A stretch of DNA of 64,000 nt from Dinghuibacter silviterrae (GTDB lineage Bacteria; Bacteroidota; Bacteroidia; Chitinophagales; Chitinophagaceae), in assembly GCF_004366355.1 (NCBI RefSeq), contig NZ_SODV01000001.1:1240001-1304000 (forward strand). Reading direction: 5' to 3'. Shown piece by piece: positions 1 through 64,000 of the stretch. The notes under the pieces are model-generated. The model saw only the letters and a program-made list of their open reading frames with translations, did no database searches and was not told the origin of the DNA. The stretch's first letter is position 1, and each line of letters starts with the position of its first letter. Made by a program: the position numbers and the translations under genes.

Positions 1-913
1 CCTGGGGCGGGGTGCTGATGGCTTTGGCAGTGTAACGACTGTAATTGAATTGCAGCCCGGCCTTTAAACGGAGACGGCTGGTCAGCGAATAGAGAAGGTC
101 GGCGCCTGCCTCGAACCCTACGGATGCTCTCTGATCTACGAGGTGGTTGATGTCGTACCCGTTGTTATCGACAACGATAAAGCCGAGGTTGGACGTCGTG
201 GTGATGGCCGACCGGCTTTTCAGCACACGGAAGCTGATCGACGGTTCGAAATGGAACAGCCAGCTGTACCGGGAGGGGGCCTTGATGATTTTCAGGGGAC
301 TGGAAGAAACGGCCGATGCTTTGTCGGCAATGAGCGCCCCGGCCCTCAACGGCTCGTTGGCGATCATGTGGGAAAGGGCATTGTCGGGACCGGGAGGGGC
401 GCCGGGGCCGGGGGCCGGCGGTTCCACGGACAAGGGTACAGATTTCTCCGGAGCGGGTGCCGGGATTTCGGTTCCTGCGGTTTGCGCCAGCAGTCCAAAG
501 GGTGACCGCGCCGAACCGGCGGTCATCCAGGCAGGGCTTTGCAACAAGTAGTCGCCGGCCGACAAGTAGGTGTTTCCCGTGAGTGAACGGGATTTCCAGG
601 CGCGTGCAGCAGAGGTATTGGTCAAAGAGGCCACGGGGGAAGTAGACCGGCCCGTTAACGGACCGTTGGTTTTCGATGGATGGTGGACGGCGTATACTTT
701 CGAAGGCGGATGCGGATTGTCCTGCATCAGGACGAAAACAGCGGCCAAAATCATCAATGCAAAAGTGCCTCCTCCGATGAAACGCCACTTCCTGCGGGTG
801 TGTAAACGGTGGTAAATACTATTCCATACCCTTTCCGTCGGGTACATTTTGTACTCACCCGTTTTCTCCGTAAGCAGTTGTTCAAAATGGCCTTTTGAGA
901 AATCCTTTTCCAT
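1..913 (-). CDS. Membrane-anchored protein with beta-barrel-like C-terminal region, truncated by the window edge
   Basis: The frame opens at the ATG at 913 and runs off the left edge with no stop, so the C-terminus is missing. The visible ~304 residues begin with a soluble segment (MEKDFSKGHF...). A single hydrophobic helix follows at about residues 43-60, then a long Pro/Ala/Ser-rich linker. The last ~80 visible residues alternate in the way of outer-membrane beta-strands (for example AGLQFNYSRY). The gene lies 44 bp downstream of an ECF sigma gene on the same strand. A cytoplasmic N-terminus plus one membrane helix beside a sigma factor suggests an anti-sigma or signalling role, but no known anti-sigma domain is recognisable. 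Being a gene is well supported; the function is not. Confidence 0.7.
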   Translation of the reverse strand, partial: MEKDFSKGHFEQLLTEKTGEYKMYPTERVWNSIYHRLHTRRKWRFIGGGTFALMILAAVFVLMQDNPHPPSKVYAVHHPSKTNGPLTGRSTSPVASLTNTSAARAWKSRSLTGNTYLSAGDYLLQSPAWMTAGSARSPFGLLAQTAGTEIPAPAPEKSVPLSVEPPAPGPGAPPGPDNALSHMIANEPLRAGALIADKASAVSSSPLKIIKAPSRYSWLFHFEPSISFRVLKSRSAITTTSNLGFIVVDNNGYDINHLVDQRASVGFEAGADLLYSLTSRLRLKAGLQFNYSRYTAKAISTPPQ

Positions 914-957
914 TGTTGTAATGGGTGTTCGATGTTGGTGAAACGGCTCGGGTTATA

Positions 958-1551
958 TTATTGTGCAGTCAGCCTCTTATCGGTTTTCTCACTCTTGTCA
1001 GATTTTTCAGGGGGTGCCAGGATAATCCTTTTTCGGATGAGGATGTCTTCCAGCATGGCCTTGGCCCTGGTATATTGCGACCGGCTGGTGCTCTCTTCAA
1101 TGTCCAGCATCTCTGCAATCTCTTTATGGTTGTAGCCTTCTATGGCGAACAGGTTTAATACCGTACGATATCCTATCGGCAGCATGCGGATACACTCAAT
1201 GACCTGTTTGGCCTGAATGACCGCCGGGACCGCTTCTTCTCTCACAGACAGGTGTTGTGCATACTGTATGTCGACATTCTCACTGAACTTCTTGTTCTTT
1301 TTGAGGAGGTTGATACAGGTATGGACGATGATTTTCCTTATCCACCCTTCAAGGGCCCCTTTGTGCTGAAACTGATGAATTTGCGAAAAGATCCGGATAA
1401 ACCCCTCCTGCAACATGTCTTCTGCATCTTCCCGGTTCTTGGCAAAGCGATAACAAACCGACAGCATTTTAGGACTGTAGCGATTGTAAAATTCCTGCTG
1501 GGCAGCTGCATCTTTATGCAGACAACCTTGCAAGAGGACGTCTTCCGTCAT
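958..1551 (-). CDS. RNA polymerase ECF-type sigma-70 factor
   Basis: A 197-residue protein with both ECF sigma regions. Region 2 is near residues 18-85, with the core-binding stretch CYRFAKNREDAEDMLQEGF and a promoter-melting segment ending GWIRKIIVHTCIN. Region 4 is near residues 120-170, with the helix-turn-helix GYNHKEIAEMLDIEESTSRS. The C-terminal tail is Lys/Asp-rich. The ATG at 1551 gives the standard MTEDVLLQGC start; the frame extends 33 nt further upstream, but those codons are not family-like. It is probably co-transcribed with the membrane protein at 1-913, the usual sigma/anti-sigma arrangement in Bacteroidota. It would redirect RNA polymerase to a small regulon; the signal is unknown. 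Confidence 0.9.
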   Translation of the reverse strand: MTEDVLLQGCLHKDAAAQQEFYNRYSPKMLSVCYRFAKNREDAEDMLQEGFIRIFSQIHQFQHKGALEGWIRKIIVHTCINLLKKNKKFSENVDIQYAQHLSVREEAVPAVIQAKQVIECIRMLPIGYRTVLNLFAIEGYNHKEIAEMLDIEESTSRSQYTRAKAMLEDILIRKRIILAPPEKSDKSEKTDKRLTAQ

Positions 1552-1645
1552 GCAGGTAGGTTTAATTACCCGAAATATAGACAAATATTGGCACTTATTT
1601 GCTGCGTTCGCCTCCCTTTTTTTACGGATAAAACGGGCCGAACGG

Positions 1646-3169
1646 TCAGTTCAGAAGAACCTCGCCCGTCATTTCCGGGGGGACCGGCAGACCCAGGACG
1701 TGCAAAATGCTGGGGGCTATATCGCCCAATTTGCCGCTCTTCAGGTCGTATTTGGCCGTTTTGTCTATAAAAAACAGGGGAACGAGGTTGAGCGTATGGG
1801 CCGTGTTCGGGCTGCCGTCGTCATTGACCATAAAGTCGGCATTGCCGTGATCGGCGGTAAGGAAAATGGAGTAACCATGGGCGAGCCCGGCCTTGACCAC
1901 CTGTTCGACCGATTGATCGACGGTTTCTACGGCTTTGATGGCGGCTTCCCAAACACCGGTGTGGCCAACCATGTCCGCATTGGCGAAGTTGAGGACGATA
2001 AAGTCAGCGCTTTCGGCTTCTATTTCTGCGACGATCGCCCTGGTCACCTCGGGAGCGCTCATTTCGGGTTGGAGGTCGTAGGTAGCCACTTTCGGAGAGG
2101 GGATGATGATTCTTTGTTCCCCTTCAAACTCGGCTTCGCGGGTACCACTAAAGAAGAAGGTGACGTGGGGGTATTTTTCGGTCTCGGCGATTCGGATTTG
2201 TTTCAGCCCGGCGGCAGCAAGGACCTCGCCCAGCGTATTGGTCAGGTTGTCTGTTTCAAAGACCACATGTACACCCTTGAAGGTTTTGTCGTACTCGGTC
2301 ATGGTGGTATAATGCAAGGCCAGGTGATGCATGCCTTGCTCCGGGAAGTCCTGCTGGGTAAGCACCTGGGTGATCTCCCGGCAGCGGTCGGTCCTAAAGT
2401 TGAAGCACAGAACGGCGTCTCCGTCCTTTATCGTGGTTAGCGGCGCCCCCTTTTCGGTCAGGACGATGGGCTTTATAAATTCATCGGTGACTCCGGCCTC
2501 ATAAGAAGCCTGCACGGCGGCCATGGGATCGGTCGCATGGGTACCCTCGGCTTTAACCAGGGCGTCGTAGGCGAGTTTTACCCGTTCCCAGCGTTTGTCC
2601 CGGTCCATGGCGTAGTAACGCCCGGTGATGGTCGCGATCTTACCGGTGGTTTTGGCGAGGTGCGCCTGAAGGTCGGCTACGTACCCCAGACCGCCCTTGG
2701 GATCGGTGTCCCGTCCATCGGTAAAAGCGTGTATAAAGACCTCGTTCAAACCTTCCGACTGGCAAAGGCTGGTGATGGCCTTAAGGTGGTTGATATGGGA
2801 GTGAACCCCGCCGTCACTGAGTAAGCCCATGATATGCAGCGGTTTATGATTTTCCTTGGCGTACCGGATCGACGCCAGAAGGGCCGGGTTTTTCTGAAAG
2901 GAGCCTTCCCGTATTGCGACGTTGATGCGTTGCAACTCCTGGTAAACAATGCGGCCGGCCCCCAGGTTCAGGTGACCCACTTCGCTGTTCCCCATCTGAC
3001 CGTCGGGCAAACCGACGGCTTCCCCGCAGGTGACCAGGGTACTGTTCGGGTATTTTCCGTAAAGAGAAGATACAAAAGGTGTTTTGGCGTGCCGGATGGC
3101 GTCTGCGGTGGGCTTTTGTCCCAGGCCCCAACCGTCCATAATGATCAGAATAACTCGTGCTTTGCTCAT
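1646..3169 (-). CDS. gpmI: 2,3-bisphosphoglycerate-independent phosphoglycerate mutase
   Basis: A cytoplasmic glycolytic enzyme interconverting 3- and 2-phosphoglycerate through a phosphoserine, with two Mn ions. The 507-residue length is typical. The N-terminus has the metal-binding motif IIMDGWGLG, and the nucleophile Ser62 lies in MGNSEVGHLN. The phosphotransferase insert carries FTDGRDTDP and ITGRYYAMDRD. The C-terminal metal site has NFANADMVGHTG and TADHGNAD. The ATG at 3169 is chosen because it starts MSKARVILI; the 14 codons upstream are not family-like. The gene is divergent from the DUF4783 gene at 3235. Confidence 0.97.
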   Translation of the reverse strand: MSKARVILIIMDGWGLGQKPTADAIRHAKTPFVSSLYGKYPNSTLVTCGEAVGLPDGQMGNSEVGHLNLGAGRIVYQELQRINVAIREGSFQKNPALLASIRYAKENHKPLHIMGLLSDGGVHSHINHLKAITSLCQSEGLNEVFIHAFTDGRDTDPKGGLGYVADLQAHLAKTTGKIATITGRYYAMDRDKRWERVKLAYDALVKAEGTHATDPMAAVQASYEAGVTDEFIKPIVLTEKGAPLTTIKDGDAVLCFNFRTDRCREITQVLTQQDFPEQGMHHLALHYTTMTEYDKTFKGVHVVFETDNLTNTLGEVLAAAGLKQIRIAETEKYPHVTFFFSGTREAEFEGEQRIIIPSPKVATYDLQPEMSAPEVTRAIVAEIEAESADFIVLNFANADMVGHTGVWEAAIKAVETVDQSVEQVVKAGLAHGYSIFLTADHGNADFMVNDDGSPNTAHTLNLVPLFFIDKTAKYDLKSGKLGDIAPSILHVLGLPVPPEMTGEVLLN

Positions 3170-3234
3170 GGGGTGTAAACCTACACCAAAAAACGGCACA
3201 AACCTTGGCACACTTTTCGCGCGTCTCGGAGTGA

Positions 3235-3708
3235 ATGCAAACGTCTGGCAACATAAGCGCTAAATTATCGAGGTCTTTTCTCGTTTGGGGCGCCGCGGCC
3301 ATATTGATCACCTTTACCGCGGCGGGGGCGCACCGGGGCTTTCCGGCCCTGGGCGGCAGCAGTCCGGCTGTAGTGGATTCCCCCGACCGTCTCGGGGGGG
3401 TGGTCAACGCGTTGCAATCCGGTAATGCCGAAGAGCTGTCCCGGTATTTTGACAGCTATGTGGACCTGACCCTTCCCGACAAGCGTGTGGGCTCCTACAG
3501 CAAAAGCCAGGCGAAAATGGTCTTGAGGGACTTTTTCGATACCTACAAGGTCAAGGGCTTCAACGTCCAGGTCAAGGGGGAAACAGAAAACCCCAGCTAT
3601 TGCATCGGCACCCTCCAAACCAGGGGCGGCGATTTCCGCACGACTTTGTTTATCCGCCAGGAAGGAGAACAGACCCTGATCAAGGAAATCAATCTCGCTG
3701 CACGATAA
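3235..3708 (+). CDS. DUF4783 family secreted protein
   Basis: A 157-residue protein with an N-terminal hydrophobic export signal (about residues 12-32). A compact alpha+beta domain follows: GGVVNALQSGNAEELSRYFD, then YSKSQAKMVLRDFF, and strands around CIGTLQTRGGDFRTTLFI. This matches the Bacteroidota-specific DUF4783 family, an NTF2-like fold of unknown function usually encoded beside nadC, as it is here (18 bp upstream of nadC). It is probably periplasmic. Family recognition rests on the sequence pattern and the neighbourhood; no biochemical role can be read from it. Confidence 0.8.
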   Translation: MQTSGNISAKLSRSFLVWGAAAILITFTAAGAHRGFPALGGSSPAVVDSPDRLGGVVNALQSGNAEELSRYFDSYVDLTLPDKRVGSYSKSQAKMVLRDFFDTYKVKGFNVQVKGETENPSYCIGTLQTRGGDFRTTLFIRQEGEQTLIKEINLAAR

Positions 3709-3714
3709 GGCGCG

Positions 3715-3722
3715 TATCTTTG
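3715..3722 (+). promoter_or_regulatory. Bacteroidota -7 element TATCTTTG upstream of nadC
   Basis: TATCTTTG fits the TAnnTTTG consensus and ends 4 nt before the nadC ATG. Transcription from it would begin at about the start codon. No clear TTTG -33 element lies about 20 bp upstream. Confidence 0.5.
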
Positions 3723-3726
3723 CGCC

Positions 3727-4611
3727 ATGCACAAGGACATCGACCCCCTGGAACTCCTCATAGAACGCGCCCTTCAGGAAGACATTGGCCCAGGTGACTA
3801 TTCCACCCTGGGTTGCATCCCCGCCCATGCCGTCGGCAGGGCCACCCTCAAGATCAAGGACAGGGGTATCCTGGCCGGCATGGAAGTGGCCACCCGCGTC
3901 TTCAAGCACCTGGAACCCGATTGCCATATCACTCCTTTTTTACAAGACGGAACACCCATCGCTCCCGGTGATATTGCATTCGACCTGGAAGCCCGGGTCC
4001 ATACCATTCTTCAGGGGGAAAGGCTGGTGCTGAACTGCATGCAGCGCATGAGCGGGATCGCGACCCTCACCCGGTCCTATACACGGCTGCTGGAGGGATA
4101 CCATACGCGTTTGTTGGATACCCGCAAGACCACGCCCAATTTCCGGTTACTGGAAAAAGAGGCGGTCCGTATCGGGGGTGGGGTAAACTACCGGATGGGG
4201 TTGTACGACATGATCATGCTCAAGGACAACCATATCGACTATTGCGGGGGGCTGCACAAGGCCGTCGACAAGGCGTGGCAGTACGTCCGGGAGCACCGGC
4301 TGGGTTTGAAAATCGTAGTGGAAACAAGAAACCTGGAAGACGTAGCCGCCGCATTGGAGACCGGGAAGGTAGACCGCATCATGCTGGACAATTTTACCCC
4401 GGAGGGGGTGGCCGAAGCCCTGGACCTGATCGGCCGGCGGGTGGAGACGGAGGCCAGCGGCGGCATAAACCTCGACAACATCACCCGGTACGCGGCTACC
4501 GGCGTGGACTTCGTCAGTGTCGGAGCCGTCATAAACCAGGCGCGCAGTTTGGATCTCAGCCTGAAGGCTGTTATCGATGAGCCCGGGGCACACCCCGGGG
4601 CACACCGCTAA
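3727..4611 (+). CDS. nadC: Nicotinate-nucleotide pyrophosphorylase (carboxylating), quinolinate phosphoribosyltransferase
   Basis: Converts quinolinate and PRPP to nicotinate mononucleotide, CO2 and PPi in de novo NAD synthesis. The 294-residue protein shows the family core: LNCMQRMSGIATLT, the substrate-binding run LDTRKTTPNFRLLEKEAVR, GGGVNYRMGLYDMIMLKDNHI, and the C-terminal barrel strands VDRIMLDNFTPE, TEASGGINLDNI and VDFVSVGAV. The start is directly downstream of a -7 element. nadE lies about 1.9 kb further on in the same direction, but gldB in between is on the other strand, so they are neighbours and not one operon. Confidence 0.97.
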   Translation: MHKDIDPLELLIERALQEDIGPGDYSTLGCIPAHAVGRATLKIKDRGILAGMEVATRVFKHLEPDCHITPFLQDGTPIAPGDIAFDLEARVHTILQGERLVLNCMQRMSGIATLTRSYTRLLEGYHTRLLDTRKTTPNFRLLEKEAVRIGGGVNYRMGLYDMIMLKDNHIDYCGGLHKAVDKAWQYVREHRLGLKIVVETRNLEDVAAALETGKVDRIMLDNFTPEGVAEALDLIGRRVETEASGGINLDNITRYAATGVDFVSVGAVINQARSLDLSLKAVIDEPGAHPGAHR

Positions 4612-4620
4612 ATTCTTGTT

Positions 4621-4953
4621 ATGTCAAAAAAGAAATTCCCCCTTTCCGACGGCCTCGTGTACTCCACGGATCCCAATTTCCGGCCCGAACCGGAGCCGGA
4701 ACCGGAAGAAACCCTGGCGCCAGCGCAGCAGCGCCTGAAGGTGACACTCGATACCAAACACAGGGCCGGCAAGGCGGTTACCCTTGTGACCGGTTTCATT
4801 GGTAAACCCGAAGACCTGGAAGCCCTGGGCAAATTGATCAAGAACCTTTGCGGCTCCGGTGGATCGGTGAAAGACAGGGAGGTTATCGTCCAGGGGGACC
4901 ACAGGGTTAAAGTTATCCAGTGGTTAAAGGGGAAAGGGTACAGAATTTTGTGA
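4621..4953 (+). CDS. SUI1-domain translation initiation factor (YciH/eIF1-like)
   Basis: A 110-residue protein. The first ~40 residues are acidic and Pro/Glu-rich (NFRPEPEPEPEE) and probably disordered. The SUI1 domain occupies about residues 38-110, with VTLVTGFIGKPEDLEALGKL, a Gly-rich loop LCGSGGSVKD and the end GDHRVKVIQWLKGKGYRI. Bacterial members resemble eukaryotic eIF1 and are thought to influence start-codon fidelity; the bacterial role is not essential. It follows nadC by 9 bp and may share its transcript. Confidence 0.88.
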   Translation: MSKKKFPLSDGLVYSTDPNFRPEPEPEPEETLAPAQQRLKVTLDTKHRAGKAVTLVTGFIGKPEDLEALGKLIKNLCGSGGSVKDREVIVQGDHRVKVIQWLKGKGYRIL

Positions 4954-5031
4954 ATGACGTGTCAAAAACACCATTATGCACGTCTGATCTGCCCGGTTTT
5001 ATCGTATTTTCGGTATAAACGTCCAAATCCC

Positions 5032-5418
5032 ATGGTCTCGACCGTATCAGAAGGAGTTAAAGTCAGCGTAGAGACATTCTACCAGCCCGACTACAGCAAT
5101 CCGCTGGCCGGAGAGTTTATGTTCGCCTACAGGATCACCATCGAGAACAACAATTCCTTCCCTATTAAGCTGCTTCGCCGCCACTGGCACATCTTCGACA
5201 GCAATGGTACTTACCGGGAAGTAGAAGGCGAAGGCGTTGTTGGTGTTCAACCCGGTCTCCAGCCCGGCGAACGCTACCAATACGTCAGCGGCTGTAACCT
5301 CCGCACCGAAATGGGTAAGATGCACGGCACTTACCAGATGGAAAACCAGCATTCGAAGGAGACGTTCGAAGTTGCCATACCGGTGTTTGAAATGATGGTG
5401 CCGTTCAAGATGAACTAG
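5032..5418 (+). CDS. apaG: ApaG-domain protein
   Basis: A 128-residue protein matching the ApaG fibronectin-III-like fold. It has GVKVSVETFYQPDYSNP at the N-terminus, FAYRITIENNNSFPIKLLRRHW, then VEGEGVVGVQPGLQPGERYQYVSGC and the terminal strand EVAIPVFEMMVPF. ApaG proteins are small cytoplasmic proteins linked to diadenosine tetraphosphate and cation homeostasis; the exact activity is unsettled. The ATG at 5032 is preferred over an upstream in-frame start at 4954, which would add 26 residues unlike the family. It converges with gldB, leaving 20 bp between the stops. Confidence 0.92.
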   Translation: MVSTVSEGVKVSVETFYQPDYSNPLAGEFMFAYRITIENNNSFPIKLLRRHWHIFDSNGTYREVEGEGVVGVQPGLQPGERYQYVSGCNLRTEMGKMHGTYQMENQHSKETFEVAIPVFEMMVPFKMN

Positions 5419-5438
5419 CCGCCCTCGCGCTTCAGCGC

Positions 5439-6458
5439 TTACTTCGGATTGTACTGTGCCTCCGCCAGGATGTCTTTTACAGGCACCCCCATCAGCGCCT
5501 TCGGCCCCGGATCCCCTTTACGAGAAACATATTTACGCACGATCTGCCACCCCACGAACGAACCAATGTTGCCGGGGGACTGCGCGGGCATCGTCTGCGT
5601 CGACGGTGCGTCACCCATGTACCCTTTGATCACGTCGGGGTCCAGGGAATAAAGCACGTTTTGCTGTACAAGGAAACTCCAGATCAGGCCTTCGTTTTGT
5701 GTACACCACGCGTATTGAGCGCCGGTGTATCCAATCTTCAGGGTGTCGTTTACACCGGGGAGGAATTTGTCCAGGAGATACAGCCGGCGGCCCCGGTCGA
5801 TGATCTGCGCCAGCAGGTTCGTCGTATCGTTCCCTGCCGGGTAAAGGTCATCAACAATGGCAGCCATGCAATTTACGGGGAGGTACTCCGGGGAAAACCG
5901 GCGGCTGACATAATCGGGATATACTTCCTGCACTTCCGGTATTTGATAGTAGGAAAAAGAGCTCCCCATATAAAAGTCCAACCCGATAGCAAGCCCGTCC
6001 TGTGTGTATAGTTCCCGTCCTCCGAAGTTGCCGATAAACGGGATGATCGCGGGTACCGTATAATCAGGATAATAGTATTTTACGTAGCGGAAGCACTGTT
6101 CGAGCCGTGTGCGGATGTCGTCTAGGCGGGCGTACTTCTGAAACACGGAGTCCTTGAGGACCTGGTTCTGGGACAGGAAATGCCGGAGCTCGGCATACAC
6201 TACGGCCGGTGAGTCCGCGGCCTGTTGCAGCCCCAGGACATCCCTCAGGAAAACAGGTCCGAAGTCAGGGTATTTGGCCACCAGCGAGGGCCATTCCTGT
6301 GGCAGGTGGTTGGAGTCGAGGGCAAACAGGTCCTGGTCGAACCGCTTGATCTGTACCGTCACTTTGATACCGGATACGTCCGGGGCGCTTGCTCCGCTGT
6401 GACAACCGGCGCTCAAAATCGTGGCCAGTGCGAGGAGACAATACAACGTCCGCTTCAT
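5439..6458 (-). CDS. gldB: Gliding motility lipoprotein GldB
   Basis: A 339-residue lipoprotein: the signal peptide ends at the lipobox LSAGC, giving Cys19 as the lipidated residue. The body matches GldB, with IKRFDQDLFALDSN, WPSLVAKYPDFGPVFLRDVLG, and a metallopeptidase-like middle with FIGNFGGRELYTQDGLAIGLDFYMG. In Flavobacterium GldB is needed for gliding; it sits in the periplasm or membrane and its activity is unclear. Many non-gliding Bacteroidota also carry it, so it does not prove motility. No gldC lies next to it. It is divergent from nadE, with 46 bp between the start codons. Confidence 0.92.
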   Translation of the reverse strand: MKRTLYCLLALATILSAGCHSGASAPDVSGIKVTVQIKRFDQDLFALDSNHLPQEWPSLVAKYPDFGPVFLRDVLGLQQAADSPAVVYAELRHFLSQNQVLKDSVFQKYARLDDIRTRLEQCFRYVKYYYPDYTVPAIIPFIGNFGGRELYTQDGLAIGLDFYMGSSFSYYQIPEVQEVYPDYVSRRFSPEYLPVNCMAAIVDDLYPAGNDTTNLLAQIIDRGRRLYLLDKFLPGVNDTLKIGYTGAQYAWCTQNEGLIWSFLVQQNVLYSLDPDVIKGYMGDAPSTQTMPAQSPGNIGSFVGWQIVRKYVSRKGDPGPKALMGVPVKDILAEAQYNPK

Positions 6459-6492
6459 GCACGCAACTTACGACAAAGCGCGCTAAACGGCG

Positions 6493-6500
6493 TACCTTTG
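6493..6500 (+). promoter_or_regulatory. -7 element TACCTTTG upstream of nadE
   Basis: TACCTTTG matches TAnnTTTG and ends 4 nt before the nadE ATG at 6505, predicting a leaderless or nearly leaderless mRNA. Confidence 0.5.
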
Positions 6501-6504
6501 TATC

Positions 6505-8337
6505 ATGAAAATCGCACTCGCTCAGCAGAACTACCACATCGGGAATTTCGAGCACAACACCCGCCGCATCATCGAAGGTATCGAGGCTGCAAAAGCACGG
6601 GGCGCGGACCTCGTGGTGTTCTCGGAGCTGAGTGTGTGCGGGTATCCACCCAGGGACTTCCTGGAATTCGAAGACTTTATCCGAAGGTGCGACCAGGCGA
6701 TCGACGAGATCCGGAAACACACCGGCACCATCGGCGTACTCGTGGGCTGCCCGGTGCGCAACCCCGCCCGGGAGGGCAAAGACCTCTTCAACGCGGCCTG
6801 GTTGCTGTACGAAGGAGAAGTAAAGGCCATCCGTCACAAAACACTCCTGCCCACGTACGACATCTTCGACGAAAACCGGTATTTCGAACCCAGCTTCGAA
6901 TGGAATATCGTCCCCTTCAAGGGACATCGCCTGGCCGTCACGGTGTGTGAAGACATTTGGAATTTGGGCGACAACCCGCTGTACCGCCAGTGTCCGATGG
7001 ACCGGCTGATTACCCAGTCCCCGGATTGCATGATCAACCTGTCCGCCTCCCCCTTCGATTATGCGCACGCGGAGGAAAGAGGCGCCATCGTCCGCGCGAA
7101 CGTGGACAAGTACGGCCTGCCCATGTTTTATTGCAACGCCGTGGGCTCCCAAACCGAGATCGTTTTTGACGGGGGCTCCATGATCATGGACGCGTCCGGC
7201 CGGATCGTCCGCGCCCTTCCCTTTTTCGAGGAGGGGATGATCGTGGCGGAGCTCGACGCCCAGGGGCGTGTAGCGAGCCACGAGGAGGCCGTGTCTGCGG
7301 GCACCGCGCACACCACCCGCACCACCGCCGCGCCGGCTGCGGCCGGCGCCACTGCTGCGGCACCCGGCGGACCCGTGCAGGAAGCCGCGCCTAGGGCTCC
7401 GCGCCCCGCGGCCGCCGTGCACACCGCCCCGCGGGCCGTCACCGCCGCCTCCGGCGAATTCTCGCGGACGGACATCGAAGTGTTGCAGCCGGAGCTGAAC
7501 ATAGACCGCATCTACGAGGCCCTCGTCCTGGGTATCCGGGACTATTTCCAGAAAATGGGTTTTACAAAGGCCATCATCGCGTCTTCGGGGGGTATCGACA
7601 GCGCCCTTACCCTGGCCCTGGCCTGTGACGCCCTTGGGGCGCCCCATGTCCGGGCCGTGCTGATGCCCTCGCCGTACTCAAGCGAACACTCCGTGGCCGA
7701 CGCCGTAACCCTGTCGGAGACGCTCGGCAATCCTTATGATATCGTACCGATCCGGGAGGTATACGAAGCATTCCTGCATACCCTTCAACCCCTGTTCGGG
7801 GACCTGCCTTTCAGCCTGGCCGAGGAGAATATACAAAGCCGCTCCCGGGGCAACATCGTCATGTCGATCGCCAACAAGTTTGGCTATATCATGCTCAACA
7901 CCTCCAACAAAAGCGAGCTGGCCACGGGATACGGGACCTTGTACGGGGATATGGCGGGGGGGCTGGGCGTCCTGGGGGACCTCTACAAGCTCCAGGTATA
8001 TGCCCTGTCCCGCTTTATCAACCGGGACCGGGAGGTCATCCCCCGGAATATCCTGGACAAGGCGCCCAGCGCGGAATTAAGACCCGGTCAAAAGGACAGC
8101 GACAGCCTTCCGGAATATGCCGTCCTCGACCCGCTGCTCTACCAATACATCGAACGCCGCCAGGGGCCGGCCGAACTCGCCCGTCAGGGTTTTGACGCCG
8201 CCCTCGTCGCCCGCGTGCTGAAAATGGTCAATACCAACGAATACAAGCGCAACCAATTCTGTCCGATCATCCGGGTATCCCCGAAAGCTTTTGGCATCGG
8301 GCGGCGGGTGCCGATCGTTGCGAAGTACCTGGGCTAA
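6505..8337 (+). CDS. nadE: Glutamine-dependent NAD+ synthetase with an unusual Ala/Pro-rich interdomain linker
   Basis: Catalyses the last step of NAD synthesis, amidating deamido-NAD with ammonia from glutamine. The 610-residue protein has an N-terminal nitrilase-type glutaminase domain (about 1-255) with the Glu41 (FSELSVCGYPPRD), Lys112 (HKTLLPTYDIFDE) and Cys148 (VTVCEDIW) triad. The C-terminal ATP-pyrophosphatase domain (about 330-610) has the P-loop SSGGIDSAL and NTSNKSELATGYGT. Residues about 263-317 form a low-complexity Ala/Pro/Thr linker between the domains. Such linkers are not needed for the reaction and look lineage-specific. It is transcribed away from gldB. Confidence 0.96.
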   Translation: MKIALAQQNYHIGNFEHNTRRIIEGIEAAKARGADLVVFSELSVCGYPPRDFLEFEDFIRRCDQAIDEIRKHTGTIGVLVGCPVRNPAREGKDLFNAAWLLYEGEVKAIRHKTLLPTYDIFDENRYFEPSFEWNIVPFKGHRLAVTVCEDIWNLGDNPLYRQCPMDRLITQSPDCMINLSASPFDYAHAEERGAIVRANVDKYGLPMFYCNAVGSQTEIVFDGGSMIMDASGRIVRALPFFEEGMIVAELDAQGRVASHEEAVSAGTAHTTRTTAAPAAAGATAAAPGGPVQEAAPRAPRPAAAVHTAPRAVTAASGEFSRTDIEVLQPELNIDRIYEALVLGIRDYFQKMGFTKAIIASSGGIDSALTLALACDALGAPHVRAVLMPSPYSSEHSVADAVTLSETLGNPYDIVPIREVYEAFLHTLQPLFGDLPFSLAEENIQSRSRGNIVMSIANKFGYIMLNTSNKSELATGYGTLYGDMAGGLGVLGDLYKLQVYALSRFINRDREVIPRNILDKAPSAELRPGQKDSDSLPEYAVLDPLLYQYIERRQGPAELARQGFDAALVARVLKMVNTNEYKRNQFCPIIRVSPKAFGIGRRVPIVAKYLG

Positions 8338-8394
8338 GCGGCCATGCCGCGCGGGTCGACGCTGTGCGCGCCAGCGCAATTGCGCGGCGATTTG

Positions 8395-8402
8395 TATATT
8401 TG
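8395..8402 (+). promoter_or_regulatory. -7 element TATATTTG upstream of serS
   Basis: TATATTTG fits TAnnTTTG and ends 6 nt before the serS ATG at 8409. It supports that start over an in-frame upstream codon at 8364, which would lie upstream of the element. Confidence 0.5.
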
Positions 8403-8408
8403 CCGACT

Positions 8409-9677
8409 ATGTTACAAGTCCCTTTCATCCGCCAAAACCGCGACCTCGTTCTGGAGCGCCTGGCCGTAAGAAATTTCGCCGAGCCCGACCTGGTCGACGC
8501 CGTTCTCCGCCTGGACGACCGCCGCAAAGCCCTGACATTTCAGTATGACGAGACAAAGGCATCGGTCAACAGCGCGTCAAAGGAAATCGGGCAGATGATG
8601 GCCAAGGGGGAAAAAGAAAAGGCGGAAGCCCGCAAAAAAGAAGTCGCCGCGCTTAGCGCGGGTCTGGCTCCTATCGAAGCCGGGCTGGCGCAGGTGGAAA
8701 AGGAGCTCCTGGAGGTGCTGGTCAGGATCCCGAACCTCCCTTCCGCGCAGGTGCCTGCCGGCCGTACGCCCGAAGACAACGTCGTCGTCCGGACAGGGGG
8801 CGTGCGGCCCACCCTTCCCACGGCAGCGTTACCGCACTGGGACCTGGCCAAAAAGTACGGGCTGATCGACTTCGAGCTGGGGACAAAAATCACGGGAAGC
8901 GGCTTCCCCGTATACATTCATAAGGGCGCGAAGCTGCAACGCGCGCTTATCCAGTATTTCCTTGACTACAATACCGAATCCGGCTACCGGGAATACCAGG
9001 TGCCGCATGTAGTGAACGAGGCTTCCGCCTACGGGACCGGGCAATTACCGGACAAGGAAGCCCAGATGTACGTGGTGCCGGAGGATGGGTTTTACCTGAT
9101 TCCCACGGCGGAGGTGCCCCTGACCAACCTTTACCGGGACGAGATCCTAAAGGAGGCCGACCTTCCTATTAAAATGACTGGGTATACCCCTTGTTTCCGG
9201 CGCGAAGCGGGGAGCTATGGGAAGGATGTGCGCGGGCTGAACCGCCTCCACCAGTTCGACAAGGTAGAGCTGGTACAACTGGTCCACCCCGAAAAGAGCT
9301 ACGAGGTCCTGGACGAAATGGTCGCTCATGTGGAACGTCTCCTGTTGTCGCTACAGCTGGAGTACCGGATCCTCCGGTTGTGCGGGGGTGATATGGGCTT
9401 TACCTCGGCCATCACGTATGACTTCGAAGTGTACAGCGCGGCCCAGGGCAAATGGCTGGAGGTGAGCTCGGTGTCCAATTTCGAAGCCTACCAAACCAAC
9501 CGGTGCAAAATCCGTTTTAAGGACGCCAAGGGGAAGACCCAACTGGTGCACTCCCTGAACGGGAGCTCGCTGGCCCTGCCGCGGATCCTGGCCTGTCTGT
9601 TGGAAAACCACCAGACGGAGGAGGGGATTGCGCTGCCGGAATCGCTGCACCGCTACTATGGAGCGACGGCGATTTAG
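8409..9677 (+). CDS. serS: Seryl-tRNA synthetase
   Basis: Charges tRNA-Ser (and tRNA-Sec where present) with serine. The 422-residue length is normal. The N-terminal tRNA-binding arm (about 25-100) is a long Lys/Glu/Ala-rich coiled coil. Class II motifs are visible: motif 2 around CFRREAGSYGKDVRGLNRLHQ, and motif 3 at NGSSLALPRILACLLENHQ. LIPTAEVPLTNLYRDE is also diagnostic. The start at 8409 (MLQVPFIRQNRD) matches the family N-terminus. Its stop overlaps the stop of the converging gene at 9674 by 4 nt. Confidence 0.97.
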   Translation: MLQVPFIRQNRDLVLERLAVRNFAEPDLVDAVLRLDDRRKALTFQYDETKASVNSASKEIGQMMAKGEKEKAEARKKEVAALSAGLAPIEAGLAQVEKELLEVLVRIPNLPSAQVPAGRTPEDNVVVRTGGVRPTLPTAALPHWDLAKKYGLIDFELGTKITGSGFPVYIHKGAKLQRALIQYFLDYNTESGYREYQVPHVVNEASAYGTGQLPDKEAQMYVVPEDGFYLIPTAEVPLTNLYRDEILKEADLPIKMTGYTPCFRREAGSYGKDVRGLNRLHQFDKVELVQLVHPEKSYEVLDEMVAHVERLLLSLQLEYRILRLCGGDMGFTSAITYDFEVYSAAQGKWLEVSSVSNFEAYQTNRCKIRFKDAKGKTQLVHSLNGSSLALPRILACLLENHQTEEGIALPESLHRYYGATAI

Positions 9678-10873
9678 CCGACTTTATACATCTTCGTCGT
9701 AGACGCAATATAATCAAGCGGATCAAACGCCTTGTCAAAGGTGTTCCTCAGATCGGACAGCTTGCCCTGAAGGTTGACGATCTCGGGTCCGATCTGGGGG
9801 TCCAGTTTGTATTTGTCGAAGAGGGACTCGTAGCGGCCGATGTTTTCGCTGATCCGGAAGGTGATCTGGCCAAAACGCATCTTCAGGGATTGTACGTCCA
9901 TCATCTGGTAGTAGATCTTTTGCTTCCAGTCCTTGGGGTTCTTCTGTCTTTCGGCGGTGGCAAAGTCGGCTGCGCTTTGACGCATCATGGTCAGGTATTG
10001 GTAGCGGCTTTCGGCGTCGCTTTCCTGGGAGAAACCGGCCTGGAAGTCTTTCGGTTCGATCTTTAGGGTAGCCAGGTCCTGGCTGAGATCCGAGGCGTAA
10101 ATTTTCTGGAGGTTGTCGAGTTCGGCCTCGATGGCAGCCCACTCATTTTCGATGAGGCCCTGGTCATAGTCGAACTGACTGACCTTCATCGTCAGGAGCA
10201 CCATCTTCTCGCTTTGCTCGCGCAGTTCCTTGTGTTTGCCGCTCATGGAGCTCATATACGACGACATGCCGCTAAAAAGGGCAAAAGTCATCGGCCCGGT
10301 CACGGGTACGGCCCCCATTTCGGTTCCCGCGGAGGAAAGGACGTTGGCGGCAACGCCAAGACCGGTTTCTTCCGCTTTGTTGTTCTCCATGTATTTGTTG
10401 AACCCGGCGAAAAAGTCCTTGTAACCGGGATAATTCATGGGATTGCTGGCCTGGCCGAGCTGGTCGAAAAAGGTCTTGGTGGAATTGAAGAGGATCAGGG
10501 GTTTGATCTCCCGTTCCATGGAGACCAGGTTGACGATAGCGCTTTGGTAGTTGGCCTGGTATATATAAAGGTCGTTCTCGTCAACCGCTTTTTGCCGGTC
10601 TTCCAGCGCCTGGACACGCAACACCAGTTTGTCTGCTTTTTCCTTGACGTCTTTGGTTTCCAGGATGGACTTGTCCAGGGCGTCGACCCTTGCATCGAGG
10701 TTGGTGACGGTGGAGTCTATGGACTTGGTCCGCCGGTCAAGGGTGGTCTGTATCTCCCCCAGGACCTTGTCTTTCATTTGCTTGTCGGTCAACGTATCGA
10801 CCGTTTGCGCATGGGTACCGGTTGCAATCAGGAACAACCCGCTGGCGCAGGACAAGAGTAGGATATGCTTCAT
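9674..10873 (-). CDS. Secreted coiled-coil protein of unknown function
   Basis: A 399-residue protein starting at the ATG at 10873, which opens a clear signal peptide (MKHILLLSCASGLFLIATGTHAQ) and so predicts export to the periplasm. Residues about 25-110 are heptad-rich and charged, predicting coiled coil. A hydrophobic Gly/Ala/Met-rich middle (about 185-225, VLSSAGTEMGAVPVTGPM) could be a membrane-active or buried hairpin, and more helices run to the C-terminus. I recognise no family. It lies alone on the reverse strand between serS and the peptide transporter, 97 bp downstream of the latter. Confidence 0.72.
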   Translation of the reverse strand: MKHILLLSCASGLFLIATGTHAQTVDTLTDKQMKDKVLGEIQTTLDRRTKSIDSTVTNLDARVDALDKSILETKDVKEKADKLVLRVQALEDRQKAVDENDLYIYQANYQSAIVNLVSMEREIKPLILFNSTKTFFDQLGQASNPMNYPGYKDFFAGFNKYMENNKAEETGLGVAANVLSSAGTEMGAVPVTGPMTFALFSGMSSYMSSMSGKHKELREQSEKMVLLTMKVSQFDYDQGLIENEWAAIEAELDNLQKIYASDLSQDLATLKIEPKDFQAGFSQESDAESRYQYLTMMRQSAADFATAERQKNPKDWKQKIYYQMMDVQSLKMRFGQITFRISENIGRYESLFDKYKLDPQIGPEIVNLQGKLSDLRNTFDKAFDPLDYIASTTKMYKVG

Positions 10874-10970
10874 TGGATGTCCTTTTGGTGTGCTAAAGGT
10901 AAGGGCATGCAAGTTTCGAGCCGGGGACGGCCAAAAAATTTATGTTTTTTTTAATGGCTCGGGCAAACGC

Positions 10971-12707
10971 TTAAGCCCCAGCGACTTCCTGTTCGTGTTT
11001 CATCATCCGCTCGGTCCGGCGGCTGACAAAGAAGAGCAGCAGGGAGGCGGCACCGGCCATAAATACGAAGAGCATAAAGAACTCGTTGAGGTTGCTCATA
11101 TGATAACCCAGGAAAGCGGTGGTTTTTCCTTTTTCGGGGTAAAAGGTGCTCAGTACCCCGGCCAGTTTATTGCCCATGGCGTTGGCCATGAACCAGACCG
11201 CCATCAGCAGGGATGCAAACTTGACGGGCGCAAGCTGGTTGACGAGGGACAAACCGATGGGGGAAAGACACAACTCGCCACAGGTGTGCAGGGCGTACAT
11301 ACCGGTCAGCCAGATCATGCTGACCTTTATACCGGGAGGAACGTCCTTGACGCCGTAACTGATCCAAAGATACCCGAGGGCGAGAAAGAAGAGACCAAAC
11401 GCCATCTTGGTGGGGGAACCTGGTTCCCATTTGCCCAGTTTTTGCCAAAGCCAGGCAAAGAAGGGGGCGAAAGCGACCACAAAAAAGGAGTTGAGCGATT
11501 GGAAAACGCTGGGGGGGACTTCTCCCAGGACCACGGACCGTTTGCCCGTTGTGGCCAGGTAGATACCAACGCCCCACACGGCGACGGTGAAAAGGCCCAG
11601 TAAGAGGAAAACCGTTCCCCTGAGTAAAGCGTCATCGGGTCCGGCCAGCTTTTTCCGGGCTCTGCGGAAAAGGACGATGATCACGTAAAACAACACCGCG
11701 AGGGTAATATAGATCGCCCAGGTGGGGATATGCCAGTTCAGGGTTCGTTGGGTTTGTTCGTCTGCGAAAAAGGTTAGGGAATCACCCGCCTGTTCAAAGG
11801 CCGCCCAGAAGAAAATGACGAAAAAGCAAACGATAAAAATGACGCCCACATGCCTCTTTTGTATGGCCGTCAGGCTTTTGTCCGAAAAAATGATCAAGGC
11901 GATGGCCACCGGCGCGGCGATCAGCAGGTAGGACAGAAAGGGGAAGACCTTGTCGTCCGCGTAAATGAGCCCGATGCTCAGGAGCACCATTCCCAAAAGA
12001 ATGCCAACGACCGCTACCGGGCTGATGATCTTGCCGGTAACGCCTTCCGGCGTCAACCCGAGCACTTTCTTTTCGGGGGTGACGACGTACCGGTGGTTGA
12101 AGATACGCAGGGTGATGATGCTGAGCATCATCCCGATACCCGCTACCAGGAAAGCCCAGCGATAGTCGGCAGGATTGCCGGTATCCCCCACCAGGCCACA
12201 CACCAGCGGCCCCAGCATCCCACCGGTATTGATCCCCATATAAAAGAGGGTGTAGGCGGCGTCTTTACGCCTGTCCCCTTTGGGATACAACTCGCCCACC
12301 ATGATGGAGATGTTCGGTTTGAAAAAGCCGTTCCCGGCAATCATAAAACCGAGCCCTGAAAAAAACAACAGGGTGGCGAGTTGAGGAAGGGTGTGGTAGA
12401 CCGTGCCGCAGGCAAAAAGGATGATTTCCCCGATCGCCATGACCACACCGCCCGAGAGGATGGAGCGCCGGTTGCCCCAATACCGGTCGGCCATGAAGCC
12501 GCCGACCAGGGGGGTGAGGTATATCAGGCTGAGGTAGCTGCCATATACATTGGAGGCAAAAACTTTATCGAAGAGCAGGGCCTTGGTCATAAACAGGATG
12601 AGCATGGCGCGCAACCCGTAGAAATTGAACCGTTCCCACATTTCCGTGGCGAAGAGGATATACAGCCCTTTCGGATGGGCTTTGGCAGCATTCTCGGATG
12701 GAGTCAT
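10971..12707 (-). CDS. Proton-dependent oligopeptide transporter (POT/PTR family, MFS)
   Basis: A 578-residue inner-membrane protein with about 14 hydrophobic segments, as in bacterial di/tripeptide symporters of the DtpT type. The N-terminal signature EMWERFNFYGLRAML contains the ExxERFxYY-like proton-coupling motif. A second signature is FYMGINTGGMLGPLVCG. It imports small peptides using the proton gradient. The start is the ATG at 12707. The downstream gene on this strand, the secreted coiled-coil protein, has no obvious functional link. Confidence 0.93.
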   Translation of the reverse strand: MTPSENAAKAHPKGLYILFATEMWERFNFYGLRAMLILFMTKALLFDKVFASNVYGSYLSLIYLTPLVGGFMADRYWGNRRSILSGGVVMAIGEIILFACGTVYHTLPQLATLLFFSGLGFMIAGNGFFKPNISIMVGELYPKGDRRKDAAYTLFYMGINTGGMLGPLVCGLVGDTGNPADYRWAFLVAGIGMMLSIITLRIFNHRYVVTPEKKVLGLTPEGVTGKIISPVAVVGILLGMVLLSIGLIYADDKVFPFLSYLLIAAPVAIALIIFSDKSLTAIQKRHVGVIFIVCFFVIFFWAAFEQAGDSLTFFADEQTQRTLNWHIPTWAIYITLAVLFYVIIVLFRRARKKLAGPDDALLRGTVFLLLGLFTVAVWGVGIYLATTGKRSVVLGEVPPSVFQSLNSFFVVAFAPFFAWLWQKLGKWEPGSPTKMAFGLFFLALGYLWISYGVKDVPPGIKVSMIWLTGMYALHTCGELCLSPIGLSLVNQLAPVKFASLLMAVWFMANAMGNKLAGVLSTFYPEKGKTTAFLGYHMSNLNEFFMLFVFMAGAASLLLFFVSRRTERMMKHEQEVAGA

Positions 12708-12802
12708 AGTATGGTGGCGGCGCCGGAGGCGCCCTCAGGTGATAAAACGCCAAAGTAGTACATTTTTGATATTTATACTGTCTTATTGCGATCTTCGCGG
12801 CC

Positions 12803-14083
12803 ATGAACATACTTTTATTGGGATCGGGAGGCCGGGAACACGCGTTGGCTTGGAAACTGGCGCAAAGCCCCCGTTGCAGCCGTTTATATATAGCCCCCGG
12901 GAATGCGGGGACGGCCACCTGCGGAGAGAATGTCCCCCTGGAGGCCACGGATGCCAAGGGTCTGAAGGAATTTTCCGTACGGCAGAAGATCGATATGGTG
13001 GTGGTGGGTCCGGAAGAACCCCTGGTGAAAGGGGTCTACGACGCCTTTAAAAACGACCCGTCGGTGCAACACATCCCGGTGATCGGCCCGTCGGCCGAAG
13101 GGGCCCAACTGGAGGGAAGCAAGGCATTTGCCAAGGCCTTTATGCAGCGTCATGGCATTCCTACGGCGGCTTACAAGGAGTTTGACGATATGGCCGCGGC
13201 GGAGGCCTACATCGAAAATCATCCACTGCCCGTCGTCATCAAGGCAGACGGGCTGGCAGCGGGTAAGGGTGTGATCATTGCCCAAACAAAAGAGGAGGCG
13301 AAGAACGCCCTGGCCAGCATGCTCGTGAGCGCGGAATTCGGTGCGGCGGGCGCCAGGGTCGTCATCGAGGCGTTCCTGGAAGGCATAGAACTTTCGGTAT
13401 TCGTGCTCACCGATGGCCGGAGCTACAGGATCCTGCCGGAGGCAAAGGATTACAAACGGATCGGGGAAGGGGATACCGGACCCAATACCGGCGGGATGGG
13501 CGCGGTGAGCCCGGTGCCTTTTGCAACCCCCGCGTTTATGAAAAAGGTGGTGGAAAAGGTGGTGGAACCCACGGTGAACGGGCTGCTGGCGGAAAAGATC
13601 GACTATAAGGGTTTTATATTCCTGGGGCTGATCAATGTCGGCGGGGAGCCTTTTGTCATCGAATACAATTGCCGCCTGGGGGACCCTGAAACGGAGGTTG
13701 TCCTGCCCCGGCTGCGGAACGACCTGGTTGACCTCCTGGAAGCGGTGGCCGGAGAAAGGCTGGACGAGGTTCGTCTCGACATTGACCCCCGCACAGCCGT
13801 GACCACCGTCGCGGTGTCTGAAGGCTATCCGGGCGCCTATCCGAAGGGCAGACCGATAGACGGCCTGCCGCTTAGTACCGGATCGGCTGCGGATGTACTG
13901 GTTTTCCAGGCCGGTACCACCCCCCGGGACGGAAAGGTCCTGACAAACGGGGGAAGGGTCCTGGCCGTGACCGCTTTTGGGGACACCGTCACGCAGGCAA
14001 AAACCTTGTCCAGGGAGGCTTTGAAAAATATTCGTTTTGAAGGCATGTATTTCCGGAAGGATATCGGCTATGAATTCCAATAA
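12803..14083 (+). CDS. purD: Phosphoribosylamine-glycine ligase (GAR synthetase)
   Basis: Second step of purine synthesis: ATP-dependent ligation of glycine to 5-phosphoribosylamine. The 426-residue ATP-grasp enzyme begins MNILLLGSGGREHALAWKLA. It has the ATP-grasp elements PVVIKADGLAAGKGVIIA, EAFLEGIELSVFVLTDG, GPNTGGMGAVSPVPF and IEYNCRLGDPETEVVLPRL. No other pur gene is nearby. A weak promoter is possible: TTTG, about 21 bp, then GATCTTCG just before the start codon. Confidence 0.97.
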   Translation: MNILLLGSGGREHALAWKLAQSPRCSRLYIAPGNAGTATCGENVPLEATDAKGLKEFSVRQKIDMVVVGPEEPLVKGVYDAFKNDPSVQHIPVIGPSAEGAQLEGSKAFAKAFMQRHGIPTAAYKEFDDMAAAEAYIENHPLPVVIKADGLAAGKGVIIAQTKEEAKNALASMLVSAEFGAAGARVVIEAFLEGIELSVFVLTDGRSYRILPEAKDYKRIGEGDTGPNTGGMGAVSPVPFATPAFMKKVVEKVVEPTVNGLLAEKIDYKGFIFLGLINVGGEPFVIEYNCRLGDPETEVVLPRLRNDLVDLLEAVAGERLDEVRLDIDPRTAVTTVAVSEGYPGAYPKGRPIDGLPLSTGSAADVLVFQAGTTPRDGKVLTNGGRVLAVTAFGDTVTQAKTLSREALKNIRFEGMYFRKDIGYEFQ

Positions 14084-14129
14084 TCCCTATTTTTATAGTC
14101 TCCATCACGGCTATGCCCTCCAGTTAGCA

Positions 14130-14149
14130 CCGGCTGAAATTAAAGCCGG
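14130..14149 (+). terminator. Weak stem-loop downstream of purD
   Basis: CCGGCT and AGCCGG form a 6-bp stem with an 8-nt loop, 46 bp after the purD stop. No U-tract follows, so termination is doubtful. Confidence 0.25.
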
Positions 14150-14180
14150 GGCGAAGTTGCGGAATTGGATTATTTACTTG

Positions 14181-14198
14181 AATTTTGCATGCAAAATT
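14181..14198. promoter_or_regulatory. 18-bp perfect palindrome upstream of mreB
   Basis: AATTTTGCATGCAAAATT is its own reverse complement over all 18 bases and lies 65 bp before the mreB ATG. With no loop it looks more like a dimeric repressor site than an RNA hairpin. No candidate regulator is encoded next to it. Confidence 0.45.
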
Positions 14199-14263
14199 TA
14201 TGTAACATCGTAGGCTAAAACGGGCCTGGTGGGTCGTTTTATGTTGAAAAAGAAATAACTACA

Positions 14264-15289
14264 ATGGGACTTTTTAACTTTTTTACGCAGGAAATAGCCA
14301 TTGATCTGGGTACAGCCAATACCCTGATCATACACAATGACGAAGTGGTGGTGAATGAGCCGAGTATCATTGCGTTGGACCGGAACAATCCGAAAAACGT
14401 ACTGGCAGTGGGGAAGAAAGCGCTGTTGATGCACGAAAAGACCCATGAAAGCATACGTACCGTGCGTCCTTTGAAAGACGGTGTGATCGCGGACTTCAAT
14501 GCAGCGGAATTGATGATCAGGGAGCTCATCAAGATGATTTATCCCAAGCGTCCGTTGTTCCCTCCGAAGTGGAGGATGATGATCTGCATTCCTTCCAGTA
14601 TCACCGAAGTGGAGAAACGCGCGGTGCGGGACAGTTCCGAACAGGCAGGGGCGCAGGAAGTATACCTGATCCATGAACCCATGGCGGCAGCACTGGGGAT
14701 CGGCATAGACGTCGAAGAACCCGTCGGGAATATGATCATCGATATCGGTGGTGGTACCACGGGGATCACCGTTATCGCGCTGGCGGGGATTGTTTGTGAC
14801 CAATCGATCCGGATTGCCGGGGATGAGTTCACGGCCGACATCATGGAAGCACTGAGACGATACCATAGCCTTCTGATCGGGGAGCGTACCGCGGAGCAGA
14901 TCAAGATCCAGATCGGTGCGGCGACCAAAGACCTCGACAATCCCCCGGACGACATCCCGGTGAACGGCAGGGACCTGGTAACGGGTATCCCCAAGCAGAT
15001 CATGGTGAGCTATCAGGAGATCGCCGAAGCCCTGGATAAATCGGTTTTCAAAATAGAAGAGGCCATCCTTAAGGCCCTTGAAATGACGCCCCCCGAACTG
15101 GCCGCGGACATCTACCGCCGGGGCCTTTACCTCACAGGTGGCGGGGCGTTGCTCAGGGGATTGGACAAAAGACTGGCGGGCAAGATCAAGCTGCCCGTGC
15201 ACGTGGCGGATGATCCCTTGAAGTCGGTGGTCAGGGGAACGGGTATCGCGTTGAGGAATTACCAGCGCTACCCGTTTGTGATGCGGTAA
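14264..15289 (+). CDS. mreB: Rod shape-determining actin homologue MreB
   Basis: A 341-residue bacterial actin that forms membrane-bound filaments guiding lateral wall synthesis. The nucleotide-binding motifs are present: phosphate 1 near residues 10-20 (IDLGTANTLI), the central IDIGGGTTGI, and the C-terminal LTGGGALLRGLDKRL. VEKRAVRDSSEQAGAQEVYLIHEPMAAA covers the family core. It is the first gene of the mreB-mreC-mreD-PBP2-rodA operon. The 180-bp leader contains the palindrome at 14181. Confidence 0.97.
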   Translation: MGLFNFFTQEIAIDLGTANTLIIHNDEVVVNEPSIIALDRNNPKNVLAVGKKALLMHEKTHESIRTVRPLKDGVIADFNAAELMIRELIKMIYPKRPLFPPKWRMMICIPSSITEVEKRAVRDSSEQAGAQEVYLIHEPMAAALGIGIDVEEPVGNMIIDIGGGTTGITVIALAGIVCDQSIRIAGDEFTADIMEALRRYHSLLIGERTAEQIKIQIGAATKDLDNPPDDIPVNGRDLVTGIPKQIMVSYQEIAEALDKSVFKIEEAILKALEMTPPELAADIYRRGLYLTGGGALLRGLDKRLAGKIKLPVHVADDPLKSVVRGTGIALRNYQRYPFVMR

Positions 15290-15310
15290 GACCTTAAAAT
15301 CCATATTCCG

Positions 15311-16168
15311 GTGCGCAATATTTTCCTGTTTATAAGGCGGTATTTCCACGTGTTGTTGTTCGTTATCCTGGAGATCATCAGCCTTTCCATGCTGTTCACC
15401 TATAATCGCTACCATGAAGCCTTTTTCATGGGTATCGCCGGGGACGTGACGGGAAAATTCTACGGTCAGTACACAAAGGTCCACGACTATTTTCACCTCA
15501 GGGAAGAAAACGACCGCCTGGCCCGTCAGAACCTGGCCCTGCTGAGGGCGTTGCCCGGTAACTTCAAGGCGACGGGAGACTCCGTTCTGTTTTTAAAAGA
15601 TTCTATACCGGTAGACTCCCTGGGACACGTCCGGAAGTTTGTCTGGAGGGGGGCACTGGTGATCAACAACTCCATAGCGCTGGCGACCAACAATTATATT
15701 ACCCTTGACAAAGGGGCCGCCGATAGCATCCGCAAGGATATGGGCGTGATCGGACCGGACGGGGTAGTGGGTACCGTCGTCAATGTCAGCGAGCACGTTT
15801 GCGTCGTGATGAGCCTGTTGCACCGTCAGAGCCGCGTGTCCGGCATGTTGCGCAAAACAAAGGACGCAGGCCCCATCGAATGGGAAGGTAGCGACGCCAA
15901 CATCCTCACCATGCGGGACATCCCCAAAAGCGTGCGGGTGGCCAAGGGGGACACGGTCGTGACCAGCACCTACTCCGATAAATTCCCGTCGGGAATCCCC
16001 ATCGGTACGGTGGTGGACATCACCAGCGACCCCGCCAGTAATTTCTACATCCTCAAGTTGCGGTCCGCTACCCGTTTCGGGCGCCTGGAACACGTCTATG
16101 TTGTGGAGAATACCCTGCGCCAGGAGCAAATCGCCCTGGAAGAAGCGACCAAAAAGCTGATCAAATGA
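15311..16168 (+). CDS. mreC: Rod shape-determining protein MreC
   Basis: A 285-residue bitopic inner-membrane protein of the elongasome. It has a GTG start at 15311, a transmembrane helix at about residues 12-32, a short coiled coil (HLREENDRLARQNLALL), and a periplasmic beta-rich domain with DKGAADSIRKDMGVIGPDGVVG, GMLRKTKDAGPIEWEG and FPSGIPIGTV, typical of MreC. It would link MreB filaments to PBP2 and MreD. Its last 4 nt overlap the start of mreD (ATGA), implying translational coupling. Confidence 0.94.
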   Translation: MRNIFLFIRRYFHVLLFVILEIISLSMLFTYNRYHEAFFMGIAGDVTGKFYGQYTKVHDYFHLREENDRLARQNLALLRALPGNFKATGDSVLFLKDSIPVDSLGHVRKFVWRGALVINNSIALATNNYITLDKGAADSIRKDMGVIGPDGVVGTVVNVSEHVCVVMSLLHRQSRVSGMLRKTKDAGPIEWEGSDANILTMRDIPKSVRVAKGDTVVTSTYSDKFPSGIPIGTVVDITSDPASNFYILKLRSATRFGRLEHVYVVENTLRQEQIALEEATKKLIK

Positions 16169-16695
16169 GTGACCTGCTCAAAAATATAGGGAGGCTGCTC
16201 CTCTTTGTCCTGGCCCAGGTGTTCGTCCTGAACCAGATCCCCCCGCTGCATTCCTTTATCATACCTTATATCTACTACCTGTATATTCTTTGGCTGCCCT
16301 TTGCCACGGGCCGGTTCGTACTGATGATTGCCGGTTTTGCCTGCGGCCTGACCCTGGACTACTTTACCAAGACCCCGGGGCTCCACGCCGCCCCCTGTGT
16401 GCTGATCGCCTATTTCAGGCCCTTTCTCATCAACATCCTGGTACCGCAGCAAGGGGCGGAAATGAACTACCGGGAGCCCTCCGTGAAAAGCCTCGGGTTG
16501 GCGCCTTACCTTACTTATGTATTGATCCTGACGTTGTTGCACCATTTCTGTGTATTCCTGCTCGAAGCCCTTCAGTTCGGGGGCATTGTTTATTTCATCG
16601 GTAAAACCCTGGCCTCCACCGTGGTCAGCATGGTCCTCGTCATTATCCTGGAATTACTTTTCCCCCGCAAACAAAAGTTTATTACAAACACATAA
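16165..16695 (+). CDS. mreD: Rod shape-determining membrane protein MreD
   Basis: A 176-residue polytopic membrane protein with about 5-6 hydrophobic helices (for example LLLFVLAQVFVLNQI and VLILTLLHHFCVFLLEAL). Length, composition and position between mreC and PBP2 fit MreD, which varies greatly in sequence. The identification therefore leans on context: 4-nt overlap with mreC and 48 bp before the PBP2 gene. It acts in the inner membrane as part of the lateral wall synthesis complex. Confidence 0.85.
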   Translation: MSDLLKNIGRLLLFVLAQVFVLNQIPPLHSFIIPYIYYLYILWLPFATGRFVLMIAGFACGLTLDYFTKTPGLHAAPCVLIAYFRPFLINILVPQQGAEMNYREPSVKSLGLAPYLTYVLILTLLHHFCVFLLEALQFGGIVYFIGKTLASTVVSMVLVIILELLFPRKQKFITNT

Positions 16696-16743
16696 ACGGT
16701 ATCCGTAATTTTATGGTGTAATTAAAATCCAATCCCCCTTGTA

Positions 16744-18822
16744 ATGTCGGTGTTTAACCAGTCGCGTCAGACGGTAGTCCGCTTCATATTTACCGCTGTT
16801 TTTTTCGTAATCATAGCCCGGCTATTTACGCTTCAGGTGATTTCCGGAAAATATCAGAAACTGGCTCAGGACAATGCACTCCTGAGACAGGTGGTGTATC
16901 CCAACCGGGGGATCATCTTTGACAAAAAAGGGAGAGCCATCCTGGACAATACGATCATGTACGACCTGACGGTGACGCCCGCCCAGGTCAAAGGAGTGGA
17001 CACCGCCTCGCTTTGCGCCATCCTGGGGATCGACACCGCTGAATTCCGGAGCCGGATTGTAAACGCCATTGTCAAAAACGGCCGCAGCCGTTCCTCTGTT
17101 TTCGAATCCCTGTTGTCTCCGGAGAAATACGCCCGCATCAGCGAAAGCCTTTTTAAATTCCAGCCCGCCTTCAACCTCCAGGAACGCCCTGTGCGGACGT
17201 ATCCGTATCATACCGCCGGCGCCCTGTTGGGTTACGTAGGCGAGGTAGATTCTGCCTTTATTCGCCGGCACGCGGAGCTGGGGTATCAGCCGGGCGACTA
17301 TGCCGGCCGGTCGGGTCTGGAGAACGCCTATGAGAAGGAACTCATGGGGCAACGCGGGATCCGCTTTCTCGTCAAGGACAACCTCAACCGTCCCCAGGGT
17401 TCTTATGCAGGGGGCGCCTTCGACACGCCCGCCATTGCCGGGAAAAACCTCTACACCTCCATCGACGTAGACCTGCAACAATTTGGAGAGAAGCTGATGA
17501 CGAACAAGGTGGGCTCGATCGTTGCCATAGACCCCACTACCGGCGGTATCCTCGCCCTCGTCAGCAGTCCTACCTTTGACCCCAACGACCTGACCGGTCC
17601 CGACCGGAATAAGCATTTTTCCGAGATGTATCAGGATCCCGCCCTGCCGATGTATAACCGGGCGATCCAGGCGACCTATCCTCCCGGGTCCACCTTTAAA
17701 CCCCTGGATGCACTGGTGGCGCTCGACAACAACGTGATCACGCCTTCCTTCGGGGTGGACTGTCTCGGCTGGTACTATGGCTGTGGGACACCCCGTAAAT
17801 GCCTGGAGAAAAACCCCGGTCACGGCCGAAACCTGACCCTGGCCATCACCCATTCCTGCAATACCTTTTTCTTCACCGTTTTCCGGATGATCGTCGACCA
17901 GCACGGGGACGTCGAAAATGGGTTGATGGGCTGGAAAGGATATATGAACTCCTTTGGACTGGGTCACCGGCTGGGCATCGACCTTCCCGGTGAAAACACC
18001 GGTAATATCCCGGACACGTCGCATTTCAACAAGGTCTTTGGCCGCCGTCGCTGGAATTCCTGCACCCTGGTGTCCCTGGGTATCGGGCAGGGCGAAACCA
18101 CCGAAACACCCATGCAAATAGCCAACAGCATGTGTCTGATCGGCAACAAGGGATACTATTATACACCCCATATCGTAGACAGCATTTCCGAGGGCGATAC
18201 CGTGCTCGACAAATACCGCGTAAAACACGTCACTACGCATATCCCCGACGACATCTTTGAGAAAGTCAAGGATGGGATGCAGGGCGTGGTGGAAGAAGGT
18301 ACGGGTCAACAGGCGCAGGTCCCCGGCATCATTGTTTGTGGAAAGACGGGTACGGCCCAGAACTCCTATAAGGGGGTGCAACAAAAAGACCACGCGCTCT
18401 TTGCCGCCTTTGCGCCGAAGGACAACCCCAGGATCGCCATCGTGGTCATTTGCGAGAACTCCGGTATGGGGGGCAACTCCGCCGCCCCTATCGCCGGTTT
18501 GATGATCGAAAAATACCTCAAGGACAGCATCGCCGATAACCGCAAAGCGATGATGGACCGGTTGATCAGCACCAACCTCATTCCTCCGCGCATCTACGAA
18601 GCAAGGGACTCGCTGGCAAAACTGAGGGCGCTCCGGGCCGCGCAGAAGAAGGAAGAAGAAGACAGCCTGCCGTCTGCGTCGGATGAGGTACCACAACCGG
18701 CGGCGCCCGCCGCCGCCCCGGCGAAAGCGCCGGCCAGGCACGATACCACCCGGCGCAAGGATACCACCCCGGTGGCCCTTTTAAACGAGGAGAAAAAGAA
18801 TAAACCCCGTACCGGCCGATGA
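16744..18822 (+). CDS. mrdA: Penicillin-binding protein 2 (elongation transpeptidase)
   Basis: A class B transpeptidase that cross-links peptidoglycan during elongation. The 692-residue protein has one N-terminal membrane helix (about 12-30), a pedestal domain (YPNRGIIFDKKGRAILDN) and a transpeptidase domain with all three catalytic motifs: Ser316-Thr-Phe-Lys, Ser371-Cys-Asn and Lys534-Thr-Gly. The C-terminal ~80 residues are a low-complexity Ala/Pro/Lys tail beyond the normal domain end. Its stop overlaps the rodA start by 4 nt, so it is translationally coupled to its glycosyltransferase partner. Confidence 0.96.
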   Translation: MSVFNQSRQTVVRFIFTAVFFVIIARLFTLQVISGKYQKLAQDNALLRQVVYPNRGIIFDKKGRAILDNTIMYDLTVTPAQVKGVDTASLCAILGIDTAEFRSRIVNAIVKNGRSRSSVFESLLSPEKYARISESLFKFQPAFNLQERPVRTYPYHTAGALLGYVGEVDSAFIRRHAELGYQPGDYAGRSGLENAYEKELMGQRGIRFLVKDNLNRPQGSYAGGAFDTPAIAGKNLYTSIDVDLQQFGEKLMTNKVGSIVAIDPTTGGILALVSSPTFDPNDLTGPDRNKHFSEMYQDPALPMYNRAIQATYPPGSTFKPLDALVALDNNVITPSFGVDCLGWYYGCGTPRKCLEKNPGHGRNLTLAITHSCNTFFFTVFRMIVDQHGDVENGLMGWKGYMNSFGLGHRLGIDLPGENTGNIPDTSHFNKVFGRRRWNSCTLVSLGIGQGETTETPMQIANSMCLIGNKGYYYTPHIVDSISEGDTVLDKYRVKHVTTHIPDDIFEKVKDGMQGVVEEGTGQQAQVPGIIVCGKTGTAQNSYKGVQQKDHALFAAFAPKDNPRIAIVVICENSGMGGNSAAPIAGLMIEKYLKDSIADNRKAMMDRLISTNLIPPRIYEARDSLAKLRALRAAQKKEEEDSLPSASDEVPQPAAPAAAPAKAPARHDTTRRKDTTPVALLNEEKKNKPRTGR

Positions 18823-20192
18823 ATACGAACGCCAAAAACCCCAGCATCGCCAAGGGCGTCGACAGCCTTACCATCTGGCTGTTCTTTCTGATCGCCCTGA
18901 TCGGCGTCCTGTCCATCTTTGCCGTGGAATACCGGGAAGGGGATAACATCGTCCAGAACCTTTTGGGGTTGAAAAAAGAATACTCCAAGCAATTGTTTTA
19001 CCTCGGCATCTATAGCATCCTGGGGGTGATCATCCTGCTGACCGATTCCAAGATATTCACGACCATGGCCAACCTGCTGTACGCCTTTGGGATCGTACTG
19101 TTGTTCGCCACGTTTGTACCCGGCCTGGGGCGCAGCGTCAATGGATCACACTCCTGGATCGCCCTGGGGGGCGGGTTCAACCTCCAACCCGCGGAGTTCT
19201 GTAAGATTTTTACCCTCCTGGCGCTTGCCAAATACATATCACGGATCGAGACCCATTTCGACCAGTTCCGGTCACAGGTCATCGCGGCGGGGATCATCGT
19301 ACTGCCCGCCCTCATCACGATCGGGCAAAACGAAACCGGGCTGGCGTTGGTTTATTTTTCCCTCTTTATACCCATGTACCGGGAAGGGCTGCCGCCTTCG
19401 GTCCTGATCGTCGGTTTTGCCCTGGGCGTCCTTGCGGTCATGACGCTGGTCCTGGAAAAGTATGTTCTCTTAGCCGTCCTGACCTGTGTGGCCGTGTTGT
19501 CGATCATCCTGCTCCGGAAGCAGTTCAAACGGAACCGCAACCTGCTTTCGGTCATTATTGCGTCCTGGCTTGTCGCTTCCGCGGTGTCGGTTTTTGTGGT
19601 GCCCTATGTCTTCGACAACGTCCTCCAGGAGTACCAGGCCCGGCGTATTTATAGTCTCGTGGGGAAGGACTATGTTCGTCACCGTGGCGCCCACACGACG
19701 GCTACACCTTCCGAAGAAGAGCTCAAACACCGGCACCAGGTGGCCGCCCAAAGCACCGACTACAACGTCAAACAGTCCAAAATAGCCATCGGCTCGGGCG
19801 GCGTGCTCGGCAAAGGCTACCTCAAGGGCACGCAAACGCGCTACGACTTTGTCCCGGAACAAAGCACCGACTTTATTTTTTGTACGATCGGGGAGGACTT
19901 CGGTTTTGCCGGCTGCGTCGTCCTGCTGGGGCTATACCTTCTCCTGCTTTGGCATATCGTCAACATCGCCGAGCGCCAGCGAAGCGTTTTTTCCCGCGTA
20001 TATGCGTACGGGGTGGCCAGCATCATCTTTTTTCACATAGCCGTCAACGTGTGTATGACGATCGGGCTTGCCCCCGTGATCGGGATCCCGCTGCCCCTGA
20101 TGAGTTATGGGGGATCGTCCCTGCTGACCTTTACGATCCTGATCTTTGTCATGATCCGGCTGGACGCCGACAGGCACATCATCCTGAGATAG
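18819..20192 (+). CDS. rodA: SEDS-family peptidoglycan polymerase RodA
   Basis: A 457-residue inner-membrane glycosyltransferase that polymerises lipid II with PBP2. Hydrophobic helices run throughout, with family signatures GRSVNGSHSWIALGGGFNLQPAEF, ILPALITIGQNETGLALVYF and, at the C-terminus, PVIGIPLPLMSYGGSSLLT. A long hydrophilic loop around residues 275-340 (YQARRIYSLVGKDYVRHRGA onwards) lies between helices, where SEDS proteins keep their large periplasmic loop. It is the last gene of the mre operon. Confidence 0.95.
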   Translation: MNTNAKNPSIAKGVDSLTIWLFFLIALIGVLSIFAVEYREGDNIVQNLLGLKKEYSKQLFYLGIYSILGVIILLTDSKIFTTMANLLYAFGIVLLFATFVPGLGRSVNGSHSWIALGGGFNLQPAEFCKIFTLLALAKYISRIETHFDQFRSQVIAAGIIVLPALITIGQNETGLALVYFSLFIPMYREGLPPSVLIVGFALGVLAVMTLVLEKYVLLAVLTCVAVLSIILLRKQFKRNRNLLSVIIASWLVASAVSVFVVPYVFDNVLQEYQARRIYSLVGKDYVRHRGAHTTATPSEEELKHRHQVAAQSTDYNVKQSKIAIGSGGVLGKGYLKGTQTRYDFVPEQSTDFIFCTIGEDFGFAGCVVLLGLYLLLLWHIVNIAERQRSVFSRVYAYGVASIIFFHIAVNVCMTIGLAPVIGIPLPLMSYGGSSLLTFTILIFVMIRLDADRHIILR

Positions 20193-20199
20193 TTCGCCG

Positions 20200-20207
20200 T
20201 ACCTTTG
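20200..20207 (+). promoter_or_regulatory. -7 element TACCTTTG upstream of the MBL-fold gene
   Basis: TACCTTTG matches TAnnTTTG, lies just after the rodA stop and ends 6 nt before the ATG at 20214. It suggests the hydrolase has its own promoter, separate from the mre operon. Confidence 0.5.
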
Positions 20208-20213
20208 CGGGCT

Positions 20214-20975
20214 ATGAAGATCATCCCTCTTATGGAAGGTGCTTTCAGCATCGATCATACCAAGCGCTTTGTCCCCTTTGACGTGCGGCATGATGACCTG
20301 CAGCAGCGCCCGGTGGGTTCGCTGTTGGTCGAGATCCAGCCTTTTGTGGTCATAACGGATACGGATATCCTATTGTTGGATGCCGGTCTCGGGTACCGGA
20401 CCCGGGACGGTATCCTCCAGATCCAGCGCAACCTGTCGGAGGCAGGGATCAATTCCATGGACGTCACGAAAGTGTTGATGAGCCATTTGCACAAGGATCA
20501 TGCGGGTGGTATTGCGAGCAAAGACCCGGCGACCGGCGCCTATACGCTCAACTTCCCGTCGGCCGAGTACTACGTGCAAAGCAGGGAACTTGCCTACGCC
20601 CTTGAAAAAGGAGCGCCTTCTTATATAGCTGAAGAACTACATCCTTTGGAAGGCACGGACCGCGTCGTGTTGCTGGACGCCGACGAAGGCACTATCGGCC
20701 CTTCCATACGCTTTAAGGTCACCGGCGGGCACTCCCCATTTCACCAGGTCTTTTGGATAGAAGAAGGTGGGCAAACGGTGTTTTTTGGGGGGGACGACGC
20801 CCCCCAGCTTTCCCAGATGAAAAACCGTTTCATTGCCAAATACGACTATGACGGGAAGAAATGCATGGAATTAAGGAGACAATGGTGGCAGGAAGGGGGG
20901 GAAAAACACTGGACGTTTTTATTCTACCATGACGTCAAGTATCCTATTGTTCAATCAGGAACTAACAACAGTTAG
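20214..20975 (+). CDS. MBL-fold metallo-hydrolase
   Basis: A 253-residue metallo-beta-lactamase-fold protein. The zinc motif HxHxDH is seen as LMSHLHKDHAGG; later ligands are suggested by VTGGHSPFHQVFWIE and FFGGDDAPQ. No signal peptide is seen, so it is probably cytoplasmic. The substrate cannot be read: the superfamily includes lactonases, glyoxalases and esterases. The ATG at 20214 (MKIIPLMEG) is preferred over an in-frame codon 9 nt upstream that overlaps the -7 element. Confidence 0.85.
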   Translation: MKIIPLMEGAFSIDHTKRFVPFDVRHDDLQQRPVGSLLVEIQPFVVITDTDILLLDAGLGYRTRDGILQIQRNLSEAGINSMDVTKVLMSHLHKDHAGGIASKDPATGAYTLNFPSAEYYVQSRELAYALEKGAPSYIAEELHPLEGTDRVVLLDADEGTIGPSIRFKVTGGHSPFHQVFWIEEGGQTVFFGGDDAPQLSQMKNRFIAKYDYDGKKCMELRRQWWQEGGEKHWTFLFYHDVKYPIVQSGTNNS

Positions 20976-21184
20976 TGTGCTAAATCCTTTTCTGGAGCGA
21001 ACTGTAGCGCTTGGCCCGTTCATGGAAAAAAATAGGCCAACCCTAGAAAGAGTCGGCCGTTGCTAACCTATGAAAAACACCTATATGCAAATGTATGGAA
21101 AAAATAATTTAGTTTCCAAAAATTGCTAATGGAATTAACCAGTCAATTTGCAGGCTGGCAGACGGTAAAAACAGCTGGAAATGA

Positions 21185-21205
21185 ACCCCAAAGGGGTAAT
21201 TTTTG
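21185..21205 (+). terminator. Possible small terminator in the 20976-21258 gap
   Basis: ACCCC-AAA-GGGGT is followed by AATTTTTG. The 5-bp stem is short, so this is a weak candidate end for the MBL transcript. The rest of this 283-bp gap is AT-rich and shows nothing else I can support. Confidence 0.3.
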
Positions 21206-21258
21206 ATAAACGGATTTTCACCCGTTCTTTACCAAAATTAACCTATCGCCCGGAAAGG

Positions 21259-21693
21259 TTAGAACCCTCTTCTGAGCCCGGGGCGGGCGCCCGGATTGAT
21301 GCGTTGGAAATGCTGTTGGATCAGCAGTTGGTTGAAGTCGTGTTCGGACTGGAAAACGTATTTCGACCTGTTCAGGCCAATCACACCGGTAAATTGCGGC
21401 AGGTATCTTTTCCGAACATCCACCATGGCTTCCTGCCGGGTGAGCTCGTCTAAGCCCTTATTGGTGACCACCCCGTGTAATTCTTTCTGGTATTGGTAGT
21501 ACAAAGGCCAGAATTGGTTGGCTTCCGCCTGGGTCAGGTTCAGCCGCTGGGCGATAAAGGTGATCTTTAGCGACTCTATCCTTTGCAGTCTCGCCTGCCT
21601 GACAGCCGGGTCCTCCTGGGGAGGAACCTGGGCCATCGCGGGAGCAAGGCGGATCACCGTTAAGAGTAATAAGGATAAGAGGCACTTCTTCAT
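21259..21693 (-). CDS. Spy/CpxP/CnrX-like periplasmic protein
   Basis: A 144-residue protein with a signal peptide (MKKCLLSLLLLTVIRLAPAMAQ). Its all-helical, charged body contains the LTxxQ-like stretch LNLTQAEANQFWPLYYQYQKEL and a paired helix RQEAMVDVRKRYLPQFTGVIG, as in periplasmic heavy-metal sensor and chaperone families. Such proteins bind misfolded proteins or metals in the periplasm and often control envelope-stress sigma factors. It is the last of three reverse-strand genes, 15 bp after the anti-sigma-like gene, which supports a sensing role in that module. Confidence 0.75.
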   Translation of the reverse strand: MKKCLLSLLLLTVIRLAPAMAQVPPQEDPAVRQARLQRIESLKITFIAQRLNLTQAEANQFWPLYYQYQKELHGVVTNKGLDELTRQEAMVDVRKRYLPQFTGVIGLNRSKYVFQSEHDFNQLLIQQHFQRINPGARPGLRRGF

Positions 21694-21708
21694 GGTCCTG
21701 TTTGTTGT

Positions 21709-22569
21709 TTATTCTGAAGCCTTACTGTTGTTATCATCCACCTTAACGTTGTCCCCCGGAATTCCGTTAGGTAAATCGTCCGCTTCGCTGGCGATCAGGT
21801 CGGCGTCGGCGACGTCGGCGTTGCTTTTCAGGTAGTCGACGATCGCCTGGTCCGAAATCTTGGCCAGGGCGTTGTTAAACTGCGCGGGTGTTTTCAGCGC
21901 GATACCGCTGGCCATATCATTGGGTCGTTGGTATATATGATAACCCCACACGGCACTCATCAATATGACACCAACGGTGACGGCTGCCGCCAGAAACTGG
22001 CGTACGGACAAGGTACGTACACTCAGCGGCACGACCTTGGCGGTCATCGCCGCGGCGATCTGCGAAGCCGGTGAAAACTGCTCGAAATAACCGGCCGGTA
22101 CGGTGCCCGGATAGGTTCTCGGCAAAGATGCCAGCCACGGAGACAGCTCCTGTAGCTCTTCATCGACATTTGCGGGCGCCGCTGCCTTTGCCAGGGCCAG
22201 CATGCGCTGTGGTAAACCATCAAAATATCCCTCCGGGATGCGATAGGTCGGTTGATCGCGGAGGTGTTCCAGGGTGTGCGGTGTCTCCGTCTCTTCCTCA
22301 CGGATTAAACGAAGCATTTTGTCCGCAAAACCCTCAAAATAGCCGGGCGGCGGGGCTTCAAAGGGATGCCGGTCCTTCAGACCGGTAGGCAGCATAGGAA
22401 CCGCTTCTTCTCCCATCTCCCCGTCCAGGTGCCGGACAAGCGCCAGCGCCTTTTCGGGGAAGTGTTCGAAGAATCCTTCCGGGACAGCCAAAGGATAGAC
22501 CGCGGATACCTCCGCGACCACCTTGGAAATCCCCCTCAATTCACGTCCTATGTCCTCACTATGTACCAT
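21709..22569 (-). CDS. Single-pass membrane protein with four PxGYF repeats, probable anti-sigma factor
   Basis: A 286-residue protein. Residues 1-185 are cytoplasmic-type and contain four copies of a motif close to P-x-G-[YF]-F-[ED]-x-[FL]: at about 25-46, 69-90, 108-128 and 153-175 (for example VPEGFFEHFPEKALALVR and IPEGYFDGLPQRMLALAK). One membrane helix follows at about 191-211, then a ~75-residue acidic C-terminal domain. Single PxGYF motifs are common in Bacteroidota anti-sigma-like proteins beside ECF sigma genes. It lies 34 bp after the sigma gene and 15 bp before the Spy-like gene. The anti-sigma role is inferred from topology and context. Confidence 0.7.
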   Translation of the reverse strand: MVHSEDIGRELRGISKVVAEVSAVYPLAVPEGFFEHFPEKALALVRHLDGEMGEEAVPMLPTGLKDRHPFEAPPPGYFEGFADKMLRLIREEETETPHTLEHLRDQPTYRIPEGYFDGLPQRMLALAKAAAPANVDEELQELSPWLASLPRTYPGTVPAGYFEQFSPASQIAAAMTAKVVPLSVRTLSVRQFLAAAVTVGVILMSAVWGYHIYQRPNDMASGIALKTPAQFNNALAKISDQAIVDYLKSNADVADADLIASEADDLPNGIPGDNVKVDDNNSKASE

Positions 22570-22603
22570 ACAACGAATTATGACTCCTGGATATTAGAAA
22601 AGT

Positions 22604-23155
22604 TTAATGGTTGAGCATAAACTCTTCAATTTTCTTGACGGCGTGGTGATAGCTGGCCTTGAGTGCCCCTTCGGACGTCTCAAGGACCCGGCTCATTTCT
22701 TCATAAGGCATTTCGTCATAATACCTTAAGTTAAAGACAAGGCGCTGTTTTTCCGGCAAGGTCTGAATGGCCAGTTGGAGCTTCCACTCCAGCTTCCCCG
22801 GGTCGAAATACCGGTCGGCCTTTAACTTATTACTCAAACCCGTCTCCACATCACTGAACGACACCCCCGCCCGCTTCTTCTGTTGTTCCAAAAAGGTCAA
22901 ACTCTCATTCGTCGCTATCCGGTACAACCAGGTATATAACTGGCTGTCTTCTCGAAAGTTGTCAAGGCTTTTCCAAACTTTTATACAGACGTTCTGGAGA
23001 ACGTCGTTGGCGTCATCATGGTCGACAACGATACGGCGGATGTGCCAGTACAATTTTTCCTGATACTTCCGCACAATCTGTGTAAACGCCGCCTCTTTGG
23101 TAGAAGGAGCCTTGAATTGCAGCAAAAGTTCTTTGTCATCGGCGATGGTGGCCAT
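22604..23155 (-). CDS. RNA polymerase ECF-type sigma-70 factor
   Basis: A 183-residue sigma factor. Region 2 (about 25-95) has VVDHDDANDVLQNVCIKVWKS and LYTWLYRIATNESLTFL. Region 4 (about 125-180) has LPEKQRLVFNLRYYDEMPYEEMS and a helix-turn-helix ending SEGALKASYHHAVKKIEEF. It starts at the ATG at 23155. It is the first gene of a three-gene unit with the anti-sigma-like and Spy-like proteins, so it likely drives an envelope-stress response and perhaps its own operon. Confidence 0.93.
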   Translation of the reverse strand: MATIADDKELLLQFKAPSTKEAAFTQIVRKYQEKLYWHIRRIVVDHDDANDVLQNVCIKVWKSLDNFREDSQLYTWLYRIATNESLTFLEQQKKRAGVSFSDVETGLSNKLKADRYFDPGKLEWKLQLAIQTLPEKQRLVFNLRYYDEMPYEEMSRVLETSEGALKASYHHAVKKIEEFMLNH

Positions 23156-23180
23156 GCATGCGGTTTAGTCCTTGCTAATA

Positions 23181-23210
23181 TATCCAATATCTCCGATTAT
23201 CAATTGGATA
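23181..23210 (-). promoter_or_regulatory. 8-bp inverted repeat upstream of the ECF sigma operon
   Basis: TATCCAAT and ATTGGATA are separated by 14 bp, 26-55 bp upstream of the sigma start codon. They could be an operator or a sigma-dependent control site. No TAnnTTTG element is evident in this leader. Confidence 0.3.
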
Positions 23211-23240
23211 GAGTTGGGAAAAACAAGTTTAATCGGACGC

Positions 23241-23270
23241 AAAAAGACCGCCTAAATAGCGGTCTCTTTT
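23241..23270 (-). terminator. Intrinsic terminator after the transketolase gene
   Basis: AGACCGC and GCGGTCT form a 7-bp stem with a 7-nt loop. On the reverse strand it is followed by a short T-run (TTTTTG). It lies about 20 bp beyond the transketolase stop and probably ends the reverse-strand sugar and phosphate block. T-rich sequence also follows on the plus strand. Confidence 0.7.
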
Positions 23271-23290
23271 AATATATACTTAATGTAGTT

Positions 23291-24253
23291 TTACTTCTTC
23301 TTCCGGATCAGGGCCTTTTCGGCGGCGGCGACGATGTTCACCGTGTCGAGACCATATTTAATCAGCAGGTCTTCCGGTGTACCGCTTTCCCCAAAGGTGT
23401 CATTTGTACCCACATACTCGATGGGAACCGGGAAGTGGCGGGCGGCGACCTGGGCGATGCTGTCCCCGAGACCGCCGATGATGTTGTGCTCCTCTGCGGT
23501 AACGGCGCACCCGGTCTTTTCTATGGAGCCCCTTACCGCTTCCACGTCCAGGGGTTTGATCGTGTGGATGTTGATCAGCTCCACGCTGATCCCTTTTTGC
23601 TCCAGGATCCGTCCGGCTTCGATGGCTTTCCAGACCAGGTGACCGCAGGCGAAGATGGAAATGTCCTTGCCTTCGGACAACACCTGGGCCTTGCCGATTT
23701 CAAACGGCTGGTCTACCGGGGTGAAGTTGGGCCATTTCGGACGGCCAAAACGCAAATATACCGGGCCTTCGTAGTCGGCGATGGCGATGGTGGCCGCCTT
23801 GGTCTGGTTGAAGTCACAGGGAACGATCACCGTCATGCCGGGGAGCATTTTCATCATCCCGATGTCTTCCAGGATCTGGTGGGTCGCCCCGTCTTCCCCA
23901 AGGGTAAGCCCCGCGTGGGAAGCGCATATCTTTACATTCTTGCCGGAATAGGCAACAGACTGGCGGATCTGGTCATACACACGGCCCGTACTGAAGTTGG
24001 CAAAAGTAGTGGTAAAAGGGATTTTGCCACCAATCGTCAAACCGGCGGCGATACCGATCATATTGGCTTCGGCGATACCAACCTGTATGAAACGTTCGGG
24101 GAATTCCTTTATAAAGGCCTGGAGCTTCATGGAACCCAGCAGGTCGGCCGTCAGGGCAACGACGTTGGGGTTCTTCCGTCCGAGTTCGAGAATCCCTTCT
24201 CCGAAACCCGACCGGGTATCTTTTTCGTTGAGTACCTGTATATCCTTTAGCAT
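23291..24253 (-). CDS. Transketolase, C-terminal half (split-type subunit)
   Basis: A 320-residue protein with the pyrimidine-binding and C-terminal domains of transketolase only: [20 protein letters not shown], the catalytic-Glu segment [31 protein letters not shown] and the C-terminal domain [15 protein letters not shown]. Full-length transketolase is over 600 residues; the thiamine diphosphate PP-binding half is absent. Many bacteria encode the halves as adjacent genes, but here the upstream neighbour is galE, so the N-terminal partner must lie elsewhere. The ATG at 24253 is chosen over an upstream TTG at 24280. Confidence 0.88.
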
Positions 24254-24277
24254 GCGCAGTTCAAGGTTTTTGCTTCG

Positions 24278-24285
24278 CAAACCTA
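24278..24285 (-). promoter_or_regulatory. -7 element TAGGTTTG upstream of the transketolase subunit
   Basis: TAGGTTTG on the reverse strand matches TAnnTTTG and ends 24 nt before the ATG at 24253, giving a short normal leader. It suggests separate expression from galE. Confidence 0.45.
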
Positions 24286-24308
24286 CGTTAAACGAAGCAC
24301 AATTGTCG

Positions 24309-25364
24309 CTAGTTGAGCTGGAAATTCTGGCTGGTGTGGAGGGTTTTGTCTTCTTTTAGCTTCAATTCCCACGCCCAGGCGGTCCGCATCATGTCTTCCA
24401 GGTTATACTGGATGACCCAGCCCAGCCCTGTAACGGCCTTGTCGTTGTTGGCGTATATGGCGATGACGTCTCCCGGACGACGGGGGCCCAGGGTATAATT
24501 GAGCTTTACACCGCTGACTTTTTCAAAAGCCTTGATGGCTTCCAGGACGGTGACCCCGTTGCCGGTACCCAGGTTGAATACCTCTACGGGTTGCTCATTT
24601 TTCCCTGCCAGCATATAGTTCACGGCAAGTGTGTGGGCATGGGCAATGTCACTCACATGGATAAAGTCACGCAGACAGCTACCGTCCCGGGTATCGTAGT
24701 CCGTCCCATACACCTGCATGGACGGGATCTTCCCGATGGCGGTCTGGGTGATGGCCGGGACGAGGTTTGCGGGCTTGCCCAGCGGCAGCTCCCCGATGGC
24801 TATGGAAGGGTGGGCGCCCACGGGATTGAAATACCGGAGCAGGATCGACTTGATCGTACCTGTCTTTGCAAAATCCTCGATGATCCGTTCCCCCATCTGC
24901 TTGGTGGCCCCGTAGGGAGATTCCGCGGGCTTTTGAGGCGTTTCCTCCGTCACAGGGATGTGGTCGGGGTTCCCGTACACGGTGCACGAAGACGAAAACA
25001 CGAAGTGCGGTATCTGGAATTCCTTGGTACACTTCAGCAGGTTAACCAAAGACTGGAGGTTATTCTCATAATACGCCAGGGGCTCCGCAACCGATTCTCC
25101 GACGGCTTTGTAGGCAGCGAAATGGATGATGGCGGTGATGTCCCGGTTTTCCTGAAAAACCGCTACCGTATCGTCATAGCTGCAAAGGTCGACCTTGTAA
25201 TTCTTGACCTTTTTGCCGGTGATCTTCTCAATGCCCGCGAGCAGTTGGGGCGTCGACCGGGAGTTGTTGTCGACGGATACGACATCATACCCGTTTTCGA
25301 TAAGGTCGACGATCGTGTGCGCTCCGATGTAGCCGCATCCCCCTGTGACTAGGATTTTTTGCAT
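24309..25364 (-). CDS. galE: UDP-glucose 4-epimerase
   Basis: Interconverts UDP-glucose and UDP-galactose using bound NAD. This extended short-chain dehydrogenase of 351 residues has the Rossmann motif [16 protein letters not shown]. Catalytic residues appear as SSSCTVYG and the YxxxK motif YGATKQMGE; the substrate-loop pattern [11 protein letters not shown] is diagnostic. It lies 32 bp downstream of rfbA on the same strand, forming a sugar-nucleotide pair that would feed surface polysaccharide synthesis. Confidence 0.96.
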
Positions 25365-25396
25365 AACCAGATACGTAATTTATGGTCGAAGATACG

Positions 25397-26260
25397 TTAT
25401 TTCTCCAGGAGCCCCATGAGGTATTGCCCGTAACCGCTCTTCAACAGGGGCTGTGCGATGGTAACCAACTGATCCTTGGTGATGAAGCCCTTGTGGTAAG
25501 CGATCTCCTCTATACACGCGATCTTGATCCCCTGCCGTTGTTCGATGACCTGGACGAACTGCGACGCCTGCATCAGTGAATCAAAGGTCCCGGTGTCCAG
25601 CCAGGCGGTGCCCCGGTCCAGGATCGACACCTTTAACCGGCCCCGTTCCAGGTAGACTTTGTTGACGTCCGTAATTTCGTATTCTCCGCGGGCCGAAGGC
25701 TTCAGGTTTTCAGCGATCGAAACGACCTCGTTGTCATAGAAATAAAGACCGGGTACCGCAAAATTGCTCTTGGGTTGTTTGGGCTTTTCCTCGATGGAAA
25801 CAGCCTTCATCTTGTCGTCAAAAGCAACGACCCCGTACCGTTCCGGATCGCTCACGTGGTAAGCGTATATGATTCCTCCATCGGGATTGGTGTTCCCCGC
25901 CAGCAGTTTCCCCAGTCCCGCTCCGTAAAAAATATTATCCCCTAACACGAGGGCTACCTTATCATCGCCGATAAAGGATTTACCGATGACAAAGGCTTGC
26001 GCCAGGCCATTGGGCACCGCCTGTTCTGCGTAGGAAAAAGATAGCCCCAGGCTATGGCCGTCCCCCAGCAGCCGTTTAAACATGGGTAAGTCATGAGGGG
26101 TCGAGATGATCAGGATCTCCCGTATCCCGGCAAGCATCAGGGTCGACAAGGGGTAATAAATCATCGGCTTGTCGTAGATCGGCATGATCTGCTTGCTGAT
26201 GGCGTAGGTGATGGGATGGAGTCTTGTTCCTGAGCCTCCGGCTAAAATGATCCCCTTCAT
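25397..26260 (-). CDS. rfbA: Glucose-1-phosphate thymidylyltransferase
   Basis: Makes dTDP-glucose from glucose-1-phosphate and dTTP, the first step to dTDP-rhamnose and related sugars. The 287-residue protein has the nucleotidyl-transfer motif [18 protein letters not shown], then [42 protein letters not shown] and the C-terminal [13 protein letters not shown]. The other rml genes are not in this window, so its product must be used with enzymes encoded elsewhere. It is followed by galE. Confidence 0.96.
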
Positions 26261-26308
26261 AAACGATTCATTTGGGGGGACAAGATACTTAAAGTTGCGG
26301 CATTGGCC

Positions 26309-27301
26309 CTAGAAAAACAGGTGCAGTACGAAATAGATGCCCGACGCCATCAGCGCGCTCACGGGGATGGTCAGCACCCAGGCCCACAGGAGGTTTACCG
26401 TCACGCCCCAGCGTACCGCGCTCAGCCGCTTGGTGGCGCCTACGCCCATGATCGCGCCGGCAATGGTGTGGGTCGTGCTGACGGGGATACCCAACCGCTC
26501 GGTGAGGATGAGCGTGGCGGCGCCGGCGGTTTCGGCGGACACTCCTTCCAGGGGCGTTACCTTGGTGATCCGGGTACCCATGGTCTTGACGATCTTCCAC
26601 CCCCCACTCATCGTACCCAAGGCGATGGCGGAATAACATACGATGGGCACCCAATGCGGCAGGTGGGCGATGTCGAACTTCGTACCGTTGTGATAAGCCA
26701 GGGCGACACCGATCAGCCCCATGACCTTTTGTGCGTCATTCCCCCCGTGGCCAAGGCTGAAAGCCGCCGAAGACGCCAACTGGAGTCTTCGGAACCAGCG
26801 GTCCGCCTTATATGGATTGGCCTTCCGGCTGATCCACACAATCGCCAGGGTAATGATAAAGGCCAGCACCATACCAATGACAGGCGACAGGAAGATAAAA
26901 AGCACCGTCTTGTACAGGTTCGACATCACGATGACCTGCCAGGAGCCCACCTTGGCGACGGCCGCCCCGATAAAACCGCCGATCAGCGTATGGGAAGAAC
27001 TGGAAGGGATCCCGTACCACCAGGTCAGCAGGTTCCAGATGATGGCGCTGATGATGCCGGCTAAGATAACATGGAGGTCGATGTATTGCTCGTAAATGGT
27101 TTTGGCGATGGTGTTGGCCACCTTATGTTCGCGGAAGATAAAATAGGCCAGGAAATTGAACAGCGCTGCCCAGACGACGGCCTGGAACGGTGTCAGGACC
27201 TTGGTGGAAACAATAGTGGCGATGGAATTGGCGGAGTCGTGGAAGCCATTGATAAAATCGAAGATGACCGCCAGCGCGATAATGAAGATCAATAATGTCA
27301 T
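26309..27301 (-). CDS. Inorganic phosphate transporter, PiT family
   Basis: A 330-residue inner-membrane protein with about 9-10 helices. The two PHO4 signatures are present: N-terminal DFINGFHDSANSIATIVST and C-terminal VSTTHTIAGAIMGVGATKR, plus LGHGGNDAQKVMGLIGVAL. It imports metal-phosphate complexes with protons. It is encoded 7 bp after the DUF47 gene, the usual PiT accessory pairing. Confidence 0.95.
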   Translation of the reverse strand: MTLLIFIIALAVIFDFINGFHDSANSIATIVSTKVLTPFQAVVWAALFNFLAYFIFREHKVANTIAKTIYEQYIDLHVILAGIISAIIWNLLTWWYGIPSSSSHTLIGGFIGAAVAKVGSWQVIVMSNLYKTVLFIFLSPVIGMVLAFIITLAIVWISRKANPYKADRWFRRLQLASSAAFSLGHGGNDAQKVMGLIGVALAYHNGTKFDIAHLPHWVPIVCYSAIALGTMSGGWKIVKTMGTRITKVTPLEGVSAETAGAATLILTERLGIPVSTTHTIAGAIMGVGATKRLSAVRWGVTVNLLWAWVLTIPVSALMASGIYFVLHLFF

Positions 27302-27308
27302 TGCCGGT

Positions 27309-27956
27309 CTATGCGTATTTGACGATGATGGATTCTATCACGTTGGCTACGTCCTCACATTTATCGGTGGCTATTTCAAGCACCTGGAATATGTCTCTTT
27401 TCTTGATCACCTCCTTGGCGTCATTTTCGGTGGCAAAGAGCCGTTGTATGCTGGTATCGTATACATCATCCGCCTGGTTTTCCAGGCTGTTGATCCGGAC
27501 AAGAGCGTCCGTGATCTTGCGCAGGTTTTTCATATTCCGGAGCTCCAGGAGGGCATTTTTGATCTCCTGACAACCCTGGTCGATCAAACCCGCCAGCTTT
27601 TTGATCCCCGGATCCCCCGGGTCCACCCGGTAAAAGTTGATCTTTTTGGCGGAAGAGTAAATATTGTCGGCTACGTCATCCAGGGCAGTCGCCAGGTAAT
27701 GGATGTCCTCCCGGTCAAAAGGCGTAATAAAGTTCCGCCCAAGTTCCGTAAAGATCCGGTGGGTAAATTCATCGTTCACGTGCTCCATATCCTCCAGGTC
27801 CCTGATGTGGCCCTGGCGTACCTCGAAGTCAGGTTCGCCGACCGTCACCACCAGCTTCTCCCCCATTTTTTGCACGTTGTGCGCTACCTCCTCGAATAAA
27901 TTGTAAAAAACCTTGTCTTTGGGCATGAATATTTTCGCAAACGAATTTAACCCCAT
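27309..27956 (-). CDS. DUF47 (PhoU-like) family PiT accessory protein
   Basis: A 215-residue helical protein of the PhoU-like DUF47 family. Recognisable stretches are FYNLFEEVAHNVQKMGEKL, the central PFDREDIHYLATALDDVADNI and the C-terminal CEDVANVIESIIVKYA. Members are encoded with PiT transporters and thought to regulate phosphate uptake from the cytoplasmic side. Start at the ATG at 27956, with a -7 element at 27974-27981. It probably heads a reverse-strand unit including PiT and perhaps rfbA and galE. Confidence 0.9.
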   Translation of the reverse strand: MGLNSFAKIFMPKDKVFYNLFEEVAHNVQKMGEKLVVTVGEPDFEVRQGHIRDLEDMEHVNDEFTHRIFTELGRNFITPFDREDIHYLATALDDVADNIYSSAKKINFYRVDPGDPGIKKLAGLIDQGCQEIKNALLELRNMKNLRKITDALVRINSLENQADDVYDTSIQRLFATENDAKEVIKKRDIFQVLEIATDKCEDVANVIESIIVKYA

Positions 27957-27973
27957 GTCGAGCCAATTTTGCG

Positions 27974-27981
27974 CAAAAATA
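27974..27981 (-). promoter_or_regulatory. -7 element TATTTTTG upstream of DUF47-PiT
   Basis: TATTTTTG on the reverse strand fits TAnnTTTG and ends 17 nt before the DUF47 start codon. No clear -33 TTTG is seen. Confidence 0.45.
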
Positions 27982-28283
27982 GCCTTTTGACATCGGACCC
28001 GCCCGGCATTCTTTTACAATTATTTAATTCACCGTTCAACTTGCGGTAATATAATATGTCTTCTTTTGTTGGTCTTTCATCCATCCCGTCGAAATCCCAT
28101 ATCCTACCCCACTACACAGGTCCCTATAACCGTTCATAGTTTTCCTTAAGCAAGTATCCTCATGCCCGCCCCGTATTCCTACGGAGCGGTTGCATTTTGG
28201 GGTATCCCCAACCGTTCCTCCCAATTTCCGCATCCGCTTCCCTTCGCTTTACCGGCCCACCCGGCGGGAATTTTGGAAGGAGG

Positions 28284-28366
28284 GCAAAATGGCCTTATGA
28301 CCGGCTGGTTACACCTTTCCGCAAAAAAAACCAGCCATTTTGCTAAAAAATTAGCATTTTATTTTA
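28284..28366 (+). terminator. Nested hairpins ending in a terminator-like stem and T-rich run
   Basis: GCAAAATGGC (28284) pairs with GCCATTTTGC (28334). Inside, GGCTGGTT (28303) pairs with AACCAGCC (28329). Immediately after, TGCTAA-AAAA-TTAGCA (28341-28356) is followed by TTTTATTTTAT. On the plus strand this reads as a terminator, although no plus-strand gene precedes it. Confidence 0.4.
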
Positions 28367-28562
28367 TCCGGGTTGTCTACCTTAGCAATGGAAATAAATC
28401 AGAAGGCTTCATAACAATTCCATCATATTCCGTTAAGAATGCCTTTAAACGATTAGAGCAGCTTTGTGATCGCATAACAAAAACAACATCATACCTTTTT
28501 TACTACAGTTATAATAATTTACTTATATAAATTACTCATACGTTAGATTTTCTCATGTCTGC

Positions 28563-28584
28563 GCGCCCCGTTTCTACGGGGCGC
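28563..28584. repeat. 9-bp GC-rich stem-loop
   Basis: GCGCCCCGT and ACGGGGCGC pair perfectly around the tetraloop TTCT. It overlaps the next, longer hairpin by 2 nt. Confidence 0.6.
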
Positions 28585-28643
28585 TTGTATTTTGCGCCTG
28601 GGCGTGCTATAGAATTTAGCGCGCCCAGGCGCAAAATACAAGC
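28583..28643. repeat. 26-bp hairpin with 9-nt loop
   Basis: The arms 28583-28608 and 28618-28643 pair over 26 positions with one G-T wobble; the outer 22 are a perfect inverted repeat containing TGTATTTTGCGCC. The loop is ATAGAATTT. This is much longer than an ordinary terminator and has no U-tract; it could be a repeat-element terminus or a processed RNA structure. Confidence 0.65.
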
Positions 28644-28660
28644 CTTCCTTTGCGTTGCGA

Positions 28661-28740
28661 CCGAAGGGGCTTCGCCCCCTCGGTACTCCCCCTTCAGGGG
28701 CTGCGCCCCTGGAACCCCCTTCGGGGCTCCGCCCCGGACC
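28661..28740. repeat. Three GGGGCTnCGCCCC palindromes in tandem
   Basis: The 13-mer GGGGCTnCGCCCC occurs at 28666 (n=T), 28697 (n=G) and 28723 (n=C), each extended by a few more pairing bases to a 6-8-bp stem with a 3-nt loop. Spacing is 31 and 26 bp. The invariant stem with a variable loop base suggests stem-preserving divergence of a repeated unit. Confidence 0.6.
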
Positions 28741-28870
28741 CCGCGTCGCGGCGTCGCGGAGCGACGTCGTGTGCCGGGGCGCCCGGAACTGGGTGACTGC
28801 GCTCCCGGCGCCTCGGTGTGCTCGCGGCCTGCGGCCGCATTGGGTGCTGCGGGGCAAATTGTCTCAGAAG

Positions 28871-29115
28871 GAGGCTTAATGTTTAGGAAAGATAAACTTA
28901 ATGTTTCCTTAAGGTGGATAACTATAGCCTGCGAAAGGAGGCGATTATCTTTACGCTCCTCTTTTGACCCCTCTTTAATACCCTACAAACGATTGTATCG
29001 CACAGAGACAGCAAAGGCGTCGCTTTTGTCTGAAGGCCAATTATTTGCGATGACAGAAGGCTCTGTTAATGAAAATTTAAAGTTTGCCTAATGTAAACTT
29101 AATGTTTATTAGGCG
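28871..29115. repeat. Repeated TAAACTTAATGTTT motifs flanking a ~190-bp segment
   Basis: TAAACTTAATGTTT is exact at 28893-28906 and 29095-29108; a partial copy, CTTAATGTTT, lies at 28875. The right copy sits inside an imperfect hairpin (CCTAAT...ATTAGG, 29089-29115). The pair could mark the ends of a small repeat element. Confidence 0.4.
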
Positions 29116-29192
29116 TAAACCTTCGGGAGACCTTCTAATATTGCGATCTCATTTCACTAGACTTCTTCAATTCTACAAAAACCTTCTGTTTT

Positions 29193-32100
29193 ATGAGTAA
29201 AGTCATTACTCCACCAATCAAAGCATTTTTAATGGTATTGTTATTCCCGGTGTTCGTCTGGGCCCAGAAAGAGACGATCACGGGGAAGGTTATCTCCTCT
29301 ACGGACCAGACGCCTGTAGCAGGTGCGACCTTGATGGTCAAAGGGACAAAAATCGGGACTTCCTCGGCCCTGGATGGGACGTTTACCATCAAGGCCAAAG
29401 AAGGGGATGTGCTGGTGCTGACGGGAATTGGGATTCAGAAGCAAGAGGTTACGGTCAAGGGTGCGATGGTGGTCGTCAATGCGGTGACGGACCAGCGTAA
29501 CCTGAATGAAGTGGTGGTGACGGCAACCGGTATTAAAAAGGAATCGAAACGTCTGGGTTATGCGATCCAGACGATAGACGCTTCCGCGATGACCCAGGCC
29601 AGGGAAGCGGACCCCATCAATTCCCTGAAGGGGAATTCCGCGGGTCTTGAAGTCAATATCAACCAGGAGATCGGGCACCCTGCGGCTGTCGTCATGCGCG
29701 GCGAGAATGGTGAATCACCGGTGTTCGTAGTGGATGGGGTACCCATCAGCTCTGATACCTATAATATCAATGCCGACGACATCGAGTCGTATACGGTACT
29801 GAAAGGGCCGAATGCGGCAGCTTTGTATGGTTTCCAGGGGAAGAGCGGCGCCATCATCATCAACACCAAAAAGGGGACGAAGGATAAGCGTGGTTTTAAC
29901 GTGACGATCAATTCGAGCACGCAGATCGAAAAGGGTTTTATCGCGCTGCCCAAATACCAGGATACGTATGGCCCCGGTGACAACGGGAAGTATGCGTTCG
30001 GGGGTGGTGGTTCCAGCCCTTCGTCTTACTTCGGAAGCGGGGCGATCGGGGTTGGTATCAACGACTATGACTATGACGTTTGGGGCCCCCAGTTCCGGGG
30101 GCAGTTGCTGCCGCAGTTCGACGGGCAGTATAACGCCAGCCAGAATTATACGACAACCTTTGCAGACGGCAGCACCTATACCGGGCACGTAGCGCCCACG
30201 GCCTGGACGGCCAGGGGGAAGGATAACCTGAAACACTTTATCCAGCCGGGTCTGCTGTCCTCCAACAGCGTTGCGATTTCATCCTCTACCGACAAGACGG
30301 ACATCCGCCTGTCCATTGGGAACACGTACCAAAAAGGGATCGTACCCAACACCCAGCTGAACAACGGCAACTTTACGGCGAGCGTCGTAGAGCGTTTCAC
30401 GAAAAACTTTACCGCCACGGCGTACATCAACTATAGCCGCCAATCATCGCCCAACGTACCGGACGTGAACTACGGCCCCAACAGTATCATCTACAACATC
30501 ATCATCTGGGGTGGTGCGGACTGGAGTGTGAACCAGCCCAATATCCGGAACTACTGGCAGCCGGGCAAGGTGGGGATCGAACAGAACTACGAAGAATACT
30601 ATCGCTATAACAACCCCTGGTTCATGTCCTACGAATGGCTGCGGGGTCACTATCAGAACAATGAGTACGGCTATGTGTCGCTGAACTACAAGATCAGCCC
30701 GAGCCTCGACGTGCAGTTCCGCCCCAGCCTTACGGCGTATGACATGTTCAACTCCGAAAAGCTGCCCTATTCCGCGGGTGTCTACGGACGGCCGCTTCGC
30801 CAGGGGGACTACCGGGAAGACCGGAGGAGCCTTTTCGAGAATAATGAAGACCTGCAGGTCCGTTACCACAAAGACAACCTGGCCGGGTTCCTCGACCTCC
30901 AGGCCGTGGGTGGTGCTACGACCAGGAACTTCTCGTTCAATTCCAATTTCGAATCCACCAACTACCTGAACGTTCCGGGGATCTATTCGTTCTCGAACTC
31001 CCTGGGCGCCCTTACAGGGAGCAGCTTCCATTCGAGCATGTTGGTGTTGAGCGCCTACTATTCCGTCGACCTGGGGTATAAGTCTTATTTGACGGCAAAC
31101 GTTACGGGTCGCGTGGACAAATCGTCCTCTTTGCCTTCGAATTCGGACGCCTATTATTATCCTTCGTTCAACCTGGCTACCGTCGTATCGGACTATGTGA
31201 AGATGCCGAAGATCATATCTTTCTTCAAGCTCAGGGGATCTTATGCGGAAAGCAAGGACGGGGGTACCACACCGCTGTTCTCGCCGAACGTAAGCTCTAC
31301 GCCGGCTTCCAATTATGGGTACACCTGGTACTCGCCCTATGGTGGGCCTACTTACCAGTTTGGCCAGACCTATACGCTGAATCCGACCTATACCAATCAG
31401 AACAGCGCAAAATACAGCGACCAGCTGGTGAGCAATTCCATCCACACGTCTGAGCGGAAGGCGACGGAATTCGGTCTTGACCTTCGCTTCCTGAACAACA
31501 GGATCGGCCTCGACCTGACCCGTTATCACTACCACAACGAGGGGATCGTCAACCAGGGAGTATCTGATGCCTCTGGTTATTCTTCTTACGTAACGAACGG
31601 GGGTATTTACACGAACGATGGTTGGGAAGCCGTGCTGAATGGCAAGCCCATCGTCAACCCGAGGGGTCTTAGCTGGAGCGTAACGGCCAACTTCTCCACC
31701 TACGTCCGTAAGTGGGTAAGTGATGCCAACCCGGACAGCTGGCAGCACAACGGGACCCGGGTTGACCTGGTCTACGGGAATGGCTTTGTACGCGCGACCG
31801 ATGGGAAGCTGGTGATCGACCCTGCCTCCGGTGTGTATGTCCGTTACTCCGACCTCGGCAGCTCTGCTCAAAAAATCTTTGGTCACTCCGACCCGGATTG
31901 GCAGTGGGGCCTGGTGAATACCTTCAGCTATAAGAACTTTTCGCTGCGCTTCCAGTTCGACGGTTTGGTGGGTGGCGTGATCGAGGACTACGTCCGGGTG
32001 AAAACCCTGCAGGGCGGTCGTCATATCGAAGCAGCTACCGGCGCGATCGGCCTGGCCAGGCCGAACGACGAAGCCAACATTCCTTCTTATGTCGGGACCG

Positions 32101-32492
32101 GGGTTAACCTGACCGGGGCAGCCATTGCGCTGGATCCCATTACCGGCAAGATCACGAATATGAAGGCGCTGACCGAGACGACCAATGCCTCCAAGAGCCT
32201 GGTACAGCCTTTTGTATACGACGCGGCTTCGATCGCCGACCTGAACATCATCAAAAAGACCAACGTCAAATTGAGGGAAGTGGTGATCACGTACAAGCTC
32301 CCCGAGCGTTTCTTCGGCCGGAAAAATATCCTCCAGGGTGCCAGCGTATCCCTGGTGGGCCGGAACCTGCTCTATTTCTTCCCCAACCGCTATAAGGACC
32401 TGGACGTTGACCAGTACACCCAGGATGCCGGCTCCGGTCTCCAGACACCGACGGTCCGCAGCTACGGTTTCAACCTCAACGCGAACTTCTAA
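29193..32492 (+). CDS. SusC/RagA family TonB-linked outer-membrane transporter
   Basis: A 1099-residue outer-membrane protein. A signal peptide ends near VFVWAQ. A carboxypeptidase-regulatory-like domain follows at about 28-105 (ITGKVISSTDQTPVAGATL). The plug domain (about 115-230) carries the SusC signatures NSLKGNSAGLEVN, VFVVDGVPISSD, IESYTVLKGPNAAALYG and GAIIINTKKG. A long TonB-dependent beta-barrel ends in the aromatic-rich RSYGFNLNANF. With SusD 18 bp downstream it would form an energised gated importer for an oligosaccharide or other large substrate. No glycoside hydrolase lies nearby; the next gene is a phosphodiesterase. Confidence 0.96.
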   Translation: MSKVITPPIKAFLMVLLFPVFVWAQKETITGKVISSTDQTPVAGATLMVKGTKIGTSSALDGTFTIKAKEGDVLVLTGIGIQKQEVTVKGAMVVVNAVTDQRNLNEVVVTATGIKKESKRLGYAIQTIDASAMTQAREADPINSLKGNSAGLEVNINQEIGHPAAVVMRGENGESPVFVVDGVPISSDTYNINADDIESYTVLKGPNAAALYGFQGKSGAIIINTKKGTKDKRGFNVTINSSTQIEKGFIALPKYQDTYGPGDNGKYAFGGGGSSPSSYFGSGAIGVGINDYDYDVWGPQFRGQLLPQFDGQYNASQNYTTTFADGSTYTGHVAPTAWTARGKDNLKHFIQPGLLSSNSVAISSSTDKTDIRLSIGNTYQKGIVPNTQLNNGNFTASVVERFTKNFTATAYINYSRQSSPNVPDVNYGPNSIIYNIIIWGGADWSVNQPNIRNYWQPGKVGIEQNYEEYYRYNNPWFMSYEWLRGHYQNNEYGYVSLNYKISPSLDVQFRPSLTAYDMFNSEKLPYSAGVYGRPLRQGDYREDRRSLFENNEDLQVRYHKDNLAGFLDLQAVGGATTRNFSFNSNFESTNYLNVPGIYSFSNSLGALTGSSFHSSMLVLSAYYSVDLGYKSYLTANVTGRVDKSSSLPSNSDAYYYPSFNLATVVSDYVKMPKIISFFKLRGSYAESKDGGTTPLFSPNVSSTPASNYGYTWYSPYGGPTYQFGQTYTLNPTYTNQNSAKYSDQLVSNSIHTSERKATEFGLDLRFLNNRIGLDLTRYHYHNEGIVNQGVSDASGYSSYVTNGGIYTNDGWEAVLNGKPIVNPRGLSWSVTANFSTYVRKWVSDANPDSWQHNGTRVDLVYGNGFVRATDGKLVIDPASGVYVRYSDLGSSAQKIFGHSDPDWQWGLVNTFSYKNFSLRFQFDGLVGGVIEDYVRVKTLQGGRHIEAATGAIGLARPNDEANIPSYVGTGVNLTGAAIALDPITGKITNMKALTETTNASKSLVQPFVYDAASIADLNIIKKTNVKLREVVITYKLPERFFGRKNILQGASVSLVGRNLLYFFPNRYKDLDVDQYTQDAGSGLQTPTVRSYGFNLNANF

Positions 32493-32510
32493 TCCCTCAA
32501 AGAAAAAGAT

Positions 32511-34124
32511 ATGAAACAAGTCAAAAATATACTGCTGATGTGCGTGGGAGTGGCCCTGACGGTTTCTTGTAATAAACAGATTACCGACAAACAGGCTGAC
32601 CCCAACAACCCCACCAGCGTGCCCCCGGGGCTGATCCTTGGGACCGTCCTCATGGACATGTCCGGTTCGGGTAGCCAGGGCAGCCTGGGCGGCGTGGATA
32701 GCTGGGACCAGGTGCAAGACTGGAACCAATACCATTGCCAGAACTATAACTACTACGGGAACAACATCTATTCCTGGGCGAACGGGTCCTTTGATCCCTA
32801 CCTGGTGATGAAGAACGTCAACCAGATGGAGAAGGAAGTCACGGTCCGGGGTGGCGCGGCTGTCAACCCCTATGAGGCGCTCGGCCGTTTCATCAAGGCG
32901 TATTACTATTACAACCTGACGTCCATGTTCGGAGATGTTCCGCAAACCGAAGCCCTGGGGACGACCACTACTCCTTCCTATACCCCGCAGGAGCAGGTAT
33001 TTGAATACATCCTCAACCAACTGGATACGGCTAATACGGACCTGGCGACCCTAATCGCCGCGAACGACAATTCGCTTCAGTCCAACCAGGACATTTACTT
33101 TGCGGGCAACCTTTCCGCCTGGCAGAAAACGGTAAATGCCTTTAAACTCCGGGTGTTGATCGCGCTGAGCAACCAGGCCACCGACGCCAATCTGAATGTG
33201 CCCACGCAGTTCGCGAACATCATCAACAACCCGACGAAATATCCTTTGTTCGGTAGCCAGGCGGATGACTTCGAATTCACGTACAACCCCGGTGGCTCGA
33301 ATACGTTCAGCACGTATCCGTTTAACCCGAGCAACTTCGGGTCGATCGCCGGCCGGTTCAATATGTCTTATACGTATGTCAACGCCCTGACCACGATCAG
33401 CGATCCCCGGGTGTTTATGACCTGCGACCCCGCCTGGGCGGTGGTGAACGGGGATAAAAACCCCTGCCAGTATCAGTATTTTGTGGGCGCCAGCACAGGG
33501 GAAGCGATCGGGAATATGTACGCCAACGCCAGCGCGGGTCTTTATTCCTTTATCGGCCGCTATCGTTATTATTCCAACTTTACGGGCGACCCGGACGTCC
33601 TCGTGGGGTACAAGGAAATGCTGTTCAACATCGCCGAAGCCACCGAACGCGGCTGGATCAGCGGGACCGCAGCCACCTGGTACCAAAAAGGGATCACCGA
33701 GTCTATGAGCTTCTACGGGATTGACGTAACGCAGACCAGCTTTACGGCGCACTTCCTCCCTCCCGGAGCGAACTCCGTTACCCAGGTCCAGCCGTATGCA
33801 TTCACCTTCAACTGGGCGACCTACTATGCTCAGCCGGCTGTCCAACTGTCTGCCAACCAGGCTACGGCCATCGGCCAGATCGTGCTCCAGAAGTACATCG
33901 CGTGCTTCGAGAACTCGGGTTGGGAAGGGTACTTCAACTACCGCCGTACCGGCGTACCCGCCTTCCAGGGTGGTACCGGTGTCGGTAACAACGGGGTCAT
34001 CCCGAAGCGCTGGGCATACCCGGTGTCCGAGCAAACCCAAAACGCCACCAATTGGAAGGCTGCTGTCGCGAACCAGAAATTCACGGCGGACGACCTGAAC
34101 CAGACCATGTGGTTGCTCCAATAG
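32511..34124 (+). CDS. SusD/RagB-like nutrient-binding lipoprotein
   Basis: A 537-residue surface lipoprotein with lipobox LTVSC (Cys20). The helical TPR-containing SusD fold is seen in YEALGRFIKAYYYYNLTSMFGDVPQTEAL, YILNQLDTANTDLATLI and FAGNLSAWQKTVNAFKLRVLI. The C-terminal part has EMLFNIAEATERGWISG and GYFNYRRTGVPAF, the pattern of the SusD-and-RagB-like group with a C-terminal RWAYP motif. It caps the SusC barrel and captures substrate at the cell surface. A strong terminator follows at 34145. Confidence 0.95.
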   Translation: MKQVKNILLMCVGVALTVSCNKQITDKQADPNNPTSVPPGLILGTVLMDMSGSGSQGSLGGVDSWDQVQDWNQYHCQNYNYYGNNIYSWANGSFDPYLVMKNVNQMEKEVTVRGGAAVNPYEALGRFIKAYYYYNLTSMFGDVPQTEALGTTTTPSYTPQEQVFEYILNQLDTANTDLATLIAANDNSLQSNQDIYFAGNLSAWQKTVNAFKLRVLIALSNQATDANLNVPTQFANIINNPTKYPLFGSQADDFEFTYNPGGSNTFSTYPFNPSNFGSIAGRFNMSYTYVNALTTISDPRVFMTCDPAWAVVNGDKNPCQYQYFVGASTGEAIGNMYANASAGLYSFIGRYRYYSNFTGDPDVLVGYKEMLFNIAEATERGWISGTAATWYQKGITESMSFYGIDVTQTSFTAHFLPPGANSVTQVQPYAFTFNWATYYAQPAVQLSANQATAIGQIVLQKYIACFENSGWEGYFNYRRTGVPAFQGGTGVGNNGVIPKRWAYPVSEQTQNATNWKAAVANQKFTADDLNQTMWLLQ

Positions 34125-34144
34125 TTCATCAACACTGAAACCAT

Positions 34145-34184
34145 AAGGAAGACGAGGCAGGCAATGCTTCGTCTTTCCTTTTTT
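34145..34184 (+). terminator. Intrinsic terminator after susCD
   Basis: AAGGA-AGACGA pairs with TCGTCTTTCCTT (one bulge), with a small inner GCA/TGC pair, followed by TTTTTT. It lies 20 bp after the SusD stop and 17 bp before the phosphodiesterase gene. Confidence 0.8.
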
Positions 34185-34201
34185 GTACAAAAACAAGCGA
34201 C

Positions 34202-35035
34202 ATGCCTATACTATGCAAACTCGCCGCCGGGGCAATGATCACGTGCCTGGCGGCCGCCACGGCGATGGCCCAGCACCTCGCGCCATTGCCTGAGAAGGAT
34301 CACCGTTTTATCGTTGCGTGCCACCGGGGTGACCATACCCACGCCCCCGAAAACACACTGGCTGCGTTTACGAACGCTATTGCGGACGGCGCGGACTTTA
34401 TCGAGATCGACCTGAGAACGACGGTGGACAGCCAACTGGTGATCATGCACGACGCCTCCCTCAACCGGATGACCAACGGGAAGGGGCTTGTAAAAGACCT
34501 GCCGTTCGATACGATCCGTGCACTACAGGTGACGGACAGGGCGCACCCGGAATGGGGTTCGTTCCCGGTCCCTACCTTTCGGGAAGTACTGGCTTTGGCC
34601 AAAGGGAAGATCAACATCTACCTCGACTTTAAAAACGCCGAGCCGGCCGTGGCGTATAAAATGATCGTGGAAGCCGGAATGGAGAAACACGTCGTGGTGT
34701 ATATTAATGCCGTCCAGCAGTTTTATAAATGGCGCCAGGTGGCCCCTGACATGCCGCTGATGGTGAGCCTGCCCGGGTATGTAAAGGACACCGCTTCGCT
34801 AAACGGATTTTTGAGCAAGACGCCTGTGGAAATTTTGGACGGCGATTACAGCCAATACACGGCAGACATGGTGACCCTGGCTACGCAGACGGGGCATTGG
34901 GTATTTCCGGACGTCGAAGGCCCCAACGAAACGCCGGCCCTTTGGGATATTCCGATAAAAGAGGGTGTCAGGGCGCTGTTGACGGATCACCCGGCGGACT
35001 TGATCAAGTACCTGGAAAGTCAGGGGCTGCGGTAG
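34202..35035 (+). CDS. Glycerophosphodiester phosphodiesterase family protein
   Basis: A 277-residue TIM-barrel phosphodiesterase with an N-terminal signal peptide (to about AMAQH), so probably periplasmic. Catalytic and metal motifs are present: CHRGDHTHAPENTLAAF (catalytic His and PENT), FIEIDLRTTVDSQLVIMHD (E-x-D and the second catalytic His), and later YLDFK. It releases glycerol-3-phosphate or alcohol headgroups from deacylated phospholipids or similar diesters. Being next to susCD hints that the imported substrate may carry phosphodiesters, but a terminator separates them. It converges with the histidine kinase gene. Confidence 0.92.
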   Translation: MPILCKLAAGAMITCLAAATAMAQHLAPLPEKDHRFIVACHRGDHTHAPENTLAAFTNAIADGADFIEIDLRTTVDSQLVIMHDASLNRMTNGKGLVKDLPFDTIRALQVTDRAHPEWGSFPVPTFREVLALAKGKINIYLDFKNAEPAVAYKMIVEAGMEKHVVVYINAVQQFYKWRQVAPDMPLMVSLPGYVKDTASLNGFLSKTPVEILDGDYSQYTADMVTLATQTGHWVFPDVEGPNETPALWDIPIKEGVRALLTDHPADLIKYLESQGLR

Positions 35036-35038
35036 CCG

Positions 35039-36085
35039 CTATTTTGCCATTTCGAGGGTAAACCCAAAGGTCGTCCCGATGTCGGGTTTGCTGCGCACAT
35101 GGATCACCTGCCCATGGGCTTCCACGATGTGTTTGCAGATGGCCAGCCCGAGGCCGCTCCCGCCTTGTTTGCGGCTGCGGGCGGCGTCGGTGCGGTAGAA
35201 GCGTTCGAAGATCCGGTTCAAGTGTTCTTCGGCGATGCCGATGCCGTCGTCCGAAATTTCCACGAGGGCGTGTTTGCCGTCGGTTTTGTAAATGCTGGCG
35301 ATGATGGAGCCGGAGGTCCGGCCATACTTGATGGCGTTGTCGACGAGGTTGATGAGGACCTGGCGGATTTTTTCCTTATCGGCCAGGACCGTCAGCGGGG
35401 CTTCGCACCCTTTTTTGATGGAGGCCTTAATCTGTTTGTCGCTGGCCCTCAGGGAAAGGGAGTCGTACACCTCCCGGATAAGCTCCTGGATGGCAAAGGT
35501 TTCCTTGTTGAGTTGCTGATGACCGCTTTCGAGCTTTGATATTTCGTCGAGGTCGTCGACGAGGTTGACCAGGCGGTCGACGTTTTTGGAGGCGTTTTCC
35601 AGGAACTTTTTGTGGACCTCCGGATTGTTCATGGCCCCGTTCAAAAGGGTGTCGATGTACCCCTGGATGGCAAAGATGGGCGTTTTGAGCTCATGGGAGA
35701 GGTTCTGGAGGAACTCCTTCCGGAAGTTTTCGTTTTGTTTGAGGACTTCGATCTCGGCCCTGCGCTGAAGGGCCCATTTTTCCACGTCTTCACTGACCTC
35801 CTCTATGGTCTTTTGGGGGAGGATGTTCTTATAGTAGAATTCTTCCCTTTTGCTGGCCTTCGTTTGGTAAATGAACTTGTAGATCAACTTGACCTTCCGG
35901 TAAATAAAGTTCTGGAGGCTGTAAAAGATGAGGTTGTAAGAAACACCAAAGGTGAGTACCAGGCTGATGAGGGCGCTCCACCAGGTATGATGTATAATAA
36001 GGAACGCCAGGGCAACCAGGACGGAGATAACGCCCGCGTTAAAAAGGGCGATCTGCTGAGGCGTAAGGTTCTTCGTCTTGAACAT
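35039..36085 (-). CDS. Membrane sensor histidine kinase
   Basis: A 348-residue kinase with two N-terminal membrane helices (about 13-31 and 36-54) joined by a very short loop, so there is no real periplasmic sensing domain. A linker helix follows, then the HisKA domain with phospho-acceptor His131 in NLSHELKTPIFAIQGYI. The ATPase domain has the N box LINLVDNAIKYG, and G boxes DDGIGIAEEHL and GGSGLGLAICKHIVEAHG. It lies 15 bp after its response regulator. It resembles PhoR-type kinases with reduced sensors, which often sense through the membrane or a partner protein. Confidence 0.95.
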   Translation of the reverse strand: MFKTKNLTPQQIALFNAGVISVLVALAFLIIHHTWWSALISLVLTFGVSYNLIFYSLQNFIYRKVKLIYKFIYQTKASKREEFYYKNILPQKTIEEVSEDVEKWALQRRAEIEVLKQNENFRKEFLQNLSHELKTPIFAIQGYIDTLLNGAMNNPEVHKKFLENASKNVDRLVNLVDDLDEISKLESGHQQLNKETFAIQELIREVYDSLSLRASDKQIKASIKKGCEAPLTVLADKEKIRQVLINLVDNAIKYGRTSGSIIASIYKTDGKHALVEISDDGIGIAEEHLNRIFERFYRTDAARSRKQGGSGLGLAICKHIVEAHGQVIHVRSKPDIGTTFGFTLEMAK

Positions 36086-36100
36086 GGGATAAAGTTCGGC

Positions 36101-36805
36101 TTAAAGCTCGAATTTATACCCGACTCCCTTCACGGTCGTGATGCAATCCACTTCGAGCTTTTGCCGGATCTTCCGGATATGGACGTCGATGGTGCGGTCG
36201 CCGACGATCACGTCCGTTCCCCAGACCTGGCTCAGGATTTCGTTGCGGAGAAAAACACGGCCGGGACGCGAGGCCAGCAGGGCCAGCAGCTCGAATTCCT
36301 TTTTGGCGAGGGTAATGTCCTTTTGTTGATAGTTGACCAGGAACTTTTCCTTGTCGATCATCAGGTCACCCACCTGTATGGTGTTCCCGGGCAAGGGGGC
36401 GGCAACGCCCTCGGTGGGCCGGCGCCTGGTCCGGCGGAAAAGCGCATTTACCCTGGAGATCAATACTTTGGGGCTAATAGGTTTGGAAACGTAGTCGTCC
36501 GCCCCGGTTTCCAAACCATGGATCTGGTTCTTTTCGTCGCTGAGCGCGGTCAGGAAAATAATCAGGGTTTCGCCAAAGGCGGGCTGCATGCGCAGGATAT
36601 TACATACTTCGATGCCGTTTTTCTTGGGCATCATGATGTCCAGCACGATCAGTTCGGGGTGAAAGGCCCTGGCCTTTTCAATAGCCTCGTCTCCGTCCTT
36701 CGCGGTAATGACCTGGTAGCCTTCGGCGGCCAGGTTGTACTGCAGGATTTCGAGAATATCCGGTTCATCATCGGCAATAAGGATCTTTTTTCCCTTCGTA
36801 TCCAT
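36101..36805 (-). CDS. OmpR/PhoB-family response regulator
   Basis: A 234-residue protein. The receiver domain (1-125) has the acidic pair Asp12-Asp13, phospho-acceptor Asp56 in IVLDIMMPKKNG and the conserved Lys in DDYVSKPISP. The winged-helix DNA-binding domain (about 140-234) ends in the family signature TIDVHIRKIRQKLEVDCITTVKGVGYKFEL. It is transcribed before the kinase gene and phosphorylated by it. Its upstream region has GTTAA direct repeats that could be its own binding site. Confidence 0.95.
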   Translation of the reverse strand: MDTKGKKILIADDEPDILEILQYNLAAEGYQVITAKDGDEAIEKARAFHPELIVLDIMMPKKNGIEVCNILRMQPAFGETLIIFLTALSDEKNQIHGLETGADDYVSKPISPKVLISRVNALFRRTRRRPTEGVAAPLPGNTIQVGDLMIDKEKFLVNYQQKDITLAKKEFELLALLASRPGRVFLRNEILSQVWGTDVIVGDRTIDVHIRKIRQKLEVDCITTVKGVGYKFEL

Positions 36806-36817
36806 CCAACGGTTTTT

Positions 36818-36870
36818 GTTAAAGCAAAACTACAGCGACCCTGTTAAACCTATATTATAAAATTGTTAAC
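36818..36870. promoter_or_regulatory. GTTAA repeats in the divergent control region
   Basis: GTTAAA occurs at 36818 and 36843 and GTTAAC at 36865; the last two are 22 bp apart, two helical turns, as often seen for PhoB-type regulator half-sites. They lie in the AT-rich space between the response regulator and the divergent gene at 36979. Confidence 0.3.
36825..36832 (-). promoter_or_regulatory. -7 element TAGTTTTG upstream of the two-component operon
   Basis: TAGTTTTG on the reverse strand matches TAnnTTTG and ends 19 nt before the response-regulator ATG. Confidence 0.45.
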
Positions 36871-36940
36871 TAATATTATTAAATATTTTCATGCGATCAG
36901 GCCGCAAAGACCAGTGAGTGGGCGTCTCCTCAATTGGTTG

Positions 36941-36948
36941 TATTTTTG
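36941..36948 (+). promoter_or_regulatory. -7 element TATTTTTG upstream of the 36979 gene
   Basis: TATTTTTG matches TAnnTTTG and lies 30 nt before the ATG at 36979, giving a conventional leader. Confidence 0.45.
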
Positions 36949-36978
36949 CTGGTACTTACATGTGAAAAATTGCCGTCG

Positions 36979-39180
36979 ATGAAGGGACTATATATCGCTG
37001 CCTTAATGATTTCCGTGAGTTTTTGTGCGTATGCACACGGGCAAAACGACACCACCAAGATCCGCATCCCCCTGAACCGTCAGATCTTCCACGATCGAAT
37101 CGATGACGAACAGGTGAAGGCTGACCTCATGGACGGCAAAAGGGACACGCTTCTCCATATTTCTCCCAGCCCCGCCATCAACAAACAGGCGTCGGACGCC
37201 ATTTTCAAACAGGTCGACTGGCTCCAGTGGCGGATCGAAGCCGACATGCGCATCCCCGGGACCAACGAGAAGATCAAGTATCTCCGGGACCTCGAAGACC
37301 TGGTGAAGGATTTCCAGAACCGGTGGAGGGAACATAAATTCAGCCCGGAACTGACGGCGGCCTTGGTCAGGGACTTTCAGAAGGTCATGGATATGGATAT
37401 CAAGGGGGGCAGCATTGAAGACCTCATCCAGGAGATGCCCTATGACGTAGGGGCCATACTGGTGGACATATTCAATGACAACCCGGGGGCAAAAGCAGCA
37501 GGCAAAGTATTGTTTCTCAAGTATTGCGGCCTCCATACGTCGTATATCCTGCCCAACATCCTGCCGTACAAGGACGAACCCTTTGCGGACAGCCTGATCG
37601 CCGTGGTGGCGGTCAAACGGCCACAGGAGTTGTATTCTTATGCCCAGGCCCTGGGCTCGCCCACGGCCAACCTGATCCGCCGGAACGAGGATCCGAAGGT
37701 AAAGGTGATTGTTCAGATGAGTGACACCAAGGACGGCCAACTGCTTTTCCCTTTTATCGACGACCTTCTCAGCGGAAAACAGACAACGGATGACATCGGC
37801 AAAACGCTCGGCAACGACGTCCTGTACTATAAACTCCTGGTAAAGACGGAGATCGATTATGCCCGCCGGCTTCCGCTCAGGGATACCCCCATGGGGATGC
37901 ACAACCTGACGGACATGCTTCAGACAAAAGCCCTGAGCGTGTTTGTCAATACGATCAACGAGCTCCACGAATCCCCCGACCCGGTCCGGTTTAAGTGTCT
38001 GCAACCGTTGACCCCCGAGGAGCTGTATTACCTCATGGTGTTGGGGGAAGAGGACATCTTTACCTCCAGCTACGTGTATTGTTACAAAAAAATGATGGAG
38101 AAGATCCCCTCCCACAAGGGGGACTCACTGCTGCTCAACGTCTGGTTCGACAAGTTCAAGAAGTTTATCAAGATGGCGGCGAGCTATAACACGCTGGGGG
38201 ACTTCCTCCGGTCGATGGACGACGGGCATGCGATGCCGCTCATGGCGGCCTTTGCCCGCGGACTGGACCGGACCGCGGACAACAGTCTGGAAGACGCGGT
38301 GGACGTGGCGGATTCCTACGCGAGCATCAACGACCCGAACCTCCGGGATTTTCTGTTGAACGAGGTCAATACCAATTATGACCGCTGCCTGGCGGAACAC
38401 AACAAACGCGGGGAGGTCATCTATTACCTGCTCAAAACCATTTTCGCGGCGGCGGATTCCAACAGCCATATCGACCTCACCAAGGAGGTCGGCATTCCGC
38501 CGATTTATAGGGTGGACCACAAGAGCCTGGTGGACGACAGCGGAAGGGTGGTGGAGCAGGTCTTTTTCTACGGGGACAAAGACGGCCTTCAGTCTTATGC
38601 GGATTTTATGAGCCTGTTTAGTCCGAAGGAGTGGAGGATCAGCCGCACCAAAGAATGGATCACGATCAAATCCATACACGGCAAGCCGGTCTGGATCTTT
38701 GCCAACCTCCCGCTGGACAACATCTCCGACCAGGATGCGGCGGCCCAGAAGGATCTTTGCGACTACCTGGATAAGGAGAACCTGCACCCTACGGTGGTGA
38801 TCCACCGCGGGCACAGCTACCACGTGAAGTACACCATCCCGCAGATTGCCCCGTCGGCGAGGATCATTATCTTAGGCTCCTGCGGAGGGTATAAGAACCT
38901 CCACGACGTATTGGAAGTCTGCCCGGACGCGCACATCATTTCCTCCAAACAAACGGGTACGCAAACCGTAAACGAGCCCATCATCAAGGCCCTGAACAGC
39001 GAGCTGCTGGCGGGAAAAGACGTCGAATGGATCGCCCTTTGGAACGCGCTGGCCCGGGAGTTCAAAGGGAACGCCCAGGCGATGGACCGGTTCAGCGACT
39101 ACATTCCTCCCCACAAGAACCTAGGGGCCTTGTTCATCAAGGCATACAAGATCAAAATGGGAACGGATGAAGAAAACTAA
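36979..39180 (+). CDS. Large secreted protein with possible caspase-like (clan CD) C-terminal domain
   Basis: A 733-residue protein. The ATG at 36979 opens a signal peptide (MKGLYIAALMISVSFCAYAH) and is preferred over an upstream start at 36934. Residues ~30-520 are mostly helical and unlike any family I recognise. The C-terminal ~170 residues alternate strands and helices: WITIKSIHGKPVWIFANL, then VVIHRGHSYHV with His609 and His612, then ARIIILGSCGGYKNL with Cys635, then DAHIISSKQTGTQTVNEPIIKAL. His at the end of one hydrophobic strand and Cys-Gly-Gly at the end of the next is the layout of caspase/gingipain-type peptidases. Catalysis is unproven. Its 3' end overlaps the ABC exporter gene by 14 nt. 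Confidence 0.6.
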   Translation: MKGLYIAALMISVSFCAYAHGQNDTTKIRIPLNRQIFHDRIDDEQVKADLMDGKRDTLLHISPSPAINKQASDAIFKQVDWLQWRIEADMRIPGTNEKIKYLRDLEDLVKDFQNRWREHKFSPELTAALVRDFQKVMDMDIKGGSIEDLIQEMPYDVGAILVDIFNDNPGAKAAGKVLFLKYCGLHTSYILPNILPYKDEPFADSLIAVVAVKRPQELYSYAQALGSPTANLIRRNEDPKVKVIVQMSDTKDGQLLFPFIDDLLSGKQTTDDIGKTLGNDVLYYKLLVKTEIDYARRLPLRDTPMGMHNLTDMLQTKALSVFVNTINELHESPDPVRFKCLQPLTPEELYYLMVLGEEDIFTSSYVYCYKKMMEKIPSHKGDSLLLNVWFDKFKKFIKMAASYNTLGDFLRSMDDGHAMPLMAAFARGLDRTADNSLEDAVDVADSYASINDPNLRDFLLNEVNTNYDRCLAEHNKRGEVIYYLLKTIFAAADSNSHIDLTKEVGIPPIYRVDHKSLVDDSGRVVEQVFFYGDKDGLQSYADFMSLFSPKEWRISRTKEWITIKSIHGKPVWIFANLPLDNISDQDAAAQKDLCDYLDKENLHPTVVIHRGHSYHVKYTIPQIAPSARIIILGSCGGYKNLHDVLEVCPDAHIISSKQTGTQTVNEPIIKALNSELLAGKDVEWIALWNALAREFKGNAQAMDRFSDYIPPHKNLGALFIKAYKIKMGTDEEN

Positions 39181-40945
39181 AAAGGCTTTTGATATAAAGG
39201 CCTTGTCCCGGGTTTTTAGCTTCGTAAAACCTTATCGAAAGCGGTTTTATTTCTCCATCTTCCTGGCCATCGCCCTGGCGGCGATTGCACCCCTGCGGCC
39301 CTACCTGATCGAGGTGACGGTCAACGACTATATCCAGCACGACCTGGTCAGGGCCCTGATCGTGATCACGGGGTGGCAGGTCGGTTTGATCATCCTGGAA
39401 ACGGCACTGCGTTTTTATTTCACCTTTATCACGGCCTGGCTGGGCCAGTCGGTGGTCAAGGACCTGCGGGTGACCATCTTCGACAAGATCCTCCGGCTCA
39501 ACCTGGCGCAGTTCGACACCACGCCCATCGGTACGCTGACCACCCGCACCATCAACGACATCGAAACCATCAATGATATTTTTGCGGAAGGGCTTATCCC
39601 CATCGTCGCGGACCTGTTGTCCATCGTGGCGGTGCTTATATCGATGTGCTGGATGAACTGGAGGCTCACGCTGGTCTGCCTGATTCCTTTTCCCGTCTTG
39701 ATCGTGGCCACATATTACTTCAAAGAGAGCGTCAACCGTTCCTTTATCCGTGTCCGGAACGCCGTGGCCGCCCTCAACGCCTTTGTCCAGGAACACCTCA
39801 CCGGGATACAGGTGGTGCAGGCCTTTGCGGCCGAAGACAGGGAATACGCCCGGTTCAAGAAGATCAACAAGGAACACCGGAACGCCAACATCCGGTCCAT
39901 CTTCGCCTATTCGATCTTTTTCCCGGTGGTGGAAATTATCCTGGCGTTGTCCCTGGGATTGCTGGTATGGTTCGGTGCCCACCAGGCACTGGACCCGCTT
40001 TTCCCGGACAAACAGCGGCTGGCCGGCCAGATCGTCGCCTTTATTTTGCTCCTGAACCTGCTCTTCCGGCCCTTGCGGGTCATTGCCGATAAGTTCAATG
40101 TCCTCCAGATGGGGATGATCTCCAGCGAGCGCGTCTTCCGGGTGCTGGACAACCCCGACACCCTCCCGGACACCGGGACCTATGCGCCTGCTACCCTGGC
40201 GGGCCGGATCCGCTTCGACCATGTCTGGTTTGCCTATACCGGTGAACAATACGTGCTCAAAGACATCGACTTTGCCGTGGAGGCAGGGGAGACGGTGGCC
40301 ATTGTAGGGCATACGGGCAGTGGCAAGACCTCCATTATCAGCTTGTTGAACCGGCTGTATACCATCCAGAAGGGGCGTATCCTCGTCGACGATGTGGCTA
40401 TAGAAGACTATAGACTGGAGGCCCTTCGTTCGCGGATCGGGATCGTCCTGCAGGACGTTTTTCTTTTCAGCGGGTCTATCCTGGATAATGTGACGCTTCG
40501 CAACCCGGACATCTCCAGGGAACAGGTGGTCGCCGCCGCGCAGTTGATCGGGGTCCATGACTTTATTATGCAGCTCCCGGGAAACTATGACTATAACGTG
40601 ATGGAACGGGGAAATACCCTTTCCCTGGGCCAGCGGCAACTGTTGTCTTTCCTGAGGGCGCTCCTGTACGACCCCGCCATCCTCATCCTGGACGAGGCGA
40701 CTTCCTCGGTGGATACGGAGTCGGAGGCGCTGATACAGCGGGCCATAGACACGCTGATCGCGGGCCGGACGTCCATTGTGATCGCCCACCGGCTGTTTAC
40801 CATCCGGAAAGCGGACAAGATCATCGTCCTCGACAAGGGGGTGATCCGGGAAATGGGTTCCCACGAAGCGCTTATGGAAAAAGGGGGATTTTACGCCCGG
40901 CTGCACCGCCTGCAGTTTGAGAAGGAAAATGTGTCCCTCAGATGA
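39167..40945 (+). CDS. ABC exporter, fused membrane and ATPase domains
   Basis: A 592-residue half-transporter of the MsbA/multidrug type. Six membrane helices span about 20-310, with the intracellular loop QLTVVKDLRVTIFDKILRLN-like region. The ATPase has Walker A GHTGSGKTS, signature LSLGQRQLLSFLRALLYDP, Walker B ILILDEATSSVDTES and the switch His in IVIAHRL. It would work as a homodimer exporting a lipid, peptide or drug. The start codon lies inside the 3' end of the preceding gene, so the two are translationally coupled and may act together. Confidence 0.92.
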   Translation: MKKTKKAFDIKALSRVFSFVKPYRKRFYFSIFLAIALAAIAPLRPYLIEVTVNDYIQHDLVRALIVITGWQVGLIILETALRFYFTFITAWLGQSVVKDLRVTIFDKILRLNLAQFDTTPIGTLTTRTINDIETINDIFAEGLIPIVADLLSIVAVLISMCWMNWRLTLVCLIPFPVLIVATYYFKESVNRSFIRVRNAVAALNAFVQEHLTGIQVVQAFAAEDREYARFKKINKEHRNANIRSIFAYSIFFPVVEIILALSLGLLVWFGAHQALDPLFPDKQRLAGQIVAFILLLNLLFRPLRVIADKFNVLQMGMISSERVFRVLDNPDTLPDTGTYAPATLAGRIRFDHVWFAYTGEQYVLKDIDFAVEAGETVAIVGHTGSGKTSIISLLNRLYTIQKGRILVDDVAIEDYRLEALRSRIGIVLQDVFLFSGSILDNVTLRNPDISREQVVAAAQLIGVHDFIMQLPGNYDYNVMERGNTLSLGQRQLLSFLRALLYDPAILILDEATSSVDTESEALIQRAIDTLIAGRTSIVIAHRLFTIRKADKIIVLDKGVIREMGSHEALMEKGGFYARLHRLQFEKENVSLR

Positions 40946-40965
40946 GTTATTTGACTTAGTACACT

Positions 40966-40973
40966 TATCTTTG
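40966..40973 (+). promoter_or_regulatory. -7 element TATCTTTG upstream of atpB
   Basis: TATCTTTG matches TAnnTTTG, lies 21 bp after the ABC exporter stop and ends 20 nt before the atpB ATG. It is the likely promoter for the ATP synthase operon. Confidence 0.55.
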
Positions 40974-40993
40974 CGCCAAATTTGACCTCCGGT

Positions 40994-42079
40994 ATGGGAT
41001 CAAGGACCTTCAAATCTTTATTGGTAGCGGTTTTCAGCCTAATAATTACTTTATTTTATAATACGTCGATTGCAGCGCCCGGGAACGATAAACCGGAGCA
41101 TTTTGATGCGGGTAAGGAGATCCTCCACCACATCGCCGACGGCTATGAATTTCATTTTTTTACTATAAGTGGGACGAAGTATTCCCTTCCCCTGCCGGTC
41201 ATCCTGTATTCACCCCAGCGCGGCCTGAGCGTTTTTTCTTCCGCCCACATCGTGGAAGGAGAGGCTTACCAGGGGTATAAGCTGGACGATTCCAGGATCG
41301 TCCCCGTAAAGGAGGACGGTACCGTGGACAACGCTATAAAGGTCTATGACCTGTCCATCACCCGTGCGGTCGCCCAGATGATGTTTGCGATGATTCTTTT
41401 CGTCTGGCTGATGGTTTCGGTCGGCAGGACCTACAAGCGGAAAGGATTTAAGACGGCGCCGAGTGGTAAGGAGAATTTCCTGGAGCCGATCATCCTCTTT
41501 ATCCGGGATGAAGTAGCCGTGCCCAATTTAGGTACGAACGCCAACAAGTTTATGCCGCTGCTGCTGACCATCTTTTTCTTTATCCTGGTCAATACGCTGT
41601 TGGGCTTGTTCCCGGGCTCGGCCAATGTCACCGGGAACATCGCCGTGACGATGTCGCTGGCGCTGGTGTCGTTTATCGCGATCATTTTCTCCAGCAACCG
41701 GCACTACTGGGGACACATGTTCTGGCCTCCCGGAGTCCCCTTCTTTGTCAAGGTCATCCTGATCCCGGTGGAGATCGTGTCGAACCTGGTCGTCAAGCCG
41801 GCGGCCCTGATGATCCGTCTTTTCGCCAACATGGCGGCGGGACACATCGTCATCCTGAGTTTTATCTCGATGATCTTCATTTTTGGGGAGATGAGCCAGG
41901 TGGCCGGTTGGGGTTTTTCGCCCGTATCCATCCTTTTCTGCGTCTTTATCTACTTCATCGAGATTCTCGTTGCCTTTATCCAGTCCTTTATCTTCGCCAC
42001 GCTGACGGCCGTCTTTATCGGCCAGGCCAATGAAGGGGAACACGACCATGGCGGACACGACGATCCCCTCATCGTATAA
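40994..42079 (+). CDS. atpB: ATP synthase F0 subunit a
   Basis: A 361-residue membrane protein; it forms the stator half-channels for protons. It is longer than the ~270-residue E. coli protein because of an extended N-terminal region (residues ~30-130), including a signal-like helix and a periplasmic domain, as is usual in Bacteroidota. The essential Arg lies in KPAALMIRLFANMAAGH. The C-terminus ends in a His/Asp/Gly-rich tail. The ATG at 40994 is preferred to the TTG at 40982. It is the first gene of atpBEFHA. Confidence 0.94.
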   Translation: MGSRTFKSLLVAVFSLIITLFYNTSIAAPGNDKPEHFDAGKEILHHIADGYEFHFFTISGTKYSLPLPVILYSPQRGLSVFSSAHIVEGEAYQGYKLDDSRIVPVKEDGTVDNAIKVYDLSITRAVAQMMFAMILFVWLMVSVGRTYKRKGFKTAPSGKENFLEPIILFIRDEVAVPNLGTNANKFMPLLLTIFFFILVNTLLGLFPGSANVTGNIAVTMSLALVSFIAIIFSSNRHYWGHMFWPPGVPFFVKVILIPVEIVSNLVVKPAALMIRLFANMAAGHIVILSFISMIFIFGEMSQVAGWGFSPVSILFCVFIYFIEILVAFIQSFIFATLTAVFIGQANEGEHDHGGHDDPLIV

Positions 42080-42361
<282 letters not shown>

Positions 42362-42374
42362 GCCGCGCACAGTA

Positions 42375-42411
42375 TTACTGCACCCGAAGCACAGGGCGGA
42401 AGGTGCAGTAA
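42375..42411 (+). promoter_or_regulatory. Intra-operon hairpin between atpE and atpF
   Basis: TTACTGCACC and GGTGCAGTAA form a perfect 10-bp stem with a 17-nt loop, 13 bp after the atpE stop, followed by an A/T-rich run. It could stabilise the upstream atpE mRNA or partly terminate, raising subunit c output relative to b, delta and alpha. Confidence 0.5.
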
Positions 42412-42439
42412 AATTTTAAAAAAAGTTTAAATTGAATAT

Positions 42440-42940
42440 ATGTTGCCACCGCTCTTAACACCCGGCCTTGGCCTTTTCGTTTGGAACCTGCTCGCCTTCG
42501 TGATCGTCTTTTTGATCCTGAAGAAATTTGCCTGGAAACCGATTATGAAAAGCCTTGGCGAACGGGAAAAGCATATTGCCGACTCCATCGCCACCGCCGA
42601 CAAGGTGAAGGCGGAGATGGCCCAGCTCAAAAACGAGAATGAAGCCCTGATGGCCCAGGCCCGGGAAGAAAGGTCCCTGATGCTGAAGGAAGCAAAGGAG
42701 ACCCGGGACAAGATTGTACAAGAAGCAAAGGACAAGGCCAAGGCCGAAGCCTCCAAGATCATAGCGGAAGCACAGGTGACCCTGGAACAACAGAAACAGG
42801 CGGCCATTACGGACGTGAAGAACCAGGTCGGTAACCTCGTGATCGAAGTCGCCGAAAAGGTCCTCCGCCGGGAGCTCGCTGCCAAAGGAGAACAGGAGAA
42901 CTATATCAGGGAATTGTCCAAGGATGTTAAATTGAACTAA
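42440..42940 (+). CDS. atpF: ATP synthase F0 subunit b
   Basis: A 166-residue stator-stalk subunit. One N-terminal membrane helix (about 10-28, LFVWNLLAFVIVFLILKKF) is followed by FAWKPIMKSLGEREKHIADSI. A long charged Ala/Lys/Glu-rich helix forms the right-handed coiled coil to the C-terminus, where it contacts the delta subunit. Its stop codon shares one base with the atpH start. Confidence 0.96.
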   Translation: MLPPLLTPGLGLFVWNLLAFVIVFLILKKFAWKPIMKSLGEREKHIADSIATADKVKAEMAQLKNENEALMAQAREERSLMLKEAKETRDKIVQEAKDKAKAEASKIIAEAQVTLEQQKQAAITDVKNQVGNLVIEVAEKVLRRELAAKGEQENYIRELSKDVKLN

Positions 42941-43503
42941 TGAGCTTACGAGTAGCGACGCGATACGCCCAATCCCTCATCGACCTGGCCGTGGAAAAGA
43001 ACAGCCTGGAGCAGGTCCGTGAAGACATGGAGTACTGGCAGGCCGTTTGCCGGGAAAGCCGGGACCTGGTCCTGATGCTCCAAAGCCCCGTGATCCACGG
43101 GGACAAGAAGCTGGCCGTCCTCCGCAAGGTAGGCGGGGCGCACCTGGGGGCTTTCACCGGCGCGTTCGTCGACCTTCTCGTCCGTAAGGGACGGGAAAAC
43201 GACTTCCCGGAAATCATAGACGCATTCCTGGAGCAGTACAACACCCTCAAGGGTATTCATGTCGTCCGGCTGACCACCGCTACCCCCGTGGGCGAAGGTG
43301 TACAGCAGGCGTTGAAGGACAAGTTGAAAAGCAACCTGGCTTTGGACAATATCGTCCTCGAAACCGCGGTGGACGACGCCCTCGTGGGGGGCTTCACCCT
43401 GGAGTTCGACGGCAAGATGGTCGACGCCAGCGTGGCCCGGGATCTGCGCGACATCCGCAAACAGTTCACAGAAAACATTTACGTGTCAAAAATTTCAAAA
43501 TAG
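42940..43503 (+). CDS. atpH: ATP synthase F1 subunit delta
   Basis: A 187-residue protein linking the b stalk to the top of the alpha3beta3 head. The N-terminal helical domain begins VATRYAQSLIDLAVEKN; the C-terminal half has HVVRLTTATPVGEGVQQALKDKL, and the usual terminal signature VDDALVGGFTLEFDGKMVDASVARDLRDIRK. Start overlaps atpF by 1 nt; atpA follows 9 bp downstream. Confidence 0.95.
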   Translation: MSLRVATRYAQSLIDLAVEKNSLEQVREDMEYWQAVCRESRDLVLMLQSPVIHGDKKLAVLRKVGGAHLGAFTGAFVDLLVRKGRENDFPEIIDAFLEQYNTLKGIHVVRLTTATPVGEGVQQALKDKLKSNLALDNIVLETAVDDALVGGFTLEFDGKMVDASVARDLRDIRKQFTENIYVSKISK

Positions 43504-43512
43504 CCTTTTACT

Positions 43513-45090
43513 ATGGTAGGTATCAAACCAGACGAAATATCAGCGATCCTGCGCGAACAGCTCAGCAACGTCAACGTGGGCGCAGAATTGGAAGAGATAG
43601 GGACCGTATTGCAGGTGGGTGACGGTATCGCCCGCGTGTATGGTCTCAATAATGTACGCTCCGGGGAGCTGATCACCTTCGAGAACGGGGTGAATGCCAT
43701 CGCCCTGAACCTCGAAGAAGACAACGTCGGGGTGGTATTGATGGGTGAGTCTTCCGGTATCCGCGAAGGCGGAAAGGTCCGCCGGACGGGTAAGATCGCC
43801 TCTATCAAAGTAGGGGATGGTCTCCTGGGCCGCGTCATCAATACGCTGGGTAACCCGATCGACGGGAAAGGCCCCGTGGCCGGTGAGCTGTATGAAATGC
43901 CCCTGGAACGCAAAGCCCCCGGGGTTATCTACCGCGAACCCGTAAAGGAACCCCTCCAAACGGGGATCAAGGCCATCGACGCGATGATTCCCATCGGCCG
44001 CGGCCAGCGGGAACTGATCATCGGCGACCGTCAGACGGGCAAGACCGCCATCGCTATTGACACGATCATCAACCAGAAGGAATTTTATAAATCCGGTCAA
44101 CCGGTATACTGTATCTATGTCGCCATCGGTCAAAAGGCATCCACCATCGCGGGTGTCATGAAGACCCTGGAAGAAAACGGCGCCATGGCCTACACCGTCA
44201 TCGTCGCCGCACCGGCCGCCGACCCTGCTCCCCAGCAGTTCTACGCGCCCTTTGCCGGTGCTGCGATCGGGGAATACTTCCGGGATACCGGCCGTCCGGC
44301 CCTGATCATCTATGATGACCTTTCCAAACAGGCGGTAGCCTATAGGGAAGTGTCCCTCCTGCTTCGCCGCCCGCCCGGACGTGAGGCTTATCCTGGTGAC
44401 GTCTTCTATCTCCACAGCCGCCTGCTGGAGCGCGCCGCCAAGATCATCGCCAACGACCAGGTCGCTTCCCAGATGAACGACCTGCCCGAAAGCATCCGTC
44501 ACCTGGTTAAAGGCGGGGGCTCCCTGACCGCCCTGCCGGTGATCGAAACCCAGGCCGGTGACGTATCCGCCTACATCCCCACGAACGTGATCTCCATCAC
44601 CGACGGACAGATCTTCCTGGAATCCAACCTGTTCAACGCCGGTATCCGGCCCGCCATCAACGTGGGTATCTCCGTGAGCCGCGTAGGGGGGAACGCCCAG
44701 ATCAAGTCGATGAAAAAGGTCGCCGGTACCCTCAAGCTGGACCAGGCGCTGTACCGCGAAATGGAGGCCTTCTCCAAGTTCGGCGGTGACCTCGACGCCG
44801 CCACCAAAGTCGTCCTGGACAAGGGTGCCCGGAACGTGGAAATCCTTAAGCAAGGCCAGTTCCAGCCTTTTTCGGTGGAAAAGCAGGTCGCCATCATCTA
44901 CCTGGGTACCCAGGGGTTGCTCCGCGAATTGCCGGTCCGTCGCGTAAAGGAATTTGAAGAGCAATTCCTCCTGGAAATGGAGAACAAATTGCCCGAGGTC
45001 CTGGCCCAGTTCAAAAAAGGCGCCCTCCCGGAAGACGGGGTGGCGAAGATGGTCGAATTGGCCCGTCACCTGATCCCCCAGTTTAAGTAG
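43513..45090 (+). CDS. atpA: ATP synthase F1 subunit alpha
   Basis: A 525-residue non-catalytic nucleotide-binding subunit. The N-terminal beta-barrel has [17 protein letters not shown]. The P-loop is at Gly171-Thr178 (GDRQTGKT). Further signatures are [31 protein letters not shown] and, near the C-terminus, [27 protein letters not shown]-like residues. It is the last gene of this atp cluster; a terminator lies 50 bp after its stop, where atpG would normally be expected. Confidence 0.97.
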
Positions 45091-45404
45091 TATATTTACT
45101 ACAGGTCTAGTACAAATACTGAATAATAAAATAAATTAATGCGAGTCCCATCCAGGGCTCGCTTTTTTTTGTACCTTTCGCCTGAATTGTACCCTGTGGC
45201 TATGCGCCTTTTGCCCAAAGGAGGTGGCCGCGTCCCTAAATCCGTATGTATGAAAACATGGTTACGCTCCTTTTTATTTGGCTGGATGCCTGGACACACG
45301 CGCCTTTCCATGGTAGCGGTCCCTTTTTCCTTATCGACGAATCCCGGAAATAAGACGCTCTATTGAGGGCCTTTCCTTTTCGTGCTTTTTTAAATCCAGT
45401 CCTT
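45091..45404 (+). other. 314-bp spacer between atpA and the T9SS cargo gene
   Basis: It contains the atp terminator (45141-45170) and little else. A short open frame around 45139-45366 starts inside the terminator hairpin and shows no protein-like features. No clear TAnnTTTG element is seen before the cargo gene. Confidence 0.6.
45141..45170 (+). terminator. Strong intrinsic terminator of the atp operon
   Basis: GCGAG-T-CCC pairs with GGG-CTCGC around the loop ATCCA, an 8-bp stem with one bulge, followed immediately by eight T residues. Confidence 0.85.
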
Positions 45405-48400
45405 ATGAAGCGGCATTTTTTACTCCTCATAGGTATCCTCACCGGCTTTGGCGCGGTGGCACAGACGACCACCTCGGCCACGGTCTCCTATGTGTTGGGG
45501 GAAGGCGACAACGTATCCTGCGTCACCGCCGGCGGACATACCTCCCATACCTATAAGGATGGGTTCGTGTCGTTAAAATACACGCCTTCTTCCCTTACCC
45601 TGGCCAATTCCTCCTGGCCATCCAGTCCGTGTTATCCGACATTCCCCTCCTGGGCCAACCAGGTCGGGTCTCAGACCTGGAACAACGGGCCTATCCAGAT
45701 GTTTTCCTCATCTTATGCGTATAACCCGGCCAACCAGCAGGTATATTTCATTACGGTGGTGGATAGTACGTTACCGGGCGGTGGAAACCAATACAATTCG
45801 TATGTATTCACCTGGAAGGTTGGGACTTGTCCGACCACTACGTTAAACCCCATCATAGAAGTCCAGAACCAATACATTGTGGGCGCCAACTTTGACAACA
45901 GCGGGAATATGTGGGTCATCAACGAGCTTGGTAACGGGCCGTACACCCTCCAATTGCAGGATTTCGTTGTCACCACGACGTCGGTCACGATCGAGCAGCC
46001 GGAAACCGTCAACCTGCCCGCCTCCATGCCCGCTATCAATGCACAAAACGGGGACTTTATCATCTCGCCCACAGGAGTATTATTTGCCGTACTGGATAAT
46101 AAAGAACTGACGATCAACTACCCGGCCTATACCAACAATGCGGCGGCCTCCGTGGGGGCAACCTACGTAGGCCCGGTGAGCGTGCCCTCCGGGGATAACG
46201 TGGTAGGCCTGGCCTACGCCAGCGGCACCCTGGTGGCGGCGGACTATTCGACCGGTTACAGTTGCACCCCGCCCTACGAGTCCATCAATATGGTCACGAG
46301 TGCTGCAACCACTATCACCTATTCGACCGGCAACGGCGGCCTGAACGCCACGGACCTTACGAGCGTCACCAGCGGGGTCGGCGCCGCCAAATCCCTGGTG
46401 TCGGTAACGTCGACCGGGACCGCCAACGAATATACCGTGGTGTATGACGTTTTCATACAGAACTACGGGAACTACCCCGTGTCCTATATCCAGGCGTACG
46501 ACAACCTGGGGAACATACACGGCGCCGCCAACGTCAAAAACGTATCTACCGCCTTTGTAGGGTCCGTTCCCACCGGGCTGGCCCTCAACACAAGCTATAA
46601 CGGGACGACCAACGACAGCCTCCTGGTTTCCGGGGGAACCCTGCCCAACTATCCCGTAGCCAACGACGACTTTACCGTCCAGATCACCGTTACGCTGGAT
46701 AATATCCAATCCGGGACCATCTACTATAACTCGGCCATCGGCTATGGTGTGGGTCTGGGCGGGGACCGGCTGACAGACACCTCCACCAACGGGTCCAACC
46801 CCAACCCGGACGGCAGCGGTAAACCGGACGATCCCGGGGAAGACATACCTACCCCTTTCCTCATCGGTATTACCCCCACCTCGGCGCCTTGTACGACCCT
46901 GCCTACGGTGGTCTTCCAGGAGAACTTCGGATCGGGGAGCAGCAGCCTGACGTCAACGCTTCCTCAATCCACGGAGTCCTCATGGTATACAGGGACGACC
47001 TCCGCTCCGATGGGCGTCAATACGTATACGCTCACCAACAACGCCAATAACGGTAACACAAGCAATTATATATCGCTTACGGACCATACCACGGGATCAG
47101 GAGACATGATGGTCGTCAGTAGCCCGACCCTTGGTCCGAACACCGTCTTCCAGGAAAAGGTGTCCGGTTTGTGTGCCAACCTGAAATACTCATTCAACGC
47201 CTACGTCGCCAATGTCGACGATACCAGCAGGATATCCTTCTGTAATGCCGTCGGTGGATACCAGCCGCCGAACCTGACGTTCCAGCTCTTTGACTCGAAC
47301 GCCAATATCGTTGTCGCCAACCTTTCCACAGGGCCTGTCTGGAGCCATACCTGGACTTCTTACGGGATGCGTGAACCCCTGCCGACGCAATCGACGGGTA
47401 CCGTCTACCTCCAGATCATCAACAATGGCGGGGGCAGTTGCGGGAGTGACTTTGCGCTGGACGACATCTCCTTCGGCTTGTGTGACCCCTTGCCGGAAGT
47501 CAGCGTAGACGGGGCGCACGCCGGTTGTAAAGACTCCAGCACCGTTCTCCGTGTGTCGCTGGTGGATACGTCCGTATTCGGGACCGACCAATTGGTCTTC
47601 CAGTGGCAGGACTCTATCCCGGGCGGCACCTGGACCACGACCATGCCCACCGGTGTCGGCGCCTCCACCCTCGATACCCTGATCATCAACCCCGTCGAAG
47701 CCGCCAACGCCAACCGGTACTACCGGGTGAATGTGGCCGCTGTCGGGAACTCGATGACGGGTTGTAGTTACTTTTCCCCCGGATTCCTTATTTCCCTGAA
47801 GGCGTCGTCCCTGCCCCCCACCGGGGTAACGGCCAGCCCGTCGACGACGGAAGGATGCTCGGAGGTCCCGATCACCCTTACTGAAAGCGGTGGGTTCCTA
47901 GGGGATGGAGGACAGTATGTCTGGTACACGGCCGGTTGCGGTGTGGGTACCGCCATTGGCACCGGTCCGTCCATTACGGTCGAGCCTACCGTCACCACCG
48001 CCTACTTCGTAAGAGCCGAGGGTGCTTGTAACAACACCGTCTGCGCGGCCACGGCCATCACGGTTACCTGTACCCTGCCCACCGACCTGGTGTACTTCAA
48101 CGGCAGCTACGCCGGCGGTATATCGACCCTGACCTGGGAAGTGACCGACAACGAGAACCTCGTGGGCTTCTATGTGGAACGCTCATTGGATGGTGTCACC
48201 TTTACCCGGATCGATTCCGTCAACGCCACCGGCATGAACGGGATAGCGGACTACAGCTATAATGATAACGTCGCCTCTTTGCATACCCAAACCATTTCGT
48301 ACAGGATTGTCCTTCATTTCAAGACCGGGGACCAAAAACCCAGCTCGATAGTGGTGATCAGCAAGCCCCTGGACAACCAGGGCGGCCTGGTGGTCTTCCC

Positions 48401-48635
48401 CAACCCGGCGTCCACCCAGCTCACCATTTCGATTACCTCGGACAAAGAACAAGAGCTCTCCTACACGCTGATCAGCATGCAGGGACAAATCCTGACGACC
48501 GGCGCCCAAACCCTGGTACGTGGTGGTAATACCGTCATCGTCAACGGGTTGCAGTATGTTGCCAGCGGTGCTTACATCCTCCGGATCCAAACCCAGGATG
48601 CGGTGGTACAGAAAAAGATCATTATTCAGAAGTAA
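45405..48635 (+). CDS. Large secreted adhesin-like protein with type IX secretion sorting domain
   Basis: A 1076-residue protein. The ATG at 45405 gives a signal peptide (MKRHFLLLIGILTGFGAVAQ); an upstream TTG at 45363 is rejected. The body is Thr/Asn/Gly/Ser-rich and beta-rich: an N-terminal ~480-residue region with no clear family, a jellyroll-like module about 495-690 (VVFQENFGSGSS to FALDDISFGLC), two Ig-like modules to about 890, an FN3-like module (FNGSYAGGISTLTWEVTDNENLVGFYVERS pattern) and a C-terminal type A T9SS sorting domain (VVFPNPASTQLTISI to YILRIQT). It would be exported by SusC-to-surface T9SS machinery encoded elsewhere and attached to or released from the surface. Confidence 0.88.
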   Translation: MKRHFLLLIGILTGFGAVAQTTTSATVSYVLGEGDNVSCVTAGGHTSHTYKDGFVSLKYTPSSLTLANSSWPSSPCYPTFPSWANQVGSQTWNNGPIQMFSSSYAYNPANQQVYFITVVDSTLPGGGNQYNSYVFTWKVGTCPTTTLNPIIEVQNQYIVGANFDNSGNMWVINELGNGPYTLQLQDFVVTTTSVTIEQPETVNLPASMPAINAQNGDFIISPTGVLFAVLDNKELTINYPAYTNNAAASVGATYVGPVSVPSGDNVVGLAYASGTLVAADYSTGYSCTPPYESINMVTSAATTITYSTGNGGLNATDLTSVTSGVGAAKSLVSVTSTGTANEYTVVYDVFIQNYGNYPVSYIQAYDNLGNIHGAANVKNVSTAFVGSVPTGLALNTSYNGTTNDSLLVSGGTLPNYPVANDDFTVQITVTLDNIQSGTIYYNSAIGYGVGLGGDRLTDTSTNGSNPNPDGSGKPDDPGEDIPTPFLIGITPTSAPCTTLPTVVFQENFGSGSSSLTSTLPQSTESSWYTGTTSAPMGVNTYTLTNNANNGNTSNYISLTDHTTGSGDMMVVSSPTLGPNTVFQEKVSGLCANLKYSFNAYVANVDDTSRISFCNAVGGYQPPNLTFQLFDSNANIVVANLSTGPVWSHTWTSYGMREPLPTQSTGTVYLQIINNGGGSCGSDFALDDISFGLCDPLPEVSVDGAHAGCKDSSTVLRVSLVDTSVFGTDQLVFQWQDSIPGGTWTTTMPTGVGASTLDTLIINPVEAANANRYYRVNVAAVGNSMTGCSYFSPGFLISLKASSLPPTGVTASPSTTEGCSEVPITLTESGGFLGDGGQYVWYTAGCGVGTAIGTGPSITVEPTVTTAYFVRAEGACNNTVCAATAITVTCTLPTDLVYFNGSYAGGISTLTWEVTDNENLVGFYVERSLDGVTFTRIDSVNATGMNGIADYSYNDNVASLHTQTISYRIVLHFKTGDQKPSSIVVISKPLDNQGGLVVFPNPASTQLTISITSDKEQELSYTLISMQGQILTTGAQTLVRGGNTVIVNGLQYVASGAYILRIQTQDAVVQKKIIIQK

Positions 48636-48655
48636 TTACTAATCAAAGCCTAAGT

Positions 48656-48688
48656 AACCGGCGGCCTGTTGGGGTCGCCGGTTTTTTT
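48656..48688 (+). terminator. Intrinsic terminator after the T9SS cargo gene
   Basis: AACCGGCG and CGCCGGTT form an 8-bp stem with a 12-nt loop; the T-run of seven begins within the stem's last bases. It lies 20 bp after the stop. Confidence 0.85.
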
Positions 48689-48696
48689 ATCCAACA

Positions 48697-48728
48697 TTTG
48701 GTTTATAAAACAAACTACTTTATCTTCG
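48697..48728 (+). promoter_or_regulatory. Promoter upstream of the TonB receptor operon
   Basis: TTTG at 48697-48700, a 20-bp spacer, then TATCTTCG at 48721-48728, one base off the TAnnTTTG consensus. The start codon is 4 nt further on, so the mRNA would have almost no leader. Confidence 0.5.
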
Positions 48729-48732
48729 AGAT

Positions 48733-50961
48733 ATGTTACGATTATTAACCTTTTCCCTTTTGCTTCTCCTGTCCTCCCAAAGCTGGGGGCAGGTCCGGAT
48801 TTCGGGACGGGTCCTCAATAAAAAGAAAAAACCCGTCGTGGGGGCCAGCCTGACGATTAAAGACAGCTACGACGGGGCGACCTCCGATTCGACCGGTCAG
48901 TTTTCCTTTACCACCACCGAAAAAGGCAAGGTCATTTTGGAAGCGACCGCCGTCGGCTATAAGGACTTTGATGTATACGTGACGCTGGGAACCGTTCCGG
49001 TTCACCAGGACGTGGTATTGGCGGACAACGTCAGTGAGATGAGCGCCGTGATCATCACCGCGGGGAGCTTTGCCGCCGGAGACAAGCAAAGGGGGACCGT
49101 CCTGAGTTCTACGGATATTTATACCACGGCCGGGGCGGCGGCCGATATCACCTCCGCCATCAAAACCCTTCCCGGCGCCCAGCAGGTGGGGAACCAGACC
49201 GGATTGTTTGTGCGCGGCGGCACGGCGGAAGAAACGAAAGTATTTATCGACGGGAGCCTTGTCAATAATTATTTTTATACAGGTACGCAGGACATCGCAT
49301 CCCGGGGAAGGTTCTCCCCCTCTCTTTTCCAGGGAACGGTCTTTAGTTCCGGGGGATATTCCGCGCTATACGGACAGGCCCTTTCCTCGGCCCTTATCCT
49401 TGAATCGACCGACCTCCCGGACAAAAGCACGGGAAGCCTGGGCGTGTCCTCCGTGGGGCTAAACGCGGGTTATGATCAACTGGCCAAAAACAAACGGTCC
49501 AGCGTCGGGATAGACTACAGCTATGTCAACCTCTGGCCGTCTTTCCAGGTCATCAAGCAAACACCGGACTATTTTCAGGTCCCCGTCGTCCAGACCGTGG
49601 AAGGCAATTTCCGGATAAAGACGGGAAAGGACGGGCTCTTAAAGTTTTACGCCTACTATTCGGGCAACCAGTTTGGGTTGAGGCGGCCCGACATCGATTC
49701 GCCCGCGCTAAAGAATGCTTTTTCGCTCCAGAACGGCGACTTTTTCGGCAACCTTTCCTGGAAACAGAAGTTTGGGAAATGGCGGTTGACGCTGACGGGC
49801 TCCTACAGCAATAACCTCGATAAGATCCAGAATGTCCTGGAAAATGCAGAGAACGCCCAGGTCAAGGTCTCCGAATATCCTTACGACGGCAAAAGCCTGT
49901 GGGCCCACAACCTGGCCGAGCTGGGCCAGGGGAAAGGAATCCTCGAATACAAGCTCCACGGGTTGAGCGCCATCCGCGTGGGTGGAGAATACCAATACGG
50001 GTATTACCAAAGCAAGTTTTACAACGATACCATCCCCCAGGTCACCAACGGGTGGAAGGACAGCTATACGGCTGCTTTTGCCGAAGCCGATATCTATATC
50101 ACACCTTTGCTGGCCCTCAAGCTGGGTGGACGGGCCGAATATTCCAGCCTGCTGGCCAAGACGGATCTGGCGCCCCGGCTCTCCGCGGCGTATAAGATCG
50201 GACCCGGGCAGGTGTCCCTGGCTTACGGCGTCTTTTATCAGAAACCCGACAACAACTTTCTGCTCTTTGGTGCAGACAAGGACTACCAGAAGGCGACGCA
50301 CTACATCGCCAACTACCAGATCATGAACCTGGACCATACCTTCCGGCTGGAGGGTTTCTATAAAAAATACAACAACCTCACCAAGACGTACCCCGACACG
50401 GTGGGGACGGGTTACGGGTATGCAAAAGGGGTGGAGGTATTTTGGCGGGACAAAAAAAGTTTTAAGGGGATCGACTATTGGGTCTCCTACTCCTACCTCG
50501 ATACAAAGCGCGACTACCTGAATTTCCCCTACGAAATGGAACCCAATTTTGCGGCCAGACACACGGCTTCGCTCGTGGTGAAGAAGTTTGTCCAGAAATG
50601 GAAAACCGGGTTCAATGTTTCTTACAGCTTTGCCACGGGCCGTCCGTATTACAATATCTCGGACTACGGGAAACCCGATTATTACATCGCCGACCAGGGA
50701 CGGACCATTCCCTACAACAACGTCAGCCTTAGCTTCAACTATATACCCACGCTGAGCAAGCCGAACAGCCGCCACTTTACCGTATGGGTGTTGTCGGTCA
50801 ACAATGTCTTTAACATCCAGGAGGTCGACGGCTACAATTATTCTTTTAACAACCAGGTCAAACAGGTCATCGAACCGCCGGCGGGACGGTTTATATTCCT
50901 GGGCTGTTTTATCAGCTTCGGAACCGACCGGACACAAGACGCCATCAACAATAATTTATAA
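48733..50961 (+). CDS. TonB-dependent outer-membrane receptor
   Basis: A 742-residue outer-membrane protein with a signal peptide (to about QSWGQ). A carboxypeptidase-regulatory-like domain (about 22-100) starts VRISGRVLNKKKKPVVGASL. The plug domain (about 110-230) has IKTLPGAQQVGNQTGLFVRGGTAEETKVFIDGSLV and a shortened SALYGQALSSALILES. A beta-barrel runs to the C-terminus. It lacks the SusC length and no SusD partner is adjacent, so it is more like a siderophore, cofactor or peptide receptor. It probably heads an operon with the periplasmic protein 12 bp downstream. Confidence 0.93.
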   Translation: MLRLLTFSLLLLLSSQSWGQVRISGRVLNKKKKPVVGASLTIKDSYDGATSDSTGQFSFTTTEKGKVILEATAVGYKDFDVYVTLGTVPVHQDVVLADNVSEMSAVIITAGSFAAGDKQRGTVLSSTDIYTTAGAAADITSAIKTLPGAQQVGNQTGLFVRGGTAEETKVFIDGSLVNNYFYTGTQDIASRGRFSPSLFQGTVFSSGGYSALYGQALSSALILESTDLPDKSTGSLGVSSVGLNAGYDQLAKNKRSSVGIDYSYVNLWPSFQVIKQTPDYFQVPVVQTVEGNFRIKTGKDGLLKFYAYYSGNQFGLRRPDIDSPALKNAFSLQNGDFFGNLSWKQKFGKWRLTLTGSYSNNLDKIQNVLENAENAQVKVSEYPYDGKSLWAHNLAELGQGKGILEYKLHGLSAIRVGGEYQYGYYQSKFYNDTIPQVTNGWKDSYTAAFAEADIYITPLLALKLGGRAEYSSLLAKTDLAPRLSAAYKIGPGQVSLAYGVFYQKPDNNFLLFGADKDYQKATHYIANYQIMNLDHTFRLEGFYKKYNNLTKTYPDTVGTGYGYAKGVEVFWRDKKSFKGIDYWVSYSYLDTKRDYLNFPYEMEPNFAARHTASLVVKKFVQKWKTGFNVSYSFATGRPYYNISDYGKPDYYIADQGRTIPYNNVSLSFNYIPTLSKPNSRHFTVWVLSVNNVFNIQEVDGYNYSFNNQVKQVIEPPAGRFIFLGCFISFGTDRTQDAINNNL

Positions 50962-50972
50962 ATTCAATCATT

Positions 50973-51611
50973 ATGCAGAAACTCCTTTTCGCCTTCGCTG
51001 TTACGCTGCTGGCCGCCGGCGCCCAGGCCCAAAGCGCCAAATACCACGATGCCATGAAGCAAAGCGTGGATATGCTGGACACGGCCCACAGCCTGCCGAC
51101 CATGATCGACCTGGCCCATCGTTTCGAACGCATCGGGGATGCGGAAAAGACGCAGAGCCTCCCCTACTATTATGCCGCCTATTGCCAGGTCATGACGACC
51201 TTCTTAGGCGACGACAAGACCAAGACCGACGAAATCGCCGATAAGGCCGAAACCCTCATCTCCAAGGCGGAGGGGCTGGACAAACCCACCTCGGAAACGT
51301 ATGTCGTCCGGAGCATGATCGCCACCGCCCATCTCATGGTCGATCCACAGAACCGGTATATGCAATATGGGGCTGCGTCCGGTGAAGCGCTCCGGAAATC
51401 GGAACAACTTGACTCCACCAATCCCCGGCCCGTGTACCTGGAGGGGCAGTCCAAGTTCTATACGCCTGAGGCGTTCGGCGGAGGCAAGACCGTAGCCAAA
51501 CCCGTATTTGAAAAAGCACTCTCGATGTTTGGTACCTTTAAACCCGCCTCGGACATCGCACCGCGCTGGGGACAGCACGCGACCGAATATTTCCTATCGT
51601 TGTGTAATTAA
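50973..51611 (+). CDS. Periplasmic helical (TPR-like) protein of unknown function
   Basis: A 212-residue protein with a signal peptide (MQKLLFAFAVTLLAAGAQAQ). The rest is almost all helical with repeat-like spacing: SLPTMIDLAHRFERIGDAEKT, YYYAAYCQVMTTFLGDD, DEIADKAETLISKAEGLD and ETYVVRSMIATAHLMVD, suggesting tetratricopeptide-like packing. YLEGQSKFYTPEAFGGGK resembles proteins encoded beside TonB receptors in Bacteroidota. Located 12 bp after the receptor gene, it may be a periplasmic partner for it. No enzymatic motif is seen. Confidence 0.75.
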   Translation: MQKLLFAFAVTLLAAGAQAQSAKYHDAMKQSVDMLDTAHSLPTMIDLAHRFERIGDAEKTQSLPYYYAAYCQVMTTFLGDDKTKTDEIADKAETLISKAEGLDKPTSETYVVRSMIATAHLMVDPQNRYMQYGAASGEALRKSEQLDSTNPRPVYLEGQSKFYTPEAFGGGKTVAKPVFEKALSMFGTFKPASDIAPRWGQHATEYFLSLCN

Positions 51612-51616
51612 GCACT

Positions 51617-52237
51617 ATGGAAGAAAGACCCATCACCGAACAAGAAAGCCTACGGATCATCGAGTCGATGATCCATGCCGCCAAAACCCAGTTTTCGGAG
51701 GACGGACACCTGTATCTCTTATGGGGCTGGGTGGTGTTTCTATGTAGCGTTACCCAGTTTATTCTCATGCGCGTCGTACACACCCAGTGGCACTTCGTCG
51801 TGTGGGGGTTGACCTGGGTAGCCCTGGCCTACCAGGTGATATACACCATACAGAAGCGAAAGCGGCGAAGGGTGAAGACTTATGCGGACAGCATCCTGAC
51901 CTCCGTCTGGACGGCGTTCCTGGTCGCTTTGTTCCTGATGGCCGGGGTGATCGGGAATATTGAAAGGGTAAAGGGGATGGACTATTATGCCATGGTCAAT
52001 CCCCTTTTCCTTCTGTTGTATGGCGTTCCGACCTTTATCAGCGGCTCGGTCCTTAAGTTCAAACCACTTATCTTTGGCGGGATCGGATGTTGGGTACTTG
52101 CGATCGTGGCGGCCTTTCTTCCGCAGGATTGGCAGATCCTGATGCTTAGCGTGGCCATGCTCATCGCCTGGATCTCCCCGGGCTACCAGCTCCGGGCACG
52201 GTACAGGAAAACTTATGCTCCCGATCATGGACTTTAA
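51617..52237 (+). CDS. Four-to-six-helix membrane protein of unknown function
   Basis: A 206-residue inner-membrane protein with a soluble N-terminal ~30 residues (MEERPITEQESLRIIESMIHAAKTQF), then paired hydrophobic helices at about 34-52, 58-75, 95-112, 125-143 and 150-185, and a basic C-terminal tail. I recognise no named family. Its 3' end overlaps the winged-helix regulator gene, so the two are probably translationally coupled. Pairs of a small multi-helix membrane protein and a short winged-helix regulator recur in Bacteroidota; the membrane protein could sense a signal and sequester the regulator, but that is inference. Confidence 0.75.
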   Translation: MEERPITEQESLRIIESMIHAAKTQFSEDGHLYLLWGWVVFLCSVTQFILMRVVHTQWHFVVWGLTWVALAYQVIYTIQKRKRRRVKTYADSILTSVWTAFLVALFLMAGVIGNIERVKGMDYYAMVNPLFLLLYGVPTFISGSVLKFKPLIFGGIGCWVLAIVAAFLPQDWQILMLSVAMLIAWISPGYQLRARYRKTYAPDHGL

Positions 52238-52514
52238 GGAACTCGACCCCATATTGCATTCGCAGCTAAGGCTCGCGGTGATGTCGCTCCTGATTGGCGT
52301 GAAGGAGGCCGAGTTTACTTTCCTCAAGGAGAAAACAAGCGCCACCGCCGGTAACCTGAGCGTTCAACTGAACAAGCTCAAGGAAGCGGGGTATGTCGAG
52401 ATCGTCAAACAGTTCAAAAACAACTATCCGCAGACCATGTGCAAGGTCACCCCTGCCGGGATTGCCGCGTTCGAAGAATACGTAAAGGCGTTGCAGACAT
52501 ACCTGCCCAAGTAA
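52227..52514 (+). CDS. Small winged-helix transcriptional regulator (MarR/ArsR-like)
   Basis: A 95-residue protein made of one winged-helix domain: LDPILHSQLRLAVMSLL, a recognition region FLKEKTSATAGNLSVQLNKLKEAGYVEIVK and the wing FKNNYPQTMCKVTPAGIAAFEEYV. This is the stand-alone HTH family that binds DNA as a dimer with no separate ligand domain. The ATG at 52227 (MDFKELD) is preferred; an in-frame ATG at 52215 would add four residues. Either start overlaps the membrane-protein gene. It may control this locus. Confidence 0.85.
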   Translation: MDFKELDPILHSQLRLAVMSLLIGVKEAEFTFLKEKTSATAGNLSVQLNKLKEAGYVEIVKQFKNNYPQTMCKVTPAGIAAFEEYVKALQTYLPK

Positions 52515-52518
52515 CCCT

Positions 52519-52526
52519 ATCTTTGT
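52519..52526 (+). promoter_or_regulatory. -7 element TATCTTTG upstream of the ABC-2 exporter genes
   Basis: TATCTTTG fits TAnnTTTG and ends 6 nt before the ATPase ATG at 52533, immediately after the regulator stop. It could give a second, leaderless transcript for the exporter. Confidence 0.5.
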
Positions 52527-52532
52527 GTCTGT

Positions 52533-53462
52533 ATGGCGGTCATCGCCCGCATCGGGCACCTTTCCAAGCATTTTGATTCCCTCACGGCGGTAGACGACCT
52601 GTCCTTCACCGTCGAGGAGGGAGACGTCTACGGCTTCCTTGGACAAAACGGGGCCGGCAAGTCCACGACCCTCCGGATGCTCCTTTCCCTGATCCGCCCC
52701 AGCGGCGGGGACATCGAATTATTCGGCCTGTCGCTTGCCACCCACCGCAAACAGATCCTCCGGCAGGTGGGCGCGGTCATTGAACAGCCGGAGCTTTATC
52801 CCTTTTTTACCGGCCTGGAAAACCTCCGGGTGTTCGCCCGGCTGAGCGGCAAACCCCTGAAAAGGGCGGCCCTTTTGGAACACCTGGAAGTCGTCGGGCT
52901 CGCCGGCCGCGCCGACGACAAAACCGGGACGTATTCCATGGGTATGAAACAACGGCTGGGTCTTGCCGTGGCACTTGTCCACGATCCCGCCCTGCTGATC
53001 CTCGATGAACCGACCAACGGCCTGGACCCCCAGGGCATCGCCGACATGCGCAACCTGATCCTTTCCCTCAGCCGCGACCGGAAAAAAACGCTGATCGTGT
53101 CGTCTCACTTACTTAGCGAGATACAGATCCTGGCGACCCGCATGCTCATCATCGACAAAGGCCGGAAGGTGGTGGAGGGCGCCGCCGACACACTATTGAA
53201 TCCCGCCGATACGCTGGTACACCTCGAAACAGAGGACATGTCCAGAACGCTGGAACTGTTACACGCCTCCGACTGGGCGGGTGCCATCCACGGTGTCGCT
53301 CCCCTGGTCCTAAAAATCCACCGGAGCCGCATCCCGCAGCTCAATGCGGACCTGGTCGCCTGGGGCGTGGGTGTAACGCGTCTCGAACCCCGGCATTCGC
53401 TGGAGGACTATTTCTTACAATTAACCGCTTCCGCACCTCATGTGGCCCCTTTTGCGCATTGA
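52533..53462 (+). CDS. ABC transporter ATP-binding protein (ABC-2 type)
   Basis: A 309-residue ATPase of the DrrA/NatA type. Walker A is GQNGAGKST, the signature TYSMGMKQRLGLAVALVHDP, Walker B LLILDEPTNGLDPQG and the switch His lies in LIVSSHLLSE. A ~90-residue C-terminal extension follows the core. It powers the permease encoded next; the two genes overlap by 23 nt. Together with the LolA-like protein they look like an export system. Confidence 0.95.
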   Translation: MAVIARIGHLSKHFDSLTAVDDLSFTVEEGDVYGFLGQNGAGKSTTLRMLLSLIRPSGGDIELFGLSLATHRKQILRQVGAVIEQPELYPFFTGLENLRVFARLSGKPLKRAALLEHLEVVGLAGRADDKTGTYSMGMKQRLGLAVALVHDPALLILDEPTNGLDPQGIADMRNLILSLSRDRKKTLIVSSHLLSEIQILATRMLIIDKGRKVVEGAADTLLNPADTLVHLETEDMSRTLELLHASDWAGAIHGVAPLVLKIHRSRIPQLNADLVAWGVGVTRLEPRHSLEDYFLQLTASAPHVAPFAH

Positions 53463-54279
53463 ACTCTGGAAGATCTACCGCAAACCCCGGACGTACATCA
53501 GCTTCCTGGCCATCGCCGCCATGGTCTGGCTGATCCAGCTGGGGTTATATGCTGACGGGGAAAACTACATCCGTTTCGGGATGCAGTCCCTGACCGCCTC
53601 TTTCGACCTCAGCGGAAAGATCCTGAACGGCTACCTCGTGTGTTTTGTGATCCTGCAGACCTTCCTGATGCAGGTGCCCCTGCTGATCGCGCTGGTCGCG
53701 GGGGACATGATCGCGGGCGAGGCCAATACCGGGACCCTCCGCCTGCTCCTGACAAAGCCCATGGGCAGGGGCGAGCTCCTGGCTGCCAAGTTCGCCGCCA
53801 CCTTCGTCTATACCGTCACCCTCTTGCTTTGGATGGCGCTCCTCGCCCTGCTGGGTTCCCTCCTCATTTTCGGGGTGGGGGATCTGATGATCATGCGCAA
53901 CCGGGAAATGGACCTCCTCCTGTCGGGCGACGTCCCCTGGCGCTACGCCGCCGCTTTCGGTTTTGCCATCGTCGCCATGACTGCCGTCGCTTCCTTAGCC
54001 TTCCTGTTCAGTGTCTTTGCAGAAAACGCCATCGGCCCCATCGTCTCCACCGTGAGCGCCGTCATCGTCCTGACCATCCTGTCCACGATGGACATCCCGT
54101 TTTTCAACCGGCTCAAACCCTATCTTTTTACCACCCACATGATCGGCTGGAAGGGTTTTTTCTATACCCCGGTTCCCTGGCACGATATTATGGGTTCCTT
54201 AGCGGTGCTCCTGGGACATATCTTAGCGTTTGGCGCCGTGACGTGGATCGTTTTTACACGAAAAGATATTCTTAGCTGA
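53440..54279 (+). CDS. ABC-2 type permease
   Basis: A 279-residue inner-membrane protein with six helices. A cytoplasmic N-terminus (MWPLLRIELWKIYRKPRTY) precedes the first helix. The middle shows VAGDMIAGEANTGTLRLLLTKPMGRGELLAAKF, the typical ABC-2 coupling region. It pairs with the upstream ATPase. The substrate is unknown; ABC-2 systems move lipids, polysaccharides, antibiotics or heme-related compounds. Its stop overlaps the next start by 1 nt. Confidence 0.92.
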   Translation: MWPLLRIELWKIYRKPRTYISFLAIAAMVWLIQLGLYADGENYIRFGMQSLTASFDLSGKILNGYLVCFVILQTFLMQVPLLIALVAGDMIAGEANTGTLRLLLTKPMGRGELLAAKFAATFVYTVTLLLWMALLALLGSLLIFGVGDLMIMRNREMDLLLSGDVPWRYAAAFGFAIVAMTAVASLAFLFSVFAENAIGPIVSTVSAVIVLTILSTMDIPFFNRLKPYLFTTHMIGWKGFFYTPVPWHDIMGSLAVLLGHILAFGAVTWIVFTRKDILS

Positions 54280-54956
54280 TGCGCATGCTTTTGATCATAT
54301 TTGCCCTCTTTGGTTTTACGCGCCCGGCCTCTTCCCAGGACGTCAACGCTTTGTTGCGCGCTGTGCGCGCCAAGATCGAACAGGTCCGCGATTACACCGC
54401 CGATGCACGGCTCGTCATTGACGTCTCCTTTATGAAGGTCCCTCCTTCCGACGTCAAAGTCTATTTCCTGCGCCCCGATCAATTCAAGATCATCAAACAG
54501 GGCGGCATTTCCATCCTCCCCAAAGGCGGGCTCAACATCAGCCTGAATGCGTTGCTTCAGGACGGCAACTACGCCGCCATCGACGCCGGTACCATCAAGG
54601 GCCAGCGCGTCGTCAAGCTGGTGCCCCTAAAAGAAGGCGGCGACGTCGTCCTCACCACGCTCTATATCGACGAGGCCCCTCTCCTGGTTCGCAAAGCGGT
54701 TACGACCACCCGCAACAACGGTACCTTCGAGCTCGACCTCGACTACGGCCACTACGCCGGCTATGCGCTGCCCGACAAGGCGGTGTTCATCTTCAATACT
54801 TCCGGTTATAAGCTACCGAAGGGGCTGTCCCTGGACTATGACCCGCATGGCAATACAAACGCTCCCCCGCCCCCGTCAGACGCCAAGGGCCAGATAACGC
54901 TGTCCTACGCACGTTACACGATCAACAAAGGGATACCGGCGGGGATTTTCCAATAA
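54279..54956 (+). CDS. LolA-like periplasmic lipid/lipoprotein carrier
   Basis: A 225-residue protein with a signal peptide (to about ASSQD). The body is an antiparallel-strand pattern of the LolA/LolB superfamily: LLRAVRAKIEQVRDYTADARLVIDV at the start, then strands VKVYFLRPDQFKII and VVKLVPLKEGGDVVLTTLYID, and a long GTFELDLDYGHY strand. Proteins of this fold carry acyl chains in a half-barrel. Its direct coupling to the ABC-2 permease (1-nt overlap) suggests the exporter passes a lipid or lipoprotein to it. Family assignment is by pattern only. Confidence 0.65.
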   Translation: MRMLLIIFALFGFTRPASSQDVNALLRAVRAKIEQVRDYTADARLVIDVSFMKVPPSDVKVYFLRPDQFKIIKQGGISILPKGGLNISLNALLQDGNYAAIDAGTIKGQRVVKLVPLKEGGDVVLTTLYIDEAPLLVRKAVTTTRNNGTFELDLDYGHYAGYALPDKAVFIFNTSGYKLPKGLSLDYDPHGNTNAPPPPSDAKGQITLSYARYTINKGIPAGIFQ

Positions 54957-54960
54957 AAGC

Positions 54961-56049
54961 TTATTCCTCGGCGCCGCGCTCGTCTTCGGCGTTGCCGACC
55001 ACCTGCGCGGAAATCTTTTTGAGCGGATTCCGATGGTTGTCGGCATACTCGCGGCGGGCGCGGATGATGTCGACGCAGGCGAAAAGGGCGGCGCGCAGGG
55101 AGGAGGAGTCCGCCTTATTTTTCCCCGCAATATCGAAAGCCGTGCCATGATCCGGGGAGGTGCGGATTCCGCGGAGACCGGCCGTGAAGTTCACGCCCTC
55201 GCCGATGGCCAGGGACTTGAAGGGGATCAGGCCCTGGTCGTGGTACATGGCCAGGACGGCGTCGAACTTCTCGTATTGGCCGCGGGCAAAGAACGCGTCG
55301 GCGCTATAGGGGCCGAAGACCATCAGGTTGTGGTGCTTGAGGTCTTTGATGGTGGGTTTGATGATGGTTTCCTCTTCCTTTCCGATGAGGCCTTCGTCAC
55401 CGGCGTGGGGATTCAGACCCAGGACGGCGATCCGGGGTTTGTCGATGCCGAAGTCCCGGCGCAGGGAGTCGTGCATGATCTGGATCTTGCTGGAAATGGC
55501 TTCCCGGGTGATGTATTGGGCGACGTCCTTTACGGGCACGTGTTCGGTGACCAGACCTACCCGGAGGTTGGGGGCCGTCATGAACATCAGGCAATCGGAC
55601 GCCTGGAAACAGGCTTTGAGATAGGGCGTATGCCCGGTATAGGGGAACTCCGGGGTTTGGACGTTGTTTTTGTGGATGGGGGCCGTCACCAGACCGTCGA
55701 TGCCTTGCTCCTGGAGGGCCTTGACGGCAGCGTTCAGGGAACGGATGGCGTACCGTCCGCCCGCCTCGGTGAGCTGTCCCGGGGTGATGTTGACGTCTTC
55801 TTCCCAGCAATTCACGACATTGACCATCTTTGGATTGAGATGGGAGAGGTCTTTGAGGTTATGAAAGTTGAAGTTGACTTCCGGTATGGATTTGCGGTAG
55901 AAGTTGATGACCTTGGCGCTCAGGAAGACGACCGGGGTGAAAATATCCAGTACGCGCGCATCGCTGAGCGTCTTGATGATGAGCTCGGGTCCGATCCCGT
56001 TTATATCTCCTGAACTCAGCCCTATCACGGGCTTCCTGTATTCTGCCAT
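54961..56049 (-). CDS. pdxA: 4-hydroxythreonine-4-phosphate dehydrogenase
   Basis: Oxidises 4-phosphohydroxy-L-threonine in the DXP-dependent route to pyridoxal phosphate. The 362-residue enzyme has its signatures: GLSSGDINGIGPELIIK, VTAPIHKNNVQTP, the metal-ligand segments GLNPHAGDEGLIGKEE and AMYHDQGLIPFKSL, and TSPDHGTAFDIAGKNKAD. It is transcribed toward the LolA-like gene (stops 4 bp apart) and away from rsmA. No other pdx gene is in the window. Confidence 0.96.
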   Translation of the reverse strand: MAEYRKPVIGLSSGDINGIGPELIIKTLSDARVLDIFTPVVFLSAKVINFYRKSIPEVNFNFHNLKDLSHLNPKMVNVVNCWEEDVNITPGQLTEAGGRYAIRSLNAAVKALQEQGIDGLVTAPIHKNNVQTPEFPYTGHTPYLKACFQASDCLMFMTAPNLRVGLVTEHVPVKDVAQYITREAISSKIQIMHDSLRRDFGIDKPRIAVLGLNPHAGDEGLIGKEEETIIKPTIKDLKHHNLMVFGPYSADAFFARGQYEKFDAVLAMYHDQGLIPFKSLAIGEGVNFTAGLRGIRTSPDHGTAFDIAGKNKADSSSLRAALFACVDIIRARREYADNHRNPLKKISAQVVGNAEDERGAEE

Positions 56050-56106
56050 CGGGTGTAATTTGGCGTAAAAATAGGCATATCCGCGCGATGGTTTACTTTT
56101 ACGACC

Positions 56107-56859
56107 ATGTACACCCTAAAAAAATCGCTGGGGCAGCACTTTTTAAAGGATGAGGGCATTTCGCAGCGGATCGTGGAAGCCCTGAAGGCAAGGCCCTTCG
56201 GGCGTTTGCTGGAAGTGGGCCCGGGCGGGGGCGCGCTCACCAAATACCTGTTGCAGCTCCCGGATGTTGACTTCAAAGCAGTGGAACTGGACGAGGAAAA
56301 GGCGGTTTACCTGGAGAACACGTATCCGGCGATCCGGGGCAAACTGATCCGGGGCAGCATCCTGGACATCCCGGCGCCCTGGGAGGGACCATTTACGGTC
56401 GTGGGCAACTTCCCGTATAACATAAGTTCCCAGATCCTTTTCCGGGTCCTGGATTGGAAGGATCAAACCGAGACGGTGGTGGGCATGTTTCAAAAAGAAG
56501 TCGCCCAACGGGTGGCGGCCAAGGAGGGGTCGAAGACCTACGGTATCCTGAGTGTGCTGGTGCAAGCCTTTTTCCAGGTGGAGTATCTTTTCGAAGTAGG
56601 GGAACAGGCGTTTACACCTCCCCCGAAAGTAAAAAGCGCGGTGATCCGCCTGACGCCACGCGCACAGATCCCTGCTTTCCGCTCGGAAGAACACCTGAGG
56701 CGACTGGTCAAAACGGCGTTTAACCAGCGCCGCAAGATGTTGCGCAACGCCGTAAAGGGCCTGTTTCCGCCGGATGTCCTGGCGGATCCCCTTTTTGACA
56801 AAAGGGCGGAACAATTAAGCGTCGAGGACTTTGCGGCGCTTACGAAGAGGATGTCCTAG
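56107..56859 (+). CDS. rsmA: 16S rRNA dimethyladenosine transferase
   Basis: Dimethylates two adjacent adenosines (A1518/A1519, E. coli numbering) near the 3' end of 16S rRNA in late 30S assembly. The 250-residue SAM methyltransferase has SLGQHFLKDEG at the start, SAM motif I LLEVGPGGGALTKYL, the catalytic motif VVGNFPYNISSQILF and the C-terminal NQRRKMLRNAV. It diverges from pdxA with 57 bp between starts. Confidence 0.96.
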   Translation: MYTLKKSLGQHFLKDEGISQRIVEALKARPFGRLLEVGPGGGALTKYLLQLPDVDFKAVELDEEKAVYLENTYPAIRGKLIRGSILDIPAPWEGPFTVVGNFPYNISSQILFRVLDWKDQTETVVGMFQKEVAQRVAAKEGSKTYGILSVLVQAFFQVEYLFEVGEQAFTPPPKVKSAVIRLTPRAQIPAFRSEEHLRRLVKTAFNQRRKMLRNAVKGLFPPDVLADPLFDKRAEQLSVEDFAALTKRMS

Positions 56860-56877
56860 GCGGCCCGGAGGGCCGCC
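56859..56877. repeat. GC-rich 8-bp hairpin at the end of rsmA
   Basis: GGCGGCCC and GGGCCGCC pair around a 3-nt loop, starting at the last base of the rsmA stop. There is no U-tract. It may help end or stabilise the transcript. Confidence 0.4.
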
Positions 56878-56899
56878 GGCCGAAGGCCCATCATTAGCG

Positions 56900-56948
56900 A
56901 ATGCGCGGGGATGGGTTATATTTTTCGTATAACCCATCCCCGCGCATT
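56900..56948. promoter_or_regulatory. 21-bp perfect inverted repeat at the dehydrogenase promoter
   Basis: Arms 56900-56920 and 56928-56948 are exact reverse complements over 21 bp with a 7-nt loop TTTTTCG. The right arm ends on the first base of the -7 element TAATTTTG. It could be an operator covering the promoter or the rsmA terminator; it has no long U-tract in either direction. Confidence 0.6.
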
Positions 56949-56955
56949 AATTTTG
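56948..56955 (+). promoter_or_regulatory. -7 element TAATTTTG upstream of the D-2-hydroxyacid dehydrogenase
   Basis: TAATTTTG matches TAnnTTTG and ends 5 nt before the ATG at 56961, predicting a leaderless mRNA. Its first base lies in the large inverted repeat. Confidence 0.5.
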
Positions 56956-56960
56956 CGCCC

Positions 56961-57887
56961 ATGCGAAAAGTGATCATCACTGCCAAAAGCCACGAAATTC
57001 TCAGGGAAAAACTGCCCCAGCACGGGTACCAGGTTGACTACCGGCCCGACATCAGTTACGACGAGCTATTGCAATCGATACACGGTGTGGAAGGGTTGGT
57101 GGTGTCCACGCGTGTGCCCATCAACCAGGCGCTCCTGGAAGCCGGGACCGATTTACGCTGGATCGGCCGCCTGGGAAGCGGTATGGAGCTTATCGACGTG
57201 GATTTTGCCCATTCCCGGGGGATCCAGGTCGTCAGTAGTCCGGAGGGCAACTGCGATGCTGTGGGCGAACACGCCCTCGGGATGCTCCTGGGTCTGATGA
57301 ACCGGATCACCTGGAGTCACCATGAGGTGGCGGAGGGGCTTTGGAAAAGGGACCCCAACCGGGGTTGGGAATTGGGCGGAAAAACCGTTGGTATCGTCGG
57401 TTTTGGCCACACGGGTGCCGCCTTTGCGAAAAAGCTCGAAGGCTTCGACGTCACCATTTTGGCATACGACAAATTTAAGGCGGGTTTTGCCCGGGGCAAT
57501 ATCCGGGAGGCCAGCCTGGAGCAGGTCTGCAGGTATGCCGACGTCCTTAGTTTCCACGTCCCCCTTACCGTGGAAACCCGGTATATGGCCGATACGGCGC
57601 TTTTCCGGTCGCTGGGGCAAAAACCATACATCCTGAACACGTCCAGGGGGGAGGTGCTGAGGACGGCTGCACTGATCGAGGCACTCAAGGAAGGATGGGT
57701 GGCCGGTGCGGGCCTGGACGTCCTGGAAAATGAACGCCTGGAGACCTATTCTCCTGCTGAAAAAGAACAACTTCGATGGTTAACCAGCCAACCTAATGTG
57801 ATCGTAACCCCGCACATCGCGGGTTACAGCCACGAATCCTTTTTCAAAATGAGCCGGGTGATCCTGGAAAAATTGAATTTGGATTAG
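56961..57887 (+). CDS. D-2-hydroxyacid dehydrogenase (phosphoglycerate-dehydrogenase-like)
   Basis: A 308-residue NAD(P)-dependent oxidoreductase. The substrate-binding domain covers both ends and the Rossmann domain about 100-280 with VGIVGFGHTGAAFAKKL. Catalytic residues are visible as Arg in LNTSRGEVLRT, Glu in VLENERLETY and His in TPHIAGYSHE. It lacks the C-terminal ACT domain of full SerA, so the substrate could be 3-phosphoglycerate or another 2-hydroxy acid. The ATG at 56961 (MRKVIITAKSHEIL) is chosen over a start at 56901 inside the inverted repeat. Confidence 0.92.
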   Translation: MRKVIITAKSHEILREKLPQHGYQVDYRPDISYDELLQSIHGVEGLVVSTRVPINQALLEAGTDLRWIGRLGSGMELIDVDFAHSRGIQVVSSPEGNCDAVGEHALGMLLGLMNRITWSHHEVAEGLWKRDPNRGWELGGKTVGIVGFGHTGAAFAKKLEGFDVTILAYDKFKAGFARGNIREASLEQVCRYADVLSFHVPLTVETRYMADTALFRSLGQKPYILNTSRGEVLRTAALIEALKEGWVAGAGLDVLENERLETYSPAEKEQLRWLTSQPNVIVTPHIAGYSHESFFKMSRVILEKLNLD

Positions 57888-57894
57888 TAAGGTT

Positions 57895-57926
57895 TTTGGA
57901 GTATCTTGGATAAAACGGTATATTTG
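57895..57926 (+). promoter_or_regulatory. Consensus Bacteroidota promoter for greA
   Basis: TTTG at 57895-57898, a 20-bp spacer and TATATTTG at 57919-57926: both elements match the Bacteroidota primary-sigma consensus with correct spacing. Transcription would start near 57931, about 80 nt before the greA ATG. Confidence 0.7.
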
Positions 57927-57932
57927 CAGAAC

Positions 57933-57971
57933 ATGCAACGCTGCACCAACGAGTGGCGTTGTATTTTTTTT
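57933..57971 (+). terminator. Intrinsic terminator inside the greA leader
   Basis: ATGCAACGC (57933) pairs with GCGTTGTAT (57956), including one G-U pair; an inner CAC/GTG pair and the loop CAACGA complete it, followed by eight T residues (57964-57971). Because it lies after the promoter and before greA, it would stop part of greA transcription and release an RNA of about 40 nt. It may also end transcripts from the upstream dehydrogenase. Confidence 0.7.
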
Positions 57972-58011
57972 CACCCCCCACCAAGAAGGGGCGTTGTAAA
58001 AAGTGGACACT
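57972..58011 (+). promoter_or_regulatory. Second hairpin and competing repeat before greA
   Basis: CCCC (57976) can pair with GGGG (57988). GGCGTTGTA at 57990-57998 repeats the 3' arm of the terminator stem (57955-57963), so the 5' arm CAACGC could pair with either copy. This gives two exclusive structures, as in an attenuator. Confidence 0.5.
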
Positions 58012-58485
58012 ATGAGTGGGATTAACTATCTGACCAAGAATACGCTGGTCAATATGAAGGACGAGCTTACAAAGCTCAAAACTTCCGGAAGGGCGGAAAT
58101 CGCCCGGGCGATTTCCGAGGCGAGGGAGAAAGGTGACCTCAGGGAAAATGCAGAATATGATGCGGCCAAAGAAGCCCAGGGGTTGCATGAGGCAAAAATC
58201 GCCGAACTGGAAAACGCGATCGCCAATGCCCGAGTGGTCGAGGCCGACAGCATCGATACGTCAAAGGTCTCTATCCTGACAAAGGTGACGATGACCAATA
58301 TGGCTACTAAAAAGACCGTGACCTACCAGATCGTTTCCGAAAAGGAAGCGGATCTTAAAAGCGGTAAAATCTCCGTGACCTCCCCGATCGGGAAGGGGTT
58401 GCTGGGCAAGGCCGTGGGGGATGTGGCAGAAGTCACCGCGCCCAACGGCGTCATGAAGTTCAAGATCGACCACATCGGGATTTAA
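58012..58485 (+). CDS. greA: Transcription elongation factor GreA
   Basis: Rescues backtracked RNA polymerase by stimulating transcript cleavage through the secondary channel. The 157-residue length is typical. The N-terminal coiled coil (1-75) carries the acidic tip EKGDLRENAEYDAAKEAQG. The C-terminal FKBP-like domain has TYQIVSEKEADLKSGKISVTSPIGKGLLGK and ends KFKIDHIGI. The ATG at 58012 is used; a GTG 9 nt upstream is less likely. Its leader has a terminator and alternative structures. The HIT gene follows by 3 bp. Confidence 0.96.
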   Translation: MSGINYLTKNTLVNMKDELTKLKTSGRAEIARAISEAREKGDLRENAEYDAAKEAQGLHEAKIAELENAIANARVVEADSIDTSKVSILTKVTMTNMATKKTVTYQIVSEKEADLKSGKISVTSPIGKGLLGKAVGDVAEVTAPNGVMKFKIDHIGI

Positions 58486-58488
58486 GAC

Positions 58489-58881
58489 ATGACCATTTTC
58501 TCCAAGATCATCGCAGGGGAGATTCCCAGCTATGCCGTAGCGGAAAACGAACATTTCTTTGCATTTCTGGACATCTTCCCCCTGGTGGAGGGACACGTAT
58601 TGGTGGTCCCCAAAGTAGAGGTGGACAAGCTGTTCGACCTGCCGGACGACTACCTTTCCCGGATGCTTTTGTTTGCAAAGCCCATCGCGCGGGCGATAGA
58701 GGAGGTTTTTCCCTGCAACCGTTGCGGGCTGAGTGTCGTGGGGCTGGAAGTGCCCCATGCGCACCTGCACCTGATCCCCATCAACAGCGCGGATGACCTC
58801 AATTTTACAAGGGGGAAACTATCCGTGACACCGGAGGACCTGCGCCGCGCGCAAACCAAGATTGTGGAGGCGCTGGCGTAG
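58489..58881 (+). CDS. HIT-family nucleotide-binding hydrolase
   Basis: A 130-residue protein with the histidine triad HAHLHLIPI near residue 88 and the N-terminal pattern IFSKIIAGEIPSYAVAENEHFFAFLDIFPL typical of HINT-like proteins. It hydrolyses purine nucleoside phosphoramidates or dinucleotides such as diadenosine polyphosphates. It lies 3 bp after greA and is probably co-transcribed. It converges with ruvC, with stops 2 bp apart. Confidence 0.94.
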   Translation: MTIFSKIIAGEIPSYAVAENEHFFAFLDIFPLVEGHVLVVPKVEVDKLFDLPDDYLSRMLLFAKPIARAIEEVFPCNRCGLSVVGLEVPHAHLHLIPINSADDLNFTRGKLSVTPEDLRRAQTKIVEALA

Positions 58882-58883
58882 CA

Positions 58884-59456
58884 TTAGCGGCCGACCCGTC
58901 CCGGGTTGTCCGCGATAAAGGCGGCCCACCCATTCTTTGCCTTTTGCGCCGCCCTTCTTCCTCCCGTCGTGCCTTCGATGGCATTCGCCTGGTAGTGATG
59001 ACAAAGGGCGACCGCCAGGCCGTCCGTGGCGTCCAGGTATTCGGGCCGGACGTCAAAGGCCAAAATATGTTGGAGCATTTTCAGCACTTGTTCTTTATCG
59101 GCATTCCCTTTGCCGGTGATCACCTGTTTGACCGTTTTGGGCGGGTATTCCCGTACCGTTAGCCCGGCGTGCATGGCGGCAGCGATGGCTACGCCCTGTG
59201 CCCGGCCGAGTTTGAGCATACTTTGTACGTTTTTCCCGAAAAAAGGCGCCTCGATGGCAAAGGCAGTCGGCTGGTAGGTTTGGATGAGGAGGCTGACTTT
59301 TTGATGGATGAGGTGCAGGCGTTCGTAGCTGTCCATCTTCGGGGACAGTTTTAAGACGTCCATGGTCAATAGTCGCACTTTCTTGCCCTGGGCCGCCACC
59401 AATCCGTATCCCATGACCAAGGTTCCCGGGTCGATGCCCAGTATAATGGTTTCCAT
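58884..59456 (-). CDS. ruvC: Holliday junction resolvase RuvC
   Basis: Endonuclease that cuts four-way junctions with RuvAB. The 190-residue RNase H-fold protein shows the four acidic positions: Asp in LGIDPGTLVMGYG, Glu in FAIEAPFFGKN, and the pair in DATDGLAVALCHH. KTVKQVITGKGNADKEQV is also diagnostic. The Lys-rich C-terminus is normal. It is divergent from the membrane-protein gene at 59490. Confidence 0.95.
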   Translation of the reverse strand: METIILGIDPGTLVMGYGLVAAQGKKVRLLTMDVLKLSPKMDSYERLHLIHQKVSLLIQTYQPTAFAIEAPFFGKNVQSMLKLGRAQGVAIAAAMHAGLTVREYPPKTVKQVITGKGNADKEQVLKMLQHILAFDVRPEYLDATDGLAVALCHHYQANAIEGTTGGRRAAQKAKNGWAAFIADNPGRVGR

Positions 59457-59471
59457 TCCCCGAAAGATACG

Positions 59472-59479
59472 TACGTTTG
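59472..59479 (+). promoter_or_regulatory. -7 element TACGTTTG upstream of the flippase-like gene
   Basis: TACGTTTG fits TAnnTTTG and ends 10 nt before the ATG at 59490. Confidence 0.4.
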
Positions 59480-59489
59480 AATAATATTT

Positions 59490-60482
59490 ATGCCAGTTAA
59501 CCGGAAGCTGAAAATATTCCTAAACTACTTCCTGGGCCCTGTAGCCTTCCTATGGGTCTCTTTTTCCTTCTACAAACACCTCGTCCGCCAGCCGCATCTT
59601 CACGACGAATGGCGGCGCATTCTGGACTCCCTTCATGGCTATGGTTTACTCATGTATGTGGTGGTTTTGTTGCTGATGTTGGTCAATTGGGGGATTGAAG
59701 CCAAAAAGTGGCAGTTGCTCACGAGGGCCCTGGAACCGCTCAGCTTCCGGAAGGCGTTTTATTCGGTCCTTACGGGCGCCACCATCGCCGTCAACACCCC
59801 CAACCGGGTGGGGGAGTATGGGGGGCGGATCCTCTACCTGAAACCCGAGAACAGGTTAAAGGCCATTTCCTTAAACATGGTCACCAGCGTGAGCCAATTG
59901 ATCGTTACCCTGATCATGGGGGTGGTGGGGGTGGTCTACCTGCTTAGGGCTTTTTCCACGGGAACCCTTGACCGGCAGGGACTGACGCCCTTCTGGATGA
60001 ACGTGCTGGCCTACGGCTGTTCGGCCTTTTGCATCGTGACGGTCGTCCTTTATTTCCGCCTGTCCTGGCTGGTCCGGCTCCTGGAAACCGTGCCCGCTTT
60101 GAGACGCATCAAACCGTATATCGCGGTCCTGGACCATTATGAATGGCCCCTTTTATTGCAGATGGTCCTGTTGTCGGCCGTGCGGTTCACCGTTTTTGTC
60201 ACCCAGTATTTCCTGATGTTCCGGTTGCTCGACGTACAGGTCACCTGGTGGCAGGGATTTTGGGCCGTGAGCGTACTGATGCTGGTCCTGGCGGTCATCC
60301 CGACCATTACCCTTACCGAACCCATCATCCGGGGGGAGGCAGCCATCGCCCTTTTGGGATTATTTAACAATAATTACCTGGGGGTATGGGCAGCGTCATT
60401 TGTCATTTGGATCATAAATTTGATTATCCCCGCCTTGCTGGGTAGTTTACTTATTTTAGGGATCAAAATCATCAAAGACTAA
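59490..60482 (+). CDS. Lysylphosphatidylglycerol synthase-like (flippase-like) membrane protein
   Basis: A 330-residue inner-membrane protein with about eight helices. It matches the LPG synthetase transmembrane family: NWGIEAKKWQLLTRALEPLSFRKAFYSVL, then GATIAVNTPNRVGEYGGR and LTLTEPIIRGEAAIAL-like helices. Only the membrane domain is present, with no C-terminal synthase domain, so the role may be lipid or glycan translocation and not synthesis. Its stop shares a base with the next start. Confidence 0.85.
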   Translation: MPVNRKLKIFLNYFLGPVAFLWVSFSFYKHLVRQPHLHDEWRRILDSLHGYGLLMYVVVLLLMLVNWGIEAKKWQLLTRALEPLSFRKAFYSVLTGATIAVNTPNRVGEYGGRILYLKPENRLKAISLNMVTSVSQLIVTLIMGVVGVVYLLRAFSTGTLDRQGLTPFWMNVLAYGCSAFCIVTVVLYFRLSWLVRLLETVPALRRIKPYIAVLDHYEWPLLLQMVLLSAVRFTVFVTQYFLMFRLLDVQVTWWQGFWAVSVLMLVLAVIPTITLTEPIIRGEAAIALLGLFNNNYLGVWAASFVIWIINLIIPALLGSLLILGIKIIKD

Positions 60483-61279
60483 TGACGCGGCTCCGAACCT
60501 GTTTTTTGATGACCTTGCTGGGTATCACCGTTTCCTTGAAAGCGGGCGATGACTTTTGCGGCATCCGCAATACCGCTTTTTCCGCCGGGGAGTCCGTTAC
60601 CTTCAGCGTCTATTATACTTTTGCAGGGGTATACGTATGGGGTGGGGACGCTGTGTTTTCCGTGGGCCTCGAAGAAATGAACGGCCACTCCGTATACCAT
60701 GCCGTGGGCGACGGGAAGACCAACTCCTTTTTCGACGGGATCTTCAAGGTCAGGGACCGGTATGAATCCTATATCGATACCGGCAGCCTGAAGCCCCTCA
60801 AATTTATACGGAACGTAGACGAGGGCGGGTATAAGGTGTACGAGAACGTGTCGTTCAACCAGACCGCCAACACGGCCACCACGACCAAAGGTCTGTTTAA
60901 GACGCCGCCTTGTATACAGGACGTCCTGAGTTCCATTTATTACGCACGGAACATCGACTTTGATGCCTATAAGCCCGGGGACAAAATCCCTTTTTATATG
61001 TTCCTGGACTCCCAGACGTATAATCTTTACCTCCGCTATATGGGGAAGGATATTGTCAACACCCGGTACGGTAAGTTTCACGCTATCAAGTTCAAACCGT
61101 TACTGATTGCGGGGACGATGTTCAAGGGCGGCGAAGGCATGACCGTTTGGGTCAGCGACGACCGGAACCACCTCCCCCTCCGGATCGAAAGCCCCATCAG
61201 CGTGGGGAGCGTAAAGGTGGATATGACGAAGTACCGAAGCCTGCGATATAGGTTGTCGTCGTTGATCAGCGTGCGCTAA
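60482..61279 (+). CDS. DUF3108 family secreted protein
   Basis: A 265-residue protein with a short signal peptide (ending near SLKAG). The beta-rich DUF3108 pattern is seen: AFSAGESVTFSVYYTFAGVYVWGG, FKVRDRYESYIDTGSLKPLKFIRNVDEGGY, CIQDVLSSIYYARNIDF and WVSDDRNHLPLRIESPISVGSVKVDM. The family probably forms a periplasmic LolA-like half-barrel; its role is unknown. It is coupled to the flippase-like gene by a 1-nt overlap, which suggests a joint role at the envelope. Confidence 0.88.
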   Translation: MTRLRTCFLMTLLGITVSLKAGDDFCGIRNTAFSAGESVTFSVYYTFAGVYVWGGDAVFSVGLEEMNGHSVYHAVGDGKTNSFFDGIFKVRDRYESYIDTGSLKPLKFIRNVDEGGYKVYENVSFNQTANTATTTKGLFKTPPCIQDVLSSIYYARNIDFDAYKPGDKIPFYMFLDSQTYNLYLRYMGKDIVNTRYGKFHAIKFKPLLIAGTMFKGGEGMTVWVSDDRNHLPLRIESPISVGSVKVDMTKYRSLRYRLSSLISVR

Positions 61280-62088
61280 AGATCTTTTAGCGCGAAGGTC
61301 TCCACTGCGCGGATTCCCTTCTCGGTGCGCCCGAGCGTACAGCATTCATTTACGGGATCGTGCTCGAAATACAGGATGTATTGGTTCTCCACGGCTTCCT
61401 CCAGGAACGCCTTTTTCTCCTGAAGTGTCGTCAGGGGGAACATATCGTACGCCATCACGTACGGCAGCGGGAGGTGGCCAACGGAAGGCAACAGGTCGGC
61501 CATATAGACGAGCGTCCGGCCTTTGTATTCGATCTGCGGCAGCATCATGGCGGCGGTGTGGCCGCCCACCAGGCGGACCTGGAAGGGCGCGCCCGCGTCC
61601 AGGAACCGCAACTGCCCGCTCTCTTGTATAGGGAGGATATTCTCGCGCAGGAAAGAGGCCTTCTCCCGGTCATTGGGATGCACGGCCCAGTTCCAATGCG
61701 TTTCGTTACTCCAATAGGTGGCCTTTGGAAAAGCCAGTTTCCCTCCGGGCAGCACCGCGCCCCCGCAATGGTCGAAGTGCAGGTGCGTCAGGAAAACGTC
61801 GGTGACGTCGTTGGGTGTGAAACCATGGGCGGCCAGGCTTTTTTCCAGCGTGGCGTCCCCATGCAGATAGTAGTGGGAAAAAAAACGCTCGTCCTGTTTT
61901 GTCCCTATGCCCGTGTCAATAACGATCAGCCGGTCACCTTCTTCCACCAGCAGGCAGCGCATGGCCCAGGTGCACAGGTTGTTGGTGTCTGCAGGGTTGG
62001 TCTTGTTCCAGATCGTTTTGGGTACCACGCCAAACATGGCGCCCCCGTCCAGTTTGAAAAAGCCCGTATCAAGCGTGTACAGTCGCAT
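61276..62088 (-). CDS. MBL-fold metallo-hydrolase (lactonase-like)
   Basis: A 270-residue protein resembling the N-acyl homoserine lactonase/glyoxalase branch. The zinc motif is FLTHLHFDHCGGAV; further ligands are suggested by VGGHTAAMMLP and, near the end, YFEHDP. VEEGDRLIVIDTGIGTKQDERF is a typical N-terminal segment. No signal peptide. The substrate is not determined. It overlaps the MFS gene by 20 nt at its start and the DUF3108 stop by 4 nt. Confidence 0.88.
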   Translation of the reverse strand: MRLYTLDTGFFKLDGGAMFGVVPKTIWNKTNPADTNNLCTWAMRCLLVEEGDRLIVIDTGIGTKQDERFFSHYYLHGDATLEKSLAAHGFTPNDVTDVFLTHLHFDHCGGAVLPGGKLAFPKATYWSNETHWNWAVHPNDREKASFLRENILPIQESGQLRFLDAGAPFQVRLVGGHTAAMMLPQIEYKGRTLVYMADLLPSVGHLPLPYVMAYDMFPLTTLQEKKAFLEEAVENQYILYFEHDPVNECCTLGRTEKGIRAVETFALKDL

Positions 62089-63364
62089 AGGTTTGCGTTT
62101 TGGGCGTTACCCGCACAAACAACAGCAGGACGAACCCGATGATGAAATAGCCCATCAGCGCCAGGACGGAATTGCGCATGCCGCCTACCGATTCCGCGAC
62201 GTAACCGAAGGAGGCCGTGCCGATCACCGTTCCGATCTTGTCACAAACGTCGTAAAAACTGAAGTAAGAGGCGGTATCCTTTGTCTCGGGCAGGAGCTTC
62301 GAATAGGTGGACCTGGACATGGATTGGATGCCCCCCATGACCATACCGACGAAGAACGCCAGGATATAGAATTCCATGGGGGTGCGGGTATAATAGGCAA
62401 AAACACAGATCCCGATCCAGATGACGATCAGCACGCCCAAGACAAAAATGTTCCCTGTCCGGGCGCTGAGCAGGGAGAACAGGTAGGCGCCCCCGATCGC
62501 CACGAGCTGGATGATCAGGATGGACATGATCAGGGAAGCGTCGGGCAGCTTTAGCTCTTCCGAGGCAAAATAGGTCGCCATCATCATCACGGTCTGCACG
62601 CCCATATTGTAAAAGAAAAAACTGCGCAGGTAGCGTTTGAGCGTGGGGTAGTGGACCAACTGGTTCCACACTTTGCCCAATTCATAAAATCCGTTGGTCA
62701 GGATAGAGTGTTCCGGGTGTTGTTCGGAAGCCTTGCTGGGAGGGAGGATCCTGAAGGTTAGTTGGGCAAAACCGGCCCACCAAAAACCCACCGCGGGGAA
62801 AGAAAGCCGCGCCGGCCAGGCGCCCAGACCCCAGTGGAGGTTGTCGTTGCATTCGATAACCGCGAGACAGGCAATCATCAACAACACGCTCCCCACATAG
62901 CCGAGCGCAAAACCCTTGGCGCTGACGCGGTCCTGGTCCTCTTCCGCCGCAATCTCGGGGAGATAGGCGTTGTAAAAGACGATGCTGCCGGAAAAGCCGA
63001 CGGATGCTATGACGGAAAAGAACAACCCCAGGAGCACGTGGTGTTTGTCCATAAATACAAGGCAGATACATGCCAGGGACCCCATGTAACAAAAGAACTT
63101 CATAAAGCTCTTTTTGTTGCCCTTATAGTCCGCGATGGAGCTCAGGATGGGCGACAGGAAAGCGATGATCAGGTAGGACAGCGAAATGGCGTAACTCGCC
63201 ATGGCCGCGCGCCCGAAAGACCGTCCGAAGAGCTCGATGTGTTCCGGCGCCACCGCCGAATAATAAGTAGGGAAAATAGTGGATGTAACGACCAGGGCAT
63301 ACGAAGAATTTGCCCAGTCGTACATGGCCCAACCGTTGATTACCTTTTTGGAGGCCGTCGGCAT
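62069..63364 (-). CDS. MFS transporter, Atg22-like
   Basis: A 431-residue protein with about 12 membrane helices. NGWAMYDWANSSYALVVTSTIFPTYYS is the characteristic start of bacterial Atg22/YxiO-like MFS exporters. A central soluble loop (about 205-240) separates the halves. The substrate is unknown; the yeast relative exports amino acids from the vacuole. It lies 12 bp after uppP and before the MBL gene, so the three may be one transcript. Confidence 0.9.
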   Translation of the reverse strand: MPTASKKVINGWAMYDWANSSYALVVTSTIFPTYYSAVAPEHIELFGRSFGRAAMASYAISLSYLIIAFLSPILSSIADYKGNKKSFMKFFCYMGSLACICLVFMDKHHVLLGLFFSVIASVGFSGSIVFYNAYLPEIAAEEDQDRVSAKGFALGYVGSVLLMIACLAVIECNDNLHWGLGAWPARLSFPAVGFWWAGFAQLTFRILPPSKASEQHPEHSILTNGFYELGKVWNQLVHYPTLKRYLRSFFFYNMGVQTVMMMATYFASEELKLPDASLIMSILIIQLVAIGGAYLFSLLSARTGNIFVLGVLIVIWIGICVFAYYTRTPMEFYILAFFVGMVMGGIQSMSRSTYSKLLPETKDTASYFSFYDVCDKIGTVIGTASFGYVAESVGGMRNSVLALMGYFIIGFVLLLFVRVTPKTQTYATVHA

Positions 63365-63376
63365 AGTGGGGGTGGT

Positions 63377-64000
63377 TTACTGAAGGATGCCCTTCCAGAC
63401 GAGGAGCAGCACGATGATCCCCGCCAGGATGCGGTAATAACCGAAAAGCTTGAAACCGTGTTTTTTCAGGTAGTCGACGAAAAACTTCATTGCCAGGATG
63501 GCCACCACGAAAGCGATGACGTTTCCTAAGGCCAGGTATTTGATTTCGCCCGAAGCCAGGGCGCCGTGTGCCTTGTGGTAGTCCCAGAGGTCCTTGGCGG
63601 TGGCGGCGCACATCGTGGGCACGGCCAGGAAAAAGGAAAATTCGGCGGCCGCCCGGCGGGTGAGCTTTTGCTGCATCCCCCCGATGATGGAGGCGGCGCT
63701 CCGGCTGACCCCGGGGATCATGGCCAGACACTGCCAGATCCCGATGATAAAGGCTTTTGGATAGCTGATCCCTTCTTCTTCGTCGATGACGGGATTTTTG
63801 AAAACGTTGTCGATAAAAAGAAGGACAATCCCGCCCACCAGAAAGCTGACCCCCACGACGGCAGGCATCTTCAAAAGCTCCTTGATTTTATGGGCAAAAA
63901 TAACGCCCAATACAAGGGCGGGAATCAGTGCGATCAGGAGCTTGCCGTAAAAACGCCAGCGGGCGAAGTCGAAGAATTTCTTCCAGTATAGCACAACCAC
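63377..64000 (-). CDS. uppP: Undecaprenyl-diphosphatase, C-terminal part
   Basis: The gene runs off the right edge; about 207 residues are visible of a normal ~265, so the N-terminal metal-binding Glu motif is missing. The C-terminal signature IPGVSRSAASIIGGM is present, with the preceding helix AFIIGIWQCLAM and several membrane segments. The enzyme dephosphorylates undecaprenyl diphosphate after each wall-subunit transfer, recycling the lipid carrier. The codon at 64000 is a window-edge artefact and not the real start. Confidence 0.94.
   Translation of the reverse strand: MVVLYWKKFFDFARWRFYGKLLIALIPALVLGVIFAHKIKELLKMPAVVGVSFLVGGIVLLFIDNVFKNPVIDEEEGISYPKAFIIGIWQCLAMIPGVSRSAASIIGGMQQKLTRRAAAEFSFFLAVPTMCAATAKDLWDYHKAHGALASGEIKYLALGNVIAFVVAILAMKFFVDYLKKHGFKLFGYYRILAGIIVLLLVWKGILQ

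Follow-up and report, generated by a model that had tools for sequence, protein, structure and literature searches.

In Escherichia coli, an intrinsic terminator in the 5' UTR of greA gives rise to the short GraL RNAs, and about one third of the transcripts get past this terminator as described in PMC6829880. GreA increases GraL and decreases read-through, for which catalytic GreA is required, and the sequence of GraL matters as well as its structure (PMC6829880). According to the same source, the sequence 5' of the GraL hairpin also matters, and the effect of GreA is present in vivo and absent in vitro (PMC6829880). As far as the open-access literature shows, E. coli is the only organism for which greA autoregulation via a leader terminator has been elucidated, and an extra factor is suspected there. 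The greA and rnk leaders described by Naville and Gautheret in 2010 each have a clear antiterminator, whereas none is conserved in the leaders examined here from Bacteroidota, a phylum that the main text of PMC2965389 does not mention. Structured 5' elements of Flavobacterium psychrophilum, likewise from Bacteroidota, were found by transcriptome mapping (PMC9723704); greA does not appear as a gene name in the main text of this study, and its Table S7 may list it. Among the open-access main texts listed, there is no recognisable report of a Bacteroidota greA leader, a scope outside which lie supplementary tables such as Table S7 of PMC9723704 and the UTR-derived RNAs of PMC7366714.

Here, we describe the greA leader found in the window, the whole stretch of 64,000 nt that was analysed, which sits in a 6.5-Mb genome. 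In outline, this leader appears to resemble the greA leaders of other phyla, minus their antiterminator. As in GraL, a hairpin of the intrinsic-terminator type is located on the sense strand between the greA promoter and the start codon, in the 5' UTR and near the promoter, and the GreA encoded downstream has both catalytic acidic residues. The short RNAs have 37–59 nt in E. coli (PMC6829880) and would have ~40 nt in the window, a length that is predicted only. The two systems differ in the type of promoter, in the onset of the hairpin, which is at +19 in E. coli (PMC6829880) and at about +4 in the window, and in the distance from the hairpin end to the ATG with 102 nt and 47 nt, respectively. 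While sequence 5' of the hairpin matters in GraL, it is nearly absent in the window leader, and by inspection the stem of GraL has no sequence likeness to that of the window leader. Common descent with lineage-specific stems and convergence with E. coli are equally possible.

Predicted promoter, hairpin and T tract upstream of greA

The greA gene of the window (58012–58485, forward strand) encodes 157 amino acids and matches NCBIfam TIGR01462, scoring 174 bits where 139 are required; D42 and E45 of the protein align with D41 and E44 of E. coli GreA. The promoter consensus of Bacteroidota consists of TAnnTTTG at -7 and TTTG near -33 (PMC7366714). Upstream of greA, the -7 element TATATTTG at 57919–57926 on the forward strand has the form TAnnTTTG, a motif that is enriched in greA leaders, and a possible -33 element TTTG is located at 57895–57898 on the same strand with a spacer of 20 nt. 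The predicted promoter hence carries both elements of the Bacteroidota primary-sigma consensus. A simple sigma-70 scan does not list the greA promoter of the window, which is of the Bacteroidota type.

The TTTG of the -7 box is followed after 6 nt by the hairpin of the putative leader terminator (57933–57964, forward strand; 12 pairs, loop of 8, ΔG −16.0), whose 12 continuous pairs include G-U and correspond to the 9+3 pairs noted earlier. A T8 tract at 57964–57971 (forward strand) marks the predicted 3' end of a leader RNA of ~40 nt. The last T and the start codon of greA (ATG at 58012) are separated by 40 nt, and this remainder of the 5' UTR (57972–58011, forward strand) contains no TAnnTTTG. 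The 3' arm of the terminator includes the 9-nt sequence GGCGTTGTA at 57955–57963, of which a second copy, judged incidental, lies at 57990–57998 on the forward strand. If transcription starts 4 nt after the -7 box, the start site would be at about 57930, the hairpin would begin at about +4 and the terminated RNA would have ~40 nt. Such a start site, termination in vivo and the efficiency of this termination are what we infer for the leader, whereas the order of its elements can be read directly. A previous sequence-only reading had described a promoter, then the hairpin, eight T and 40 nt to the ATG, and both copies of GGCGTTGTA; all of them were found again at the positions given above. Its prediction of an RNA of ~40 nt is likewise supported.

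Taken by itself, the sequence of the window provides weak to moderate evidence, the hairpin being only mildly unusual. Folding of the 106 nt from 57925 to 58030 gave a z of −0.85 relative to shuffles, with 40 of 200 shuffles equal or better. When 57890–58011 was shuffled 1000 times, some terminator-like hairpin with ΔG ≤ −7 was obtained in 378 cases and a hairpin with ΔG ≤ −15.9 in 17. An Rfam search of 57600–58300 gave no family at gathering score (best 12.5 bits versus 40), and the sole match was at chance level (E 1.5) and on the other strand. Likewise, 20 loci with greA leaders had 0 Rfam matches.

Conservation of the leader hairpin in family and phylum

The conservation of the hairpin among greA leaders provides strong evidence from sequence comparison. 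In an unselected set of 60 genomes of the family, greA was found in 59 and the leaders were taken whatever their sequence. All 59 have a terminator 10–130 nt upstream of the ATG. GCGTT is present in the 3' arm in 58 leaders and is combined with AACGC in the 5' arm in 56, while just 5' of the hairpin the exact promoter motif TAnnTTTG is found in 44 and an exact or one-change motif in 55. In 40 of the family genomes a second terminator lies downstream of greA, no more than 150 nt away, and here we compared the leaders with these 3' terminators. Towards the end of the 3' arm, 83% of the leader pairs have an identical 6-mer in common versus 4.7% of the 3'-terminator pairs, and mean best-shift identity is 0.95 for leaders and 0.67 for 3' terminators. 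For 21 of 30 selected loci, the corresponding identities are 0.88 and 0.59. The 3' terminators, although they belong to the same genes, differ freely between genomes, so the leader stem is constrained in sequence and not only in pairing.

In an alignment of the 30 selected leaders (A1), a stem of 13 pairs is 94.8% paired, which drops to 31–56% if the partner is slid by 1–3 columns. Alignment cells changed on both sides number 38 versus 13.0 in shuffles, of which 0 of 500 reach 38; counted as pairs with a double change there is no excess, with 5 versus 4.2 in shuffles (176 of 500). Five core pairs are unchanged across the 30 leaders. This invariance of the core and of the T run is partly built in, because the pattern used to select A1 held most of the core plus the T run; the core was therefore retested in the 59 unselected genomes described above and the T run on leaders picked by their arms alone, where 31 of 32 leaders have a T run behind the arms versus 7% of random positions.

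A covariance model (R1) was built from A1 and searched in the 60 family genomes. Matches just 5' of greA were obtained in 57 of 59 genomes, counting matches down to E 3.4e-4. At E ≤ 1e-6, 45 matches lie upstream of greA and one elsewhere. Eight of the 59 genomes are known to be in R1, and 49 of the other 51 were matched; some of the 19 named A1 loci may share species with further genomes of the 59. The two misses are G297, in which a long GCAACGC..GCGTTGC hairpin is present, and G018, in which the hairpin has diverged. In the own genome of the window, CAACGC..GCGTTG is found at 19 places, and R1 at E ≤ 0.01, searched with stricter filters that miss weak matches, recovers the greA leader only. 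A strong match away from greA (G306, E 5.2e-8) lies directly 3' of the stop codon of a gene which, from its translation, we take to be TonB-like, and resembles an ordinary 3' terminator.

GreA is present in all of the 296 genomes sampled from the phylum. We collected 220 loci, namely that of the window, 80 from contigs of named genomes, one from a congener and 138 from other genomes, the last being hand-picked from among the 296 genomes to span genera and families. The named-contig loci are the best 80 of at least 593, and among these Chitinophaga comes closest to the window by GreA. After removal of the truncated L133 and of 14 loci with identical last 90 nt, 205 leaders remained. Terminator-like hairpins were defined by ΔG ≤ −7 and 5 or more T in 8, and the same program also picks up the GraL terminator of E. 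coli. By this definition, 189 of the 205 leaders have a terminator-like hairpin within 200 nt upstream of the ATG. At 15–100 nt upstream, a hairpin is found in 183 of 205 greA leaders versus 67 of 256 control genes; 96 of 205 versus 3 of 256 also carry an exact TAnnTTTG just 5' of this hairpin, at a distance of −4 to 25 nt. If one change in TTTG is allowed, the motif accompanies the hairpin in 132 of the 185 leaders with a terminator at 15–110 nt and in 8 of the 67 terminator-bearing controls. The controls comprised 120 genes of the own genome and 136 genes of other genomes, the latter drawn from 20 stretches. They were obtained by simple ORF calling with approximate start codons and had to be preceded by an intergenic space of 100 nt or more, whereas no spacing rule was applied to greA leaders. 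Since the leaders share descent, their counts are not independent.

Counted by taxa, the terminator is present in 112 of 125 family-labelled genomes and in 42 of 49 families; the families without a call at 15–110 nt (f33, f37, f40, f42, f44, f46 and f48) are represented by one genome each. Terminator and promoter motif (one change allowed) occur together in 23 of the 49 families, and the promoter link is supported for those 23. Among the 20 leaders without a call at 15–110 nt, L025, L095 and L134 have a strong terminator at 113–134 nt and some others have a weaker hairpin. At the level of sequence, the comparison thus establishes that the hairpin upstream of greA is conserved within the family and across much of the phylum. 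Its conservation in relatives was one of the points on which the sequence-only reading had staked its interpretation, and the hairpin is kept (183 of 205 leaders in the phylum, 59 of 59 in the family). Attenuation of greA, as also proposed there, is the natural reading.

In the phylum sample, AACG in the 5' arm with CGTT in the 3' arm is seen in 53 of 185 leader hairpins and in 1 of 67 control terminators. This reach beyond the family of the window may reflect common descent; the stem cores differ in other families. Two hairpins with T runs, apparently tandem terminators, precede greA within 200 nt in L022, L028, L031, L060 (Mucilaginibacter), L094 and L096 (family f3).

The geometry of the leaders was examined in 100 leaders with the exact motif. 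In 75 of them, TTTG and the start of the hairpin are no more than 10 nt apart (median 6). The T tract ends at a median of 27 nt before the ATG, and the predicted leader RNA has 27–63 nt with a median of 41. When the full leader is folded, the hairpin dominates in 94 of the 100, its median pair probability being 0.9 or higher; in 4 this value is below 0.5. Both in the window, with its 6 nt, and in most of the 100 exact-motif leaders, little room is left ahead of the terminator for a sensing domain of the riboswitch or protein-binding kind. On the 3' side of the hairpin, no conserved competing structure was found in the 188 leaders tested for repeats and the 100 folded. Between terminator and ATG, TAnnTTTG occurs in 2 of 185 leaders. 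One of the two is the congener L082, in which the leader is longer and the motif, a possible second promoter by-passing the terminator, lies ~34 nt 5' of the greA ATG.

Probable attenuation of greA and competing explanations

Judged from its sequence, the window leader is probably a promoter-proximal transcription attenuator of greA, with feedback by GreA as the likely control. Transcription would start ~3 nt ahead of the hairpin and the first ~35 nt would fold as an intrinsic terminator, whereupon part of the polymerases would release an RNA of ~40 nt and the rest would continue into greA and the HIT gene behind it. Because there is no RNA sensor on the 5' side and no competing fold on the 3' side, the share of read-through would be set by the state of RNA polymerase, i.e. 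by pausing, backtracking and elongation factors. GreA itself is the obvious candidate regulator, and negative feedback, as in E. coli, the likely sign. We infer control of the window terminator by GreA from this analogy: the GraL precedent together with the conserved acidic residues of GreA makes negative feedback by GreA the most likely control. Our findings suggest that, as in E. coli, greA of Bacteroidota may be limited by the early ending of its own message.

A wider hypothesis is that such feedback operates throughout the phylum with the polymerase as sensor, where read-through, owing to the short distance between terminator and start site, reports backtracking, GreA alters it and the stem core is tuned to the GreA response rather than to pairing only. 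We put this forward tentatively, as possible rather than probable. If true, GraL would exemplify a design that is general among bacteria. A leader without sensor or antiterminator would also be a minimal system for asking how a transcript-cleavage factor alters intrinsic termination, and further RNAs of about 27–63 nt are predicted in many Bacteroidota.

The main rival explanation is that the terminator merely reduces greA expression by a constant factor and shields the gene from upstream transcription without any regulation. All evidence for the terminator fits this as well, as does the lack of a sensor and of a conserved antiterminator. However, a weaker promoter would suffice for a fixed reduction, and yet much of the phylum has retained the arrangement, and the family also the sequence of the stem core. 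We consider this explanation unlikely, albeit the strongest competitor of attenuation with feedback by GreA.

It is much less probable that the hairpin belongs to the upstream gene as its terminator and that the greA promoter is located 5' of it through overlap. The upstream neighbour is in tandem in the window, where 45 nt separate the hairpin from the end of a hydroxyacid dehydrogenase gene at 57887, and likewise in 133 of 177 classified loci (28 of 205 were unclassifiable by the ORF rule), and a shared role is possible. However, the hairpin is present in 39 of 44 loci with divergent and 119 of 133 with tandem neighbours, or in 66 of 73 and 116 of 129, respectively, under a looser ORF rule. 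Since it is equally common in both arrangements, it is not merely the terminator of the neighbour, and as the whole story this explanation is rejected on both pairs of counts. In addition, the promoter motif lies 5' of the hairpin and is found 3' of it in only 2 of 185 leaders.

We give equally little credit to a non-terminating 5' stem-loop by which the greA mRNA would be stabilised or its translation shaped. The location of the hairpin at the predicted 5' end would suit such a role, and so would the report that ribosomes of Bacteroidia do not recognise Shine-Dalgarno sequences (PMC9976891), whereas the T tract that directly follows the stem in nearly all leaders picked by arms alone (31 of 32) argues against it. 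Still less plausible is a leader RNA that acts mainly in trans as a small RNA, with greA being incidental. GraL of E. coli acts in trans too (PMC6829880), and the sequence of the stem core is under constraint; by inspection, however, the single-stranded 5' end and the loop vary among relatives and therefore no conserved seed is visible.

The weakest explanation, and one we hardly credit at all, is an attenuator with alternating structures formed via the duplicated GGCGTTGTA arm: the 9-nt repeat is real, and for repeats of at least 7 nt the expected number among 188 leaders is as low as 2.29 (6 observed), but the 9-nt repeat is missing from the congener L082 and from every other leader examined, being confined to the window among 188 leaders of the phylum and 59 of the family, the forced alternative fold is 7.9 kcal/mol weaker (−17.5 versus −25.4 kcal/mol, pairing probability about 2e-6), and the second copy is transcribed only once the terminator can form. 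The duplicated arm was therefore rejected as an antiterminator, being unique to the window and energetically weak. With that, the interpretation of the sequence-only reading holds for promoter and terminator, for the predicted RNA of ~40 nt, for attenuation and for the likeness to GraL as a promoter-proximal terminator in the greA 5' UTR, and fails for the longer alternative pairing. A conserved switch is absent from these leaders as far as their sequences go.

Genes around the leader

A gene for a HIT-family (HinT-like) protein (58489–58881, forward strand; NCBIfam matches below their cut-offs) begins 3 nt past greA. It is probably on the greA transcript and would hence share its attenuation. 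Unlike this arrangement, 40 of the 59 family genomes have a terminator-like hairpin within 150 nt past greA.

On the other side of the leader, an inverted repeat at 56900–56948 with ~20 bp per arm and a loop of 5–7 is located between rsmA and the hydroxyacid dehydrogenase gene. Because a 14-mer of its arm has no other occurrence in the genome, the element resembles a strong terminator of rsmA rather than a member of a repeat family.
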